Assembly (NCBI GenBank): GCA_905234865.1
Contig: CAJOJE010000008.1
Coordinates: 62,001-126,000 of the forward strand
DNA: 64,000 nt
DNA from: Candidatus Gastranaerophilales bacterium
Lineage (GTDB): Bacteria > Cyanobacteriota > Vampirovibrionia > Gastranaerophilales > Gastranaerophilaceae
Direction of reading: 5' to 3'
Of this stretch, positions 1 to 64,000 are shown one piece after another (position 1 is the first letter of the stretch; each line of letters begins with the position of its first letter). The position numbers and the translations under genes are program-made. Below the pieces are notes generated by a model. That model was not told the origin of the DNA and searched no databases. It saw only the letters and a list, made by a program, of their open reading frames with translations.

Positions 1-60
1 AACATTATATGCAGGTATAATAACCGACACTTTAATTTCTTTATTGGTTCTGTTTGTCAT
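1..60 (-). CDS. GT2 glycosyltransferase, N-terminal fragment cut by window edge
   Basis: Only the first 20 codons are inside the window, reading leftward from an ATG at 60. The peptide ends in VSVIIPAYNV, the first beta strand of the nucleotide-sugar-binding fold that opens nearly all GT-A family 2 glycosyltransferases. It diverges from the transketolase gene. The family call rests on this one motif, so the substrate is unknown, but it fits the other surface-sugar genes in the window. Confidence 0.6.
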   Translation of the reverse strand, partial: MTNRTNKEIKVSVIIPAYNV

Positions 61-164
61 ACTCACATTTCCCGTACTTAATGTCAGGATATCATAAATT
101 TTGGTTTTTTGGAATACGTTTTTATGATATAATAATTTCAGCAATTATTACGAGGTTTTTAATA

Positions 165-2150
165 GTGGAAAACATTGAAAAAGAAGCAATTAACGCAATG
201 AGAATTTTATCGGCGGATGCAATTCAAAAAGCAAACTCGGGGCACCCCGGTATGCCTCTTGGAGCAAGCCCCATTGTTTATACTCTTTTTGCGTACCATC
301 TTCATTTTGACCCTAAAAACCCGAATTTAGAAAATCGTGACCGTTTTATTTTATCGGCAGGTCATGGTTCAATGCTTTTGTATTCGATTCTTCATCTTTT
401 CGGATACGATATTTCGATTGATGATATTAAAAATTTCAGACAATTTAACTCTAAAACCCCGGGTCACCCCGAATTTGGGCAGACAAAAGGAGTTGAAGCC
501 ACAACGGGCCCCCTTGGAGCGGGAGCTTCCATGGCAGTGGGCATGGCAATGAGCGAAAAACATCTTGCAAGCATACTTAACAAAGATAATTATAAAATTA
601 TCGACAATTATACATACGTTCTTGTCGGGGACGGTTGCATGATGGAAGGCATTTCAAACGAAGCATTTTCTCTTGCGGGAACGTTGAATTTGAATAAACT
701 TATAGTTTTATACGACTCAAACGACATTACGATTGAAGGAAGCTGCTCGCTTGCTTTCAGGGAAGATACCGTAAAAAGAATGGAATCATACGGTTTTTGG
801 ACTTATGAAGTGCAAGATGGGAATAATATCGAAGAAATCAACCTTGCAATCGAAAAAGCAAAAAAACAGGATAAGCCTTCATTTATCAAAATTAATACCA
901 AAATCGGATACGGCTGCCCGAAAAAAGAAGGTACGGCAAAATGTCATGGTGAACCTTTGGGAAGCGAAAATGTTCTTGAACTGAGGAAAACGTTAAACTG
1001 GAAATATGACGAACCGTTCTTTGTTCCCGATGAAATTTATGTTCATTTTAAGAAATTATTAAAAGAAAAATACGAAAAACAAGAAATTTACGAAAAAAAT
1101 AAAAAAGAATATTTCGCAAAATATCCCGAAATGAAAGCGTTGTATGACGAATTTTACAATACCGATTACAATCGGTTTTTAGATGATAAATCTTTGTTTG
1201 AATTTGATGATAAACCGAAAGCAACAAGAAATTCGTCGGGGGATATTTTAAACAAATTAAAAGATAAAGTTAAAAATTTATTCGGCGGTTCTGCGGATTT
1301 GGCGCCGTCCAACAAAACAGAGTTAAAAGGGCTCGGCGATTTTTCAAAAGAAAACCCCAAAGGTCAAAATATTCACTTTGGAGTAAGAGAAATCGCAATG
1401 GCGGGAATTGCTAACGGAATTGCATTGTATGGCGGCTTAAGAACGTTTGTTTCAACGTTTTTTGTATTCAGCGACTTTTTAAAACCGATGGCAAGATTAT
1501 CTGCGCTTATGAATTTACCCGTAACATATATTTTTACCCATGATTCAATCGGCGTCGGCGAGGACGGGCCAACCCATGAACCCGTCGAACATCTTGCAAT
1601 GTTAAGAGCTATACCGAATTTTGTAACCTTTAGACCCGCCGATACAAAAGAAACAATTGCGGGATGGAAGTATATTTTATCGAATAAAACTTCCCCAATC
1701 GCTCTTATTCTTACAAGACAAAATGTTCCCCAACTTAAAAATACGGGAGATAAAGCAATAAAAGGCGCTTATATTGTTGAAAAAGAGAGTAAGGATAAAC
1801 CCGATTTAATAATTATTGCAACAGGCTCCGAAGTTTCTCTTGCAATTAAAACAAGAGAAGCACTTTTAGAAAAAGGGTATGATTCAAGAGTTGTTTCGAT
1901 GCCTTCTATGGAACTTTTTGAAATGCAGGATGAAAAATACAAAGAAGAAGTTCTCCCCTCAGACATTGAAAACAGGCTTATAATCGAAGCTATGAGCAAA
2001 TTCGGCTGGGGAAGATATATGGGCTTTAGAGGTAAATCCGTTACGGTTGACAGCTTTGGAGCTTCTGCGCCTGCCGATATTTTGTTTGATAAATTCGGGT
2101 TTAATGTAGAAAGTACCGTAAAAACGGCGTTGAGTATTTTAGAAAAATAA
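165..2150 (+). CDS. tkt: Transketolase
   Basis: This thiamine-diphosphate enzyme moves two-carbon ketol units between sugar phosphates in the non-oxidative pentose phosphate pathway, in the cytoplasm. The 661-residue protein has the usual length. The N-terminal domain carries the ThDP/Mg motif GDGCMMEG followed by an N-D pair, and the pyrimidine-binding domain carries GVREIAMAGIANG and HDSIGVGEDGPTHEP. The open frame extends upstream to about 54, but homology begins at the GTG at 165 (VENIEKEAINAMRILSADAI), with GAGG about nine bases before it. Its stop codon overlaps the next gene's ATG by one base, so the two are probably co-transcribed. Confidence 0.96.
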   Translation: MENIEKEAINAMRILSADAIQKANSGHPGMPLGASPIVYTLFAYHLHFDPKNPNLENRDRFILSAGHGSMLLYSILHLFGYDISIDDIKNFRQFNSKTPGHPEFGQTKGVEATTGPLGAGASMAVGMAMSEKHLASILNKDNYKIIDNYTYVLVGDGCMMEGISNEAFSLAGTLNLNKLIVLYDSNDITIEGSCSLAFREDTVKRMESYGFWTYEVQDGNNIEEINLAIEKAKKQDKPSFIKINTKIGYGCPKKEGTAKCHGEPLGSENVLELRKTLNWKYDEPFFVPDEIYVHFKKLLKEKYEKQEIYEKNKKEYFAKYPEMKALYDEFYNTDYNRFLDDKSLFEFDDKPKATRNSSGDILNKLKDKVKNLFGGSADLAPSNKTELKGLGDFSKENPKGQNIHFGVREIAMAGIANGIALYGGLRTFVSTFFVFSDFLKPMARLSALMNLPVTYIFTHDSIGVGEDGPTHEPVEHLAMLRAIPNFVTFRPADTKETIAGWKYILSNKTSPIALILTRQNVPQLKNTGDKAIKGAYIVEKESKDKPDLIIIATGSEVSLAIKTREALLEKGYDSRVVSMPSMELFEMQDEKYKEEVLPSDIENRLIIEAMSKFGWGRYMGFRGKSVTVDSFGASAPADILFDKFGFNVESTVKTALSILEK

Positions 2151-3775
2151 TGACTGAAGATTATAAAAAGGCGTATGAGCTTTTTCATAAAAAAGAATAT
2201 AAAAAGGCAAAAGAACTTTTTGAAAAAATAAATTCAAAAGGTGATAATCTTGATGTCCTGAAATATTCAGGGCTATGCTCTTATTATCTTAAAGAATATA
2301 ATGAAGCATTATCATATCTTAAAACGGTTTTTGAAAAAAATGCCGCACCTGATATTGAAGGGTATTTGGGCACAATTTATTACTGTTTAAAAGACTACGG
2401 AAAAGCGCAGGTACATCTTATTAATTCAATCTTATCCGATTATAACGACGAATTTGCAAAAACACTGGAAAAAGCACTTTTGTCAAAGCATAATGATGAA
2501 GCAATGCTCGGGTTAAAACTTTTGATGAATGAACATCATCCGAAAGATATTTTTATTCTGCGAGATATTACAAATATTGCTCAAAAATTAAAAAAGTTTG
2601 ATATAGCGATAGAATTTTTTGAAATTTTATTGAAGTATTGTCCCGACGATTACGTTGCTTGGAATAACATGGGTTTAATTTACGAAGAAACGGGAGATTG
2701 GGTAAAATCGTACAATTGTTATAAAAAAGCTCTTTCAATCCATGACTTTTTCAGCCCTAATTTCAATTTAGGCATAATGTCGAGAAAACTTCACAAGTTT
2801 AACGATTCAATTCAATATTTAAAAAAAGCAATTCTTCAAAACCCCAACTCACCGCAGCCGAAATATTCCCTTGCAATGAGTTATATGATGTTAAAGGATT
2901 TTAAAAACGGATACCCTTTATATGCAAATCACATGACAAAAATTATGCCCTCTTATTACAAAAGAGAATGGGACGGTAAACCTCATAAAGAAAGCTCTCT
3001 TTGCATTTTTACAACAGGCGGTCTTGGCGATATGATTATGTTTGCAAGATATTTTGAATATGTATCAAATATTTTTAAGAAAATTTATTGCCTGTTGCCT
3101 GTTAATTTGCACAGGATTTTCAAAAGAAATTATCCGTATATTGAATTTATTGATTCAAACGAAATCTTTACGGAATATGATTTTGCAACAACACCAATGC
3201 ATATTTTAAAATTTTTCGACCTTGATTTTACGGAATTTGTTCCGAATACAAACGGATTTTTAAAGACGGATGAAAATTTAACAAAAATGTATAAAGAAAA
3301 ATTCTTTAATAATAACAGTCTGAAAATTGCAATTAACTGGCATGGTAACAGGGAAGGAACAAGAACTTTCTTTAACCGTTCAATGCCCTTAGAATTTTTA
3401 GAACCCGTTTTTAATCAATTCAAAGAAGCAAAATTTTATTCGATACAAAAAGATTCTTCGCACACAGAATGTCAAAAATACCCGTTTATTATCGACTTAT
3501 ATGATGAAATTGAAGATTTTGACACTACCGCATCAATTTTAGAAAATATTGATTTATTAATTTCTATTGATTCTTCCCCAATTCATATGGCAGGAGCAAT
3601 CGGCAAGAAAACATACGTTCTTTTACCCAAAGCAAACGAGTGGAGATGGTTTATTGATGACGAAAAGAGCGTTTGGTACGATTCAATAGAATTGTTCAGA
3701 CAGTCTAAAGAGGGCGATTGGGCTTCCTGTGTTGATAAAATGCTTGCAAAAATGGAATTAAATTATAAAAATTAA
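2150..3775 (+). CDS. TPR protein fused to a glycosyltransferase family 9-like domain
   Basis: The N-terminal half (about residues 1-270) is a run of TPR helices. The C-terminal half resembles heptosyltransferase/ADP-heptose:LPS transferases, with TTGGLGDMIMFARY as the first-strand glycine loop, IAINWHGNREGTR, and the GT9 hallmark ISIDSSPIHMAGAIGKKTYVLLP. TPR-GT9 fusions are usually annotated as tetratricopeptide glycosyltransferases acting on LPS, glycans or proteins. The acceptor cannot be told from sequence. The start overlaps the transketolase stop (TAATG), so translation is likely coupled. Confidence 0.8.
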   Translation: MTEDYKKAYELFHKKEYKKAKELFEKINSKGDNLDVLKYSGLCSYYLKEYNEALSYLKTVFEKNAAPDIEGYLGTIYYCLKDYGKAQVHLINSILSDYNDEFAKTLEKALLSKHNDEAMLGLKLLMNEHHPKDIFILRDITNIAQKLKKFDIAIEFFEILLKYCPDDYVAWNNMGLIYEETGDWVKSYNCYKKALSIHDFFSPNFNLGIMSRKLHKFNDSIQYLKKAILQNPNSPQPKYSLAMSYMMLKDFKNGYPLYANHMTKIMPSYYKREWDGKPHKESSLCIFTTGGLGDMIMFARYFEYVSNIFKKIYCLLPVNLHRIFKRNYPYIEFIDSNEIFTEYDFATTPMHILKFFDLDFTEFVPNTNGFLKTDENLTKMYKEKFFNNNSLKIAINWHGNREGTRTFFNRSMPLEFLEPVFNQFKEAKFYSIQKDSSHTECQKYPFIIDLYDEIEDFDTTASILENIDLLISIDSSPIHMAGAIGKKTYVLLPKANEWRWFIDDEKSVWYDSIELFRQSKEGDWASCVDKMLAKMELNYKN

Positions 3776-3845
3776 TTTTTTATAATTTATAAAGTTTTGA
3801 CCCGAAACAAATTTTGTACCTGCCAAAACTTGTTTATAAAATCAA

Positions 3846-4982
3846 TTATTCGGTTATTCCCATATGTTTTGAACATATATTTGCAACGTAAGTAAAACCT
3901 GTTATTTCACCCAAATTTCCGGTATGAATTCCGTCATAAACAATCAGAGGCACCATTTCTCTTGTATGATCAGATCCTTTATAAGTAGGGTCACATCCAT
4001 GGTCTGCCGTAATTATCAGCATATCGTCTTTATTCATGGCATTTATAAATTTTGGAATATAAGAATCAATTTGTTCAATTGCATTTTTATACCCCTCAAC
4101 ATCACGTCTGTGCCCATAGAGCATATCGGTATCAACAAGGTTCGTAAAAATCAAATTAAAATCCGTTTTATTTTTTATGGCAAAAAGAGTTTCTTCTAAA
4201 CCCTCAAAATTGCCTCCCGTAGGTTTATATTCAGACACTCCGCAATTAGAGAAAATATCTTTTATTTTTCCTATGGCATAAACTTTTCCGCCAAAATCAA
4301 CAACCTTATCCAACAAAGTTTTATCGGGCGGTAAAACCGAATAATCATGTCTTAGGGCGCCTATTCTTTGAGGTTTATTATCTACAATGCGATAAGGTCT
4401 TGCAATAACTCTCGATACACCGTAATTTCCTTCATCCAAAAGTTTTCTTGCAATTTTGCACCACTCATAAAGAGTTTCTAACGGTATTATATCTACATCA
4501 AGAGCAATTTGAAAAACGCTGTCGGCTGACGTATAGATAATCGGAAATTTTGTTTTTTGATGTTCTTCATTTAGTTCTTCAATAATTTTTGTACCCGAAG
4601 CGGGAATGTTTCCTAAAATTCCGCCGCAGTTTGTTTCTTTGATAAATTTTTCGATTAATTCGTTCGGAAAATTAACATAAGTTTTAAAAGGATGTTCAAG
4701 GATTAACCCCGACAATTCAAAATGTCCCGTTGTCGTATCTTTGCCTTTTGAAATTTCTTTCATTATTCCGTATTGCGCCAAAGGAGTGTCTGTTTTTTTA
4801 ACGCCTTTTATATCTTTTATGTTTCCAAGACCGAGTTTTTCAAATTCCGGCAAATAAATCCCGTTTGATTTTTCCGCAATATTGCAAAGGGTATTTACAC
4901 AAGGCTCATCTCCAAATTCAAGAGAATCAGGCATGGCTCCGATACCCATGGAATCAATTACAACTATAATCGCTCTTTTCAA
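3846..4982 (-). CDS. deoB: Phosphopentomutase
   Basis: The enzyme interconverts ribose-1-phosphate and ribose-5-phosphate (and the deoxy forms) in nucleoside salvage. It belongs to the alkaline-phosphatase superfamily. The 378-residue protein shows the expected metal and phospho-acceptor signatures: [12 protein letters not shown] near the N terminus, [10 protein letters not shown] around the acceptor threonine, [11 protein letters not shown], and TADHGCDPT with SDHTRE near the C terminus. Its ATG overlaps the end of the upstream decarboxylase gene by four bases (ATGA), which indicates a two-gene operon. Confidence 0.95.
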
Positions 4983-6304
4983 AGTTTTATAACCCCCGTA
5001 TTATCATCAAGATATTTCATATGCCATTGCTGAATAGCTTCCCCCTTATACAAAATTCCAACCCCCGGAGGATAAGGAATAATCGAATTAGAGCTTATCA
5101 TAAGCTCGGAATCCTCTTTGTTTACAAAAGTCTCATTGGCATAAAAGGCAAAACAAGGTTGAATTTTAACAAGAGGATTGGGCTGGAAATCAGCTTTCGG
5201 TTCATAGTTTAAATTTTTATTTTTATCTAAAATTTTAACGAGCGCAATTTTTAATTTATCGAGTTTTTCTTTTGTCGTGCCGATTCCGGTTAAAAAGAGC
5301 GCACCGAAATCGTTAGCGCATTCATCTTCAATATTAAAATCGTTATACAAAATCTCGGATAATTTTTCTCCGGACATGCCTTTAACTTTAATAAAAAGTT
5401 TTGTTATGTCATGGTTTGGGAAAAATTCAACGGAAGTATTTGCAAAATATCTTTTAAAATTAATTAAATTCAAAACAAGCTCATCTATTGTTTTTAACCC
5501 TTCTTTTGAAGATAAAAAATTAATAACTTCTTCAATTACTGCAAGCATTGGATATGAAGGAGACGAAGTATGAAAAAGATTGACCGCCTGTTGAAGCATA
5601 TCACAGGTTATATTTTTGCAATCTTTAGACATATTTAAAATTGCACATTGATTAATTGCGCCCGCATTTTTATGGAGAGAATTTATCGAAAAATCGGCGC
5701 CTTTTGAAATAGCGCTGTCAGGAAAACTGTCCGAAAAATTAAAAAGGCTGCCATGGGCTTCGTCTACGATTAAATAGGTATTGTATTGCTTACAAATTTT
5801 TGAAATTTCTTCTATATCCGATACTATACCCTCGTATGTGGGGCTTGTGATAATTAAGGCTTTGTAATCGTTCAATTTTATTTGATTTTTAAGAACTTCA
5901 AGGTTAATTGCACCGTATAAACCCCATTCGTAATTTTCTTCGGGCATTATCCAGTCGACTTCCGCATGACAAATTATTGCGCCTTGAACAACCGATTTAT
6001 GGCAATTTCTTGCAATTAAAATCTTGTCACCGGGGCGGATAACAGCTTTCATTGCAGCTAAAATTCCCGTTGTTGCGCCTTGAGTCAGAAATAAAGTTTT
6101 TTCCGTACCGAAAATTTCACATGCCCGAAATTCAGCCTGTCTTATAATGCCTTTAGGGTTTTGAAGATTGTCTAAACCCTCAATTTCGGATAAATCACGT
6201 TTATAAAATTCGCTCAATTCCCTTAAAACGGGTGTCCTGCCGTTATGCGAGGGGGTTGTAAAAAGTATTTTTTTATTATTGCTTAAAGTTTTCCATAAAT
6301 TCAT
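4979..6304 (-). CDS. Orn/Lys/Arg decarboxylase family PLP enzyme
   Basis: This is a fold-type I pyridoxal-phosphate enzyme of 441 residues, close to the short Gram-positive/cyanobacterial type. The PLP aspartate sits in DEAHGS (residues 181-186) and the Schiff-base lysine in SLHKNAG (Lys212). Such enzymes decarboxylate arginine, lysine or ornithine to polyamine precursors; the sequence does not say which. It is the first gene of an operon with deoB. There is no Shine-Dalgarno sequence: a TATTAT box on this strand lies six bases from the ATG. Confidence 0.85.
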
Positions 6305-8334
<2,030 letters not shown>

Positions 8335-8339
8335 TTTTT

Positions 8340-9071
8340 ATGAAAAAATTTCTGACTTTTGGCGTTTTATCGGCGGTTCTTCTTACAGGCTGCACCTTTG
8401 CTTCAGAAAGCAATTCTTCCTCAAAAGGAATAATTTCGGTTAATACGGAAGCCGAAGAAGAAATTAATCCGACAAGCGTTACGATTTCTTTTGCAATAGA
8501 AACAAGGGAAAAAGATGCCGACAGTACGACAAACAAGAACAAAACCTCGTCAATCAAGGCCATTGATGCGCTAAAAGGACTTGTTGACGAAAGCAAGGGC
8601 GAATTTGTAAAAACAACTTCATACAGACTAAGCCCCGAATATTCTTATAAAGACGGGGACAGAAAATTAATCGGATATTTTGCCTCAAATACGCTTCAAG
8701 TAAAATTAAAAGACACCGAAAAAGCGGGAAAAGTAATCTCTACCGCTCTTGCAAACGGCGCTAACAGCGTGAACGGCGTACAATTTTTAACGGAAAACAC
8801 AAGCGAAGATTGCAATAAGCTAATTCAAAAAGCCGCAACCGATGCAAGACAAAGAGCCGATAAAGTAGCACAATCAATGAATACGACCGTTGTCGGAATT
8901 AAAAATATTTCAACGGGGTGCTCAACTTCTCAAAATTATCATACAAGTTACAGATTAAACGCAAAAAGCATGATGAGCGACAACGGTGCCGCAGCTGAGG
9001 ATTTTTTACCCGTCGAATCGGGAAAATCGCAGCTTAGAGCGTACGTTAATGCGGATTTTTACGTTAAATAG
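8340..9071 (+). CDS. SIMPL-domain (DUF541) lipoprotein
   Basis: The 243-residue protein begins with a lipoprotein signal (basic MKK, hydrophobic core, LLTGC lipobox), so it is predicted to be membrane anchored with a periplasmic domain. The rest matches the SIMPL/DUF541 fold: TVSIxFAIETREKDA-type strands, a YKDGDRKLIGYFASNTLQV strand and repeated ARQRADKVAQSM helices. SIMPL proteins of unknown biochemical role include E. coli YggE, linked to oxidative stress. The ligA terminal codons supply AGGAG ten bases upstream. The HhH gene follows after 16 bases, probably in one operon. Confidence 0.85.
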   Translation: MKKFLTFGVLSAVLLTGCTFASESNSSSKGIISVNTEAEEEINPTSVTISFAIETREKDADSTTNKNKTSSIKAIDALKGLVDESKGEFVKTTSYRLSPEYSYKDGDRKLIGYFASNTLQVKLKDTEKAGKVISTALANGANSVNGVQFLTENTSEDCNKLIQKAATDARQRADKVAQSMNTTVVGIKNISTGCSTSQNYHTSYRLNAKSMMSDNGAAAEDFLPVESGKSQLRAYVNADFYVK

Positions 9072-9087
9072 GAATTGAGGTTATAAT

Positions 9088-9525
9088 ATGCGCGCAATTG
9101 CTTTCTTTATTTATTTAGGGGTGATGTTTTACCTTTTGTACAGAGGATACGTTTGGGCATTCGCTTCAATGCTCGTAATTTTGGGCATATTTATATCCGC
9201 ACTTCCTGCGTATAAAGAACATTCCATAAGGGTTGCAAAAAAGAAAATATATGACAGCCTAAAATCAAGAAAAGAAGGAAATGACATTGTTCCTTTCATT
9301 GAAATAAATTCCGCACCTTGGTATGTTCTTGCCGAATTGCCGGGAATTTCTCCGCAGGCAGCAAAAAATGCCGTAAGATTAAGAAAAGAAAACGGAGCTT
9401 ACCCCTCGATTAACGTTTTTTTAGAAGTAACGGACGTAAAACATATTTTTGTTGAATATATAAAAGCAATTGCATACGTTAAAAACGAAGTCCCCCCGAT
9501 TAACCAACAAACAAACCAACATTAA
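9088..9525 (+). CDS. Membrane-anchored helix-hairpin-helix protein (ComEA-like domain)
   Basis: Two hydrophobic segments fill about residues 1-45, followed by a basic stretch and a C-terminal helix-hairpin-helix unit (INSAPWYVLAELPGISPQAA ... GAYPSINVFLEV). That unit is typical of ComEA-type DNA-binding domains. ComEA proteins bind incoming DNA during natural transformation. Here the anchor has two segments rather than one, and no com gene is adjacent, so a DNA-uptake role is only possible. GAGG lies seven bases upstream of the ATG. Confidence 0.65.
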   Translation: MRAIAFFIYLGVMFYLLYRGYVWAFASMLVILGIFISALPAYKEHSIRVAKKKIYDSLKSRKEGNDIVPFIEINSAPWYVLAELPGISPQAAKNAVRLRKENGAYPSINVFLEVTDVKHIFVEYIKAIAYVKNEVPPINQQTNQH

Positions 9526-9548
9526 CGTTTAAAAGATATTCTTACGCT

Positions 9549-9610
9549 AAAAATTTATTTTCACGGTTTTTGATATTTTTAATACCGCAAAGCCTGAAAA
9601 TAAATTTTTT
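9549..9610. terminator. Long inverted repeat between convergent genes
   Basis: AAAAATTTATTTTCA at 9549-9563 is perfectly complementary to 9595-9609, giving a 15-bp stem. The 31-base loop can form a smaller CGGT/ACCG pairing. It lies between the end of the HhH gene and the end of ffh. A bidirectional terminator is the simplest reading, although the stem is AT-rich and unusually long. Confidence 0.5.
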
Positions 9611-9678
9611 CATACAACTTTTAACATCAATACGGAATAAAATAAATTAATGACAAAATGTTTTAATGTAATGTTGTC

Positions 9679-9730
9679 GGTAATTTACGGACAAAATTCG
9701 CAAAAATCGACAATTTGCGTTGAAATTACC
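9679..9730. other. Nested inverted repeat overlapping the ffh stop codon
   Basis: GGTAATTT (9679-9686) pairs with AAATTACC (9723-9730), enclosing CGCAAA (9699-9704) paired with TTTGCG (9714-9719). An alternative pairing TTGTCG (9674-9679) with CGACAA (9708-9713) is mutually exclusive with the outer stem. The ffh stop codon lies inside the right arm. There is no T-run, so it is not a classical terminator. Confidence 0.35.
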
Positions 9731-11123
9731 TGAATTTATAATTATGGCGCATGGAATTTGCCTTTTTTACCATATCCATTTGGGCATTTTTTGCTTTTTT
9801 GGAGTTAAATCCGCCAAAACCTTTCATAAAATTCCCCATTCCGCCCATCATTTTTCTCATCATTTCAAATTGTTGAATAAATTTATTAAATTCTGTGATT
9901 GAAACTCCGGCTCCGTTTGCAATTCTTTTTTTCCTTGAGGCGTTTAAAATATCGGGATTTTTCCTTTCCTCAGGAGTCATGGAAGATATCATCACTTCGA
10001 TTTTTTTAAATTGTTTTTCACCCTCATAAGAAATTTTTTGTCTGTCATCTTTGTTCAACCCCGGTATCGGGAGCATTCCCAAAATTGAGTCCAAAGAGCC
10101 CAGCATTTTCATTTGTTTTTGAAGTTTAATAAAATCGTCAAAAGAAAATGAATTTTTTAACATTGCATCTTCCATTTCTTTTGCGCTTTTTTCATCAAAT
10201 GCTTTTTGAGCTTTTTCAACAAGAGTAACAACATCGCCCATACCAAGTATTCTGTTTGCCATTCTGTCAGGGTAAAAAACTTCCAACGGTTCTATTTTTT
10301 CGCCCATACCGACTAATTTAACGGGTTTATTTGTCGAATAAGAAACAGAAAGCGCAGCGCCGCCTCTGGTATCGCCGTCCAGTTTAGTTAAAATAACACC
10401 TGTTATATTTAACTGTTCGTCAAAATTTCTTGCAATATCAACCGCTTCTTGACCCGTCATAGAATCTATCACAAGAAGTTTTTCATTCAACGGAAACATT
10501 CTGTCTATTATTAATAATTCCGCCATCATCTCGGTATCAATTTGCAATCGCCCTGCCGTATCAAGAATAATTACGTTATCATTTTTTTCTTTTGCAAATT
10601 CAAGTGCCGATTTTACGATTTGGACAACATCCTTGGAATTTTCCTTTGAATAAAAATCAACTCCCGCTTCATCGGCTAAGATTTGCAATTGTTTGATTGC
10701 TGCGGGGCGATAAACGTCACACCCGACAAGGAGAGGTTTTGAACCGTCAAGTTTAAGCTTTTTTGCAAGTTTTGCACAGGATGTTGTTTTTCCTGAGCCT
10801 TGAAGCCCTAACATCATAATAACGGAAGGATTTGAAGTTAAGTTTAAAGGCTTATTTTCACCGCCCAAAAGCGAAGTTAATTCATCATTTACGATTTTAA
10901 CAAACATTTCGGAGGGTTTCACACTCTCTAAAACCTTTTCGCCTTCCGCTTTATCTTTAACTTTTGAAATGAATGCTTTTACGACACTCAAAGAAACATC
11001 CGCATTTAAAAGCGCCCTTCTTATTTCACGAATTGTATCCTGCATGTTCTCTTCGGTCAGTTTATCGTTTCCCGAGGTTTTTCTTATGATCTCACTTAAT
11101 TTATCACTTAGATTTTCAAACAT
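9726..11123 (-). CDS. ffh: Signal recognition particle GTPase Ffh
   Basis: Ffh binds the SRP RNA and hydrophobic signal sequences and docks with FtsY to deliver ribosomes to the membrane. The 465-residue protein has the N helical domain, a GTPase domain with GLQGSGKTT (106-114), DTAGR and TKLDGDTRGG, and a C-terminal methionine-rich M domain ending in a Met/Gly-rich tail. No SRP RNA gene was recognised in this window. It is the last gene of an NHL-LOG-ffh set, 16 bases after the LOG gene. No Shine-Dalgarno sequence is visible before its ATG. Confidence 0.96.
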   Translation of the reverse strand: MFENLSDKLSEIIRKTSGNDKLTEENMQDTIREIRRALLNADVSLSVVKAFISKVKDKAEGEKVLESVKPSEMFVKIVNDELTSLLGGENKPLNLTSNPSVIMMLGLQGSGKTTSCAKLAKKLKLDGSKPLLVGCDVYRPAAIKQLQILADEAGVDFYSKENSKDVVQIVKSALEFAKEKNDNVIILDTAGRLQIDTEMMAELLIIDRMFPLNEKLLVIDSMTGQEAVDIARNFDEQLNITGVILTKLDGDTRGGAALSVSYSTNKPVKLVGMGEKIEPLEVFYPDRMANRILGMGDVVTLVEKAQKAFDEKSAKEMEDAMLKNSFSFDDFIKLQKQMKMLGSLDSILGMLPIPGLNKDDRQKISYEGEKQFKKIEVMISSMTPEERKNPDILNASRKKRIANGAGVSITEFNKFIQQFEMMRKMMGGMGNFMKGFGGFNSKKAKNAQMDMVKKANSMRHNYKFR

Positions 11124-11139
11124 ATATAAATACCATAAA

Positions 11140-11742
11140 TTACTTACTTAAAATTTCTTTAATCAACTCTTTATCGGACAAAAGTTCCGCTTTTAAATCA
11201 TAACTTTTTAAATAATTAAGAACTTCTTTGGGAGAATTGGCAACAAAATAAAGATTTTTGGCATTTTGCAGCGCAAAACGTTCTTCAATTATATTATCAA
11301 AAAACTTTAAAAGATTATCGTAAAAGCCTCTCGTATTTAAAAATATTATGGGCTTATTATTGTAGTGAAGCTGTTTTTGAACAATCATTTCGGATACTTC
11401 TTCCAAAGTCCCGAATCCGCCTGCAAGCGCAATTACGGCGTCCGATTTTTCATCCAAAAGAGCTTTTCTTTCACGCATACCTTTTGTAAGATAAAATTCA
11501 TCACAATAATTTTCCGAAAATCCGCAATCGTAAAGTTTTTCAGGCATAATTCCCGTAATTTTTGCGCCGTTATCTTTTGCGGCTTTTACGGTTTTATACA
11601 TAATTCCGAGTTTTGAACCTCCATAAACAAGGTCATAGCCTTCTTTGCCCAAAAGTTCTCCAAGGTTAATCCCGTCTTTATAATATTCTTCATAAAGGGA
11701 GTTGCTTGATGAACAAAATATACAAACTCTCTTGATTTTCAT
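11140..11742 (-). CDS. LOG-family protein (TIGR00730; cytokinin riboside phosphoribohydrolase-like)
   Basis: This Rossmann-like family cleaves nucleoside monophosphates to base plus ribose-5-phosphate and is often misannotated as lysine decarboxylase. The 200-residue protein shows VCIFCSSS near the start, YGGSKLGIM, and the family signature region AGGFGTLEEVSEMIVQKQL with its conserved glycines and acid. The ATG is preceded by AGGAGCC, and the gene starts 13 bases after the NHL gene, so they are probably co-transcribed. Confidence 0.85.
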   Translation of the reverse strand: MKIKRVCIFCSSSNSLYEEYYKDGINLGELLGKEGYDLVYGGSKLGIMYKTVKAAKDNGAKITGIMPEKLYDCGFSENYCDEFYLTKGMRERKALLDEKSDAVIALAGGFGTLEEVSEMIVQKQLHYNNKPIIFLNTRGFYDNLLKFFDNIIEERFALQNAKNLYFVANSPKEVLNYLKSYDLKAELLSDKELIKEILSK

Positions 11743-11755
11743 AGGGAAAAGGCTC

Positions 11756-12796
11756 CTAAAAAGCGGATGTCGAAGGCACCATTATAGGCGCCAACATGCT
11801 ATTTTGGGGGCTTTGCCTTGAATATTCGGATTCCGTAATTGAAGGAACACCAATCGGAGTACCGTCATTAATGTTAGTTTGAATAACTTTTTTCTCGCCG
11901 GTTTTAACAACATCGGCTTCAATAACGGGCTCGCCCAAAATATCCGATATATCGTATTGAATAATACTGTTATTTCCCTGTTCCGTTACATATATTTTAT
12001 TTTCTTTTTCACTTACATGTACTCCGTAGGGTTTTTTGGCATGAAGTAAAACTTTATCCTCGCCGTTTTTGTTAAATACAATGACGTTTCCTTTGTTGTA
12101 ATTGGTAACGTATATATTGTCCTTTGAATCAATATCAAGACCTATGGGGCCGTCTATACCGTTTGTTTTATCCGCAAAAACGGTTTTTTCTTCAGAGGTA
12201 TTAAGTTTAATAATTTTATTATCGGAAAAACTTGCAACATAAACATTGCCCGTTGAATCGACAACTAACCCCGAAGGTGCGGGAACACTGCCTATAACCA
12301 CGGAATTTGTCGCAGCTTTTGCTTCTTCCTTTGCTTTCTTTGCGACGGCTTCTTTTTCTTGAAATTCTTTTTGGATAGCTTCCGTTTTTGATATCAATTC
12401 ATCCGCTTGAGGACGAAATTCGCTGTCTTTCGGAATTCTTTTCAAATTAAGAAGCGTTTTTGCAAAATAACCCGATTTGCTTAAAAGTTCGCAATATTGA
12501 TAGATATTTTCATAATCTTCAGGGTCCATTTCAATTGTTTTTTCGTACATTTTGATTGCTTCTTCGTCTTTTCCCGCCATTTCATAAGCTCTTGCAAGGT
12601 TGTAGTATGTATCATAAAAAGCAGGGTCGACTTCTATCGCTTTTTTAAAAAAGGTAATAGATTCATCATATTTTTCCTGTTCATAAGAATCTATGCCCTT
12701 GTTGTAATAAACCGTAAAATCATCATCGTTTTGTGCAAAGCTAAAACCTTGCAGCACTAAAAACAAACCCAATATATACAAAATTTTATTTTTCAT
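11756..12796 (-). CDS. Exported TPR protein with NHL-type beta-propeller repeats
   Basis: The start at the ATG at 12796 gives a clear signal peptide (MKNKILYILGLFLVLQGFSF, cleavage likely after the alanine that follows). Three TPR units follow (about residues 25-130), then a charged helix, then about three NHL-like blades (SGLVVDSTGNVYVASFSDNK, GLDIDSKDNIYVTNYNKGN, VHVSEKENKIYVTEQGNN). These are protein-protein interaction scaffolds, so the role is unknown. No Shine-Dalgarno sequence precedes the start: TACAAT lies six bases upstream, pointing to a leaderless mRNA. It diverges from dapL. Confidence 0.7.
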   Translation of the reverse strand: MKNKILYILGLFLVLQGFSFAQNDDDFTVYYNKGIDSYEQEKYDESITFFKKAIEVDPAFYDTYYNLARAYEMAGKDEEAIKMYEKTIEMDPEDYENIYQYCELLSKSGYFAKTLLNLKRIPKDSEFRPQADELISKTEAIQKEFQEKEAVAKKAKEEAKAATNSVVIGSVPAPSGLVVDSTGNVYVASFSDNKIIKLNTSEEKTVFADKTNGIDGPIGLDIDSKDNIYVTNYNKGNVIVFNKNGEDKVLLHAKKPYGVHVSEKENKIYVTEQGNNSIIQYDISDILGEPVIEADVVKTGEKKVIQTNINDGTPIGVPSITESEYSRQSPQNSMLAPIMVPSTSAF

Positions 12797-12832
12797 GGTA
12801 CTATTGTAGCACAAAAAGGAGAAAAAATTACA
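12797..12832. promoter_or_regulatory. Candidate bidirectional promoter, NHL operon and dapL
   Basis: Thirty-six bases separate the divergent start codons. The minus-strand -10 TACAAT (12808-12803) lies six bases from its ATG. On the plus strand TATTGT (12802-12807) overlaps it and would start dapL transcription near 12814, just ahead of the AAAGGAG ribosome site. One side would be leaderless and the other led. No clear -35 boxes were found. Confidence 0.4.
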
Positions 12833-14011
12833 ATGAAAACTTCAAAAAGACTTGACAGAATTCCGCCGTATTTATTTGCAAGAATTGATGAAAAAGTGGC
12901 AGAAGCAAAAGCAAAAGGATATGACGTAATATCATTGGGGATAGGAGATCCTGACAGCCCTACGTTAAATTCGGTCGTTGAAGAAATGAAAATTGCAATT
13001 TTAGACCCTAAAAACCATGATTATCCGCCCTATGACGGAACAAAAGAGTTCAAAAAAGCGTCAAGCGACTGGATGAAAAAAAGATTTAACGTAGATATCG
13101 ACCCCGATTGCGAAGTTTTAGCCAATATCGGTTCAAAAGAAGCTATCGCACACTTATTTTTTGCTTATGTCGATTCGGGAGATATCACTCTTTGCCCTGA
13201 CCCGGGGTATCCCGTTTATCGGAACGCAACAATTTTGGCGGGCGGAGAACCTTATTCCATGCCTTTAACTAAAGAAAACGGATTTTTGCCCGATTTTGAA
13301 AAAATTCCCGTTGATGTTGCAAAAAAAGCAAAATTAATGTTTTTAAACTACCCCAATAATCCGACGGGGGCGGTTTGTGACCTTGATTTTTATAAAAGAG
13401 CCGTTGACTATTGCAAAAAATACGATATTTTGCTTTGTTCCGATATGGCATATTGTGAGATGACTTATGACGGATATGTTGCACCATCCGTTTTTCAGGT
13501 TGAAGGCGCAAAAGATATCGCAATTGAATTTTATTCGCATTCAAAATCATACAATATGACAGGCTGGAGAGTAGGATTTGTTGCGGGAAATAAAGAGGCG
13601 ATAAAAGCTTTGGGTACAATCAAAAACAATATTGACTCAGGCTGTTTTAAAGCCATACAGCAAGCTGCAATAAAAGGGTATGAAGCCCCCAAATCAGAAA
13701 TTGAAGCCTTAAACAAAATGTACAAAGAAAGAAAAGACGTTATGGAAGAAGGCTTAAAAAAATTAGGCTGGGATATAACCCCTTCAAAAGCAACTTTTTA
13801 TATTTGGATACAATGCCCGAAAGGTTTTACGAGCGAAGAATTTGCAACGGTTATGCTTGAAAAGGCAAATATAGTAGTTCCGCCCGGGACAGGATACGGC
13901 AAGTACGGTGAAGGGTTTGTCAGAATTGCAATTACAAAACCCGTTGAAATTTTAAAAAAAGCTCTAAAGCGAATGGAAGAAGCAGGCATAAATTATAATA
14001 TGGTAAAATAA
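12833..14011 (+). CDS. dapL: LL-diaminopimelate aminotransferase
   Basis: DapL converts tetrahydrodipicolinate directly to LL-diaminopimelate, the short lysine/peptidoglycan route of plants, cyanobacteria, Chlamydia and some anaerobes. The 392-residue fold-type I aminotransferase has the PLP lysine in SHSKSYNMTGWR (Lys238), the NYPNNPTGA motif, and an N terminus (SKRLDRIPPYLFARIDE) typical of DapL rather than generic aspartate aminotransferases. A good ribosome site (AAAGGAG) lies upstream. tsaD starts two bases after its stop. Confidence 0.88.
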   Translation: MKTSKRLDRIPPYLFARIDEKVAEAKAKGYDVISLGIGDPDSPTLNSVVEEMKIAILDPKNHDYPPYDGTKEFKKASSDWMKKRFNVDIDPDCEVLANIGSKEAIAHLFFAYVDSGDITLCPDPGYPVYRNATILAGGEPYSMPLTKENGFLPDFEKIPVDVAKKAKLMFLNYPNNPTGAVCDLDFYKRAVDYCKKYDILLCSDMAYCEMTYDGYVAPSVFQVEGAKDIAIEFYSHSKSYNMTGWRVGFVAGNKEAIKALGTIKNNIDSGCFKAIQQAAIKGYEAPKSEIEALNKMYKERKDVMEEGLKKLGWDITPSKATFYIWIQCPKGFTSEEFATVMLEKANIVVPPGTGYGKYGEGFVRIAITKPVEILKKALKRMEEAGINYNMVK

Positions 14012-14012
14012 C

Positions 14013-14999
14013 ATGTTAATATTCGGAATTGAAACAAGCTGCGACGAAACGGCGGCAGCAATCATAAAAGACGGCAGAGAAGTGATATCAAACGTTGTTG
14101 CTTCACAAATTAAAACCCATGAGGCATTTGGCGGAGTGGTTCCGGAGGTTGCCGCAAGAGAACATCTGGATGCAATAAATGTCGTTGTTAATGAAACCTT
14201 TGAAATTGCAAAAAAAGAGTTTAATATTAACCCGAATGACATTGACGCATTTTCTTCAACGGTAGGGCCGGGACTTGTGGGATGTCTTTTGGTCGGGCTG
14301 AATGCCGCAAAAGCATTGTCTTTAGTGTATAAAAAGCGGTATATCGGAGTCAATCATCTTCAAGCGCATGTTTGCGCCAATTTTTTAGAATCAGATTTAA
14401 AACCGCCTTTTATTTGTCTTTTGGTTTCAGGAGGACATACTCAAATTATAAAAGTTGAGGATTTCAATAAACAAGAAATTATTGCTTCGACAATAGACGA
14501 CGCAACGGGTGAAGTGTACGATAAGGCAGCAAGACTTATGGGTTTATCATACCCCGGAGGAATTAAACTCGATAAACTTGCTCAAGAAGGCGACAAAACA
14601 AGATTTCAATTCCCCGAAGCAAAAGTAAAAGAAAACGAATTTAGTTTTTCAGGGTTAAAAACTGCCGTTTTAAGAGTTGTGCAGCAATATAAAAAAGAAG
14701 AATTACCCGTAAATGACATTTGCGCAAGTTTCCAAGAAAGAATAACTTCGACTCTTATAAATAAAACAAAAAAACTTGCCGACAAACACAACATTAAAAC
14801 AATCGTTTTATCGGGAGGCGTGGCAGCAAATTCCGAATTAAGAAAAAAATTATTTGATTTGCAAAATAAGGGTTATACGACCTATGCTCCAAAAATGAAG
14901 TTTTGTACGGATAACGCCGCAATGGTTGCTTCATGCGCTTATTTTAACCCGATTAGGGCAGATGATTCTTTGATTTTAGAGGCTTTTTCAAGAAGTTAA
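14013..14999 (+). CDS. tsaD: tRNA N6-adenosine threonylcarbamoyltransferase
   Basis: TsaD transfers the threonylcarbamoyl group to A37 of ANN-decoding tRNAs, working with TsaB, TsaE and TsaC. The 328-residue ASKHA-fold protein shows the family N terminus GIETSCDETAAA, the metal-binding histidines in NHLQAH (His115, His119), the SGGHTQ loop and DDATGEVYDKAARLMGL. The gene starts two bases after the dapL stop, so translation is probably coupled to it. Confidence 0.96.
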   Translation: MLIFGIETSCDETAAAIIKDGREVISNVVASQIKTHEAFGGVVPEVAAREHLDAINVVVNETFEIAKKEFNINPNDIDAFSSTVGPGLVGCLLVGLNAAKALSLVYKKRYIGVNHLQAHVCANFLESDLKPPFICLLVSGGHTQIIKVEDFNKQEIIASTIDDATGEVYDKAARLMGLSYPGGIKLDKLAQEGDKTRFQFPEAKVKENEFSFSGLKTAVLRVVQQYKKEELPVNDICASFQERITSTLINKTKKLADKHNIKTIVLSGGVAANSELRKKLFDLQNKGYTTYAPKMKFCTDNAAMVASCAYFNPIRADDSLILEAFSRS

Positions 15000-15011
15000 T
15001 AAAAAAACAAA

Positions 15012-15038
15012 AAATCCCCTCAATTAATAAGGGGATTT
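15012..15038. terminator. Intrinsic terminator between tsaD and the efflux operon
   Basis: AAATCCCCT (15012-15020) pairs with AGGGGATTT (15030-15038) across a nine-base loop. It separates two convergent operons and has A/T runs on both sides, so it can work in both directions. Confidence 0.8.
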
Positions 15039-15055
15039 AAAATTAAAATTATATT

Positions 15056-16744
15056 TTATATTTCAACACTTTCTTCTAAATCAACCGCAGGCAGGCTTTG
15101 TCCGATTGCTTTTTCTAAAGAAGCCTTTGCGCTGTTATAAGTGTATATGTTTGAAATATATGCAAGTTTAGCGTTTTCGTATGTGATTTGTGCTTCTTTT
15201 AATTCAATTGCATCACAAACGCCCGCTTTATATCTTCCTTGTGAAAGCTCAAAACTTTCTTTTGCTTCCTTTAAGGCAGCCTTTGTAGCATTCATTCTTT
15301 GTCTTGCATCAGTCAGCATGACGTATGACGTTTGAATTTCATAATATATATCATTAATGGCCGAAGTTGTATCGTATTGTTGTTTTTGTAATTCAGCCTT
15401 AGCTTGTTTAATTTGACTTACGACGGATACGGGATTAATTACGGGAAAATTCAAATAGCCGCCAAATGTATACCAGCTTTTATCGGTAAAATTTTTCCTG
15501 CCGCCCATGCTTAAATCCGCCGCTACCGACAACTGCGGAAAATAAGATTTTTTTGTATATTTTACATATTGATTTGCTCTTTCAATTTCCGCAAGGGCAA
15601 TTTTCATATCGGGACGTGCTTTATTTGCAATTTCGACAGCCCCTCTCATCGTAACATCGGTTTCTTGAAAAGGAATAGACGTGTCAATTGTGTACGGTTC
15701 AATAAAAGGAGTACCCATTATGTTATTCAATCTTGAAATTGCAAGATCAACCGCATTTGAGGCCTCGATATAATTTGCTCTTGCATCCGCTAAATTTGCG
15801 GCAGCAATCGTAACGTCAACCTTTGGTCTGGTTCCTACTTCATAAAAAGCATGTGCCTGTTTATACATTAATTCGAATTCTTCAACGGTTTCCAATCTTA
15901 CTTGTTTTGCACTTATAGCATATAAAAGATTGTAATAAGCGTCCTTTACATCGCAAACAATTGAATTTACGACGGAGTCAACGTTTTGTTTTGAAACTTC
16001 CCAATCGATTTTTGAAATTGTATATAAATTTTGCGAAGCACCAAAATCGTAAACCATTTCAGAAATAGAAATCGTACCCAAAAGATACTTTGTATAATTT
16101 GACATATTTGCATTCGGCATAGCCGAAGTATCGGGTTTAATTCTTGAAATTCCCGTTGTAGAGGAAATTGAGGGGGTAAAAGCCGAAATTGCCTGCACCT
16201 TATTTTCTTTTACAACCGATACGTTCGCATAAGCCGCTTGGATTTTAGGGTTGTTCCTCATTGCGATATCAATACAATCGGCAAGGGAAAGTAATTCCGT
16301 TTTTGAAATCGAACCTTGAATTGAAATTTCTTTCTCGGAAGCATCACCTACGGGAAGATATGCGTCATCTTTAATTAAATAATCGGAATATTCTTCTTGA
16401 ATTTTTTCAAGTTTTGTTTTCTTTTTCTTTTTGATTTTTTTCTTTTTTTCAGGCTTTTTAGTTACTTCTTCACTTGTAAAAACAGCTGAATTATCATCAT
16501 TTTGAGTCAAATTTTTGGAATTATCGTTTACGTCTTGTTCTTGATTGTTGTTTGAAACGGTCCTTTCTTCAATCATATCCCGATAGTAAGCATCATTAAT
16601 ATTGTCGGCTATCGTTTCCGTTTCTTCAACGTAAACAGGTTCTTTTATACTTTGATTATCAAAATTCGCTTCACTTGCAAATGCAAACGATGTAATCGAA
16701 AGTGCGACAGGAATTATAAGATAAGGAATTTTAGTTTTGTTCAT
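15056..16744 (-). CDS. TolC-family outer membrane efflux protein
   Basis: It forms the outer-membrane channel of a tripartite pump. A signal peptide ([18 protein letters not shown]) is followed by an unusual low-complexity acidic/lysine-rich insert up to about residue 110. The two repeated helical-barrel halves follow, with family motifs such as [15 protein letters not shown] and [20 protein letters not shown]. Three consecutive ATGs exist at the start; the third (16744) places the basic NKTK directly before the signal core. The gene overlaps the end of acrB, so it is the last gene of the pump operon. Confidence 0.88.
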
Positions 16745-19700
16745 CATCATTTCTTTCATTCTCTCTCATTTCTTGCAAAAGTCTTTCTTTTCTTTTTATA
16801 CTGTCAACTTTTGCTTTTTCTCTTTGGTCTTGAATGTGCGCATAAAATGCGGGAACCAAAATTGCACCGACCGTAACCGCAACAATCATACCGCCAAATA
16901 CTGCCGTACCGAGCGCACGTCTTGATTCTGCACCGGAGCCCACAGCAAATACCAAAGGCACCATACCTAAAATAAATGCGATACCCGTCATCATAACGGC
17001 TCTAAACCTTAAATTAGCAGCTTCCATAGCGGCATTATAAATTGTTTTTCCTTCTTCTCTTGCGGCTTTTGCAAACTCAACAATCAAAATTGCCTGTTTT
17101 GCTGCAAGACCGATTAACATTATAAGCCCGATTTGAGCATAAATATCAAGCGCATTACCTGTTACATATTGAAGGAATAATGCTCCGAGCATTGCAATAG
17201 GAGTAATTAACATAACGCCAATCGGAAGCATCCAGCTTTCATACAAAGCAACAAGGAAAAGGTAAACAAATACTAAAGACATTGCAAGTACGGCACCCGT
17301 TTGACCGGTTGATTCGATTTCCTGCAATGAAGTTCCGCTCCAAGCATATCCTAAATCGGATTTCATCATTTCATCGGAAATTTTTGCCATTTCTTGAATA
17401 GCATTACCCGTTGATTGACCTTTTGCGGGGCTTCCTTGTATTTGAATAGAATTATACATATTAAATCTTGTAATATTGTACGGGCCGGTAACGGGAGTAA
17501 TATGTATAACAGAGGCTAAAGGAGCCGATTTCCCGTCATTTGTTTTTATATAAATTTTATTAATATCCTCAGGAACGCTCCTGTACGGTTCGTCAGCTTC
17601 AAGCATTACCCTGAATACCCTGCCTTTTAAGTTAAAGTCATTAACATAATATGCGCCGAATTGTGAAGACAATGCAGCCGTAACTTCAGCTTCGGAGATA
17701 TTTTGAGCTTTTAATTTTTCATAATCAATATCTATTAAAAACTGCGGAATATTAGCATTAAATTGAGTAAATACACTCGTTAATTTTGGGCTTTGGTTTG
17801 CTTTAATAATTAATGCAATAGCTTCTGCGTATAATTCTTGAGCCGACCTGTCGCCTTTATCAAGGAATTGATATTCGAAACCTCCAAACATACTCATACC
17901 CGAAATTGCGGGTGGTACAAAGTTTACGATTTGAGCATTATTATATTTTGACGTTATTTTATTCAAATTTCTCTTATAATCGGCGAGCGTTGTTTCGTAT
18001 TTTGCTTTATCCTCTTTTGACATAAATAACTTTTTCACAAAAGAAGGCTGCTTTCTTTCTTCAAAGGATTTAAATACGGTAAAGATTAATGCGGTGTTAT
18101 CACCGTTCATACCGATAATCGAACCTATTTGTTTTATCCCCGGCAATTGTTGAAATTCTTTTTCCATTTTTAAGGAAAGTTCCGATGTTCTTGCAAGAGA
18201 AGTTCCGTCAGGGAGAATAATATTGGTTAAAATAACCCCCATATCCGCTTCGGGCAAGAAACCCGTCGGAATTAACTTAAATAAGCCGAACAGTGAAACC
18301 AAAATTGCAAGATATGCAACCATAGAGCCCATTGCACTTTTTATAAAGAAATCGGAACCGATTAAGTAGAATTTTTTAACTCTGTCAAAAAACCTGTTAT
18401 ATTTTTTTATGCAAATCTCCCATGCAGTCGCAAAATATTCGCCCCACGCTCTGATTTTTGCTCTTTTTGTTTTAGGGTGCCTGTGCGCCCAATATTCTCT
18501 GTGTAATTCTCTAAACTTTTCATAAAACGTTCTTTTTGGCATTTCTTCTTTAGATCTTAAAATAGTGGCACATAATGCAGGTGCCAAAGTGAGAGCTACG
18601 ACAACCGAAAAGCCGATTGAAGCCGCAATCGTAACTGCAAACTGCTGATACATTTTTCCTGAAATACCGCCTATAAAACAACAGGGAACAAATACCGCCA
18701 TAAGTACAAGCGAAGTTGCAACAACGGCGCCCGTTATTTCCTGCATTGAAATTATGGTTGCTTCTTTTGGAGATTTGCCCATTTCGATATGCCTTTGGAC
18801 GTTTTCAACAACAACGATACTGTCGTCTACTACCGTACCTACGGCAAGAACAAACCCGAATAAAGTTAATGTATTGATTGAAAAGCCCAGCACCTCAAAT
18901 ATGGATAACGTACCCAATAACGAAACGGGGATTGAAACGAACGGAACAATTGCTGCTCTCCAGTCGCCCAAAAACATATAAACGACAATAACAACCAATA
19001 ATACGGCAAGAAAAATCGCTTTAACAACTTCAGTCAAAGATTCTTTAATGGTTTCCGTCGTATCACGCATAATAGAATATGTTATGCCGCTCGGAAATCC
19101 TTTTGAAAGTTCTTCCATTTTTTTATTACAATCTCTTGCAACCTGAATTGCATTTGCATCAGATAATTGCATAACGGAAATTACCGCAATTTCATCCCCG
19201 TTCATACGTCCCAAACTTGCATAACTTTCGCCTGCAAGTTCAACTCTCGCAACATCTTTAATTCTGATTGAAGAGCCGTCGGTATTAGATCTTACGACGA
19301 TATTTCCGAATTGCTCAGGGGTTGTTAATCTTCCGGTTGTTTTAAGATTAATTTTTATTTGATGTTTATTTAATAAAGGTTCTGCACCGATGTCACCTGC
19401 GGCAATCTGGGTATTTTGTCCTTGAATTGCATTTTGAATTTCTAAGGGTGAAACGTTTAACGCCGCCATTTTATTGGCATCCATCCAAATTCTTATCGAA
19501 TAATCTCTTGCGCCGTATACATCAACCTGACCTACGCCTTCAACCCTTGCAAGTTCATCTTTCAAATAAATTGAAGCATAGTTTGACGTTTCAACTTTAT
19601 CCATAGATTTATCGGGCGAATAAACCGCATACATTACAAGTCCTGCGCCTTGAGTCGATCTTTTTGTGGTTAAACCGTATCTTTGAACATCGGAAGGCAG

Positions 19701-20051
19701 CCTCGGAGTTGCAAGAGAAACCCTGTTTTGAACATTGACAAGAGCCATATCCGGGTCGGTCCCCGTTTTAAAGAATACGTTCAATCTGTATGAACCGTTT
19801 TGAGAAGATGAGGACATATAAATCATATCTTCTACACCGTTTACTTGCGCTTCAATCGGCTGCGCTACCGTAGATTCAACGACTTCGGAGCTTGCACCCG
19901 TATATGTTGCGGAAACTACAACCTGCGGAGGCGTAATGTCCGGATATTCTTCCAAAGGTAGAATTCTCAAACAAATAAGCCCTACAAGCATAATAATTAT
20001 GGCAAGCACAATTGAAAATCTGGGTCTTTCTATAAAAAATTTGGCAAACAT
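16731..20051 (-). CDS. RND efflux transporter, AcrB/HAE1 type
   Basis: This 1106-residue inner-membrane pump is driven by the proton gradient. Like AcrB it has the N-terminal [19 protein letters not shown] segment, two large periplasmic loops and 12 membrane segments. TM4 carries the proton-relay aspartates in [18 protein letters not shown]. The length is slightly above the roughly 1040 of AcrB because of an extra loop around residues 515-560 ([15 protein letters not shown]) and a second near 675-700. It lies 42 bases after acrA and overlaps tolC. The substrate is not predictable. Confidence 0.95.
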
Positions 20052-20093
20052 TAAATTAGTCCTTTTTGTCGGTTTATATAATCTGCTGCGGTA

Positions 20094-21272
20094 CTATTCC
20101 TTAGAAGAATTATCCGCTAAATTTTGTTCGTTATCGGTTTTGGATATAATATTAACTTTTGCACCGTCACGAACTTTTATAATACCGGACGATGCGAATT
20201 GTTCATCTTTTTCAATTCCTGATTTTATTAACCAAAAATCTCCTTGCTGCCCGTCAGTTTCAATTTTTCTTTTATGAGCAACATTGTTTTCATCTATTAT
20301 ATACAGATATCTTCCCTCAGTATCCTGCAAGACGGCAGCTTGCGGAACTCCCAAATATTTTGCGGTTTTATTGGAATATACTTTAACTCCGACAAAATCT
20401 CCGGGAATCAAAGTACCGTCAGGATTTGGGAAAGTTGCTCTTAAATTAATTGAACCTGTCGTTTCCGAAATTCTATTATCGAGGAAATCCAAATTACCCG
20501 TTTTATCATACATTGTACCGTCAGGCAATTTTACTTCGACTTTGATTTTTTTATTTTTTTCATCGGGTAAAATTTCATCGTTTTTTAATTTAAGGTATAC
20601 CGCAGAATCAAGCGAATACTGAACATAAATAGGATCAACGCTTACGATTGTCGTTAATTTAGTGTTTGGAGAGGACAAATAATTCCCGACGGTAACTTCG
20701 GGCTTGCTTATTTTCCCTTGAATAGGCGCCGTCACTCTTGTATATGATAAAAGTCTGTTAGCATCGCTCAATGCGGCATTTGCGGAGCGAACAGCGGCAT
20801 TTGCCGAGTTTTTTGCCGCAAGCGCCTGATCGTATGCAGATTTTGAAACATAGTCGTTCTTAACGAGTTCTTCGGCTCTTTCAAAATCCTTCTGCGCCTG
20901 ATATTGAGCTGCTTTGGCACTTTCTAAATTTGCTTTTGCTTTTTCAACGGCGATTTGAAATTCCTGAGGGTCGATTGTAAAAAGCAATTGACCTTTCTTA
21001 ACGTAATCACCGTCATTATAATGTTGTTTTAATATCATTCCCTGAACTCTTGCTATAACATCGGATGAAGTTACGGCATTAACACGCCCGGGAGCTTCAA
21101 TCGTGCTTGAAACATCAAGTTCTTTCGGAGTCGAAATATCAACAGACGGTATTGAACTTGCCTGAATTGCTTGCGCTTGTTCGTTTTCTGAATGTTTTGT
21201 CGCCATAAATCTGAATAATATGCATACAAGTAAAAGTGCGACGATACTTACGGAAATTATAATTTTTTTCAT
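20094..21272 (-). CDS. RND periplasmic adaptor, AcrA/MexA type
   Basis: This membrane-fusion subunit bridges AcrB and TolC. The 392-residue protein has an N-terminal hydrophobic anchor (residues 3-22) without an obvious lipobox. A lipoyl half-domain follows (GMILKQHYNDGDYVKKGQLL), then an alpha-helical hairpin rich in Ala/Lys, the second lipoyl half (TRVTAPIQGKISKPEVTVG), and beta-barrel and membrane-proximal domains. It is first in the acrA-acrB-tolC operon; a palindromic site lies just upstream. Confidence 0.93.
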   Translation of the reverse strand: MKKIIISVSIVALLLVCILFRFMATKHSENEQAQAIQASSIPSVDISTPKELDVSSTIEAPGRVNAVTSSDVIARVQGMILKQHYNDGDYVKKGQLLFTIDPQEFQIAVEKAKANLESAKAAQYQAQKDFERAEELVKNDYVSKSAYDQALAAKNSANAAVRSANAALSDANRLLSYTRVTAPIQGKISKPEVTVGNYLSSPNTKLTTIVSVDPIYVQYSLDSAVYLKLKNDEILPDEKNKKIKVEVKLPDGTMYDKTGNLDFLDNRISETTGSINLRATFPNPDGTLIPGDFVGVKVYSNKTAKYLGVPQAAVLQDTEGRYLYIIDENNVAHKRKIETDGQQGDFWLIKSGIEKDEQFASSGIIKVRDGAKVNIISKTDNEQNLADNSSKE

Positions 21273-21302
21273 ATTTTCACCATTAAATCAGTTTCTTATC
21301 GT

Positions 21303-21321
21303 GTATATAACAGTAATATAC
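21303..21321 (-). promoter_or_regulatory. Candidate operator and promoter of the efflux operon
   Basis: GTATAT (21303-21308) and ATATAC (21316-21321) form an inverted repeat with a seven-base centre, about 30 bases before acrA. Read on the minus strand it overlaps a plausible -10 (TTATAT) that has TTGTTA 17 bases upstream. That is a typical layout for a repressor of an efflux pump. No regulator gene is adjacent. Confidence 0.35.
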
Positions 21322-21482
21322 TAGCATTAACAAAACTTTTAGTGCAAGTATATTATATGTACGAATTTTTACAAAACTAAAGAATTTTTTAAATTTGTAT
21401 GATATTTTGGTGAATTTTTTTGCAAAAAAATAAAACTCAGGGGGGTTATTTTTTAAATTCCGACATTTAAAAATATAATATT

Positions 21483-21644
21483 ATGAACATAAAAAAATAC
21501 TTTAAAATATTAGAATACAAAACGGAAAAAATAAACAAAAGAGCAAAAAATCCTTTTTTGGAAAAAAATTTTCAATACAATCCTTTTATAAGCGCTATCG
21601 AACAAAGTTACGTTTGGATTGAACAAAAACCTAAAGCGGATTAA
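21483..21644 (+). CDS. Possible 53-residue basic protein
   Basis: This is an open frame of 53 codons from the ATG at 21483, rich in Lys, Asn and aromatic residues (MNIKKYFKILEYKTEKINKR at the start). It overlaps the stop of the ABC transporter gene by four bases in convergent orientation. There is no Shine-Dalgarno sequence, but a TATAAT-like box sits a few bases upstream, as for other leaderless candidates here. The composition resembles real proteins of this genome; no family was recognised. Confidence 0.35.
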   Translation: MNIKKYFKILEYKTEKINKRAKNPFLEKNFQYNPFISAIEQSYVWIEQKPKAD

Positions 21645-22702
21645 ATTAACTCTTTTGTATCCGCATCGAAGAAAATAAAATCGTTTTTATTTATGTAAAA
21701 ATCCGAATATTCTTCAATGTCGTCGTTTGAACCGACAATCGCCTTTAATTCGATATCGTTATTTTTAATATGTAAAACTCTTATTGCTCCCGTATTTTCA
21801 ATAAATGTTATTTGGAATTTTTGTTTTATATAATCATCAGAATTACCCGTATACGATAATTTTATGTTTTCGGGACGAATACCCGCTATTATCTTCTTTC
21901 TCGGAGATAAACCAATGTTTGCAAAGAAGTCCAAAACGCCTGATATATTAACCCTGTTTTCATAAACATTCCCTTCGATTAAATTCATGGGATAAGTTCC
22001 CGAAAAAGAAGCGACAAACGTATTTTTCGGGCGTTTAAAGACATTATCGGGTGTATCTTTTTGAAAAATTTTACCTTCGTTTAAAATAACGACAAAATCT
22101 CCCATGGTAAGAGCTTCCGTTTGATCATGGGTAACATAAATAAATGTTGAATTAAGCTCTTTGTGAAGTTTTTTAATTTCAACCCTCATATTTGCTCTTA
22201 ATTTAGCATCCAAATTGGATAAAGGCTCATCCATAAGAAACACTTTTGCCTCTCTTACGATTGCCCTGCCGAGCGCAACTCTTTGCCTTTGTCCGCCCGA
22301 TAATTCTTTGGGCTTTCTTTTTAAAAGGTCCAAAAGTCCGAGCATTTCAGCTTTTTCAAAAACTTTTTTTTCGATATTTTTTTTATCAACCCCTCTTATT
22401 TTTAAAGGAAAAGCCATATTGTCAAAAACGCTTAAATGCGGATACAGAGCATAGCTTTGAAAAACAAAGGCAATTTCTCTGTCTTTTGGAGGGATATCGT
22501 TCATTTTTTTGCCGTCAATAAAAATTTCTCCGATATCAGGCTTTTCAAGACCCGCAATAAGCCTTAAAAGCGTTGATTTTCCACAGCCGGAAGGACCCAA
22601 TAAAACACAAAAGCTTTTATCTTCAACCGCTAAATCTATACCCGATAAAATCTCTTTTTTGTCAAAAGATTTATGCAGGTTTGATACAATGACTTCGCCC
22701 AT
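21641..22702 (-). CDS. Sugar-type ABC transporter ATPase (MsmX/UgpC/MalK-like)
   Basis: It supplies ATP hydrolysis to a carbohydrate-type importer. The 353-residue protein has Walker A (LLGPSGCGKSTLLR), the signature LSGGQRQRVALGRAIV, Walker B (VFLMDEPLSNLDA) and the switch histidine (TYVTHDQTEAL), plus a C-terminal TOBE-like domain typical of MalK/UgpC. No permease or binding-protein gene is nearby, so it may serve several distant importers, as MsmX does in Bacillus. It begins three bases after the stop of the upstream sensor-like gene. Confidence 0.9.
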   Translation of the reverse strand: MGEVIVSNLHKSFDKKEILSGIDLAVEDKSFCVLLGPSGCGKSTLLRLIAGLEKPDIGEIFIDGKKMNDIPPKDREIAFVFQSYALYPHLSVFDNMAFPLKIRGVDKKNIEKKVFEKAEMLGLLDLLKRKPKELSGGQRQRVALGRAIVREAKVFLMDEPLSNLDAKLRANMRVEIKKLHKELNSTFIYVTHDQTEALTMGDFVVILNEGKIFQKDTPDNVFKRPKNTFVASFSGTYPMNLIEGNVYENRVNISGVLDFFANIGLSPRKKIIAGIRPENIKLSYTGNSDDYIKQKFQITFIENTGAIRVLHIKNNDIELKAIVGSNDDIEEYSDFYINKNDFIFFDADTKELI

Positions 22703-22705
22703 ATT

Positions 22706-23839
22706 TTATGCTTTATCCATAGGAAGCAAAATGCAATAAAGAGTGCCTTGGTTTGAATTTGAATAAACCCACATATCACCTTTTAAATCTTTTACAAATT
22801 TATAAACAAGTGCTATTGTCATTTTTGCACTTATTAATTTTTTGGTCATGTTTTCATTCAAATAATAAAAGTCGAAAATTCTCTCCAAAACATCGTCGGG
22901 AATAACAAAACCCGTATCTTTTATTTCAAACATTGCATATTGTTTTTTAATGTTTTCATCTTCAACATTAAACCCCTTGGATTCTAAAAATTCCAAAGGA
23001 GGATTACCGACATTCATTGAAATTGAGCCTATGTCGGTATATTTTAAGGATAATTCCAAAAGAGCTTTTACAAAAGTTTCAACGGCATTAGAATCGCTGT
23101 TGCAGCTTCTTGTTAAAAAGGTCGAAAGGTCGTATGAAAAATTAATTTTCTTTTTCGCAAAAAGTATTTCATAACTTCTTGCAACGCTTGTCATTAAATC
23201 ACCCAAATCAAACCTCTTATATTCATAAGAATATAATTCCGATTCAAGCTCAAAATATTGAAATAAGCGTTTTAAGTCATAATAAAGTTCATTTGAATTC
23301 CTGTTTATTATTGTCACGTATTTATTTTGTTTATCGTTTAATTTTCCGCCCACACCGCCTTCAAGTGCCTTTGAAAAGTTTACGACGGAATTTAAAACGG
23401 AAAAAAGTTCAAAAGAAATTGATTTTAAATACGAATTTTTTTCATCAATTATTTTTTTGGCGATTTCATATTCGCCGTTTACCATACTTTGAACTTTATA
23501 ATTCTGAGTTACGTCTTTAACGGAAACGTAAACTTTGTCTTCTTCGCCTTTTGAAGCGGCAACTTCAACAAATTTATCTTCTTCTGCGGGAATATTTAAA
23601 ACTTTTGTCATAACGGAGGTTTCCTGCCCTACCAATTTATTAAGTAAGACCGAACCGCCTTGTATATAATGCGAGAAAAAAGCTCCTATAAGTTCAACTT
23701 TTGACGTTTCAAAAATAACCTGCGCTTTTAAATTAGCATCAAGTATTTTACCGTCCATTGACACAATCAATATTCCGTCGGGAAAAATGTCAAACATATC
23801 TTCTTTTTTTGGTTTTTTGAATAATGAAAAAAATTTCAT
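22706..23839 (-). CDS. PAS-domain histidine-kinase-like protein lacking the phospho-acceptor histidine
   Basis: The 377-residue protein has an N-terminal PAS domain (about 14-120), a dimerisation helix pair (about 125-200) and an HATPase-like domain. It is soluble, without membrane segments. The H-box region aligns well with SHELRTPLN-type kinases, including the downstream LNDKQNKYVTIINRNSNEL. The histidine is replaced by Phe143 (SISFELFSVLN). The N-box asparagine also appears lost (ALLELSLKYTD), and the G1 loop reads DTGFVIP instead of DTGIGIP. It is probably a pseudokinase or scaffold. It is the gene before the orphan ABC ATPase. Confidence 0.72.
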   Translation of the reverse strand: MKFFSLFKKPKKEDMFDIFPDGILIVSMDGKILDANLKAQVIFETSKVELIGAFFSHYIQGGSVLLNKLVGQETSVMTKVLNIPAEEDKFVEVAASKGEEDKVYVSVKDVTQNYKVQSMVNGEYEIAKKIIDEKNSYLKSISFELFSVLNSVVNFSKALEGGVGGKLNDKQNKYVTIINRNSNELYYDLKRLFQYFELESELYSYEYKRFDLGDLMTSVARSYEILFAKKKINFSYDLSTFLTRSCNSDSNAVETFVKALLELSLKYTDIGSISMNVGNPPLEFLESKGFNVEDENIKKQYAMFEIKDTGFVIPDDVLERIFDFYYLNENMTKKLISAKMTIALVYKFVKDLKGDMWVYSNSNQGTLYCILLPMDKA

Positions 23840-23981
23840 CCTATGCTTCTTCTCTATATATAGTACATTTTTAAAATAATATTAACACACCTTTTAATAA
23901 TTTCAAACCAAACTACAACACATAGACCAGAAAAAACATTGCATGGAATTTTGTTTTTGCTAGCATGTTCAATAATATATT

Positions 23982-24983
23982 ATGTTTTTAACATCTTTCA
24001 CACCCAATGATATCCTTATGATAACGGGGTTTCTTTTATCCCTGTTTGCTTGCGTTTCAAACGATTGCATTCAAACTATGGGGACCTTTTTGATTAATAC
24101 GAAACATCGTCCCTTATGGCAGATATGGCTTTATGTATGCTTTGTTATTTGCTTAACTTTTATTATAGGCCGGTTTGTAAACAATGGCGATATGGCATTC
24201 GGAAGGCTTGACAGAGTGCCGTATCCCGATAAATTTTATTGGTGGCATATTTTACCGCCGATAGTTTTAATTTGTTTAACAAAATGCGGAATTCCTTGTG
24301 CTACGAGCTTTTTAATCGTAAGCACATTTTCTTCGAGTACGGTTATCGGAATGATGGTTGCAAAATCCGCCTTCGGATATACCGTTGCGCTTATCGTCGG
24401 TTTTATTGTTTATATGTTAATTTCAAGAAAAATCGAAAAATATTTTTTATACACAAAAAATAAACCTTATTCAAAAAAATGGATTATCGCAAAATGGATA
24501 TCTACGGCATTTTTACTCTGCGCTTGGCTTTTACAGGACGGTGCGGTTTTATACGTTTATATGCCGAGAAAAATGGAGTTTTTCCCGATGATAATAAGCC
24601 TTCTTGCGTTTTGTACGCTTTTGTATATCGTTTGTTACGGAAGGGGCGGGAATCTTGCGGGAATTATTAAACTTAAAACCAATACGCAAGATATACGTTC
24701 CGCCACGATAATAGATATTATATACGGTTTAATTCTTGTTTATTTTATGTTTGTAAACAATATCCCGATGTCTACAACGTGGGTATTTATCGGCTTACTT
24801 GCGGGAAGAGAAATTGCAATGTACAACCGATTGCGTTTTGAAACTCAAAAGAAAGTTTATAAACATGTTTTAAAAGATTTGTTAAAAACAATAACGGGGC
24901 TTATAGTTTCCATTTTAGTCGTATTTTCAATTCATAATTTTAACTCGATTAAAGAAATTCTGCACGCCTATTTTAATCTTTAA
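23982..24983 (+). CDS. PiT-like inorganic phosphate (or anion) permease
   Basis: The 333-residue protein has about nine membrane segments. Two internal repeats resemble the PiT (phosphate transporter) family halves: SNDCIQTMGTFL near residue 26 takes the place of the PiT ANDxANAxGT motif, and NIPMSTTWVFIGLLAGREI near the C terminus matches the second-half P-x-STTHT region. The match is by motif only and the motifs are diverged, so the substrate is uncertain. No phoU-like gene is adjacent. The start has an AATAAT box five bases upstream and no ribosome site. Its last codons overlap the convergent Fe-S gene. Confidence 0.55.
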   Translation: MFLTSFTPNDILMITGFLLSLFACVSNDCIQTMGTFLINTKHRPLWQIWLYVCFVICLTFIIGRFVNNGDMAFGRLDRVPYPDKFYWWHILPPIVLICLTKCGIPCATSFLIVSTFSSSTVIGMMVAKSAFGYTVALIVGFIVYMLISRKIEKYFLYTKNKPYSKKWIIAKWISTAFLLCAWLLQDGAVLYVYMPRKMEFFPMIISLLAFCTLLYIVCYGRGGNLAGIIKLKTNTQDIRSATIIDIIYGLILVYFMFVNNIPMSTTWVFIGLLAGREIAMYNRLRFETQKKVYKHVLKDLLKTITGLIVSILVVFSIHNFNSIKEILHAYFNL

Positions 24984-26016
24984 TTTCACAAAATACATCT
25001 AAAAATTCGGCTAAATCGCAGGCTTTTAAATTCGTATTAAGCAATTTAATCCCGTATTTTAAGCTCCAAAGACAGGTGGGGCAAGTTGTAAGAACAATAT
25101 CCGCTTTTGTTTTTGAGATATTTTTAATTTTTGTTTCAGATAAAATTGAAGATGTTTTTATGTGACGGGTGAAAAAATCTCCGCTAAATCCGCAGCACTC
25201 ATCCATTTCTTCGTAATCGACAAATTCAAGATTTTTTATACTTTTTAAAATTTCCAAAATGTCCGAAAATACTTTACCGTTCAAATGACAAGGTTTATGA
25301 AAAGTAACCTTTAGGGGGTCTTTCAAGGATAAATTTTTACTTTTATAATAATCCGTAAAATAAACGAGTTTATCCTTTTGTTCGGATTCAAGCCCCTCAT
25401 AATTTAAAACCGTATCATAACAGGTAGCGCAATCAAATATTACTTTTTTTGCCTCTTTAATGAGTTTTATATTTCTTTTTTTGTATTTTTCATATAAATC
25501 AAAACGCCCTTTAAGGTAATAAGGAAGAGCACAGCAGGAAAATTTTCCGACATTATCAAAATTAAAGCCATGGACATTTATTGATTTTGAAGCACACCCT
25601 TTGAAATGAACTTCGCCTTTATTTGATTTAATTTTTTTTCTTTTTATGTTTTTTGGAAAATATTTTAATAAATATAAAATTTTCAGCCAAAAAAGTTTAA
25701 ACTTAAACAACGGTGCCGAATAAAAAAATCTTTCAAAGGGGGTTTGATACTTATTTTTAATAAAAGAAAAAATATAAACGGCGTCAATCCCCGAAGGACA
25801 GGCTTTTTTGCATTTTCCGCATGCAAGGCATAAATCAAGATTGTAGGCAATTTTTTTACTCCATTTTAAATCACCTCTGATAAGACCCAATAACTGCAAA
25901 AATTTACCCCTTAAAAGTGCGGTTTCCGTTCCTTTTGCATGGTATATCGGGCAAACATCCATACATAATCCGCATCTTGAGCATTTGATTATTTCTTCGC
26001 TAATTTTTTTGTCCAT
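24973..26016 (-). CDS. GlcF/LutA-like iron-sulfur oxidoreductase subunit
   Basis: Two ferredoxin-type clusters open the protein: CSRCGLCMDVCP (from residue 12) and CLACGKCKKACP. Two cysteine-rich CCG-type domains follow (FSCCALPYY; DECCGFSGDFF), with other conserved cysteines such as CPTCLW. This is the layout of glycolate oxidase subunit GlcF, LutA and heterodisulfide-reductase-like subunits, which pass electrons from a flavin dehydrogenase. No FAD-linked oxidase gene is adjacent. The ATG at 26016 is chosen because a -10 box lies five bases before it; an in-frame ATG at 26037 is the alternative. Confidence 0.75.
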   Translation of the reverse strand: MDKKISEEIIKCSRCGLCMDVCPIYHAKGTETALLRGKFLQLLGLIRGDLKWSKKIAYNLDLCLACGKCKKACPSGIDAVYIFSFIKNKYQTPFERFFYSAPLFKFKLFWLKILYLLKYFPKNIKRKKIKSNKGEVHFKGCASKSINVHGFNFDNVGKFSCCALPYYLKGRFDLYEKYKKRNIKLIKEAKKVIFDCATCYDTVLNYEGLESEQKDKLVYFTDYYKSKNLSLKDPLKVTFHKPCHLNGKVFSDILEILKSIKNLEFVDYEEMDECCGFSGDFFTRHIKTSSILSETKIKNISKTKADIVLTTCPTCLWSLKYGIKLLNTNLKACDLAEFLDVFCEIKD

Positions 26017-26035
26017 TTTGTAGTATAATTTTACC
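26017..26035. promoter_or_regulatory. Candidate bidirectional promoter with overlapping -10 boxes
   Basis: Nineteen bases separate the Fe-S gene ATG (minus) and the pilin-like gene ATG (plus). TATAAT at 26024-26029 lies six bases before the plus ATG. TATACT, read from 26027 to 26022, lies five bases before the minus ATG. The two boxes share four bases. Both transcripts would start at or next to the start codons. Confidence 0.45.
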
Positions 26036-26218
26036 ATGAAAAAAGCGCAGGTTTTTATCGAGTATTTAATGTGTCTTTTATTTGGAATTTTGCTTTTATT
26101 GACTTTTGTAGCATGTTTTCAAAAACAAACGACACCATACATAAAACAGGCAGGCGGAGGGTCGCTTTGGGCAAAATTTCAACATAACACGATTCATGTA
26201 CGCCCGATGACAAAATAA
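26036..26218 (+). CDS. Small pilin-like membrane peptide
   Basis: The 60-residue product starts MKKAQVFIEYLMCLLFGILL. The KKAQ-x-x-IEY start followed by a hydrophobic helix is the class III/Flp prepilin-type signal. It is nearly identical in layout to the Flp pilin at 62.2-62.6 kb (KKAQSLIEYALIL). The tail is short and glycine-containing. It could be a minor pseudopilin or a remnant. The TATAAT box six bases upstream suggests leaderless translation, and a dehydrogenase gene follows after three bases. Confidence 0.5.
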   Translation: MKKAQVFIEYLMCLLFGILLLLTFVACFQKQTTPYIKQAGGGSLWAKFQHNTIHVRPMTK

Positions 26219-26221
26219 ATT

Positions 26222-27232
26222 ATGAAATCAGCAATATTAAAAGACGGCAAAATTCAAATTACGGAAAAAGACAAACCCGAATTAACTCATGACAAAAAAG
26301 GCGCAGTCGTTAAAATTACGGGCTGCGGTCTTTGTGGTTCGGACATTGTTAAAATTAACCATGCAACAAAAGAAAACGAAAATAAAATAGTTTTAGGTCA
26401 TGAAATAACGGGGATTATTGAAGATATTAACGTTAATATCATAGGAAACGGCGAAAAAATTCCTTTTAAAAAGGGTGATAAAATCGCCATGGGACATCAT
26501 TACCCCTGTTTTAAATGTAAAATGTGTCTTTTGGGACATCATTCAATGTGTGAAACGTTTAAAAGTTCTAATATTTATCCCGCAGGGTTTGGAGAATATA
26601 TTTATATTAATGAAAATCATCTTAAATACACCGTTTTTAAAAAGCCCGATAATCTGACGGAAGAAGAATTTTCGTTTTTGGAACCGTTATCTTGCTGTAT
26701 TCGTGCAATAAGAAGAGCCTGCGTTGATTTTGAACATGATAATTCTATTTTTAATGCGCTTGTAATCGGGCTGGGTTCAATCGGACTTTTAACGGCTCAG
26801 GCACTAAAGGCCTTCAAAGTTAACACTTTTGGTTTTGATATAAATTATGAAAGACAAAACTTTGCAAAAGAAAATTTCAACATAGATTTTAACGAAAATT
26901 TAAAGTATGACTTGATTTTTATGACATCGGGGAGTTATAAAGCACTTTATGATGTTTATAAATTTGCACAAAAAGGAGCCGTTATAATTGTTTTTTCTTC
27001 AATTTCAAACGATAAGGACGGGTATTTGAATAATGAAATTTATTACAACGAACTAACGGTTATGGGGAGCTACTCTCCAAGCCCTAACGACCTTTTAATG
27101 TCAAAAAAACTGCTTGAAACGGGTCTTGTTAAAACAAAAAATTTCAGTACGAATTATAATCTGTATGAAATAGAAAAAGCAATAAAAGATACTAAAGAAG
27201 GCAAAATTTTAAAGGGGTATATAAAATTATGA
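26222..27232 (+). CDS. Zinc-dependent medium-chain dehydrogenase
   Basis: The 336-residue protein has the catalytic-zinc motif CGLCGSD, GHE in VLGHEITG, a four-cysteine structural zinc lobe (CFKCKMCLLGHHSMC) and a Rossmann loop in VIGLGSIGLLTAQALKA. It belongs to the sorbitol/threonine/alcohol dehydrogenase superfamily. The substrate cannot be inferred. It overlaps the next gene, a distant paralog, by four bases (ATGA), so the pair is translationally coupled and may act on one pathway or form a heteromer. Confidence 0.85.
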   Translation: MKSAILKDGKIQITEKDKPELTHDKKGAVVKITGCGLCGSDIVKINHATKENENKIVLGHEITGIIEDINVNIIGNGEKIPFKKGDKIAMGHHYPCFKCKMCLLGHHSMCETFKSSNIYPAGFGEYIYINENHLKYTVFKKPDNLTEEEFSFLEPLSCCIRAIRRACVDFEHDNSIFNALVIGLGSIGLLTAQALKAFKVNTFGFDINYERQNFAKENFNIDFNENLKYDLIFMTSGSYKALYDVYKFAQKGAVIIVFSSISNDKDGYLNNEIYYNELTVMGSYSPSPNDLLMSKKLLETGLVKTKNFSTNYNLYEIEKAIKDTKEGKILKGYIKL

Positions 27233-28266
27233 AAATGAAAGCGATAAGATACTATGCTCCAAAAGATATAAGATTTGAAGAAGTAAATGTCCCCGAATTA
27301 GACGAGGGGGAAGTTTTAGTTAAGGTTAAAGCCGCCCTTACCTGCGGAACGGACGTTAAAACATATAAAAGAGGACATCCCGTTTTAATAAAAAAAGTAC
27401 CGTCGGGTTTCGGACATGAATTTTCGGGCGAAATTGTCAAATTAGGCGAAAATACGGAAGGCTTCAAAATAGGTGACAGAGTAGTTGCCGCAAATTCCGC
27501 CCCATGCGGAGAATGTTTTTTCTGCAAAAAAGGGCAAGAAAATTTGTGTGAAAATTTAGAACTTTTAAACGGAGCTTACGCTCAATACATAGCAATTCCA
27601 AAAAGAATTGTCGAAAAAAACCTTATTAAAATACCGGATAGTCTGCCCTACAAATTGGCGGCTTTTTCGGAGCCTTTGGCAAATGTTTGTCATGGAATAG
27701 ACAGAACCCCTATAAATAAAGGCGATACGGTGGGTGTTATAGGAATAGGTCCCATCGGGCTTATGTTTTGTGCTTTGGCAAAATTAAAAGGCGCAAAAGT
27801 AATCGCCATGGGAAGAAACCCTTTAAAGTTAAGACTTGCTAAAGAATTTGCGCATGTTGACGAAGTAATTGACCTTAAAAAATTTTCCGACCCGACTGAT
27901 ATGATTTTATCCATGACGGAAGACAAAAGGGGCTTGGATGTTGCAATAGAGTGCGTCGGATTGCCTGAAATTTGGGAGAGCATGTTTAAACTCGTAAGAC
28001 GTGGCGGAGTTGTACATTTATTTGGCGGATGCGCTTCCAAAACAAGCATTAATATTGATACAAAAAGATTACATTATGACGAAGTTAATATCATAAGCGT
28101 TTTTCACCACACGCCAAAATACTTTAGGGAAGCATTAAAATTAATTGAAGAAGGTAAAGTTGATGTTGAAAAATTAATAACAAAAACAATGCCCTTAAAA
28201 TATGCCAAAAAAGCAATAGAAATGCACGCTTTGGGAGAAGCAACAAAAGTTCTTTTGGAACCTTGA
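27229..28266 (+). CDS. Zinc-dependent medium-chain dehydrogenase, second of a pair
   Basis: The 345-residue protein has CGTDVKTY at the catalytic zinc, FGHEFSG, the structural lobe CGECFFCKKGQENLC and VGVIGIGPIGLMFCALA for nucleotide binding. It looks like the sorbitol/galactitol-phosphate dehydrogenase branch. It is diverged from its neighbour, so this is not a recent duplication. An ATG two codons downstream (27235) is an alternative start. A tRNA promoter begins about ten bases after its stop. Confidence 0.85.
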   Translation: MKMKAIRYYAPKDIRFEEVNVPELDEGEVLVKVKAALTCGTDVKTYKRGHPVLIKKVPSGFGHEFSGEIVKLGENTEGFKIGDRVVAANSAPCGECFFCKKGQENLCENLELLNGAYAQYIAIPKRIVEKNLIKIPDSLPYKLAAFSEPLANVCHGIDRTPINKGDTVGVIGIGPIGLMFCALAKLKGAKVIAMGRNPLKLRLAKEFAHVDEVIDLKKFSDPTDMILSMTEDKRGLDVAIECVGLPEIWESMFKLVRRGGVVHLFGGCASKTSINIDTKRLHYDEVNIISVFHHTPKYFREALKLIEEGKVDVEKLITKTMPLKYAKKAIEMHALGEATKVLLEP

Positions 28267-28276
28267 AGTATTTTTC

Positions 28277-28304
28277 TTGACTTTGTGGTTTTAATTGGTA
28301 TTAT
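28277..28304 (+). promoter_or_regulatory. Sigma70-type promoter ahead of tRNA-Phe
   Basis: TTGACT (28277-28282) and TATTAT (28299-28304) are spaced by 16 bases. Transcription would start near 28311, leaving a leader of about 110 bases before the tRNA. I recognised no second stable RNA in that leader. Confidence 0.6.
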
Positions 28305-28422
28305 GGTTAAGAGGTTTTACTTAAAAGCCTTTTGCAATAGCCTTGGTTGAGTATACGAAACCAACAATCAAAATAATCGACTGAGCGCAATTGCAAACAG
28401 AATTGAAAATTTAATAATATAT

Positions 28423-28495
28423 GCCGCAATAGCTCAGTTGGTAGAGCAAGGGACTGAAAATCCCTGTGTCCTTGGTTCGATTCCGAGTTGCGGCA
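28423..28495 (+). tRNA. tRNA-Phe (GAA)
   Basis: The 73-base gene folds as a full cloverleaf. The acceptor is GCCGCAA/TTGCGGC, the D stem GCTC/GAGC, the anticodon stem AGGGA/TCCCT with loop CTGAAAA (anticodon GAA), and the T arm CTTGG-TTCGATT-CCGAG. The discriminator is A, followed by TATTT, so the CCA end is not encoded and must be added by the Cca enzyme found at 46.9 kb. Confidence 0.97.
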
Positions 28496-28630
28496 TATTT
28501 TTTTATCCCAAAAATTAAAAGTCTAAACTTAGTATTATTTTTTGAGCAGTTTAGGTGTATTTTTATGTCCGTTTTGGTTTGAACGGATAGTGTGCTTATT
28601 TTTGGAAGTAGGCTTTGTGTTTGAGTTTCA

Positions 28631-28922
28631 GGGGTAGGAATAAAGGATATTGCGGAAGCTAAAGGTTTAACTTCAACTCGTTCACTTCGTTTGGAATTAA
28701 ACAAACCTGAAAGTAAATATATTTCAAGAGAGGTTCAGGTTAATGGCGGATTCAAGTTTAGAACCTGAACTAAAGGATAAGTTAAGGAACAGTGAAACAA
28801 AATCAACGGCACTTGTTCCTTTAAATTATCAGACGCCACAATTTGTATCGGATAACGCAAAAATCGTTGCTAATTTTAGAATCAATATAGTTTTAAAAGT
28901 CATTTTCTTACAATTAAAATAA
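28631..28922 (+). pseudogene. Mu-type transposase N-terminal fragment, frameshifted
   Basis: Frame one (28631-28768, no start codon) reads GIKDIAEAKGLTSTRSLRLE ... YISREVQVNGGFKF. This resembles the winged-helix DNA-binding domain of MuA-like transposases. Frame two (28743-28922) continues with SSLEPELKDKL, the segment expected just after the Gly-Gly turn, and stops after 59 codons. The catalytic DDE domain is absent. It is a decayed remnant, about 140 bases downstream of tRNA-Phe. The family call is by motif resemblance only. Confidence 0.55.
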
Positions 28923-29009
28923 AACATCTTGCAAAGAAATTATGTGAATTTTGTGTAGAATATCCGGAAATAGCGAAAAATTTGGACAATTCAAGGAAGG
29001 AGCAGGTCT

Positions 29010-29159
29010 ATGTATATTAAGAAAAGTGAATTACTTGCATTAAGAGAAAGTGCAGAATATAGAAGAATCAACGAAAGTTTTAAGAAATGCCAATTTGAAA
29101 AATTAGCTAAATATGATGTATTTTTAAGCCATGCAATTTTTTTCTTTAAGAATAAATGA
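29010..29159 (+). pseudogene. Truncated TIR-like domain gene
   Basis: A 49-codon frame with a strong ribosome site (AAGGAAGGAG) starts at 29010. After a helical lead-in (MYIKKSELLALRESAEYRRI) it reaches LAKYDVFLSHA, the first beta strand and BB-loop entry of bacterial TIR-like domains. It then breaks into FFFKNK and a stop. An intact TIR domain would need well over 100 further residues. It is probably the stump of an immune or effector gene cut by deletion. Confidence 0.5.
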
Positions 29160-29614
29160 ATGTATAAATGCAGATAATAATATAGATAAAAATGATAAAA
29201 TTCTTAAATTGTATGAAAATGAAGTTGTAATTTTACTAAATAAATACCCTAATAATGAGCATATTGTTGAAAGTTTTGTAAGCATAAAATCTAACCTGCT
29301 AATGACACTTTGTTTAAATGAACACGAGGTAGAATTAGATGATAATATACTGCAAACTTATAGAGGATATCATAACAAACGGAATAAAAACATTGATATT
29401 ATCGAGGCTTTAGGAAGGATTCTCTATATAAAAGCACTGAATTTAATTTCTCAAGAAAACAAGTTAAAGCATTAATAAAAGAGCTTGAAAACTTAGAACT
29501 TGAAAGCCAATCAATTTATAAAGAATACATTTCATCAAATGACGAACTAAAAACTTGGATTAAAACGCTAAAAAACGGAATTAAACTGCAAAATTCATTT
29601 AGAGAGTTTATATA
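29131..29614 (+). pseudogene. Degenerate frames after the TIR stump
   Basis: One frame (29131-29475, 114 codons, no ribosome site) encodes a helical acidic protein (LRINECINADNNIDKNDKIL). A second frame, ending at 29614, overlaps its end and reads SRKQVKALIKELENLELESQ ... NSFREFI. The switch near 29430 suggests a frameshift within one ancestral gene. No family was recognised. Further short open stretches continue to 29817 without start signals. Confidence 0.35.
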
Positions 29615-29790
29615 ATCTGTTAAAAATTTTGTACAGGAATTGACAGAATTTTTAGTAAAAAATGTGTACATTAAAACGATAATTTAGATGTTAAGTTGCC
29701 CGAAAGAGTCAAACCGGGTGTTAAACTTATCCTTTTCAAGTGTTCTTTTACGGAAAGTGTGAGTTTTGTCCCCGAAAGTCCATTTTTTAC

Positions 29791-29814
29791 AAAAGAGCCT
29801 AAAAAGGCTCTTTT
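29791..29814 (+). terminator. Intrinsic terminator
   Basis: AAAAGAGCC (29791-29799) pairs with GGCTCTTTT (29806-29814), followed by further T residues. It closes the decayed region on the plus strand. Confidence 0.75.
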
Positions 29815-29853
29815 TTAGCGGCCTATGCAGTGCTAATCCGCATTTTGACGATT

Positions 29854-29973
29854 TTAACCGTTTATCGGTATTTTTATAAAATTTTCAAAACTATTGGTAT
29901 AGAAAAACCGTTTCCTCTTTTGAATAATTTCTGTTGTCAAATTTGATAATTGCTTTATTTTTTTTCTTGCCAT
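29854..29973 (-). CDS. Possible 39-residue basic protein
   Basis: The start at 29973 has an excellent ribosome site (AAAGGAGG, four bases before the ATG). The product opens MARKKIKQLSNLTTEIIQKR and is very basic, ending KIPING. No family was recognised. It lies between debris and a decayed palindromic repeat, so it may be the N-terminal stump of a longer lost gene. Confidence 0.35.
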   Translation of the reverse strand: MARKKIKQLSNLTTEIIQKRKRFFYTNSFENFIKIPING

Positions 29974-30010
29974 AAAACCTCCTTTTTTGTTTTGAAAATT
30001 AAAACGCAAA

Positions 30011-30080
30011 AGAAGATACCATGCCGAACTTATTTTAGTATTCATCAAATGGTAAGACCCTGAAAAAAGTTCAGGGTGAC
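30011..30080. repeat. Decayed palindromic interspersed repeat
   Basis: ACCCTGAA (30057-30064) and TTCAGGGT (30070-30077) form a hairpin. Nearby ATGCCGAACTTATTTTAG looks like the eroded partner of a second hairpin. Translated on the minus strand it reads CHPELFSGSYHLMN, like the short CHPELVSGSH-type repeat peptides found in many unrelated genomes. It lies in the noncoding debris region. Confidence 0.45.
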
Positions 30081-30203
30081 ATTTAAACAAAATTGACTTC
30101 CGTCCTTTATTTATGCGTGTTTTGGGAGTTGTTACATATCGGGGATTTTGTGATAAAGCGCCAATGTTCGGTGTTTTACATTCGAAGTTTTAAAAAAATA
30201 AAT

Positions 30204-31178
30204 TTATTTGTTCGGACAATTGCTTTTATTGTCATTATCCCAACGTCTGTATATTGCGGCAAGTATTGCCCCCGATATATTATGCCATACGGAAAATATT
30301 GCCCCCGGCACTGCCGCTTCGGGAGTAGCGGGGAAAGTTGCGTTTGCAAGGCTTGCGGCAAGTCCTGAATTTTGCATGCCTATTTCTATTGAAAACGCTT
30401 TTGTTTTTGCATTGTTTAATTTTAAAAGCCTGCCGATACAAAAACCGAATATATAGCCTGATATATTATGAAGAATGACTATTAAAAAAATTATTGCTCC
30501 TGCGGATAAAATCTTTTCCGAATTGTGTGATACAACGGAGGCTATAATTAAACTTATTGCAACAACCGAAATTCCGGGTAATACTTTTGTAATCTTTTTT
30601 GCAAAACCAAAGAAGAACTTGTTTACAATAACTCCGAGTATAATAGGTACCAATATAACGTTGATTATTCCCGTAAACATTGTTAATACACTTGTTTCAA
30701 CCGTAGCTTTCAACATTAAACAGGTGATTATCGGTGTTAAAACGGGTGACAATAATGTATTAACGCTTGTCATACAAACGGATAGCGCAACATCCCCTTT
30801 TGATAAATAAGTAATAACGTTACTTGCCGTTCCTCCGGGGCATGTTCCGACTAGAATTACTCCTGCCGTTAATGCCGAATCCAAATGAAACAAATAACTT
30901 AAACCTAAAGCTAAAAACGGCATTAACGTATATTGGGAAATCGTTCCGAAAATAATTTCTTTCGGGTGAGAAAAAACTAAAATAAAATCGTCCGATTTAA
31001 GAGTTAATCCCATTCCAAACATAATAAGCATTAGTAAGTAGTTTATATATGAAGTTTTTATCCACAAAAAGCCGTTTGAAAAGAATAATGAAAATGAGGC
31101 TGTTGCAAGCACCGTTATTGCCATATGTTTTCCGATAAATTCAAATATTTTATTAATTTTGTTCATAAAAATATCCAT
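30204..31178 (-). CDS. Bile acid:sodium symporter (BASS) family transporter
   Basis: The protein has about ten membrane segments and the BASS core motifs: MFGMGLTL early, GTCPGGTASNVITYLSKGDVALS in the unwound-helix crossing, and EIGMQNSGLAASLA in the second. BASS proteins move organic anions (bile salts, pantoate, pyruvate, others) with sodium. The substrate is unknown here, though a gut habitat would make bile acids conceivable. The TTG at 31184 and ATG at 31166 are alternative starts; none has a clear ribosome site. Confidence 0.88.
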   Translation of the reverse strand: MDIFMNKINKIFEFIGKHMAITVLATASFSLFFSNGFLWIKTSYINYLLMLIMFGMGLTLKSDDFILVFSHPKEIIFGTISQYTLMPFLALGLSYLFHLDSALTAGVILVGTCPGGTASNVITYLSKGDVALSVCMTSVNTLLSPVLTPIITCLMLKATVETSVLTMFTGIINVILVPIILGVIVNKFFFGFAKKITKVLPGISVVAISLIIASVVSHNSEKILSAGAIIFLIVILHNISGYIFGFCIGRLLKLNNAKTKAFSIEIGMQNSGLAASLANATFPATPEAAVPGAIFSVWHNISGAILAAIYRRWDNDNKSNCPNK

Positions 31179-31377
31179 GTCCAAAAAAGTTTCTCATTTT
31201 AAAAAGATGTAAACGTACTCCGTATAACTTGAATTAATTATAACGCAAAGCTGAATTATGAAGCATGATTGAACGGCGGAGCGGAAAGCCTTCAATTTCC
31301 GAGCGGGAAAAAATTAAAACATTGCGAATCATCCTGCATTCATCAATAAAAAGTGTAAAGAAAACTTAACTTTTAAA

Positions 31378-31404
31378 TTGATACAGGTGTTTTTTCGGTA
31401 TAAT
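31378..31404 (+). promoter_or_regulatory. Candidate promoter of the tandem paralog locus
   Basis: TTGATA (31378-31383) and TATAAT (31399-31404) with a short 15-base spacer lie about 210 bases before the first paralog. The -10 box is perfect; the spacing is below optimum. Confidence 0.35.
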
Positions 31405-31509
31405 GTGCATGCATATTTTATTATTTGGCAAAATACAATTAACAACAACTGACAAGAATAGTTTATGCCGTTTTTCCGAAAAATCGGGAAAACAATAGAG
31501 ATGAGAGAG

Positions 31510-31580
31510 AATATGGCAGGAATTTTAAATAGAAATTTAAAATTTCGGTTAAAACACATATTTATTTTTGCTGCCATATT
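31510..31580 (+). ncRNA. Nested-hairpin structured 5' UTR
   Basis: AATATGGCAG (31510-31519) is perfectly complementary to CTGCCATATT (31571-31580). Inside it, AATTTTAAAT (31521-31530) pairs with ATTTAAAATT (31535-31544) around a four-base loop. The two 10-bp stems are nested, with a roughly 26-base single-stranded strip between them. The ribosome site AAAGGAGG of the first paralog lies about 20 bases downstream. No known riboswitch class was recognised. Confidence 0.45.
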
Positions 31581-31613
31581 TAAAAAAATACGCATATTAA
31601 AAGGAGGAATTTT

Positions 31614-32501
31614 ATGCCTATTCAAAACATTGCGGGATTGTCACAGTTAAATTCCGCTAACGGCTTATCACAAAAACAACAAAATTCAAACTCGCAAAAT
31701 TCACTTGCAAAAAGAAATGACACTTCTTTATTAAAAAGCGATGCAATAAGAAATAACGCTCTTGCAAACATTTCTTTTACGGGTCAGACAAAGCAATTTG
31801 TTAAACAAAATCGGGACTTTCGCCTTGACCACAGCGTATATATGTACGGAAAAGAATTCAGCGATGTTGAAATAGATGAAAAAGATATCGAACATTCAAT
31901 CGGGCAAACCGTTGAAAAAGGCGAAAAAGGTTATAATGATCAATGGGAAGGAAGCGCAAGCGTAAGCGTTTATTATGCTGACCCTAACGAAAGAATAACA
32001 AAAGATATCAGAAAAAACCACGCTTATATCGTTAAATATAAACCATTACCAAAAGAACCGTTGGTTGAAGATATGAGAGAAGTAAAAGACGTAGAAAGAC
32101 TCTCTCAAATGCTTGATGATTTAAAAGTAACTCAAGATATCGAAGAAGCAAAGCACAAAGCAAGAGAAGCAAACAGGAATGCTCAATACGAAAGAGAACA
32201 ATCTCTCGAAGAAAGAGGCGAAAAGGAACTTAAAAAATCAGCTGTCGCAAAAGAAAAAGCTAAAGCAAAAAGAGCGGAATTGGAAGACAAACAGGAACAT
32301 ATTTCTCAATTAAGCGAAAAATTAGATGCTGCTTATGCAAGGTATAAAGAAGTAACGGGAGAAGATTTTGTTCCAAAAGAAGAAAATCTTTTAACGGACA
32401 AAGAACGTGAAGAAAAAGTTGTTCATCAGGAAGCCTCGGAAAGCTACTACACAAGCCCTTACCATGGCTGGCAGCGCAAAGATCTTGCATATCGTTATTA
32501 A
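31614..32501 (+). CDS. Unknown protein, tandem paralog A
   Basis: The 295-residue protein has no signal peptide or membrane segment. Ser/Asn/Gln-rich residues 1-40 are followed by a short conserved patch NALANISFTGQT (48-59). A module at about 84-149 contains SVYYADPNERIT and NHAYIVKYKPLPKEP. A long charged coiled coil (about 160-250) and a tail with YTSPYHGWQRKDLAYRY close the protein. The middle module is shared with the next gene. No known family was recognised. The ribosome site is strong (AAAGGAGG) and the 5' UTR is structured. The second paralog starts 34 bases downstream. Confidence 0.75.
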   Translation: MPIQNIAGLSQLNSANGLSQKQQNSNSQNSLAKRNDTSLLKSDAIRNNALANISFTGQTKQFVKQNRDFRLDHSVYMYGKEFSDVEIDEKDIEHSIGQTVEKGEKGYNDQWEGSASVSVYYADPNERITKDIRKNHAYIVKYKPLPKEPLVEDMREVKDVERLSQMLDDLKVTQDIEEAKHKAREANRNAQYEREQSLEERGEKELKKSAVAKEKAKAKRAELEDKQEHISQLSEKLDAAYARYKEVTGEDFVPKEENLLTDKEREEKVVHQEASESYYTSPYHGWQRKDLAYRY

Positions 32502-32535
32502 TAAAAGCAGTATAAATAATTAAGGAGAATTTTAA

Positions 32536-33270
32536 ATGATAACAAATAATATACAGGGACTATCGGTAATGAACGCCATAAAGGCTGCTAATTCATCCGA
32601 TTTAAACAAAACAAATTCAAATGCTTCCGATTCGGTAAGAAACGATAAAAGCTTAATGAAGGGTGATGCGCTCAGAAATAATATGCTTGCTTCAATTGCT
32701 TTCAAAGGTGAAACAATTAAGTACCACAGAACGGGCGGAGCTTTTGCTTCAAATGTTTTAATTAAAATTAAACCGGAAAATATCAAACACTCGGAAGCCC
32801 AAACCGTTGTAAGAGGAAATAAAGGGTATGACGAACAATGGGTTGAAAGAGGAAGCCATGCCGATATGAGCGTTTATTATGCCGATCCTGACGAGAGAAT
32901 TACAAGAAAAATTAAAGATAACCATGGGTATATCGTAAAATATAAAGATATGCCGAAAGAACCTTCAATGGAATCCGTTCAAACGGAAAGCGATAAAGAT
33001 AAATTGACCGGCATGATATCCGATTTAAGGATTTCAAAAGAAATTGAAGAAAAAAGAAGCGAAATAATCGAAAAAGATATAAATAAACATGAAGAAATCG
33101 CCGCAAAAGCAAAACAAAAGGGCGAACAATTAAAAAGACAAGCTTCAAGAGAACGTTACCAAAGAACAATGGTTGAACAGGAATATTACAATAGAAGCTC
33201 TCAATTGAGTCGTGAAATAAATGAAACCACGTTTGATATAGCGGCTATGAAACGTAACCGACAGTCATAA
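32536..33270 (+). CDS. Unknown protein, tandem paralog B
   Basis: The 244-residue protein is built like its upstream neighbour: a Ser/Asn-rich start, MLASIAFKGET (50-60), a module with SVYYADPDERIT (112-123) and YIVKYKDMPKEP (132-143), then a charged coiled coil with many Glu/Lys/Arg. Identity to paralog A is concentrated in the module; the tails differ. It has its own ribosome site (AAGGAG). A terminator follows, so the pair forms one unit. Confidence 0.75.
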   Translation: MITNNIQGLSVMNAIKAANSSDLNKTNSNASDSVRNDKSLMKGDALRNNMLASIAFKGETIKYHRTGGAFASNVLIKIKPENIKHSEAQTVVRGNKGYDEQWVERGSHADMSVYYADPDERITRKIKDNHGYIVKYKDMPKEPSMESVQTESDKDKLTGMISDLRISKEIEEKRSEIIEKDINKHEEIAAKAKQKGEQLKRQASRERYQRTMVEQEYYNRSSQLSREINETTFDIAAMKRNRQS

Positions 33271-33280
33271 TTTTTTGCAA

Positions 33281-33302
33281 TCCGCCCGTTTTTACGGGCG
33301 GA
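33281..33302 (+). terminator. Intrinsic terminator after the paralog pair
   Basis: TCCGCCCGT (33281-33289) pairs with ACGGGCGGA (33294-33302) around a T-rich loop. It is GC-rich in an AT-rich setting. Confidence 0.7.
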
Positions 33303-33381
33303 ATTTCTATAAAGATTTAATTTCATACTTATTTTGTATTGAAGTTTTTGTAAAATTTGTTACTATAAGCCTTAACATTGT

Positions 33382-34254
33382 ATGAATATGATTAAAGATA
33401 TAATTAGTATGATGAAGATAAAACACTACATAAAAAATTGTGTGGTGTTTGTTCCCGTTTTACTTTCAATGCAGTTTTTGAAATTTGAACTTTATCCTAA
33501 TTGTTTGATTATTTTTCTCTCTTTTTGTTTTATTTCTTCTGCCGTATATATTTTAAACGATTTATTTGATATTGAAAAAGATAAATTACACCCTACAAAA
33601 TCAAAAAGAGCAATAGCTTCGGGAAGAATTACCAAAAAAACGGCAATATTATCTTTTTTAATTTTGCTGATTCTCAGTTTTTCTCTTGTTTTGTTTTTAA
33701 ACATTCCTTCTTTTTTGTGTATATTATCCTATTTGGTGTTAAATATATTGTATTCGGCGTATTTTAAAAAAATTGCAATTGTTGATGTCTTTTGTATTGC
33801 GCTGGGATTTATTTTAAGAATTATATCGGGGTGTTTTGCAATCGGTGTTTTGCCCTCACCTTTAATTATATTAATGACAATGTTCGTGTCGATGTTTTTT
33901 ACTTTTTCAAAAAGAAAACTTGAACTTAAATATGTGAAGGATAAAAATTTATATCGTGAGTCGATAAAAGATTTTAACGAAAATATGGTTAACCAATTTA
34001 TATTATTTAATGCGGTTTTGTCGGTTTCGTTTTACATAACTTACGTACTTGATAAAACAACAATTCAAAGAGCAGGGTGCGAATATTTGTACATTACGAC
34101 AATACCTTTTGTACCGGTGATTTTAAGACTTCTTTTTCTTGTTAATTCAGACAAAACCGATGATGACCCTATGCGCTTTATTGAAAAAGATGTGCCTATT
34201 AGAATTTTATTTCTTTTGTATATCTTAATTCTTGTTATACCGGCGACAATATAA
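33382..34254 (+). CDS. UbiA-family prenyltransferase, DPPR-synthase-like
   Basis: The 290-residue integral membrane protein has eight or nine helices. The first prenyl-diphosphate motif is NDLFDIEKDKLHP followed by KRAIASG, and the second region reads VDVFCIALGFILRIISG. This pattern, plus the loop containing KRKLELKYVKD, matches the decaprenyl-phosphate phosphoribosyltransferase branch (Rv3806c-like) better than quinone-synthesis UbiA. DPPR synthases transfer phosphoribose to a polyprenyl phosphate. No arabinose-transfer genes are nearby. A TATAAG box lies 12 bases before the ATG. Confidence 0.75.
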   Translation: MNMIKDIISMMKIKHYIKNCVVFVPVLLSMQFLKFELYPNCLIIFLSFCFISSAVYILNDLFDIEKDKLHPTKSKRAIASGRITKKTAILSFLILLILSFSLVLFLNIPSFLCILSYLVLNILYSAYFKKIAIVDVFCIALGFILRIISGCFAIGVLPSPLIILMTMFVSMFFTFSKRKLELKYVKDKNLYRESIKDFNENMVNQFILFNAVLSVSFYITYVLDKTTIQRAGCEYLYITTIPFVPVILRLLFLVNSDKTDDDPMRFIEKDVPIRILFLLYILILVIPATI

Positions 34255-34350
34255 GGTCCGGCATTTGTCGATTAAAAAATATCATAAAATTTTTGCAAGA
34301 TTCGGTGCAAAAATAAAATTTGGATTTTAGAGTAAAGTAAACTTAATTTG

Positions 34351-34418
34351 TTGAACTAAATTCATTGACTTATTGTTCAAATTTTATATAATAGTTTTGT
34401 AAGGTGTTAAATTTGAAC
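34351..34418 (+). promoter_or_regulatory. Promoter and possible operator of the tetR gene
   Basis: TTGACT (34365-34370) and TATAAT (34387-34392), spacer 16, form a good promoter. TTGAAC (34351-34356), GTTCAA (34375-34380) and TTGAAC (34413-34418) are repeated in inverted orientation around and inside it. This suggests autoregulation by the TetR protein that follows. Confidence 0.45.
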
Positions 34419-34425
34419 GGAAATA

Positions 34426-35034
34426 ATGACGAAAAGACAGGAAAATGCTCTAAAAACCCGTCAAAAAATTTTAGATGCTGCATATAAATTGTTGAATAAA
34501 AACGAATTTGACGATTTGAGTATTGATGATATTACAAATTATTGTAATGTCGCAAAAGGAACTTTTTATACATATTTTAAGCATAAAGAAGATATTATTT
34601 TTGAAATATGCAGACCGTTTTTTGCCCGCATTGAAGAACAAATGAAGCAAATGACAAACAAAGATATAATCGAGAGGTTGACTTATTATTTTGTTGAATT
34701 TATGAAAGAAGTTCAAAGATACGGCATAAATTTGGCAAGAGTATGGATTAAAGGGGTAACGGATCCTTCTAAGGCGCCCGAAAATTACGACAATAAAAAA
34801 TGGCAGTATGATTTTACAATGCTGAAAAATATTTTAAATTCCGCCATTCAAAATAAAGAATTAAAAGAAGATACGCCCGTTGAATTATTATCGTATGTTA
34901 TAATTTCTCAATTATACGGTATGATGACGATTTGGTGCATGTCTGACGGCGAATTTAACCCGAAAAATCGGGCGGAAAAATTTTGTGAATTACAATTAAA
35001 AGTTTTATTAAAAAACTACTTAGTGCAAACATAA
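34426..35034 (+). CDS. TetR-family transcriptional regulator
   Basis: The 202-residue protein has the N-terminal TetR helix-turn-helix: ILDAAYKLL, then DDLSIDDITNYCNVAKGTFYTYFKHKEDII, followed by an all-helical ligand domain. TetR regulators usually repress neighbouring genes until a small molecule binds. The alcohol dehydrogenase and CMD-cupin genes follow on the same strand, so aldehydes or related electrophiles are plausible inducers. Confidence 0.9.
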   Translation: MTKRQENALKTRQKILDAAYKLLNKNEFDDLSIDDITNYCNVAKGTFYTYFKHKEDIIFEICRPFFARIEEQMKQMTNKDIIERLTYYFVEFMKEVQRYGINLARVWIKGVTDPSKAPENYDNKKWQYDFTMLKNILNSAIQNKELKEDTPVELLSYVIISQLYGMMTIWCMSDGEFNPKNRAEKFCELQLKVLLKNYLVQT

Positions 35035-35099
35035 TCAAGAAGCAGGAAGAAACAACGTTTGATACCCCGTAGATATATACAAAATAAAAGGAGAATGAT

Positions 35100-36260
35100 A
35101 TGATTAATGATTTTGTTTTTGAAAACACGACAAAAGTATATTTTGGTAAAAACCAACTTGAAAATCTGCCGAATGAATTAAAAAAGTACGGCACAAAAGT
35201 TATGCTCAATTATGGCGGAGGTTCAATTAAAAAAATCGGTCTTTTTGATAAGATAACAAATATTTTAAAGTCATCGGGCATTGAAGTTTTTGAATTTGGC
35301 GGAATTGAGCCAAACCCGAAACATACAACGGTCAATAAAGGTGTTCAATTCGCAAGAGAAAACAATATTGAAGTTTTGCTTGCTGTTGGCGGCGGTTCAA
35401 CGATAGATGCTACAAAGGCAATGGCTGCAGGGTATTATTATAACGGTGATGTTTGGGATTTAGTCTGCGGAAAAGAAAAAGTTACGAATGCTCTTCCGAT
35501 TTTTACCGTTTTAACTCTGGCTGCAACAGGTTCGGAAATGGATTGCGGCGGAGTTATTTCAAATATGGAAACAAATGAAAAATTAGGGCTTGTTCATCCT
35601 CTATTGCAGCCGAAAATTTCGTTTTTAAACCCTGAAAATACATTCACCGTCTCAAAATATCAAACGGCAGCGGGAAGTGCGGATATCATTGCTCATATTC
35701 TGGATATTTGCTATTTTGTAAAATCACCTAAAATGGATATGCTTGATATGGTAATGGAATCGGTGTTAAAAACGGTTGTAAAATACGCACCTGTTGCAAT
35801 AAAAGAGCCCGATAATTATAATGCGAGAGCAAACTTGATGTGGGCTGCAAGCTGGGCTTTGAACGGATTTTTAATTGCAGGAAGGGCGCAAGCTCCGACA
35901 AACCATATGATAGAACATGAATTATCCGCATATTACGATATTACCCATGGACATGGTTTGGCGATTCTTATGCCTCGTTGGTTGGAATATATTTTAGACG
36001 ATACAACCGAAGGCGATATTAAAAAATTCGGCGTAAACGTATTTGGGCTTGATAAAAATTCAAGTGCAAAAGATGCGATAGAAGCATTTAAAAAATTCCT
36101 GTTTGAAGATTTAGGATTAAAGCCGACACTTACCGACTTAAATATTGATAAAACTCATTTTAAAGAAATGTCCCGCCATTGTTGTTTTGGGGAGATTATG
36201 CATGGATATAAAGATTTAACTCCCGATGATATAGAAAAAATACTTGAAATGTGTTTATAA
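35100..36260 (+). CDS. Iron-containing alcohol dehydrogenase (BDH/YqhD type)
   Basis: This 386-residue group III alcohol dehydrogenase probably reduces aldehydes with NAD(P)H. Nucleotide binding is in VGGGSTIDATKAMA. Metal ligands are expected in SADIIAHI (Asp, His) and in NHMIEHELSAYYDITHGHG (two His). The first residues (FVFENTTKVYFGK) match the butanol dehydrogenase/YqhD subgroup. A ribosome site AAAGGAG lies upstream. The CMD-cupin gene begins 13 bases after its stop. Confidence 0.92.
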   Translation: MINDFVFENTTKVYFGKNQLENLPNELKKYGTKVMLNYGGGSIKKIGLFDKITNILKSSGIEVFEFGGIEPNPKHTTVNKGVQFARENNIEVLLAVGGGSTIDATKAMAAGYYYNGDVWDLVCGKEKVTNALPIFTVLTLAATGSEMDCGGVISNMETNEKLGLVHPLLQPKISFLNPENTFTVSKYQTAAGSADIIAHILDICYFVKSPKMDMLDMVMESVLKTVVKYAPVAIKEPDNYNARANLMWAASWALNGFLIAGRAQAPTNHMIEHELSAYYDITHGHGLAILMPRWLEYILDDTTEGDIKKFGVNVFGLDKNSSAKDAIEAFKKFLFEDLGLKPTLTDLNIDKTHFKEMSRHCCFGEIMHGYKDLTPDDIEKILEMCL

Positions 36261-36273
36261 AAAGGGATTAGTA

Positions 36274-37137
36274 ATGAAAAAAATATTGCTTTTAACTTTA
36301 ATAATGTTACTTTCGGCTCAAAGCGGCTGTTTTGCAATAAGTAAAGACAAAGGAGAAAATAAATCTATGACAAATAAAATCGTACAAACGGCAGGCAGAG
36401 ATATTTTAGGAAACTTTGCGCCCGAATTTGCACATTTTAACGATGACGTTTTATTCGGTGAAAATTGGAATAATCATGATATTTCGATAAAAACAAGATG
36501 TGTTATAACCGTTGCAGCCTTAATGTCGCAAGGTATAACGGATAATTCCATGAAGCATCATCTTCAAAATGCCAAAAATAACGGTGTTACAAAAGAAGAA
36601 ATTGCGGCGGTAATAACTCATACGGCATTTTATGCAGGCTGGCCTAAGGCTTGGGCAACATTCAATTTGGCTAAAGAAATATGGAATGAACCATCTCAAG
36701 CTCTAACGGAAAAAGACAAATACGCAAAAACGATTATGTTTCCTATTGGTGAACCAAACAGTGCTTATGCTAAATATTTTATCGGACAAAGTTATATTTC
36801 CCCCGTTTCAACTTCGCAGGTAAAAATTTATAACGTAACGTTTGAGCCAAAATGCAGAAATAATTGGCATATACATAAAGCAAGCTCGGGCGGCGGACAA
36901 ATGCTGATTGCAATAGGCGGCAGAGGATATTATCAAGAATGGGGAAAAGAACCCGTTGAAATGAAACCGGGGGATGTAATAAATATCCCTGCAAATGTAA
37001 AACACTGGCATGGCGCCGCACCTGACAGCTGGTTTTCTCATTTGGCCGTAGAAATTGACGGTGTCGAAACAGAAAACGAATGGTTGGAACCTGTAAATGA
37101 TGAAGTGTACAATAAATTAAATGAAAGAAGCTTATGA
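36274..37137 (+). CDS. Exported carboxymuconolactone-decarboxylase-like plus cupin protein
   Basis: The ATG at 36274 is preceded by AAAGGGA. It gives a signal peptide (KKILLLTLIMLLSAQSGCFA), so the product is likely periplasmic. Residues about 30-140 form a CMD/AhpD-like domain (TRCVITVAALMSQG ... EEIAAVITHTAFYAGWPKAW). Residues about 170-270 form a cupin with metal-binding residues in NNWHIHKASSGGGQML and HWHGA. CMD-cupin fusions commonly travel with alcohol dehydrogenases and aldo/keto reductases, but their substrates are unknown. An in-frame upstream ATG at 36244 has no ribosome site. Confidence 0.8.
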   Translation: MKKILLLTLIMLLSAQSGCFAISKDKGENKSMTNKIVQTAGRDILGNFAPEFAHFNDDVLFGENWNNHDISIKTRCVITVAALMSQGITDNSMKHHLQNAKNNGVTKEEIAAVITHTAFYAGWPKAWATFNLAKEIWNEPSQALTEKDKYAKTIMFPIGEPNSAYAKYFIGQSYISPVSTSQVKIYNVTFEPKCRNNWHIHKASSGGGQMLIAIGGRGYYQEWGKEPVEMKPGDVINIPANVKHWHGAAPDSWFSHLAVEIDGVETENEWLEPVNDEVYNKLNERSL

Positions 37138-37383
37138 AATGGGCAAAAGTACGGCAAAACCAATGTACAAATTATTTTAAGGCGGCACATTCAAGAAAGT
37201 ACGATTATTTTCCCTCGTTCCACAAATCCTGTTCATATAAAAGAAAATTTTGAAATCTTTGATTTTGAATTAACGGAAGATGAAATGAATGAAATTCGCT
37301 TACTCGATAAAGGCAAGAGATTTTTTAATATGACATTAGAGGAACAGGAAAAAAACTTAGGCGCATGGAAACCCGAGGATTAA
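37138..37383 (+). pseudogene. Aldo/keto reductase C-terminal remnant
   Basis: Directly after the cupin stop codon, in the same frame, 81 codons read KYGKTNVQIILRRHIQ, IIFPRSTNPVHIKENFEIFD and RFFNMTLEEQEKNLG up to a stop at 37381. These are the C-terminal strand, NADPH-binding loop and tail of AKR5-type aldo/keto reductases. The N-terminal two thirds, including the catalytic Tyr/Lys, is missing and there is no start codon. A deletion apparently joined it to the cupin gene. Confidence 0.75.
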
Positions 37384-37393
37384 TTTTTTTTAA

Positions 37394-37425
37394 AAAAGAC
37401 GGCTCTTGCAATGATGCCGTCTTTT
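37394..37425. terminator. Bidirectional terminator
   Basis: AAAAGACGGC (37394-37403) pairs with GCCGTCTTTT (37416-37425) between the aldehyde cluster and the convergent DUF554 gene. Confidence 0.8.
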
Positions 37426-37452
37426 AGTATGTATGTTTTAAAATTTTCAAAA

Positions 37453-38136
37453 TCAAGAATTTAAAAAGTGCAAAATCAGCCAAATTACGGGAATAATAAA
37501 TAATGACGGGAGCATATTCATTGTTTTTGTGTCTTTGATTTTTAATATACTTAAACCGGAACTTAAAATCAAAATTCCGCCTACTATTGATAACTCTGCA
37601 AAGAAAACATTTGACATATACTGACCCAAATAAAGACTTAATAAATAAATCGAACCCTGCCATAAAAACAAAACAACGGCAGACCACATTATGCCGAGTC
37701 CGTATGCGCAGGATAAAATTATTGAAGTTATAAAATCAAGAGTTGCATTTGTATAAAGCAGGGTATTATCTCCGTATAATGCACTTTGAACGGGACCTAA
37801 AATTGATAATGAACCTATGCAAAATAGTAATATTGCAGTCGATAAACCTTTTGCAAAACCTTCATTTCCCGTTTTTGCCGTTAATTTATTAAATTTGCCG
37901 TCTATGTCAAAATAAGTGCCGATTAAAGTTCCAAGAGCCATTGCTATAATAAATAAAACGGGATATTTACCGTTTGGTAAATTATTACAAAACATGCTTA
38001 CCCCAAGGCACAAAGCGCACAATCCTATTGCGTCGAATAATGCGGATTTATAATTTTCTTTTAAACCCTTTTTGGTTATTCCGCCTATGGTTGAGCCGAT
38101 TACTATTGCTATTGCATTTGTTATGGTTCCTATCAT
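37453..38136 (-). CDS. DUF554-family membrane protein
   Basis: The 227-residue protein has six or seven hydrophobic segments and matches the YdfK/YqgA (DUF554) family. It starts MIGTITNAIAIVIGSTIGG, and has TLIGTYFDIDGKFNKL, then LLFCIGSLSILGPVQSALYGD and VGGILILSSGLSILKIKDTK. The family is described as a possible transporter but has no established function. AAGGAA lies before the ATG. It diverges from the acetyltransferase gene. Confidence 0.85.
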   Translation of the reverse strand: MIGTITNAIAIVIGSTIGGITKKGLKENYKSALFDAIGLCALCLGVSMFCNNLPNGKYPVLFIIAMALGTLIGTYFDIDGKFNKLTAKTGNEGFAKGLSTAILLFCIGSLSILGPVQSALYGDNTLLYTNATLDFITSIILSCAYGLGIMWSAVVLFLWQGSIYLLSLYLGQYMSNVFFAELSIVGGILILSSGLSILKIKDTKTMNMLPSLFIIPVIWLILHFLNS

Positions 38137-38209
38137 GTAAAATTCCTTGTACTGATTTATTAATACGGTAAAAGTTTTTTAATTTGTAATTTTATGTTAC
38201 CATAATTTT

Positions 38210-38770
38210 ATGCGAGAAATAGAAAAACTTGATGCGGGGTTAGAATATTGTTTTGACGATGAGGAAGTAAACGCAAGAAAACTGCATGCCGTTAAATATT
38301 GCCAAGAATTAAATCAAATTCCCGTTGAAGAAAGCAAAAAACGAGAAGAAATTACAAGAAAACTTTTAGGTTCATCCAAGAAGAACCCTTGCTTAATGCC
38401 TGTTTTTAATTGCGATAACGGACTGAATATTCATGTGGGGGATAATTTTTTCACAAATTATAATGTTACCATTTTGGATATTGCAAGAGTGGATGTTGGC
38501 GATAACGTTATGATTGGACCCGGTGTTTTAATTTCAACCGTCGGACACCCGCTTGATTTATGCGGAAGAAGAAAGAGGCTTGCTTTTGCAAAACCCGTAA
38601 AAATCGGAAATGATGTATGGATTGGCGGGAATGTTACAATTCTTCCCGGAATAACTATCGGTAATAACGTGGTTATTGCGGCAGGAGCGGTTGTAACAAA
38701 AGATATTCCCGATAATTGCGTTGCAGGCGGTGTTCCCGCAAAAGTAATCAAACAACTTGAAGCCGAATAG
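38210..38770 (+). CDS. Sugar O-acetyltransferase (maltose/galactoside acetyltransferase family)
   Basis: The 186-residue protein has the N-terminal maltose-acetyltransferase helices (YCFDDEEVNARKLHA) and a left-handed beta-helix of hexapeptide repeats. The catalytic histidine is in STVGHPLD, and VWIGGNVTILPGITIGNNVVI is followed by AGGVPAKVI. It transfers acetyl from acetyl-CoA to sugar hydroxyls. There is no Shine-Dalgarno sequence; CATAAT sits three bases and TATGTT eleven bases before the ATG. Confidence 0.9.
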   Translation: MREIEKLDAGLEYCFDDEEVNARKLHAVKYCQELNQIPVEESKKREEITRKLLGSSKKNPCLMPVFNCDNGLNIHVGDNFFTNYNVTILDIARVDVGDNVMIGPGVLISTVGHPLDLCGRRKRLAFAKPVKIGNDVWIGGNVTILPGITIGNNVVIAAGAVVTKDIPDNCVAGGVPAKVIKQLEAE

Positions 38771-38776
38771 GATTTA

Positions 38777-39253
38777 TCAGCTTTCGTTAATTATTTTGCC
38801 CGTAATGTGCTCCGGAGTAAGCTCTAAAACCATTACGAACTTGCCGAAATTTTTGATTTCTTCTTCAATGTATTCATCTCCAAAATCAAATTGCTCGCTT
38901 AATTTTCTACATATATCAATTGTTTTGTTAAAATCGTCAACAATTTTTATTCTGCCGAAAACTATAACGCTTTTTACGTCAAGTCCTTTTTTAACTTCGG
39001 ATTGAACCCCTTTATCATAAACGCAAAAAGAAACTTTATCACAATTTTTTATTGAATCTGTTTTATGCCCTTCTTTTGCGCCATGGAAAAAGATTTTATT
39101 TTCATCAACGGAATAATAAAAGTTAATCGGTATTCCGTAAGGATAACCGTTATCCCCTAAGACGGAGAGCACTCCTCGAACCTCGTTTTTTAAAATATTT
39201 ATACATTCTTCATTTGATAACTGTTGTTTTATTCTTCTCATCGGTCTGAACAT
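38777..39253 (-). CDS. NimA-like pyridoxamine-phosphate-oxidase-fold flavoprotein
   Basis: The 158-residue split-barrel protein begins MRRIKQQLSNEECINILKN. It contains GVLSVLGDNGYPYGIPINF and KIFFHGAKEGHKTDSI, the pattern of the 5-nitroimidazole reductase (NimA) group. Such proteins bind FMN or related cofactors, and some reduce nitro compounds. The ribosome site AAGGAAA supports the start. It lies downstream of the isochorismatase-like gene on the same strand, with 23 bases between them. Confidence 0.8.
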   Translation of the reverse strand: MFRPMRRIKQQLSNEECINILKNEVRGVLSVLGDNGYPYGIPINFYYSVDENKIFFHGAKEGHKTDSIKNCDKVSFCVYDKGVQSEVKKGLDVKSVIVFGRIKIVDDFNKTIDICRKLSEQFDFGDEYIEEEIKNFGKFVMVLELTPEHITGKIINES

Positions 39254-39276
39254 TTTAATTTCCTTGATTTATCGAA

Positions 39277-39813
39277 TTATTTTATTAACTGTTGAATTTC
39301 TTTAAAATGCGGATGTTTTGAACTTTTTAACAAATTAAACAATGCTATTTCAAGAGTAATTATGTATGCGCCTTTTTGCTTCATAATATCAAGAGCAATT
39401 TTATGATTATATTCTTCTCTTGAAGCGCAGCAGTCGCTTATAACAAACACGTTGAAACTATTTTCAAGTAAATCAATGACGCTTTGCAAAACGCAGATAT
39501 GCGTTTCAATTCCAAAAATTAAAATATTTTTGTTTTTCAGGTTGTTGAATTTTTCTCTAAAATCCGCAGTTTGCAAAACGGAAAACGTATTTTTTTCAAC
39601 CGTTGTAAAATTACCCGTTCTTTTTATATTTTCTATTGTTTCTCCTAAACCTTTCGGGTATTGCTCGGTTATTATCGCATTAAGATTTAATATGTTTGCC
39701 GTTTTCATTATTTTTCCCGCATTTGAGGAAATTTTTTGAGAATTTTCAAGCATATTTACTAATTTTTCTTGTATATCTATGCATATAACCGATGTATTTG
39801 TTTCGTCAAACAT
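39277..39813 (-). CDS. Isochorismatase-family hydrolase
   Basis: This cysteine hydrolase of nicotinamidase/isochorismatase fold has the triad candidates Asp in VICIDIQEKL, Lys in TVEKNTFS and Cys in ETHICVLQS. The closest layout is the YcaC-like group of unknown substrate. The ATG at 39813 is chosen over the upstream 39840 start because AGAGAGG precedes it at normal spacing. It probably forms a unit with the NimA-like gene. Confidence 0.8.
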   Translation of the reverse strand: MFDETNTSVICIDIQEKLVNMLENSQKISSNAGKIMKTANILNLNAIITEQYPKGLGETIENIKRTGNFTTVEKNTFSVLQTADFREKFNNLKNKNILIFGIETHICVLQSVIDLLENSFNVFVISDCCASREEYNHKIALDIMKQKGAYIITLEIALFNLLKSSKHPHFKEIQQLIK

Positions 39814-39836
39814 TATTACCTCTCTTTTTTGCAAAT

Positions 39837-40340
39837 TCAATATCGAATATCTACGTTTAATATTTTAAATATTTTTATTATTTGCTTTAAATGCGTTGCG
39901 TTTTGAACATGGAAAGCTATTTTTCGCCCGTCCTTTAAGTAAAAGTTCATAGTTGCGTTTATAACGGAATAATATAAGTGAAAACCGACTAAAGAGGATA
40001 ATTGTTTGTTTTCTTCAACATCAACGTAATTAATTTGAGCTACACCGAAGGTTATTTTATCCAAAGATATTGTTTTTGAAGAAGTGTCGATTTTAATTGT
40101 AACGGGACCTCCTAAATCCCATTTTTTTACTCTTTTATCTACATTAAAACAAAGATAATATGAAAAAATAAAGAAAAATATACCGATTGAAACCGAAAAA
40201 ACAATATTTGCATTCTGCAAAAAATAAAACTTAATAAATACAAACAAACCAAAAAAAATACTAAAAGGAATAATATTTTTTGACGCCAAATTAAGAAAAA
40301 AATCGCTTTTTAATTGGGGTTTAAATACTTTTAAGCTCAT
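39837..40340 (-). CDS. Two-helix membrane protein of unknown function
   Basis: In this 167-residue protein two adjacent hydrophobic helices (about 24-42 and 45-63) are followed by a soluble beta-rich domain (VTIKIDTSSKTISLDKITFG, then NYVDVEENKQL) that resembles a PH-like or DUF304-like fold. No firm family. A perfect sigma70 promoter ends seven bases before its ATG and there is no ribosome site, so the mRNA is almost certainly leaderless. Confidence 0.65.
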   Translation of the reverse strand: MSLKVFKPQLKSDFFLNLASKNIIPFSIFFGLFVFIKFYFLQNANIVFSVSIGIFFFIFSYYLCFNVDKRVKKWDLGGPVTIKIDTSSKTISLDKITFGVAQINYVDVEENKQLSSLVGFHLYYSVINATMNFYLKDGRKIAFHVQNATHLKQIIKIFKILNVDIRY

Positions 40341-40347
40341 AGAAAAA

Positions 40348-40376
40348 ATTATATAAATTTACTTTAACGGTGTCAA
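40348..40376 (-). promoter_or_regulatory. Consensus promoter giving a leaderless transcript
   Basis: On the minus strand TTGACA (40376-40371), a 17-base spacer and TATAAT (40353-40348) match the full sigma70 consensus. Seven bases separate the -10 from the ATG at 40340, so the start point falls at or next to the start codon. Confidence 0.8.
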
Positions 40377-40464
40377 CCATGGTTATTTTGCAGCTGTGCA
40401 TTTTGCGGCATAAGTTTTTATTGTAAAATATAATTTTTATTAATAAAAATAAAACGGAGAAAAT

Positions 40465-41043
40465 TTGGAACTTATTTATTATTATAATTCGCCGTTAGGC
40501 AAAATAAAAATTACGACTGACGGAAAATTTTTAACGGGGTTATGGTTTAGCGGACAAAACAAATATGAAAATAACTTAAATCAATCCTTATCAAAAGAAA
40601 AATCCGGTACTCTTGTTTCTTTTGCATGCAAAGAGTATAACGAAAATCGGGTTGATATATTTAAAATAGTGTTAAATTGGCTTGATATATACTTTCAGGG
40701 CGAAATTCCAAATTTTACTCCGCCTTTAAAATTTCAGGCAACCGAATTCAGGAAAACCGTTTGGGAAATTTTGCTTAAAATTCCTTACGGAAAAATGACG
40801 ACATACGGTGAAATCGCAAATATTATCGCAAAAGAAAAAGGCATTTTAAAAATGTCTGCCCGAGCCGTCGGTAACGCCGTCGGGCATAATCCGATTTTAA
40901 TTATTATTCCATGCCATAGAGTAATCGGAAGCTTTGGAAATTTAAAAGGATATTCAGGCGGCTTAGAGAGAAAAATACAACTCCTGAAAACGGAAAAAAT
41001 AAATATAAATGAATTGAAAGATAAAACAAGGGTAATTTCGTAA
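40465..41043 (+). CDS. ogt: Methylated-DNA--protein-cysteine methyltransferase
   Basis: This suicide repair protein takes alkyl groups from O6-methylguanine. The 192-residue protein carries the acceptor cysteine in IIIPCHRVIG (Cys150), the helix-turn-helix around KMTTYGEIANI and the recognition arginine in SARAVGNAVGHNP. The start is a TTG with CGGAG five bases before it; no better start exists. It stands alone. Confidence 0.93.
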   Translation: MELIYYYNSPLGKIKITTDGKFLTGLWFSGQNKYENNLNQSLSKEKSGTLVSFACKEYNENRVDIFKIVLNWLDIYFQGEIPNFTPPLKFQATEFRKTVWEILLKIPYGKMTTYGEIANIIAKEKGILKMSARAVGNAVGHNPILIIIPCHRVIGSFGNLKGYSGGLERKIQLLKTEKININELKDKTRVIS

Positions 41044-41131
41044 AATTAAAAACATCCTCACTGCTTAAAAACATCAAACAAGACCGTAAAACAACAGTCG
41101 GTTTGTGACAAAAGAACGGATATATTGAGAA

Positions 41132-41445
41132 TTATTTTAATAACGAATTTTTAAATTTAAAGAGAAATCTAATAATTTTATCATCCGTAGTTCTAATAGT
41201 ATGTGCTAAATTGTTTTTAATATATTCTATTGTATTAATACTATCAAAATCAAATAAATCTTTTAGTTCAACATTTAGTGTATTTGCAATATCTACAAGT
41301 AAGTCAAAAGAAGGCTTTGTTCCGGCAGATTCCAATTTCGCAATATGATTTGATGAGTAATTTGCCATTTCGGCAAGCCTTTCCTGCGTCAATCCACATT
41401 TGTTCCGTAATGCAGCAATTCTTTTTTTCTAATTATATTATTCAT
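41132..41445 (-). pseudogene. XRE-family HTH regulator with a one-base frameshift in an A7 run
   Basis: From the ATG at 41445 the frame reads MNNIIRKK, then runs through seven adenines. The next frame continues exactly as an XRE helix-turn-helix protein: RIAALRNKCGLTQERLAEMA, then NYSSNHIAKLESAGTKPSFD. Adding one A restores a complete gene of about 104 codons. Alternatively a TTG at 41392 gives an 86-residue protein missing helix 1. It may be a dead gene, a slippage-controlled gene or a sequencing error. Confidence 0.6.
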
Positions 41446-41726
41446 GGCGCAGCAACATTACCTTTGAAGATAAATAAACGGAACACGACTTCCTTCATAA
41501 GTGTTGTTTTGTGTTCAAAAAATTATTTAATTAAAATTGATTAAAATATTATTAAAATTTATCCCCTATCAGACCGTAAAGTAGCAAACTAACCATTCCT
41601 GTCAACGTGATTGAACTAATACATCGGACATTAAAATACACTTTCGTATTCTGTCCACAAAACTCGAACTTTTGAAACCCGCTCAGAACAACAAAAAAGA
41701 GGTCTTACGACCTCAGTTTTTCAAAA
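41446..41726. other. Gene-free stretch before tRNA-Val
   Basis: I see no open frame with start signals here. AGACCGTAAA at about 41570 recurs near 41080, flanking the XRE gene, but the copies are too short to call a repeat with confidence. ACGACCTCAG just before the tRNA end (minus-strand downstream) may be part of a weak hairpin. Confidence 0.3.
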
Positions 41727-41802
41727 TGGTGGGCGTTGAGGGATTCGAACCCCCGACCCTCTCCTTGTAAGGGAGACGCTCTACCAGCTGAGCTAAACGC
41801 CC
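41727..41802 (-). tRNA. tRNA-Val (TAC)
   Basis: The cloverleaf is perfect: acceptor GGGCGTT/AACGCCC, D arm GCTC-AGCTGGTA-GAGC, anticodon stem TCTCC/GGAGA with loop CTTACAA (anticodon TAC), and T arm GGGGG-TTCGAAT-CCCTC. The discriminator A is followed by an encoded CCA (76 bases in all), unlike the tRNA-Phe gene of this window. Confidence 0.97.
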
Positions 41803-41851
41803 TTATATTATTTTATCCTTTGGAAAATTAACTTTCCCCAAGCACTTTATT

Positions 41852-41879
41852 ATCTTACATAATCAAAATTATATGTCAA
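41852..41879 (-). promoter_or_regulatory. Promoter of tRNA-Val
   Basis: On the minus strand TTGACA (41879-41874) and TAAGAT (41857-41852) are spaced by 16 bases, about 50 bases before the tRNA. The -35 lies back to back with the -35 of the divergent hldA-like gene. Confidence 0.65.
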
Positions 41880-41881
41880 GT

Positions 41882-41910
41882 TTCACATGAAAAAAATTTT
41901 ATGTTAGAAT
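41882..41910 (+). promoter_or_regulatory. Promoter of the heptose-kinase gene
   Basis: TTCACA (41882-41887), a 17-base spacer and TAGAAT (41905-41910) lie ten bases before the ATG at 41921. The predicted leader is about three to four bases. Confidence 0.6.
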
Positions 41911-41920
41911 TATCCTTGCA

Positions 41921-42925
41921 ATGGATAAAGAATATATTTTAAACAATTTGGAAAAGTTATACGAACCGAAAATTCTTGTCATCGGGGATTTTGCCATTGA
42001 TGAAATGATTTTCGGACAGACGGAAAGAATTTCAAGAGAGGCGCCTGTTCTAATTTTAGAACATACCGACACCAAAATTATTTTAGGAACGGCATCGAAT
42101 GCCGCCAATAATATCTCTGCCTTAAACAAAGGAAAAGTTGGTGCAATAGGCGTGTACGGCGATGATTACCATGGAAAAATTTTGCTTCAGGCATTAAATG
42201 AAGCCAAAATCGATACGACCTTTATGGTCATGGACAAAACAAGAAAAACAACCACGAAAACCAGAATTTCAGGCTCATGTTCTCAAAGCGTAACGCAGCA
42301 AATCGTCAGAATAGACAGGCAGACAAAAACCCCCGTATCGGGCGAAGTTGAAGAAAAAATAATGGAAAATATAAAAAAAGCCGTAAAATTATACGACGGA
42401 ATTATTCTCTCCGATTACCATTTGGGGCTTTTAACGGATAATGTCATAAAATGCGCAATTGAAGAAGCAAAAAAATACAATAAAATTATTGTTGCCGACA
42501 TTCAAAAAGACTTTCTGAAATATAAAGGAGTAACTTCGATTACTCCAAACCAGCCCGATACCGAAAAATTCATCGGAAAATTTATTGTCGATGATAAAAC
42601 TTTAAATGAGGCAGGGGAAGAACTTTTATCAAAATTGGAATTAAAAAATCTCCTTATCACAAGAGGGGAAAACGGTATGGCGGTTTTTGAAGAAAACAAA
42701 CCCGTTGAAAAAATCCCCGCCTTCAATAAAAAAGAAGTTTTTGACGTAACAGGCGCCGGAGATACGGTAGTTGCGGCGTATACTCTTGCTTTATGCGCCG
42801 GTTTTAATGCTAAATATGCAGCCACAATAGGTAATTTAGCCGCAAGTATCGTTATAAGATTTTTCGGTTGTCACACGACAACGGTTGAAAATTTAAAATT
42901 TGAACTTAAAAATTTAATGATTTAG
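41921..42925 (+). CDS. D-glycero-beta-D-manno-heptose-7-phosphate kinase (RfaE1/HldA-type)
   Basis: The 334-residue PfkB-fold sugar kinase resembles the N-terminal half of HldE: LVIGDFAIDEMIFGQTERIS at the start, SREAPVLILE and the PfkB signature DVTGAGDTVVAAYTLAL with its catalytic aspartate. It would phosphorylate heptose-7-phosphate at C1 for ADP-heptose synthesis. The adenylyltransferase half is absent, so a separate HldC-like enzyme would be needed. It heads a cluster with a DUF4330 protein and an O-antigen-ligase-like protein. Confidence 0.82.
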   Translation: MDKEYILNNLEKLYEPKILVIGDFAIDEMIFGQTERISREAPVLILEHTDTKIILGTASNAANNISALNKGKVGAIGVYGDDYHGKILLQALNEAKIDTTFMVMDKTRKTTTKTRISGSCSQSVTQQIVRIDRQTKTPVSGEVEEKIMENIKKAVKLYDGIILSDYHLGLLTDNVIKCAIEEAKKYNKIIVADIQKDFLKYKGVTSITPNQPDTEKFIGKFIVDDKTLNEAGEELLSKLELKNLLITRGENGMAVFEENKPVEKIPAFNKKEVFDVTGAGDTVVAAYTLALCAGFNAKYAATIGNLAASIVIRFFGCHTTTVENLKFELKNLMI

Positions 42926-42937
42926 GGGAGTTTGGAA

Positions 42938-43504
42938 ATGGATTTTATAAAAAAAATAAGACCTTTTGATATCGTAATTATTGCTTTAATCGTTATAGGG
43001 CTGGTCGTTTTTGGAATTACACGTTTAGAAAAAAGAGCAACTTCGTCAAAACAAATTGAAGCCGAAGTAAAAGTTGATATTGAAGTTTATTTCAGAGGGG
43101 TTGTAATAACAAGCCAAAATTCCCCGTTTAAAGAGGGTGAAGAATCATTTATCACAATAAGAAATGTTCCTTATACAAAACTCAAAATTAAAAATGCAAA
43201 TTTTGAAAGAAAAAAAATCATGCTTCCCATCCCCAATTCCTCCAAATATCAAGTCGTTGAGGATGTAACGGCACCTTTCAATTATGATTTTCTGGTTACG
43301 TTGGAAGATAGCGCAAAAATCACAAAAGACGGCGCAGTTGTGGGCGGAAACAAAATAAAAATCGGATTGCCGGTTACGTTAGAAGGCGTTGACTATAAAC
43401 TGAACGGGGTTGTTTCAAATATTACCCTGTCTAAAGCGGTTAGCGAAAATAATTCAAACAGCTCACTTGAAGCAGAGGTCAACAAAAATCAAGATGTTCA
43501 TTAA
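42938..43504 (+). CDS. DUF4330-like single-pass membrane protein
   Basis: A cytoplasmic basic start (MDFIKKIRPFD) is followed by one hydrophobic helix (IVIIALIVIGLVVFGI) and a beta-rich external domain. The arrangement resembles DUF4330 proteins found beside cyanobacterial polysaccharide genes. Function unknown. The ATG at 42938 has AGGGGAG seven bases upstream and is preferred over the TTG at 42932. It overlaps the following ligase gene by 11 bases. Confidence 0.6.
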   Translation: MDFIKKIRPFDIVIIALIVIGLVVFGITRLEKRATSSKQIEAEVKVDIEVYFRGVVITSQNSPFKEGEESFITIRNVPYTKLKIKNANFERKKIMLPIPNSSKYQVVEDVTAPFNYDFLVTLEDSAKITKDGAVVGGNKIKIGLPVTLEGVDYKLNGVVSNITLSKAVSENNSNSSLEAEVNKNQDVH

Positions 43505-44855
43505 CGAAATAATTAAACGGTTTCAAAATTCAAAAATTGCCGATTTTATGGCGGACAGTTTGATTTTTAAACACATAGACAATATTGCTTTTGTTATTCT
43601 TGGTTTCGTCATAATTCTCACAACATACGCAGAATCCAATTATATCGGGTATTTTGCAATGTTGTTTTCATTATGCATGTTGTTTAAATTAATCGTAAAA
43701 AAGGATGAAACCGTTCAATGCTCCCTTATAAATAAAATTTTAATCATTTATTTTTTAATAGTTTTAATCTCGGCATTCGGCGCAAGTTATTTTTCCCTAA
43801 GCCTTAAAGGATTAATGAAAACCGTTATTTATTTTTGTTTTTATTTTTCATCCGCATATTACTTATCTTCAAATAAAAGAAAAATCATACCTCTTATAAT
43901 TTTAATCTGTCTTACAACGGGGCTTGAGGCAATAATAGGCATAATTCAAAATTTATCGCACATAGAAGCGATTGCAACCTGGCAAGACACAACAAACATT
44001 ACAGACCCCACCAAAATACTATCAAGAGCCTACGGAACCCTAAAACCGTATAATCCGAATTTACTTGCAGGGTACTTATTAACGGGGTTATGTTCAAGTC
44101 TTGGTATGTTTTTGGTTTCCAATTACAGAAAAAATAAAATCGGAATAATACTTTTTGGTGCATTATTTTGTACGATTTTTTACGCAATTTTTGTCACCGG
44201 TTCAAGAGGCGCATATTTAGGACTTTTTGGTTTATTCATTACCGTTTTGTACTGTATTCATAAATATATCAAAAATAACTTCGGCTCAATATCAAAAATA
44301 AAAGCTAAATTCAAAGTTATTTTTGCTTCGATAATTGCTTTTTGTGCAGGCATTGCTTGTTTTATCCCGTCATTTCGAGAAAGATTTTTATCGGTCTTTA
44401 CGCTCAGGGGCGATTCTTCAATTGCCTTTAGGATGAATGTATACGAAGCATGCATAAAAATGTTTCAAGACAATCCTTTTTTAGGAATAGGCGTCGGCAA
44501 TAAAAATTTTAGAGAAATATACGGTTTATATATGAAAACGGGATACGATGCCTTGGGTGCATACAGTGTACCTCTTGAAATTGCCGTAGAATCGGGAATT
44601 TTTGCGCTTTTGAGCTTTGGTTTATTTATATTTTTAACCGTAAAAAAAATTCTGCATTTTATTAATTCGGATGTTATTCACCCGATTAGGAAATTTGTAT
44701 TATTTTCCGTTTTGCTTACAATATTTGCTCTTATGTTCCATGGATTGTTCGATACGATATTTTTCCGTCCGCAGGTTCAAATTATTTTTTGGCTAAACAT
44801 AGCAATTTTCCACTCACTTTGTTATAAAAATAAGTTTTGTTACAAACATAATTAA
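43494..44855 (+). CDS. O-antigen ligase / Wzy-like polytopic membrane protein
   Basis: The protein has about 453 residues and 11-12 predicted membrane helices with a large loop. The Wzy_C/WaaL-type region includes VTGSRGAYLGLFGLF and NPFLGIGVGNKNFREIYG, with a later His-containing loop before MFHGLFDTIFFRPQVQ. Such proteins join or polymerise undecaprenyl-linked glycans outside the inner membrane. The ATG at 43494 lies inside the end of the DUF4330 gene; upstream in-frame starts have no support. Confidence 0.82.
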   Translation: MFINEIIKRFQNSKIADFMADSLIFKHIDNIAFVILGFVIILTTYAESNYIGYFAMLFSLCMLFKLIVKKDETVQCSLINKILIIYFLIVLISAFGASYFSLSLKGLMKTVIYFCFYFSSAYYLSSNKRKIIPLIILICLTTGLEAIIGIIQNLSHIEAIATWQDTTNITDPTKILSRAYGTLKPYNPNLLAGYLLTGLCSSLGMFLVSNYRKNKIGIILFGALFCTIFYAIFVTGSRGAYLGLFGLFITVLYCIHKYIKNNFGSISKIKAKFKVIFASIIAFCAGIACFIPSFRERFLSVFTLRGDSSIAFRMNVYEACIKMFQDNPFLGIGVGNKNFREIYGLYMKTGYDALGAYSVPLEIAVESGIFALLSFGLFIFLTVKKILHFINSDVIHPIRKFVLFSVLLTIFALMFHGLFDTIFFRPQVQIIFWLNIAIFHSLCYKNKFCYKHN

Positions 44856-44911
44856 AAACAGGCAAATTTTTCTTAAAAAACGCCTTTATTAAAGTGTAGG
44901 AGCGGAAAATT

Positions 44912-45700
44912 ATGTCAACTAATCAAATTTCACCGTCATCATATCAAGTTTCAAGCGGACCTTCCGTTATAGGTGCAATCGGAAGTTCTTTATTGAATGT
45001 CGGTTTAACGGTAGGTGCCGGAGCCGCAGCGGGCGGCGCTGCAGGAAAAATTGCGTCTTTAATCCCCTCAAAACCATCAGAAGCCGCTCTTGAACATCAA
45101 TATAAAGATATGTTCCAAAAAGCTGCCCGAAATACGGAAGAATTGCCAAAATATCTGGAGAATATGGAGGCAGGCGCAAAAGAGATTATCAAAGACATAA
45201 TCAAAAGAGGCCAAGGGGTTAATGTAGCGCAGAATGCAAAAAATGCAGAATTTGCAACCGTTATGGAAATTGCACAAACGGCAGCGGCGCATACGGACGA
45301 AACAATTAAAGCTCCCGAAGTACAGGAACAAATAAAAAATCTGTTTAAAGATGCTGCCGTTCCGACAGGCGGCTATGAAAAAGCAGGAATTAAACAGCGC
45401 CTTGACAAGATGGCAGAAACAATCGGGGCAGCAAGCGAAACCAATAAGGCAACTTTAGGCAAGATAGAAGAAGAATTTGTAAGCAAAGTCAAGGGGCAAG
45501 GCTTTGAAAATATACAAGAATTAGCAAAAGACGGCGCAAAACATTTAAGAAAAACCACCCTTATAGGTGCAGGAATAGGCGTTGGCGTGTTCGTGGCGCT
45601 TGCTATTAATTTATTTAACTCGTTTGGTTCAATCGGCAAAAAGTATATGTCAAAAGGTCAACAAGGACAAGCTGCAGGCGGTTTTTCAACACAAGCATGA
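44912..45700 (+). CDS. Unknown protein with glycine-zipper and C-terminal membrane helix
   Basis: In this 262-residue protein a Ser-rich start is followed by a Gly/Ala-rich hydrophobic segment with GxxxG spacing (VGLTVGAGAAAGGAAGKIAS), about 130 residues of amphipathic helix, and a second hydrophobic segment near the C terminus (LIGAGIGVGVFVALAINLF). It could insert as a hairpin or act as a membrane-active scaffold. No family was recognised. A good ribosome site (TAGGAG) precedes the ATG and a terminator follows, so it is monocistronic. Confidence 0.65.
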   Translation: MSTNQISPSSYQVSSGPSVIGAIGSSLLNVGLTVGAGAAAGGAAGKIASLIPSKPSEAALEHQYKDMFQKAARNTEELPKYLENMEAGAKEIIKDIIKRGQGVNVAQNAKNAEFATVMEIAQTAAAHTDETIKAPEVQEQIKNLFKDAAVPTGGYEKAGIKQRLDKMAETIGAASETNKATLGKIEEEFVSKVKGQGFENIQELAKDGAKHLRKTTLIGAGIGVGVFVALAINLFNSFGSIGKKYMSKGQQGQAAGGFSTQA

Positions 45701-45715
45701 TTTTATAATATTTAA

Positions 45716-45746
45716 AAAGGCGGCAATATCAAAAATTACCGCCTTT
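45716..45746. terminator. Bidirectional terminator
   Basis: AAAGGCGG (45716-45723) pairs with CCGCCTTT (45739-45746) between the glycine-zipper gene and convergent bioD. Confidence 0.8.
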
Positions 45747-45752
45747 AATAAA

Positions 45753-46412
45753 TTATCTTTTAATCATAATCGAATCGTTAATCTCGGATACGAGTTTTGA
45801 AAAATCTTTTTGGTTTTTCTTCACTATGCTTAAAACTTTTATTCCGTCAGAATACATCTCAATCATTTCTTTTGCCCTTAAAATAACGGGGTCGTCGGTT
45901 TTATCGGGGAAATTCGATATAACTGTTCCTAAAACTTTTATGTCATTATTTAAAAGACAATCTATCGTCATAAGTGTATGATTAATCGTTCCCAAATCAG
46001 GACGAGCAACGACAAGAACGGGTAAATTCAGGTATTTTATGACATCAACCATAAGAACACCTTTTTTAACGGGAACGTATATTCCGCCCGAACCCTCTAC
46101 AATAACGTTTTCCGCTTCATTTTTCAGAATATTGAAGTCATCTTTTACTTTTTTAAGGTCAAATTCAACTCCGTCAATTTCGGCGGAAATTAAGGGCGTA
46201 GACGGCGTTTTTGTAATGTAAGAGCTTTTTGCGACAATATTTCCCGATTGTGCAACATTTTGCGCATCCGATAAAACATTTTCGACAACACCCGATTGAA
46301 ATGGCTTCAGATAAGCAACCGTTTCTTTTTGCTTAGCCAATTCTTCGCAAATCCCTTTTGAAACATAACTTTTACCAACATCAGTATCCGTTCCGGTTAC
46401 AAAAATATACAT
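45753..46412 (-). CDS. bioD: Dethiobiotin synthetase
   Basis: BioD carboxylates 7,8-diaminononanoate in an ATP-dependent ring closure, the penultimate step of biotin synthesis. The 219-residue P-loop protein shows GTDTDVGKSYVSKG (7-20), KPFQSG and VEGSGGIYVPV. No other bio genes are in this window. The start has a strong ribosome site (GAGGAGG). Confidence 0.93.
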   Translation of the reverse strand: MYIFVTGTDTDVGKSYVSKGICEELAKQKETVAYLKPFQSGVVENVLSDAQNVAQSGNIVAKSSYITKTPSTPLISAEIDGVEFDLKKVKDDFNILKNEAENVIVEGSGGIYVPVKKGVLMVDVIKYLNLPVLVVARPDLGTINHTLMTIDCLLNNDIKVLGTVISNFPDKTDDPVILRAKEMIEMYSDGIKVLSIVKKNQKDFSKLVSEINDSIMIKR

Positions 46413-46463
46413 AAAACCTCCTCTTTTATATCATTATATCAAAAATAGTGTAAAATAAAATCT

Positions 46464-46904
46464 ATGAAAGCGATATTACAAAGAGTAAAAAAAGCGGAAG
46501 TCGAAATCGAGAATAAAACTTATTCCGCAATTCAAGAAGGGATTTTAATTTTATTCGGAGTGGAAAAAAATGACACTTCGGATATGATTGATTTTTTCGT
46601 TAATAAAGTTTTAAATTTAAGAATTTTTGAAGACGAAAACGAAAAAATGAACTTATCAATTAAAGATATAAAAGGAGAAATTCTTGTCGTTTCTCAATTT
46701 ACTTTGGCTTCAGACTGCAAAAAGGGGCTTAGACCTTCTTTTGATAACGCTATGGAACCAAAGAGCGCAAAAGAATATTACGAAATTTTTGTATCGAAAT
46801 TAAAAGAGTCGAATTTAACCGTAAAAACAGGTATTTTTGGAGCAATGATGAATGTTTCTCTTATAAATAACGGTCCTGTCACTTTTATTTTGGAGAAAAA
46901 ATGA
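46464..46904 (+). CDS. dtd: D-aminoacyl-tRNA deacylase
   Basis: Dtd removes D-amino acids (and glycine from tRNA-Ala) mischarged on tRNAs. The 146-residue protein has the catalytic motifs SQFTLASDCKKGLRPSF and NNGPVTF at the C terminus. The start has no Shine-Dalgarno sequence; TAAAAT lies seven bases upstream, again suggesting a leaderless mRNA. Its stop overlaps the cca start by four bases, so two tRNA-quality genes are coupled. Confidence 0.95.
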   Translation: MKAILQRVKKAEVEIENKTYSAIQEGILILFGVEKNDTSDMIDFFVNKVLNLRIFEDENEKMNLSIKDIKGEILVVSQFTLASDCKKGLRPSFDNAMEPKSAKEYYEIFVSKLKESNLTVKTGIFGAMMNVSLINNGPVTFILEKK

Positions 46905-47995
46905 TTAAAGACAAATTTTTTGAAATTATTAAAAACGAAGGAATAAAACAAAATATAAACACCTTTATTGTGGGCGGAGTAGTAAGAGATTTAGTTTTAA
47001 AAAAAGATATTAAAGATTATGATTTTGTAATTGAAGGAAGCGCAATAGAGTTTGCAAAAAATGCAAATTTCAGTATTAAATCAATCCATGAGCCTTTTAA
47101 TACGGTAAAAGTCAACATAGATGAAACAGAAATCGACATCGCCTCGACAAGATGTGAAAAATACCCGAAAAACGGATGTCTGCCGGTTGTTGATAAAATC
47201 GGGGTTAATATCGAAGAAGATTTAAAAAGACGTGACTTTACAATTAATTCAATTGCCCTAAATTTAAAAACTAATGAATATATTGACCCTTATTCGGGGC
47301 TTTCGGACATTAAAAACAAGGTTTTAAAAATCCTGCATGATAATTCTTTTAAAGACGACCCCACAAGAATATTAAGAGGTCTTGATTTCAAATATCGTTT
47401 TAATTTTGATTTTGACGAAAAAACAAAAGCGCTTGCGTTGGATACAGCCAAGAACTACGATAGAGAAGGACTTTCAATAGACAGGGTTTATTTAACCTTA
47501 AATAAAATTTTTAAAACTTCGTATTCGGATAAAATTTTAAAAGAAATTTTAGAAAACAATTATTATAAAATTTGGACTAACCGTTCTTCAATCAATCTTG
47601 ATGAAGTTGGTTTTCTTGAAGAAACAATAAAAAAATTCGACGTTAAAGAAAAAAACAAGTTTTACATAGCGGCACTTGAAGCTATTCCTTATGTTAAGCC
47701 TAAATTTAAAGATGATTTTGAAATTTTAAACTTTTTTAAATCATTCAATGAAATTCAACTTGCGCTTTATTATTTTAAAACAAAAGATATTTCAGCTTAT
47801 AAATATTTGTCTTTAAAAGAAATAAAACCTCTAATCAACGGTAAAGCTCTTTTAGAAAAAGGGTTCAAGGAAGGAAAAACGATAGGCGATATTTTAAATA
47901 CCGTCAAAAAAGAGAAAATTTTAAACAAAGAAAATTTCAAAACAAAAGAAGATGAACTGAATTTTGTGATGAAAAATTTTAAAGTTAATTCTTAA
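46901..47995 (+). CDS. cca: CCA tRNA nucleotidyltransferase / poly(A) polymerase family (class II)
   Basis: It adds or repairs the 3' CCA of tRNAs. The 364-residue protein has the nucleotidyltransferase core FIVGGVVRDLVLKK with the metal aspartates in DYDFVIEG, the RRDFTINSIA motif and the nucleotide-selecting DDPTRILRGL. It would be needed for the tRNA-Phe of this window, which lacks an encoded CCA. The family also includes poly(A) polymerases and split A-adding enzymes, and sequence alone does not settle which. It converges on a GT2 gene with overlapping stops. Confidence 0.88.
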   Translation: MIKDKFFEIIKNEGIKQNINTFIVGGVVRDLVLKKDIKDYDFVIEGSAIEFAKNANFSIKSIHEPFNTVKVNIDETEIDIASTRCEKYPKNGCLPVVDKIGVNIEEDLKRRDFTINSIALNLKTNEYIDPYSGLSDIKNKVLKILHDNSFKDDPTRILRGLDFKYRFNFDFDEKTKALALDTAKNYDREGLSIDRVYLTLNKIFKTSYSDKILKEILENNYYKIWTNRSSINLDEVGFLEETIKKFDVKEKNKFYIAALEAIPYVKPKFKDDFEILNFFKSFNEIQLALYYFKTKDISAYKYLSLKEIKPLINGKALLEKGFKEGKTIGDILNTVKKEKILNKENFKTKEDELNFVMKNFKVNS

Positions 47996-48927
47996 TATTT
48001 ATCTTTTACTTTAATTTGAATATCTTCGATAAGCTTCCTGTTTATGGCGAGCAAATCAGCAATAACCGCAAAAAACATGGACTGAATACCCATAATCATA
48101 AGTATCGCACATAATATCAACGATTGAACGTGCCCTGCGGCATTTGAACTTGTTACATAAAAATATAAAAATCTTAAACCCAAAAGTACGCCAAAAAACA
48201 ATAAGAAAAAGCTCAATCTTATGAAAAATCTGAACGGTCGATAGATTATAATAAACCTCATCATGGTAAATACGGAGCGTTTAATATAATCAAAATTGCT
48301 TTTCACAAGTCTTGAAGGGCGTAAATCTTCATTAACTCCGATTGGAACCGATTTAATCAAAAGCCCTTTATATTGCGCCTGAATAATTGTTTCCATGGTA
48401 TAGGTATAATTATCAAAAATATTTATTCTTAAAGCCGCTTCTTTTGAAAAAGCACGAAAACCGCTCGGCGCATCGTCAACATCAGCGCCCGATATCATTC
48501 TCATTACCAAAGAACCCGTTTTTTGAAGCATTTTTTTCAAAGGAGAAAATGATTGGATTTTCTCAATCGGTCTTGCGCCAATTACAATATCGGCTTCTTT
48601 ATTTAAAATAGGCTCGACTAATTTTTCAATATCACATGCTTTATATTGATTATCCGCATCAAGATTAACAATAACGTCCGCACCGAGTTCCACGCACTTT
48701 TTTAATCCGGTTGCAAAAGTTCTTGCAAGTCCCATATTTTTAGTATGAGAAACGATATGATGTACGTTATTTTCTTTTGCAACTTCAATTGTTTTATCAA
48801 TTGAACCGTCATTTATTATTAAAATTTCAATCTCATCAATCCCCTTGATTGTTTTCGGAATGGAAGAGAGTGTAACGGGAAGGGTTTTTTCTTCGTTATA
48901 ACAAGGTATTTGAATAATAAGTTTCAT
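47992..48927 (-). CDS. GT2 glycosyltransferase of DPM1/DolP-mannose type
   Basis: The 311-residue enzyme begins MKLIIQIPCYNEEKTLPVTL. Its GT-A domain has VIVNLDADNQYKACD as the DxD region and VIGARPIEK, and two C-terminal membrane helices follow (about 235-300). It resembles polyprenyl-phosphate glycosyltransferases (DPM1/GtrB). The ATG at 48927 is chosen because homology starts there; the upstream in-frame ATGs encode an unrelated tail. Confidence 0.87.
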   Translation of the reverse strand: MKLIIQIPCYNEEKTLPVTLSSIPKTIKGIDEIEILIINDGSIDKTIEVAKENNVHHIVSHTKNMGLARTFATGLKKCVELGADVIVNLDADNQYKACDIEKLVEPILNKEADIVIGARPIEKIQSFSPLKKMLQKTGSLVMRMISGADVDDAPSGFRAFSKEAALRINIFDNYTYTMETIIQAQYKGLLIKSVPIGVNEDLRPSRLVKSNFDYIKRSVFTMMRFIIIYRPFRFFIRLSFFLLFFGVLLGLRFLYFYVTSSNAAGHVQSLILCAILMIMGIQSMFFAVIADLLAINRKLIEDIQIKVKDKY

Positions 48928-48987
48928 AATAAGAATATACATCAAATATACTAAATTTGGCAAAAAATGACACAAAATTCATAAAAT

Positions 48988-49078
48988 GTGAGAAACTAAA
49001 GGGGTAGAATAAATTCACATATTTTTATTGTCATCCTTGTTAGTGCCAAACATCTTTTTAGGTTTGGCCTTTTGTTTT
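48988..49078 (+). ncRNA. Candidate small RNA with terminator
   Basis: In a gene-free stretch, GCCAAAC (49045-49051) pairs with GTTTGGC (49062-49068) and is followed by CTTTTGTTTT, a plus-strand terminator with no plus-strand gene before it. Upstream, ATGTGA (48986-48991) can pair with TCACAT (49015-49020). A loose promoter (TTGGCA near 48957, TAAAAT near 48982) precedes it. No known RNA family was recognised. Confidence 0.35.
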
Positions 49079-49295
49079 ATAATAAAATATTAAGAAAGTT
49101 AAAGCTCTAAAACTCTTTGATTTACGCAGCATGCGGCAAATTGTATATAAAAAATGAAAAAATAGTATATAATATTGAAAACTATGCGCAAAATTTTTTT
49201 GTTTCATGTTTTATATAATAGAATTCCAAATTTTAGGGTTCAGTAATTTTTTTTTAACTATAATACGATAATATATAAAATATTAGGAGAATAAT

Positions 49296-49688
49296 ATGGC
49301 AGACATCACAAATGCCGCACAGATAGGTGTAAACCAGCACAGCTATGACTTTAATTCAAAAAAAGCTCAAAACGACTCCAAAAATATAAGCGATGAAACA
49401 TTAAACAATAACGAGCCGAGCAAAATTTTGAACAGTCTTGATGCCATGTCCGTATATAATCAAGGAAAAATCAATACGAAAAAAGCGGGAAAAGCCGAAG
49501 GTGAATATAAATTTGACCCGAAAAACGTAAGTGATGACGTTAAAGATTTTCAAGAAACTTTTGATATCGTAAAAGATGTTTCGAGCGAATACATGCAAGC
49601 CTTGATAAATAAAGGATATGAACCGTCTGCTGCTATGGAAAAAGCAGGACAGTTTGCTTCACTTCTTTTAGGCGGCGAAGAAAAATAA
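49296..49688 (+). CDS. Small soluble protein of unknown function
   Basis: The product is 130 residues, polar and rich in Asn, Lys and Glu, with a folded-looking C-terminal helical part (FQETFDIVKDVSSEYMQALI ... AAMEKAGQFASLLLGG). There is no signal peptide. AGGAG lies before the ATG and a strong terminator follows, so it is a single-gene unit. About 200 bases of AT-rich promoter DNA precede it. No family was recognised. Confidence 0.65.
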   Translation: MADITNAAQIGVNQHSYDFNSKKAQNDSKNISDETLNNNEPSKILNSLDAMSVYNQGKINTKKAGKAEGEYKFDPKNVSDDVKDFQETFDIVKDVSSEYMQALINKGYEPSAAMEKAGQFASLLLGGEEK

Positions 49689-49704
49689 GAAAACCAAACC
49701 CTAT

Positions 49705-49736
49705 AAATTACCCTCCTTATCGGGGGGTAATTTTTT
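49705..49736 (+). terminator. Intrinsic terminator
   Basis: AAATTACCC (49705-49713) pairs with GGGTAATTT (49725-49733), followed by TTT. Confidence 0.85.
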
Positions 49737-49843
49737 GTCTTTTTCAGGCGCATTTAATATTTAATTAAGGATTTTTATATTGATATTAAATAATTTTTAT
49801 GTGAAAATCTTGTCTGTAAACGAACTTATAGGCTATTGTTTTC

Positions 49844-50476
49844 ATGCAAAACGTTTTATATTTTTTATTTGAAAAAGCATACATAAATATAACAAACACA
49901 TGCACAAATTCTTGTAAATTTTGCGTAAGAGATATTAAAGACGACGTATCGGGCGCTTGTTTATGGCTTGAAAACGAAAATATCAGGGCAAAAGACGTTA
50001 TATCGGAAATTGAAAAAAATATAGACAAAATAAAAATTAAAAACGAACTTGTTTTTTGCGGATACGGAGAACCGCTCGTAAAATTTAAAGAAGTTCTTGA
50101 AATTTCAAAATATGTTAAGGAAAATTACCCCGAAATCAAAATCAGAATTAACACAAACGGGCATGGAAATTATATTAATAAAAAAAACATAGTTCCCGAA
50201 CTTAAAAAATATATTGATTCAATTTCTATCAGCCTAAACGCACAAAACGAAGAACTTTATAATTCAATTTCATGCCCAAAATTTAAAGGTGCATACAATG
50301 AAATGTTGAATTTTGCGAAAGAATGCACAAAATCGGGAATTGATACAACAATGAGCGTTGTTTCAAATTATAAACCCGAGTTATATAAAATTGACCTTTT
50401 TGAATGCGAAAAAATTTCAAAAGAAATAAATGCCGCATTTAAAAACAGAGAGTGGATTGAAAACGGTTACAATTAA
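49844..50476 (+). CDS. Radical SAM protein, TatD-associated type
   Basis: The 210-residue radical SAM enzyme has the cluster cysteines in CTNSCKFC (Cys20, 24, 27) and the SAM-binding patch VFCGYGEPLVKFKEVLEI. The YFLFEKAYINITNTC start and WLENE segment match the family usually encoded with a TatD nuclease (TIGR04038-like). No tatD gene is adjacent here. The reaction is unknown. The next gene starts 22 bases downstream. Confidence 0.8.
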   Translation: MQNVLYFLFEKAYINITNTCTNSCKFCVRDIKDDVSGACLWLENENIRAKDVISEIEKNIDKIKIKNELVFCGYGEPLVKFKEVLEISKYVKENYPEIKIRINTNGHGNYINKKNIVPELKKYIDSISISLNAQNEELYNSISCPKFKGAYNEMLNFAKECTKSGIDTTMSVVSNYKPELYKIDLFECEKISKEINAAFKNREWIENGYN

Positions 50477-50498
50477 TCAGGTAAAAAAGGAGAAAAAA

Positions 50499-52658
50499 AT
50501 GCAAGACCCTGTTTTAAACAAAATCATGAAACCGAAATCTATTGCGGTAATCGGCGCTTCAACAAAGCCCAAAACAATAGGTTCCGAAATTATGCAAAGA
50601 TTAAGAGATTATAAATTTAAAGGGCAAATATACCCTGTTAACCCTAAAGGCGGCATGATTGAAGGTTTCCAAGCATACACAAGCGTTGCCGAAATCCCCG
50701 GAAGCGTTGATTTTGCAATTATCGTAGTAAATGCAAAATTCGTTTTGGATACAATTGATCAATGTAACGAAAAAGGCATCAAAGGTCTTTGTATTATTAC
50801 CGCAGGCTTCAAAGAAACAGGAAAAGAAGGTGCGGAACTTGAAAAACAACTTTTGGAAAAAGTTAGAGCATACGGTATGCGCTGCGTAGGTCCCAACTGC
50901 TTAGGCGTTTTAAATACACACCCAGATGTTACTATGGACGGTACTTTTGCAGAATCGCTTCCGATTAGGGGAGATATCGGTTTTGTTTCTCAATCGGGCG
51001 CTTTGGGCGGCGGTATTTTAAATATATTAAAAGACTTGAATTTAGGTTTTGCTCAATTTGTTTCAATCGGAAACCAAGCCGACGTTAATGCCGAAACAAT
51101 GCTTGAATATTGGGAAAACGACGATGACGTTAAACAAATTCTTTTATATATGGAATCAATTCAAAATCCTGCTAACTTTAGAAAACTTGCAACAAGAATT
51201 ACGAAGAAAAAACCGATTTTAGCTCTTAAAGCAGGTCGTTCCGCTGCGGGTGCTTCCGCTGCAAGCTCACACACAGGCTCGCTTGCAGGTGCAGACAAAG
51301 CAGCTGCCGCATTATTAAAACAATCGGGCGTTATAAGAGAATTTTCTTTGAAAAATTTATTTGCAAACGCAAAAGCATTCTCAAACTGCCCCATTCCTAA
51401 AGGCAACAGAGTAGCAATCATTACAAATTCAGGCGGCCCCGGAATTATGGCAACGGATGCTATTTGCGAATCAGGCATGCAAATGGCTAAAATAACCGAC
51501 GAAACAAAAGAAAAACTAAGAAGCTTCCTTCCTTCCGCAGCTTCCGTTAAAAACCCGATTGATATGATAGCTTCGGCTCCTATCGAACACTATCAACAAA
51601 CTTTAGAAACGGTTATTAAAGACGAAAACGTTGATATGATTATGGTTATCTACTTACCGTTCTTAGGTTTAAAGGATATCGACGTTGCTAAAGCCGTTAT
51701 GGATATCAAAGCTAAAAACCCCGAAAAACCCGTTGTCGGCGTTTTCTTAACAACTTCAAGTTTCTTTGTCGAAATTTCAAATATGGAAGTCAACATGCCT
51801 TTCTATATGTACGCCGAAGAAGGCGCAGAAGCTCTTTGCAGATTAGATGAACAAAGACAATGGATGGAAAAACCCATGGGTCAAATTCCCGTTTATGATG
51901 TCGACAGAAACAAAGTTAAAGACATCATTGCAAAATCCGTTAAAGAAGGACGTGACCAATTAACAACGTTAGAATCAATTGATGTTCTTCAAGCATACGG
52001 AATCAGAGCTTGCAAATACGGTTTAGCAACGGATGAAAAAGAAGTTGTCGAACTCGGAAACTCAATCGGATATCCCGTTGTTATGAAAATGACGTCAAAA
52101 ACCACATCGCACAAAACGGATGTCGGCGGCGTTGTTGTAAATATTCGTTCCGAGGAACAATTAAGAAACGAATACAGAGCATTATTAAAACGTTTGGAAG
52201 ATAAAAACCTCTTAGACGGACTTGAAGGGGTAATCATTCAAGAAATGGTTAAAGGCAATCGTGAAATGGTTTGCGGTATCGCAACAGACCCTCAATACGG
52301 TCCCATGATGATGTTCGGCTTAGGCGGCGTATTTGTTGAAGCGCTCAAAGACGTAACATTTAGAATTGCTCCTTTAACGGATCTTGATGCTTCAGAAATG
52401 GTTAAATCGGTTAAAGCATACAAACTTCTTCAAGGTGCAAGAGGAACAACGCCCGCACAAATCGACCAAATTGAAGAAACTTTGTTGAGATTATCGCAAC
52501 TTGTAAATGATTTCAAATTCATTGACGAATTAGATATCAATCCCTTACTTATCAGCGAAAAAACAGGCGAAGGCATTGCGGTTGACGGAAGAATTAAAGT
52601 CAGAATGGCAGAAGCTAAAGAATTTTTAGGCTGTGCCGTTGCTGCTTGCGGAGCATAG
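50499..52658 (+). CDS. ADP-forming acetyl/acyl-CoA synthetase (fused alpha-beta)
   Basis: This enzyme converts acyl-CoA, ADP and phosphate to acid, CoA and ATP, a substrate-level phosphorylation step in fermentation. The 719-residue protein has a CoA-binding Rossmann domain (SIAVIGASTKPKTIG), ligase domains with the phospho-histidine in SSHTGSLAG (His258), and a C-terminal ATP-grasp domain (VMKMTSKTTSHKTDVGGVVV ... DINPLLI). The ATG at 50499 follows AAAGGAG; earlier in-frame ATGs lie within the radical SAM gene. A strong terminator follows. Confidence 0.93.
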   Translation: MQDPVLNKIMKPKSIAVIGASTKPKTIGSEIMQRLRDYKFKGQIYPVNPKGGMIEGFQAYTSVAEIPGSVDFAIIVVNAKFVLDTIDQCNEKGIKGLCIITAGFKETGKEGAELEKQLLEKVRAYGMRCVGPNCLGVLNTHPDVTMDGTFAESLPIRGDIGFVSQSGALGGGILNILKDLNLGFAQFVSIGNQADVNAETMLEYWENDDDVKQILLYMESIQNPANFRKLATRITKKKPILALKAGRSAAGASAASSHTGSLAGADKAAAALLKQSGVIREFSLKNLFANAKAFSNCPIPKGNRVAIITNSGGPGIMATDAICESGMQMAKITDETKEKLRSFLPSAASVKNPIDMIASAPIEHYQQTLETVIKDENVDMIMVIYLPFLGLKDIDVAKAVMDIKAKNPEKPVVGVFLTTSSFFVEISNMEVNMPFYMYAEEGAEALCRLDEQRQWMEKPMGQIPVYDVDRNKVKDIIAKSVKEGRDQLTTLESIDVLQAYGIRACKYGLATDEKEVVELGNSIGYPVVMKMTSKTTSHKTDVGGVVVNIRSEEQLRNEYRALLKRLEDKNLLDGLEGVIIQEMVKGNREMVCGIATDPQYGPMMMFGLGGVFVEALKDVTFRIAPLTDLDASEMVKSVKAYKLLQGARGTTPAQIDQIEETLLRLSQLVNDFKFIDELDINPLLISEKTGEGIAVDGRIKVRMAEAKEFLGCAVAACGA

Positions 52659-52680
52659 CATAATTAAATTAAAATAAAAA

Positions 52681-52710
52681 AACACCCCTGTTAATTAACA
52701 GGGGTGTTTT
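52681..52710. terminator. Strong intrinsic terminator
   Basis: AACACCCCTGTTAA pairs with its own complement up to 52708. It is an almost perfect palindrome followed by T residues, and works for both convergent genes. Confidence 0.9.
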
Positions 52711-52730
52711 TTATAAAATACATAATAAAA

Positions 52731-52753
52731 ATGCGCTTTTAATTAAAGCGCAT
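52731..52753 (-). terminator. Intrinsic terminator of the 52.8 kb gene
   Basis: ATGCGCTTT (52731-52739) pairs with AAAGCGCAT (52745-52753). On the minus strand it is followed by TTTTATT. Confidence 0.75.
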
Positions 52754-52759
52754 CGTCTG

Positions 52760-53065
52760 TTATTTCTCTAATTCCTCTTCAATATTGAAGTTCTCTTCTT
52801 CCAATTGTTTTTTCTTTATATTATGAACAACGGCATCAACAAGTAAACCGTAAGATTTTGAGTTTTCGATACTTTGCCCGAATTCCCTTCTCAGGCTTTC
52901 TTTTACCATATTTTCAAGCCTTGTCGTGTCGAGTTCAATTTTTTCATTCAAATCATCGGAAATATACTTAAATAATTGAGAATCATTCGTGTAATCTCTT
53001 TTATTGCTAAACATGAGCCATTTCATTTTTGAAGAAAGATTACCTAACTTTTTGATAAAATTCAT
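52760..53065 (-). CDS. Small charged protein of unknown function
   Basis: The product is about 101 residues, helical and charged, opening MNFIKKLGNLSSKMKWLMFS and ending in an acidic run (EEENFNIEEELEK). There is no signal peptide or membrane helix. A TTG at 53086 extends it by seven residues; the ATG at 53065 is preferred. It has its own terminator. No family was recognised. Confidence 0.6.
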   Translation of the reverse strand: MNFIKKLGNLSSKMKWLMFSNKRDYTNDSQLFKYISDDLNEKIELDTTRLENMVKESLRREFGQSIENSKSYGLLVDAVVHNIKKKQLEEENFNIEEELEK

Positions 53066-53333
53066 TGGACTTTTGAACCCTTTCAAAGTTTTAACTTCAC
53101 TTCCAGTTATTATAAGTAGAGTAAAAATAAAAAGTGTCAGTTTTTAACTTTAGATTAATAAATGTTTACAATTAGATTATACACCATATTTTTCGGGTAT
53201 TTGCAAGATTTTTGAAAAGTCGGTTTTATATACGACATTGTAAATTTATTTTACAAATAAAAATATTTTATTAAAGAATTATTCAAGGGAAGTCGAAATT
53301 AGTTATATAGGAACTTTTGAGGTAATTTAGACC

Positions 53334-53588
53334 ATGCTTAACAACATAAAATCTTTCGGATTAAATGTCATTCCCGATAAAACAAGGACGATTGAGCAAA
53401 CGGCAGAAAGCGTTGAAAATGCAATATCCGGCATGTGGGAACCGATTTTAGGATACCTCAAAGAAAATGAAAATGTTTTCTCGGGACAGGTTGATGAAGA
53501 AATTTCAAGAGTAAACAACATGACAATGCGTATCGGCATGAGCTTAAATCAAGGAAACGAAGTCAGAAACATAAACTTTGAAAGCTAG
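53334..53588 (+). CDS. Small protein of unknown function
   Basis: The product is 84 residues with no signal or membrane segment, helical and polar (MLNNIKSFGLNVIPDKTRTI ... SRVNNMTMRIGMSLNQGN). GAGG lies before the ATG. It stands alone ahead of pgk with 91 bases between them. No family was recognised. Confidence 0.6.
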   Translation: MLNNIKSFGLNVIPDKTRTIEQTAESVENAISGMWEPILGYLKENENVFSGQVDEEISRVNNMTMRIGMSLNQGNEVRNINFES

Positions 53589-53679
53589 ATATAGTTTAAT
53601 TAACGTTTATTTCTTCGTTGCTGATTTTTTACTATGTTCATTGTAAAATTAACTTATATTTTATATAAGGAGTTTTGTG

Positions 53680-54876
53680 ATGAAAAAATCAATTAAAGAT
53701 TTAGGCGACATCAAAGGAAAAACAGCTCTTGTAAGGGTTGATATAAATGTTCCTTTGGACGAGAACAAAAATGTTTCCGATGACACAAGAATACAGGCAA
53801 TTTTGCCTACTTTAAACTATTTAAAAGACAAAGGTGCTAAGATTGTTTTAATGGCACATTTGGGACGTCCGAAAGGCGAAGTTAATCCTGAATTTACCCT
53901 TGCACCCGTTGCAAAATATATGTCAAAACTTTTGGGTGAAGAAGTTGTTTTTATTCCTGATGTTAAAGATGCCCAAAACGTTGTAAAAACTTTAAAAGAA
54001 GGTCAAATTGCACTTCTTGAAAATATCCGTTACTATAAAGCGGAAGAAGCAAAAGATGATGATATGACTTTTGCAAATGAACTTGCAAAATTAGGCGATT
54101 TTTACGTTAACGATGCATTTGGCGCAGCTCACAGAAATCATACGTCAACCGCTAAACTTGCAAAAGTTTTAAAGCCCGCAGTATCGGGACTTTTAATGGA
54201 AAAAGAATTAAGATGTTTATCGGAAGCTCTGGATAACCCGACAAGACCTTTCACTGCGGTTGTCGGCGGTGCTAAAGTTTCTTCAAAAATCGGCGTTCTT
54301 GAAAATTTAATCGACAAAGTCGACAATTTAATAATCGGCGGCGGCATGGCTTATACTTTTGTTAAAGCAAACGGCGGCAAAATCGGAAATTCAATTTGTG
54401 AAGACGACCAATTGGAAGTTGCAAAAGCAATTGAAAAAAAAGCGGCTGATAAAGGCGTAAAACTTGTCATGGCAACCGATGTATTGGTTACAAACGATTT
54501 TTCCGGAAACGGCGAAAACAAATTTGTTAAAATTAATGAAATTCCCGACGGTTTTGAAGGAGTTGATGCAGGCGAAAATTCAAGAAAAGCATTTGCGGAT
54601 GTTCTTTTAAATTCAAAAACAATCCTTATGAACGGGCCTGTCGGAGCTTTTGAAAATCCCAAATTTGCAGAAGGAACGAAAGCGGTATTAAATGCAATCG
54701 TTAAAGCAACCAAAAACGGTGCAACTTCCGTTATCGGCGGCGGCGATTCGGTTTCTGCAGCTAAAAAATTCTGCAAAGCATCTGATTTTACCCACGTTTC
54801 AACAGGCGGCGGAGCTTCTTTGGAATTCATCGAAGGAAAAATTCTCCCCGGTGTTGCGGCACTTGACGATAAATAA
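53680..54876 (+). CDS. pgk: Phosphoglycerate kinase
   Basis: This glycolytic enzyme makes ATP from 1,3-bisphosphoglycerate. The 398-residue protein has the N-domain signature LVRVDINVPLDEN, the substrate arginines in MAHLGRPKGE, VNDAFGAAHRNHTS, and the nucleotide site with GGGDSVSAAKKF and STGGGASLEF. The ATG at 53680 with AAGGAG seven bases upstream is preferred over the adjacent GTG. A terminator follows. Confidence 0.97.
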   Translation: MKKSIKDLGDIKGKTALVRVDINVPLDENKNVSDDTRIQAILPTLNYLKDKGAKIVLMAHLGRPKGEVNPEFTLAPVAKYMSKLLGEEVVFIPDVKDAQNVVKTLKEGQIALLENIRYYKAEEAKDDDMTFANELAKLGDFYVNDAFGAAHRNHTSTAKLAKVLKPAVSGLLMEKELRCLSEALDNPTRPFTAVVGGAKVSSKIGVLENLIDKVDNLIIGGGMAYTFVKANGGKIGNSICEDDQLEVAKAIEKKAADKGVKLVMATDVLVTNDFSGNGENKFVKINEIPDGFEGVDAGENSRKAFADVLLNSKTILMNGPVGAFENPKFAEGTKAVLNAIVKATKNGATSVIGGGDSVSAAKKFCKASDFTHVSTGGGASLEFIEGKILPGVAALDDK

Positions 54877-54893
54877 ATTTATTTATACACAAA

Positions 54894-54920
54894 AGTGCCT
54901 TTAGATATTCTAAAGGCACT
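54894..54920 (+). terminator. Intrinsic terminator after pgk
   Basis: AGTGCCTTTAGA (54894-54905) pairs perfectly with TCTAAAGGCACT (54909-54920), followed by a T-rich stretch. Confidence 0.85.
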
Positions 54921-54964
54921 TACATTTTTAGTTTTCTTTTCGTTACAACACTTTTGTTAAATTC

Positions 54965-55153
54965 CTAATCCAATAATGCTTCCAAGATTGAGGCATTTTT
55001 AGTCGCCAATGTATTTTCTCTGATTTTAGAACGGTGAATATATGTTCTAAGTGCTTCTCTGATTAATTCCGAACGTGAGCGATTTTCGGTATCGGCGATT
55101 TGGTCAATCTCGTCTAAAAATTTTTCGGGCATTGAAATTAATACTCTTGCCAT
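54965..55153 (-). CDS. Ribbon-helix-helix (CopG/Arc type) DNA-binding protein
   Basis: The 62-residue protein opens MARVLISMPEKFLDEIDQIA and continues ENRSRSELIREALRTYI, the ribbon strand and two helices of the RHH fold. Such proteins are often antitoxins or small repressors. No toxin-like open frame sits next to it, so it is an orphan. AAAGGAG precedes the ATG. Confidence 0.85.
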   Translation of the reverse strand: MARVLISMPEKFLDEIDQIADTENRSRSELIREALRTYIHRSKIRENTLATKNASILEALLD

Positions 55154-55285
55154 ATTTTTCTCCTTTATTTCTCTCTTTGTTTTATGCTCTCTTGTACTTA
55201 TATAAACACATTATAAATATAAAAATTGCTTTTTATATATTTTTTTTATATACTTTATTTTACATTTCTTAATATTAAAAACAAA

Positions 55286-55308
55286 AAACCCCGGTTTACA
55301 AGGGGTTT
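55286..55308 (-). terminator. Intrinsic terminator after the GcvH-like gene
   Basis: AAACCCC (55286-55292) pairs with GGGGTTT (55302-55308). On the minus strand a T-run follows. Confidence 0.8.
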
Positions 55309-55329
55309 GATATATTAAAGAATATAGGT

Positions 55330-55722
55330 TTATTCAACTTCTTCTTTGTAATCTTCATACTCCAATAAATCAACGGCATCGTCTTGAATTGTATCGCTTT
55401 GAATTTTTATAAGCCAGCCCTGATAAAAGCAATCTTCATTGATAATCTCCGGAGAATTAATCAATTCTTCGTTAATTTCAATTACTTTTCCGCTGACGGG
55501 CATATATATTTCAGAGGCTTCCCTAATGGATTCAATAGTTCCGAACACTTCGCCCCTTGCAAACTCGCTTCCGACTTCGGGCAAGTCCACAAGGACTATT
55601 TCTCCCATTTGTTCAATGCCGATATCTGTTATACCTATTGTAGAATATTCTTCCCCCTCAAGAAGCCACTCATGGGTAAGCGAACATAAAATTCCTTCGG
55701 GTGCTTTTGATTCTTCTTTCAT
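55330..55722 (-). CDS. Glycine-cleavage H-protein homolog lacking the lipoyl lysine
   Basis: The 130-residue protein has the complete GcvH fold pattern: LTHEWLLEGEEYSTIGITDI, MGEIVLVDLPEVGS, the lipoyl hairpin, and NSPEIINEDCFYQGWLIKI. The lipoyl-lysine position in the usual ESVKA motif is Arg67 (GTIESIREASEIYMP), read from an AGG codon. It therefore cannot carry lipoate at this site. The C terminus is extended and acidic. No gcvT or gcvP lies in the window. It could be a moonlighting or degenerate H-like protein. Confidence 0.8.
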   Translation of the reverse strand: MKEESKAPEGILCSLTHEWLLEGEEYSTIGITDIGIEQMGEIVLVDLPEVGSEFARGEVFGTIESIREASEIYMPVSGKVIEINEELINSPEIINEDCFYQGWLIKIQSDTIQDDAVDLLEYEDYKEEVE

Positions 55723-55873
55723 ATTCTTTCCTTCTTCTTAATGTGGGCTTTAATTATTTATTACCATGTAATTACAATCTTGCCAACGGTTTCTTTTATA
55801 AGTTTAAACGGATGTTACGATATACACAAGAGTTTTTTAAAATTTATACTAAATAAACGAGTAGAAAAAGCCT

Positions 55874-56386
55874 TTATACGTTAATATCATCATAATACCC
55901 GTCATCGTTATCGTCAAAATTATCGGTCGCAAAATCCGTCGAATCATCAATTATTTCATATTCGTCATCTTCTTCAAGGTTTACGTTTTGTTTTGGAAGA
56001 TTGATTTCAAAGTGTTCTTCGTCTTGTTTTCTTTCAAACGAATCCGACGTCGAATCAAAATCGGAATTTTGTTTTAGAAAAACATCGAGATATTTTTGAG
56101 AAGCACTTTTTGGTTTTTTGATAAATTTTGTAAGAGTATTAATTAATTTATTTTCTTTAACGGGTTTTTTCTCAATATTTGAAGATTTCTCTTTTTTTAC
56201 GAATCTATCTTCGGTTTCTTCTTCCAAAAAAACCGAATTATCTTCTTCGTTTTGATTGGATTTTTTCTTTTTTCCGCCCCTCATATTCATAAAACCCGTA
56301 TTCCCGCCGCCTCCGCCGTCTTTGCCGAGGCTTTGAGAACCTTGAATTATGGGTAGATTGCTTGGGCCGTTAATATTAAATCCCAT
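55874..56386 (-). CDS. Acidic low-complexity protein of unknown function
   Basis: The product is about 170 residues. The start is glycine-rich (LGKDGGGGGN), then a basic KKKK stretch, a lysine-rich middle and a strongly acidic tail (residues after 140 are mostly D, E and Y). It is probably largely disordered. The ATG at 56386 follows AGAAGG. No family was recognised. Confidence 0.55.
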   Translation of the reverse strand: MGFNINGPSNLPIIQGSQSLGKDGGGGGNTGFMNMRGGKKKKSNQNEEDNSVFLEEETEDRFVKKEKSSNIEKKPVKENKLINTLTKFIKKPKSASQKYLDVFLKQNSDFDSTSDSFERKQDEEHFEINLPKQNVNLEEDDEYEIIDDSTDFATDNFDDNDDGYYDDINV

Positions 56387-56481
56387 ACATATCCTTCTTT
56401 TTTCAACCAATTAAATTATATTGATTGTTTGCATAAAATATAATATTTTAGGGGAAATATACTCTATATAACGGATGAAAA

Positions 56482-57369
56482 CTACAATAACTTTAACATA
56501 AGTTCAATTGCTTTTACCATGCCGTTTGGGTCAGCTATGTTTTTTCCTTTTATATCATAAGCGGTTCCCGTCGGAGGAGAAGTTCTAATAACTTTTAAAC
56601 CTATCGTCGTATTAACGGAATTGTCGCCCGTAAGCGCTTTTACGGGGCATAAGCCCTGATCATGATACATTGAAATTATGCCGTCATAATCTTGCTTTTG
56701 GTGCGAAAGATATTTTTTTCCGACTTTTAAAAATAAAGCATCAGCGCTATATGCACCTTCAACATCAAGGTTTTGAAGCTTTAATTCGTTAATTGCAGGA
56801 TTTATTATCAGTTTTTCTTCATCACCCAAAATTCCGTTTTCGCCCGCATGGGGATTTAGCGCACAGAGAGCAATTCGGGGATTTTTAATTTTACATTTGT
56901 TTTTTAAGAAATCATGGAACCTTATCGTTTTTTCAATAATCATCTCTTTTGTTATTTTAATGTCCGATAACGCAACATGCCTCGTCAAAAGCATAACCCT
57001 TAAATCATTTTCAATAAAAACCATCTCCGCCTTATTACTTTTATCACCCAAAAAATACTCCAAAATTTCCGTTTGTCCGTTAAAATTATATCCTGATTTA
57101 TGGAGCGCTTCTTTAGAAACCGGCGCAGTTACAATTCCTTGAATTTTTCCTTCATTTGCAAGATTACATGCAATTTTTAGAGAATTATAACAAAATTCAC
57201 CGTTATCTTTTGGGTCAACTTCAATTGTTTCGTACCCCAAATTAAGATTTTTTCCTATTATAATTATTTTATCTTTATCAGGGTTTATAATTTTTAGTGC
57301 CTTTGAAGTTATTTCTTCGCCCACACCTAAAATATCCCCTGTCGTAATTGCAATTTTATTTAATTTCAT
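56482..57369 (-). CDS. PdxA-family 4-hydroxythreonine-4-phosphate dehydrogenase (possibly PdxA2)
   Basis: The 295-residue protein has GDILGVGEEI at the start, GIVTAPVSKEALH, LNPHAGENGILGDEE and MYHDQGLCPVKAL, with the metal histidines of PdxA. It overlaps the DUF1537 kinase gene by 14 bases. In other bacteria a PdxA2 next to a DUF1537 kinase performs decarboxylating oxidation of 4-phosphothreonate or 4-phosphoerythronate in acid-sugar catabolism. Here the B6 role and the catabolic role cannot be separated by sequence alone. Confidence 0.9.
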   Translation of the reverse strand: MKLNKIAITTGDILGVGEEITSKALKIINPDKDKIIIIGKNLNLGYETIEVDPKDNGEFCYNSLKIACNLANEGKIQGIVTAPVSKEALHKSGYNFNGQTEILEYFLGDKSNKAEMVFIENDLRVMLLTRHVALSDIKITKEMIIEKTIRFHDFLKNKCKIKNPRIALCALNPHAGENGILGDEEKLIINPAINELKLQNLDVEGAYSADALFLKVGKKYLSHQKQDYDGIISMYHDQGLCPVKALTGDNSVNTTIGLKVIRTSPPTGTAYDIKGKNIADPNGMVKAIELMLKLL

Positions 57370-58678
57370 GGTTTTTTAAATAGTTTATAATGTCTATTAA
57401 AGCGTTAGCATTCCCCATATTGCCCGATTTTGTAATGACGAATTTTGCGTTAGAATCCATACATAAAGATATTGCAGGGAGTATGCTGTCTGTTACCTGC
57501 AAATATCCGCATTCAATCGCCTTTGTACATTTATACGAAGTTTCGCCCCCCAATGTTATTAAAATGTAATCTCTTTTTGAATTTGTAATTTTTGCAACAT
57601 TAGCAAGGTAATCAGTCATTTTATCGGCAAGAATTTCTCTGGTAATCCCTTCATCTATTAGTTTTTCGTTTTTCTCGTCGGAAGATAACTCTTCTTCAAT
57701 TTTATTCACATGAACTACAATTATATTATCTTTTCCGAAATTTTCGACAATTCTGTTTGAAATTTCCACATAATCATTATTTAAAATGTTGTCCAATTTT
57801 AAATCAATAAAAAACGTGTTTTCAATATCATCCTCCAATTGCAGCTTATTAATTTGAGAAACGGTAATCGAATTTTTTGAACCCGAAAGAATAAGTTTCG
57901 GCAAAACGGGAATTTGCTTTACGACGGGATTTTCACTTTTTGCGTCAGGAAGCCAAATAGTGCTTAGAGCATAAGCAAGACCGGCAGAACCGGTCGGAAG
58001 AATATCATATTTGCATTTATCAATTGCAAGCACAATTTGTTCTAAATCAACCAAAGATACGGCGTCGGCTACAATTAATTTTTTTCCGCTTCCTATTAAT
58101 TCATTCAGCTTGTTTATGATTGATAAAGCGCCTTTTGAAACTGTTTCAAACCCGATTAAGGCAATTGAATCATACATCGATTCATTTAATTGTTTTTTTA
58201 AAATGTCTATAATATAAGAGGAATTTATCGGAGCATAAGTATCTCTGGCAGCATCCGTTCTTTCAATCGGAACACCCCTTAAAAGCTGATATCCGCCTAT
58301 TGTAATTCTTCCTTCCTGTATAAAAGCGGGAGCAATAAGCGCAGCATCGTACTGAATTGCATCGAGCAAAGCCAGAGTTTCAACGGCAATATTTCCTCTC
58401 AGAGTTGAATCTATCTTTTTGTAGAACTTTCCGACGGAAAGATTTTCTTTAAGTTTTTTTGCATTTTCCCAAACTGTTTGTGCTGCCGTTTTCGGATTTA
58501 CCATATTCCTTGTTTCCGTTGTAACGGAAAAAGTTCCGACATTTTGATGAGTTTTAAGGTAAGTATCCGTATCGAAAATAATTTCGGTATTGGAACCTTT
58601 AGCAAAAAACTGTAAAGCGGTGTCGTTTGCACCCGTAAGGTCATCTGCGATTATACCAACGGCTTCCCTTATTGACAT
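57356..58678 (-). CDS. Four-carbon acid sugar kinase family (DUF1537; DtnK/OtnK-like)
   Basis: The 440-residue protein has the N-terminal acid-sugar-binding domain (GIIADDLTGANDTALQFFAKG; KKIDSTLRGNIAVE) and the C-terminal nucleotide-binding domain (TLGGETSYKCTKA). The family phosphorylates D-threonate or D-erythronate at O4. Adjacent pdxA fits the next step of that pathway. No dedicated transporter or downstream isomerase is nearby. ssb ends only three bases upstream of its start. Confidence 0.87.
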   Translation of the reverse strand: MSIREAVGIIADDLTGANDTALQFFAKGSNTEIIFDTDTYLKTHQNVGTFSVTTETRNMVNPKTAAQTVWENAKKLKENLSVGKFYKKIDSTLRGNIAVETLALLDAIQYDAALIAPAFIQEGRITIGGYQLLRGVPIERTDAARDTYAPINSSYIIDILKKQLNESMYDSIALIGFETVSKGALSIINKLNELIGSGKKLIVADAVSLVDLEQIVLAIDKCKYDILPTGSAGLAYALSTIWLPDAKSENPVVKQIPVLPKLILSGSKNSITVSQINKLQLEDDIENTFFIDLKLDNILNNDYVEISNRIVENFGKDNIIVVHVNKIEEELSSDEKNEKLIDEGITREILADKMTDYLANVAKITNSKRDYILITLGGETSYKCTKAIECGYLQVTDSILPAISLCMDSNAKFVITKSGNMGNANALIDIINYLKNHEIK

Positions 58679-58681
58679 AAA

Positions 58682-59011
58682 TTAATTCTCTTCTTTTTTT
58701 GAACCCATAAGTCTGATATTTGAACATCTTATAAGAAATCTTTCAAGTTTTTCACCATCGGGACTTGTCCATTTACTTGAAATCAATCTGCCTTCAATTC
58801 CGACAAGAGAACCTTTTTTTACCCATTCTCCGGCAAATTCGGCTTGCTTATCCCAAATTTCGATATTGAACCAGTCGGTCACTTCTTCTTTAGCTTTAGC
58901 GTCCCACCTGTTTACCGCAACCGAAAAATTAACCTTAACTTTACCCGAATCAAAATATTTCATCTCGGGCGGCTGCCCTACACGTCCTACAATAACCGCA
59001 GAATTTACCAT
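58682..59011 (-). CDS. ssb: Single-stranded DNA-binding protein, short form
   Basis: The 109-residue OB-fold protein starts MVNSAVIVGRVGQPPEMKYF and contains the family segments FSVAVNRWDAK, DWFNIEIWDKQAEFAGEWVK and GSLVGIEGRL. It ends ...GSKKEEN and lacks the usual disordered tail with the DDDIPF-like acidic tip that recruits partner proteins. The ATG at 59011 has TGAGG six bases before it and is preferred over longer starts. It leads the ssb-DUF1537-pdxA set. Confidence 0.88.
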   Translation of the reverse strand: MVNSAVIVGRVGQPPEMKYFDSGKVKVNFSVAVNRWDAKAKEEVTDWFNIEIWDKQAEFAGEWVKKGSLVGIEGRLISSKWTSPDGEKLERFLIRCSNIRLMGSKKEEN

Positions 59012-59145
59012 TTTAAACCTCATTGTTAAATATTTGTCTTTATTATATATCAACAAAAAATAAGCGCAAATCTACGCAAAGCAATTTCAACAATTTTTGT
59101 TAAGCATTTTTAAATTAGTTTTGATTGTATTATAATGTATTTGAT

Positions 59146-61221
59146 ATGTGTCAACATAATAAAAAATCCGGACTGAAAATTGCTTTTCTGGTTTGCATGT
59201 TTGTTCTTTTATCGGAACATCAGGGCATGCAATCCTGCGCTGCAAGTCCTTCAATTGAAACAATAAATGCCGAAAAAGCGGTTCTTCAAAGTCCGACAAA
59301 CGAGTACATTTTTGCATATATTCAAGCCCTTTTAAATGACGCTAAAGTTGCCTATAAGCTTCAAAATTACGAAGAAGCGGCGGATTATCTTCGTTCTGCG
59401 CTTTATTTTTTGAAAAATCAGCCCAATTCCGATGAGTACAAACAGTCAAAACAAAGACTTAACGAATTAATTCAAAAAATGGGTACGGGAACTTCTCCGA
59501 AAGACAGGTTTGAAACCGCAAAAGGTCTGTTTTTGCAAGGTAAGAATTTCCCTGCGGCTTATGAATTTTCTAATTTACTGCAGGATAATTACGAAACCGA
59601 TTTATGTTACGAATATTTAGGCGACATAGCAAACAAAATGGGGTATGGAAGTTATGCCCTGTCAAGTTATAAAAATGCTTTTCGCATTAACCCCAACAAT
59701 TACAGCGCAAAATACAAATATTCGATGATGATTATAGGAGCGGGCAAAGAGGCCGATGCAATTTATCAATTGGCGGAAGTTATAGAAAATACAAATTCGA
59801 CCGCTCTAATACAAGAAATTATTCACGTTTTTACAAACAGAACAAAACAAAACCCGAATAATGAAAACAACTACGATATTCTGGGTTTATGTTACCAAAG
59901 ATTGGGACAATACGATAAAACTTACAAATACTTAAAAAAATCACTCTCAATAAATCCTAACGATATTTTCATAAGATATCATTTGGGTAATTTGTTGTTT
60001 AATATTAAAGAATTTTCTCTTGCCGACGATATCTACTCGGAAGTTTTGAACGACAACCCGTACGAATCTCAAATCAGGATTTCAAGAGCAAAAGCGTATA
60101 AATCTTTAAGCAAAGACGAACTTGCAATTAAAGATTATCAAATTGTGCTTGCTATGTATCCCGATTCGCTTCAGGCGCAGTTTGGTATTTATGACATATT
60201 AAAAAGCAAAGCGCCTCTTGATAAAATCGTAAGTTTATATTACCCGATTGATTCAAATATTAAATTTGACGATAAAGGATATGCAAAACTCGGATTTTTT
60301 GCAAACAAAATTCAGCGCCCCAAGGATGCAGTTGTTTTCTTTGAAAAGGCAATTTCAATTAACCCTAAATCGGAAAGTTCGTACGTTCAATTATACAGGC
60401 TATATCAGCTTTTAAACGAAGATGAAAAAGCAAAACAAACAATTATGAAAGCATATAACGCATTCCCTAAAAATTCCGATTTTATTCAACTTTATTCTTC
60501 AATAAATTCGGATAAAATTGATGAAAAAAGTTCTGTTGCACAAGCCTATTTTAATGACGGCGACTATAAAAAAGCAATTGCCGTATACGAACAAATAGAG
60601 CCAAAAAATTACGATACATATTTTGCAATGGCAAATTGTTACAGACAGTTGAGCAATTTGGAAAAAGCTATTGAAAACTACAACAAAGCGGTCGAATTAA
60701 ACCCGAATGACTCTGAAATATACTATATTTTAGGTACGGCATACATTGAAAGCAATAACATGAAACAGGCAGGCGAAGCATTTAAAAAATCCGTCCAACT
60801 AAACGGCAGTAATGAAAAAGCAAAAAAAATGCTCTCTGTTGTTCAGCAAAAAGAAGTGGTTTCAAATTTAGAAACAGCATATAAAATGTATGACAAAAAA
60901 GATTATAAAACAGCATTAAGCGAATTAAATAAAGCAGCCGAAATTTACAGAGAAGACCCCGAAATTTACTATTACAGAGGCCTTACCAAAGATGAACTCG
61001 GCGATTATAAGGGAGCAATCGACGACTATAAAATGACTATTAATCTTGATAGAAGATTTACATCCGCTTACTTTAATTTGGCGGTAGATTTAGAAAGAAC
61101 TCAACACCCGAAAGAAGCGCTTTATATGTATGAAAAATTCCTGGGCGCCGACAATATTGATCCTGATATGGCAAAAACCGCAGAACAGAGAATGCTGGAA
61201 CTTGGAGAAAGGTATTATTGA
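59146..61221 (+). CDS. Exported multi-TPR protein
   Basis: The product is about 691 residues. A basic start and hydrophobic segment (KIAFLVCMFVLLS) suggest a signal peptide or anchor, followed by more than a dozen TPR helix pairs through to the C terminus (for example YEYLGDIANKMGYGSYALSS, YFAMANCYRQLSNLEKAIEN). It is probably a periplasmic or surface scaffold. The ATG at 59146 has TATAAT nine bases upstream and no ribosome site. Its stop overlaps the kdsB start (TGATG). Confidence 0.75.
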   Translation: MCQHNKKSGLKIAFLVCMFVLLSEHQGMQSCAASPSIETINAEKAVLQSPTNEYIFAYIQALLNDAKVAYKLQNYEEAADYLRSALYFLKNQPNSDEYKQSKQRLNELIQKMGTGTSPKDRFETAKGLFLQGKNFPAAYEFSNLLQDNYETDLCYEYLGDIANKMGYGSYALSSYKNAFRINPNNYSAKYKYSMMIIGAGKEADAIYQLAEVIENTNSTALIQEIIHVFTNRTKQNPNNENNYDILGLCYQRLGQYDKTYKYLKKSLSINPNDIFIRYHLGNLLFNIKEFSLADDIYSEVLNDNPYESQIRISRAKAYKSLSKDELAIKDYQIVLAMYPDSLQAQFGIYDILKSKAPLDKIVSLYYPIDSNIKFDDKGYAKLGFFANKIQRPKDAVVFFEKAISINPKSESSYVQLYRLYQLLNEDEKAKQTIMKAYNAFPKNSDFIQLYSSINSDKIDEKSSVAQAYFNDGDYKKAIAVYEQIEPKNYDTYFAMANCYRQLSNLEKAIENYNKAVELNPNDSEIYYILGTAYIESNNMKQAGEAFKKSVQLNGSNEKAKKMLSVVQQKEVVSNLETAYKMYDKKDYKTALSELNKAAEIYREDPEIYYYRGLTKDELGDYKGAIDDYKMTINLDRRFTSAYFNLAVDLERTQHPKEALYMYEKFLGADNIDPDMAKTAEQRMLELGERYY

Positions 61222-61958
61222 TGACAAAAATTGATAAAACGGCAATTATAATCCCCGCAAGATTACATTCCACAAGGCTTCCGAATAAACTCCTTTTGGA
61301 AGTAAAAAATAAGCCGATTATACAATGGGTATATGAAGCGGCATCAAAATCAAAACTTGCTTCAAATGTTATAATTGCAACCGACAGCAAAGAGATTTTT
61401 GATAAAGCAAAAGAATTTGGTGCAAATGTTGAAATGACATCGGAAAATCATACTTCGGGTTCCGACAGAATAGCCGAAGTTTTAAAAAGACATGAGGATG
61501 AATTTGACTACATATTAAATATGCAAGGCGACGAACCGCAAATTACACCCGAAGTTATTGACCTTGCGTTAAGCAACATTCATAATTCAAATGCCGATAT
61601 CGTAACTTTAGTCAGAAAAATAACGGATGAAAAACAAATTGAAAGCCCGAATTGCGTAAAATGCGTTTTTGACAAAGATTATAATGCGCTTTATTTTTCA
61701 AGATATGCTATACCCTATAAAAGAAATGAAGGCTTTGCTTCTTATTATGCTCATATCGGCATGTATGCTTACAGAAAAAATTCTCTTTTAAAAATGACCT
61801 CTCTTGTTCCTTGCGACATTGAAAAAACAGAATCCTTGGAACAATTAAGAGCCTTATATAACGGTATGACGATTAAAGTCGCAATAACGGATTTAAACCC
61901 GACAGGGATTGATACGATTGAAGATTTTAACAAGTTTAAAAAAGAAATCGAAGGATAA
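61221..61958 (+). CDS. kdsB: 3-deoxy-manno-octulosonate cytidylyltransferase
   Basis: KdsB activates Kdo as CMP-Kdo for lipid A-core synthesis. The 245-residue protein has the nucleotide-binding start IIPARLHSTRLPNKLL, MQGDEPQITPE, the HIGMYAYRKN strand and the TESLEQLRALYNG signature. The ATG at 61221 with AAAGG upstream is preferred over the TTG one codon earlier. It is good evidence that this organism makes an LPS-type outer membrane. Confidence 0.95.
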   Translation: MTKIDKTAIIIPARLHSTRLPNKLLLEVKNKPIIQWVYEAASKSKLASNVIIATDSKEIFDKAKEFGANVEMTSENHTSGSDRIAEVLKRHEDEFDYILNMQGDEPQITPEVIDLALSNIHNSNADIVTLVRKITDEKQIESPNCVKCVFDKDYNALYFSRYAIPYKRNEGFASYYAHIGMYAYRKNSLLKMTSLVPCDIEKTESLEQLRALYNGMTIKVAITDLNPTGIDTIEDFNKFKKEIEG

Positions 61959-62042
61959 TTTGTAATACCCCTTCAATTTAATTAATTGAATTTATACAAT
62001 TAAAAAGACCTGCCATATTACATTAACCTGATATAATAACGG

Positions 62043-62220
62043 GTGAGGCAACAAAATGGAACGGTTGATAAGTATATTAAGAACAAAATAATATCGAGCC
62101 GCATCAGAGCAATTATTGCAGAGCTTCTTATGAATTTTGAAGAACTTTCTCTTGATAAAATTTTGAATTTAATGCACACAAAAACCCCCTTTTTATACAA
62201 GAGGGCTTTTGTAATAAAAC
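62043..62220 (+). other. Doubtful short open frame
   Basis: A GTG-initiated frame (GTVDKYIKNKIISSRIRAII ... EELSLDKILNLM) has protein-like composition for about 55 codons, and a TATAAT box lies a few bases upstream. It then runs through the pilin gene on the opposite strand. It could be the stump of a lost helical gene. I would not count it as a gene without homologs. Confidence 0.15.
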
Positions 62221-62232
62221 TTTTTTTAAAGA

Positions 62233-62559
62233 CTAACCGCCTGTGCTTTCACTTGAGCTTTCACTTGAGCTTCCACTTGAGCTTTCGCCTTGGCTGCTTG
62301 CACCGTTTTTATATCTGCAATATGCGCCCGTATTTGCCGTTGCTGCAACCCACTGAAAGTCTTCGCCCATCGCATCGCAAGCATTTTCACCTGCGGAATC
62401 AGCACCTTGACCAACAGAATTTGCGGCATTTTTCAAGGTTGTACCGATATTGTTACCCAATAATTGAAGAGCAGCAATAGCAATTACGGCAACCATTGCC
62501 AAAATAAGAGCGTATTCAATCAAACTCTGCGCTTTTTTCTTTGTAAACGTTACTTTCAT
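62233..62559 (-). CDS. Flp-type (class III) pilin
   Basis: The 108-residue prepilin opens KVTFTKKKAQSLIEYALILA, with the short basic leader, the processing site before Gln and the Glu-Tyr pair of Flp/TadE-type pilins, then a hydrophobic helix. The body has two cysteines (ENACDAMGEDF; GAYCRYKNG) and a serine-rich tail made of ESSS repeats. No tad genes are in the window. AAAGG lies nine bases before the ATG at 62559. Confidence 0.78.
   Translation of the reverse strand: MKVTFTKKKAQSLIEYALILAMVAVIAIAALQLLGNNIGTTLKNAANSVGQGADSAGENACDAMGEDFQWVAATANTGAYCRYKNGASSQGESSSGSSSESSSESTGG
62250..62285. repeat. 12-bp tandem repeat in the pilin tail
   Basis: Three nearly identical copies of CACTTGAGCTTT/C lie head to tail, flanked by partial copies. 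The unit length is a multiple of three, so copy-number change would lengthen or shorten the (E/G)SSS tail of the pilin without breaking the frame. Confidence 0.8.
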
Positions 62560-63009
62560 ACTTATCAACCTTTACCTGTTTTGTACTTGATATACTCACA
62601 TATTATCATATTTTTTTTAGGTAGTAAATAAATAATATATGAACTACTCCATATTATGTATTATGCCACATTTTTTAAATTTTTAAACATGTAAAGCTAA
62701 AAAAATTTTGCCAAAATCGCAAATAACAGCATAAAGCAAGGATTTTAGCCGTTTATAAAACTAAACTTTTATGAGCACAAAGTCTGAATTAACACCAAAA
62801 AGTTTTGGCTAATTTTTCAACGTAAACGGAAACATTTCAAAACAGAATTTCATAATATTTAAAAAAATAAGCTGATATCACCCCGAAATAAACTTAAAAA
62901 TCAAAAGAAAAAAGATATCTTCTTGAATTTAAGTCCTTTTTAATCAAATATTGCACAAAAATACAAAATTATATATAATACGATTTTAAAATAAGATATA
63001 AAAAAACGA
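62560..63009. other. Gene-free AT-rich stretch
   Basis: No open frame with start signals was found. It must contain the minus-strand pilin promoter; TATGAT-like boxes near 62605 are candidates without a clear -35. The remainder shows no hairpin or repeat that I would call. Confidence 0.4.
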
Positions 63010-63027
63010 GCCTCAAAAAATCGAGGC
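63010..63027 (-). terminator. Intrinsic terminator after rpsP
   Basis: GCCTC (63010-63014) pairs with GAGGC (63023-63027). On the minus strand TCGTTTTTTT follows. Confidence 0.75.
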
Positions 63028-63050
63028 CCATAAAGTGTTCTTTTTAAAAC

Positions 63051-63410
63051 TTATTCAGCTGATGCTTCTTGAGCGGCTGCTGCTTGTGCTTCAGCTTCTT
63101 GTTTCTTTTGTTCTTCTAATTTTGCTTGTGCTTTCTTGGACAATTTAACTTCGGATTTTTTATTGTAAACCAAAGCGCCGTTTTCATCACAGTTTTTAAT
63201 TAAATATTGAACCGTTTCCGTAGCCTGGGCGCCTTTTTTAATCCAATTTTCGGCACTTTCTTTGTTCAATTTCATTTCTTTTGTTTTAGGGTTATAATGT
63301 CCTAATTCTTCAATAGGAGCACCTTCTCTTTTATCTCTGGAATCAATAACAACGATTCTGTATGTAGGATTTTTTTTGTATCCGAGTCTTTTAAGTCTTA
63401 TTTTAACCAC
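63051..63410 (-). CDS. rpsP: 30S ribosomal protein S16
   Basis: The 119-residue S16 protein has the signature [40 protein letters not shown] and the [12 protein letters not shown] segment. The start is a GTG at 63410, placed by homology to the universal S16 N terminus; the frame upstream is not conserved. The C terminus carries an Ala/Gln/Glu-rich extension beyond the roughly 80-residue core. It ends with a terminator. Confidence 0.96.
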
Positions 63411-63544
63411 TTTTATTGTCTCTTTCCTATTTAATTTTATCTCTTCAATTATCAAAACACAAAGAAAATTTCTTTGCAAGAGCATTTTTAACTTTATTTA
63501 AAAGAACCTTAAAGGTTTTTTGCAAAATCATAAAGCAAAAAGGC

Positions 63545-63994
63545 TTATTTCGAGCCGGTAGAACCAAACCCGCCTTCTCCCCTTATTGTTTCGGTTAAAA
63601 ATTCAACTTCTTGTATATCAGCCTTCGTAACTTTTGATATAACCATTTGGGCAATCCTCTCACCTCTTGTTATCGTATACGGTTCGTTTGAAAGATTAAC
63701 AAGCCCCACTTTAACTTCCCCTCGATAATCTTCATCAATTGTACCCACACAATTAATAAGACTTATCCCATGCTTTATCGAAAGACCGCTTCTCGGGCGA
63801 ATTTGCGCTTCGTATCCTTTCGGAAGTTCTATTTTTATTCCCGTCGGAACAAGATATCTTTCAAGCGGTTTTAATTCGATATCATCATAATTTGCCGCAA
63901 CAAGATCCATTCCGGCGGCACCTTCCGTTTGATATTCGGGTAAACTTACGATATGTTTCAATTTTTGAATTTTTAAAATTATTTTGTCGCTCAT
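63545..63994 (-). CDS. dut: dUTP diphosphatase
   Basis: The trimeric enzyme hydrolyses dUTP to dUMP, keeping uracil out of DNA. The 149-residue protein has all five motifs: [40 protein letters not shown] and the C-terminal GEGGFGSTG arm. Its ATG is six bases from the window end, so the gene is complete but its promoter lies outside. Confidence 0.96.
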
Positions 63995-64000
63995 TATAAT

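Follow-up and report, generated by a model that had tools for sequence, protein, structure and literature searches.

Predicted coiled-coil proteins P1 and P2: paired members of an undescribed, F-x-G-tagged family almost restricted to Gastranaerophilales

The locus described here is a pair of adjacent genes, P1 and P2, in a Gastranaerophilales genome of 1.87 Mb in 22 contigs (G000). The pair lies within the window, which is the whole 64-kb stretch of DNA that was analysed (G000:C8:62001-126000); positions are those of the window, and all features of the locus are on the forward strand. P1 (31614-32501) encodes 295 amino acids and P2 (32536-33270) encodes 244. The genes are separated by 34 nt, and each is preceded by a good ribosome site read directly from the sequence, AAGGAGG for P1 (31601-31607) and AAGGAG for P2 (32522-32527). 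Alignment of the two open reading frames gives 41% identity over 219 residues (E=7e-48), and both products share a Ser/Asn-rich start, a short patch (ISFTG or IAFKG), and a module bearing VYYADPxERIT and NHxYIVKYKxxPKEP. The patch, located by alignment, contains an N-terminal F-x-G tag and occupies residues 53-57 of P1 (31770-31784; F-x-G at 55-57) and 54-58 of P2 (32695-32709; F-x-G at 56-58). The VYYADPxE...YIVKY...PKEP module spans residues ~115-149 of P1 (31956-32060), as placed by module profile A3 and the structural model, and residues ~113-143 of P2 (32872-32964), as placed by the module profile and alignment. Past residue ~158 the two tails diverge; that of P1 is modelled by AlphaFold as one long helix, a predicted coiled coil at residues 158-248 (32085-32357). 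Neither start contains a visible hydrophobic stretch resembling a signal peptide. The original prediction had described two neighbouring reading frames of similar build, with different tails after a common module, and had suggested duplication followed by specialisation. Their positions and identity bear out the description, and a maximum-likelihood tree agrees with the duplication, pairing P1 with P2 (support 98/88) and placing L188, the closest relative, as the next branch (100/99). The duplication is thus later than the split from the L188 lineage. The pair stands alone in the window, outside any glucan gene cluster. Downstream of P2 lies a UbiA-like prenyltransferase gene (33382-34254) for which eight congeneric genomes gave no match at E <= 1e-20, and this part of the window may therefore be an accessory region.

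P1 is preceded by a structured leader. A putative promoter, read from the sequence, consists of TTGATA (31378-31383) and TATAAT (31399-31404) separated by a 15-nt spacer, the latter element being compatible with a 5′ UTR of ~200 nt; a promoter scan requiring a spacer of 16-18 bases did not list this pair. The leader as a whole is more stable than its dinucleotide shuffles (z -3.1), as are two hairpins within it (z -4.1 each). The 5′ hairpin (31470-31493; 10 bp, a GAAAAA-type loop, -12 kcal/mol) is a third structure, additional to the two nested perfect 10-bp stems that had been predicted. Both of the latter are present within the second hairpin (31509-31581; -20.2 kcal/mol), as an outer stem within repeat I1 (31510-31519/31571-31580) and an inner, AT-only repeat (31521-31530/31535-31544). 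The minimum-energy fold retains the outer stem, lengthens it to 11 bp (31509-31519/31571-31581), and leaves the inner stem unused as such. The GC-rich terminator proposed to close the unit is likewise found, as a hairpin of 9 bp with 7 GC pairs (33281-33302; -18.3 kcal/mol, z -5.1), followed on its 3′ side by a poor U-tract (ATTTCTATAA). The further proposal, that the leader exerts post-transcriptional control, fared less well. Rfam returned no match to the leader at the gathering score, and a relaxed search produced sub-threshold noise only. No homologous leader was found among 19 relatives, and the gene of L188 begins 13 nt after a radical-SAM gene, which leaves no space there for a comparable leader. 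A regulatory role for the P1/P2 leader is possible but unsupported.

The pair falls into a so far uncharacterised family of proteins, almost restricted to Gastranaerophilales. Consistent with the original claim that the module lies outside known families, neither protein matched Pfam, NCBIfam, PHROGs, or PADLOC (the last at E 0.01) above cut-off, and the module profile, searched against PDB sequences, gave nothing significant (no match below E 0.28). Pfam searches of 22 family members returned mainly coiled-coil noise, and the Pfam matches of P1, P2, and these 22 include no carbohydrate-binding domain. Searched directly, P2 found no relative among GTDB species contigs and P1 found weak matches only among 98 relatives, so the module profile was needed to reach the family. 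That profile located members in 50 of the 286 genomes of the order, the weakest few of which may be chance matches. Forty-nine of the 50 fall within one bacterial family, and outside it a search spread across the phylum turned up a single marginal match; the named records among the relatives are Candidatus Gastranaerophilales. Viral contigs and phage records, searched with queries from family group A, held no relatives, nor did plasmid records searched with P2. Titles and abstracts in the literature yielded nothing on an FxG/VYxADP family or on an "N-terminal motif" of Gastranaerophilales.

Members range from 176 to ~500 amino acids in length. Across an alignment of 22, the invariant positions are the initiator Met, the F and G of the tag (22 of 22, P1 and P2 included), the Y-A-P-E of VYxADPxE, and two prolines. 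The pattern Y-x-A-D/S-P-x-E with a later P..P is present in all 22 aligned sequences, P1 and P2 among them; two highly diverged sequences added afterwards do not conform to it. The short IS/AF-T/KG patch noted in the original prediction proves to be the most constant part of the family, with F and G in all members collected. The same prediction had spoken of an undescribed system. By the family searches this holds at the level of an undescribed family. Two small proteins with F-x-G starts (TSFGGH and NFKGH) are also encoded in G000 (L023 15005-15592, at C8 ~35 kb, and L024 15901-16422); the former has a VYFADPGE stretch reminiscent of the module in highly diverged form.

The predicted architecture is simple. 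AlphaFold models of P1 (mean pLDDT 61, low confidence) and of the group-A member L158 (mean 76) agree on a disordered start, a short helix ahead of F-x-G, a strand-helix-strand module, and long helices. Fold searches with these models recovered generic helical assemblies and coiled coils only; the helices fill the list of matches and the module itself is barely probed. Matches of this kind say nothing about the function of the family.

In group A and at L188 the family gene belongs to a recurrent set (L188 3378-11867; L158-L168) that contains genes for a kinase-like protein with a hydrophobic segment at its C-terminus, a HAD-IIB-like protein, a radical SAM/SPASM protein, a GH13-like protein, and a methyltransferase, the radical SAM/SPASM protein and the methyltransferase being assigned by Pfam. 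The set further includes a protein that falls into one cluster with the radical SAM/SPASM protein, and some loci lack some of the genes. At L188, and at 11 of the 16 named loci of group A, the family gene is immediately adjoined by the GH13-like gene, whose product resembles the Thermotoga maltosyltransferase 1gju (E 1e-4 and 2e-5). G000 encodes two homologs of this protein (E 1.7e-138 and 2.2e-120), each forming the front part of a ~1200-aa protein that carries starch synthase-type glycosyltransferase domains (L023 3460-7119, at C8 ~23.5 kb; L085 3239-6850, at C2 ~83.2 kb); one of these two proteins is a clear starch synthase. One F-x-G-tagged starch synthase of G000 is encoded two genes away from such a fusion. 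A tagged starch synthase-like protein of this genome (L085 7400-10003; G000:C2:87397-90003) has a C-terminal dual-specificity-type phosphatase domain by Pfam, an uncommon combination reminiscent of glucan phosphatases. Elsewhere in the family the surroundings differ. Group B members are flanked by another F-x-G-tagged protein, often followed by thioredoxin-like and DJ-1/PfpI-like proteins, named by reading their sequences, and groups C and D have housekeeping neighbours. The tagged protein adjoining group B (L169-L176, L228-L230) represents a second tagged family, of ~290 aa with NTNFKGLFTD...MEYxPYSWE. The glucan context is thus limited to one family branch plus L188, the member nearest to P1 and P2. 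With P1 and P2 themselves outside a glucan cluster and different neighbours in groups B, C, and D, the link to glucan amounts to guilt by association inside that branch.

The tag extends beyond the family. All 50 distinct members carry F-x-G between position 8 and residue ~75, against 8.9 expected from composition, a comparison made among members that are related to one another. Tagged proteins were counted over sampled stretches, 800 kb in G000 and 400 kb in each of three other genomes. In G000 the tag lies near the N-terminus of proteins of other kinds as well: a NAD-dependent epimerase, several uncharacterised proteins, and two starch synthases. A position-specific matrix of the family tag, run over 350 long G000 proteins, gave 6 N-terminal matches versus 0 and 1 in two internal windows; no clear N-terminal excess appeared in G039, G069, or the class-level relative G082. 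A regular-expression test of enrichment gave p 0.008 in G000 and nothing in G039, G069, and G082. Applied to the neighbourhood set it gave p 2e-4, but that set includes homologous copies and is thus not independent. The tag genuinely characterises the family, along with a few families encoded beside it, and its genome-wide signal is modest.

The best explanation, which we hold tentatively, is that the family provides cytoplasmic coiled-coil scaffolds docked through the F-x-G tag and probably serving alpha-glucan enzymes. P1 and P2 would be non-catalytic and cytoplasmic; their long helices would oligomerise into rods, the VYxADPxE module would bind a partner, and the tag would dock the family, together with some co-tagged proteins, onto a common assembly. 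The GH13-like gene adjoining the closest relatives and the two tagged starch synthases of G000 point to alpha-glucan (glycogen-like) metabolism as the most likely partner, and P1 and P2 would then be a duplicated pair located away from such a cluster. Speaking against this arrangement are the lack of a recognisable carbohydrate-binding domain in the Pfam searches, a P1 model of low confidence, the position of P1, P2, and groups B, C, and D away from glucan clusters, and a tag enrichment that is modest in G000 and unseen in G039 and G082. A bolder extension, which we regard as speculative and on balance doubtful, is that F-x-G is a new sorting or docking signal on otherwise unrelated Gastranaerophilales proteins. 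Its carriers would be the coiled-coil family, the starch synthases, the kinase-like membrane protein, the HAD-like protein, and others. The signal might gather them at one structure, for example an export machine derived from the flagellum or a body associated with glucan, where the P1/P2 family would act as scaffold or main substrate. If the motif were such a signal, it would constitute a new protein-targeting code accessible to reporter fusions.

The same start of the protein can be read in the opposite direction, as a signal for leaving the cell. The Ser/Asn/Ile-rich disordered segment and F-x-G would then address a retained type III-like apparatus, and P1 and P2 would be exported coiled-coil proteins. 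Such an apparatus is plausibly at hand. FliP was found in 10 of the 10 family-bearing genomes tested, within a conserved operon of FliM/N-, FliO-, FliP-, FliQ-, and FliR-type genes (L208 6757-10764, that is, G000:C3 ~42756-46763; L209-L217), all five types being confirmed by Pfam at one locus, and the operon may encode a flagellum-derived export machine without a flagellum. Most Gastranaerophilales genomes available at the time of an earlier survey are reported to keep only a subset of flagellar genes (Soo et al. 2014, PMC4040986). A retained FliPQR-type machine fits such a partial set. The operon often has a small extra gene ahead of FliR, and a second FliP occurs in 6 of the 10 genomes, the rest, G000 included, having a single one. 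In G000, moreover, a tagged gene of 851 aa is convergent with the export operon, but tagged genes are not clearly concentrated near it in other genomes. The presence of FliP does not discriminate, since it was tested in family-bearing rather than tag-free genomes, and the tag also marks proteins expected to stay inside the cell, the starch synthases and the NAD-dependent epimerase among them. We consider this reading, with its putative export of P1 and P2, unlikely. About equally likely is a cytoplasmic structural or scaffolding role that has nothing to do with glucan, for example in shaping the cell, organising the envelope, or coping with stress; the glucan genes beside group A would then be incidental. 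This somewhat doubtful alternative gains from the different company kept by groups B, C, and D, from the isolation of P1 and P2 in the window, and from the scaffold-like architecture common to all family groups. It accounts less readily for a GH13-like gene directly adjacent in most named group-A loci and again at L188, an arrangement beyond loose proximity.

Far less probable than either is that P1 is an Nmad5 nucleotide-modification or phage-defence protein carried in on an acquired region. P1 matches the Nmad5 profile (PF18757) over residues 43-186 with 22 bits (23 in the genome search), and its unmatched UbiA-like neighbour would suit an acquired region. The curated cut-off is 27, however, and P2, L188, and the other members scanned have no match; sub-threshold matches also occur in 5 of 14 control genomes, and none exceeds the cut-off in 8 genomes. 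We therefore rejected Nmad5 identity on the score of P1, which is below the curated cut-off and isolated among the members scanned. An origin in phage, plasmid, or defence elements was rejected as well, given no relatives in the viral, phage (group-A queries), and plasmid (P2 query) records and no match to a PHROGs or PADLOC family.

Little is known of the cell biology of Gastranaerophilales, gut-dwelling relatives of cyanobacteria, and a lineage-restricted family with an invariant motif and a partial tie to a glucan/radical-SAM cluster offers a concrete entry point to them. Set beside known systems, the family shares with Nmad5 a weak profile match in P1, and differs from it in the sub-threshold score and in the unmatched members. 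Like type III (flagellar or injectisome) substrates, it has a disordered Ser/Asn/Ile-rich start and hosts that retain FliPQR-type genes; unlike them, it bears an invariant F-x-G, and its export is putative. Type III signals are not, to our knowledge, marked by such an invariant motif. Compared from general knowledge with targeting proteins associated with glycogen or starch, the family resembles them in one branch, where the coiled-coil gene sits beside genes for glucan-active enzymes, and departs from them in that no carbohydrate-binding module was found in it. Its head module and invariant F-x-G match no family in the libraries searched and set it apart from bacterial coiled-coil scaffolds, with which it shares a small head, a disordered start, and long predicted helices. 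The family is thus an undescribed one of a familiar protein kind, whose N-terminal signal is possibly novel.
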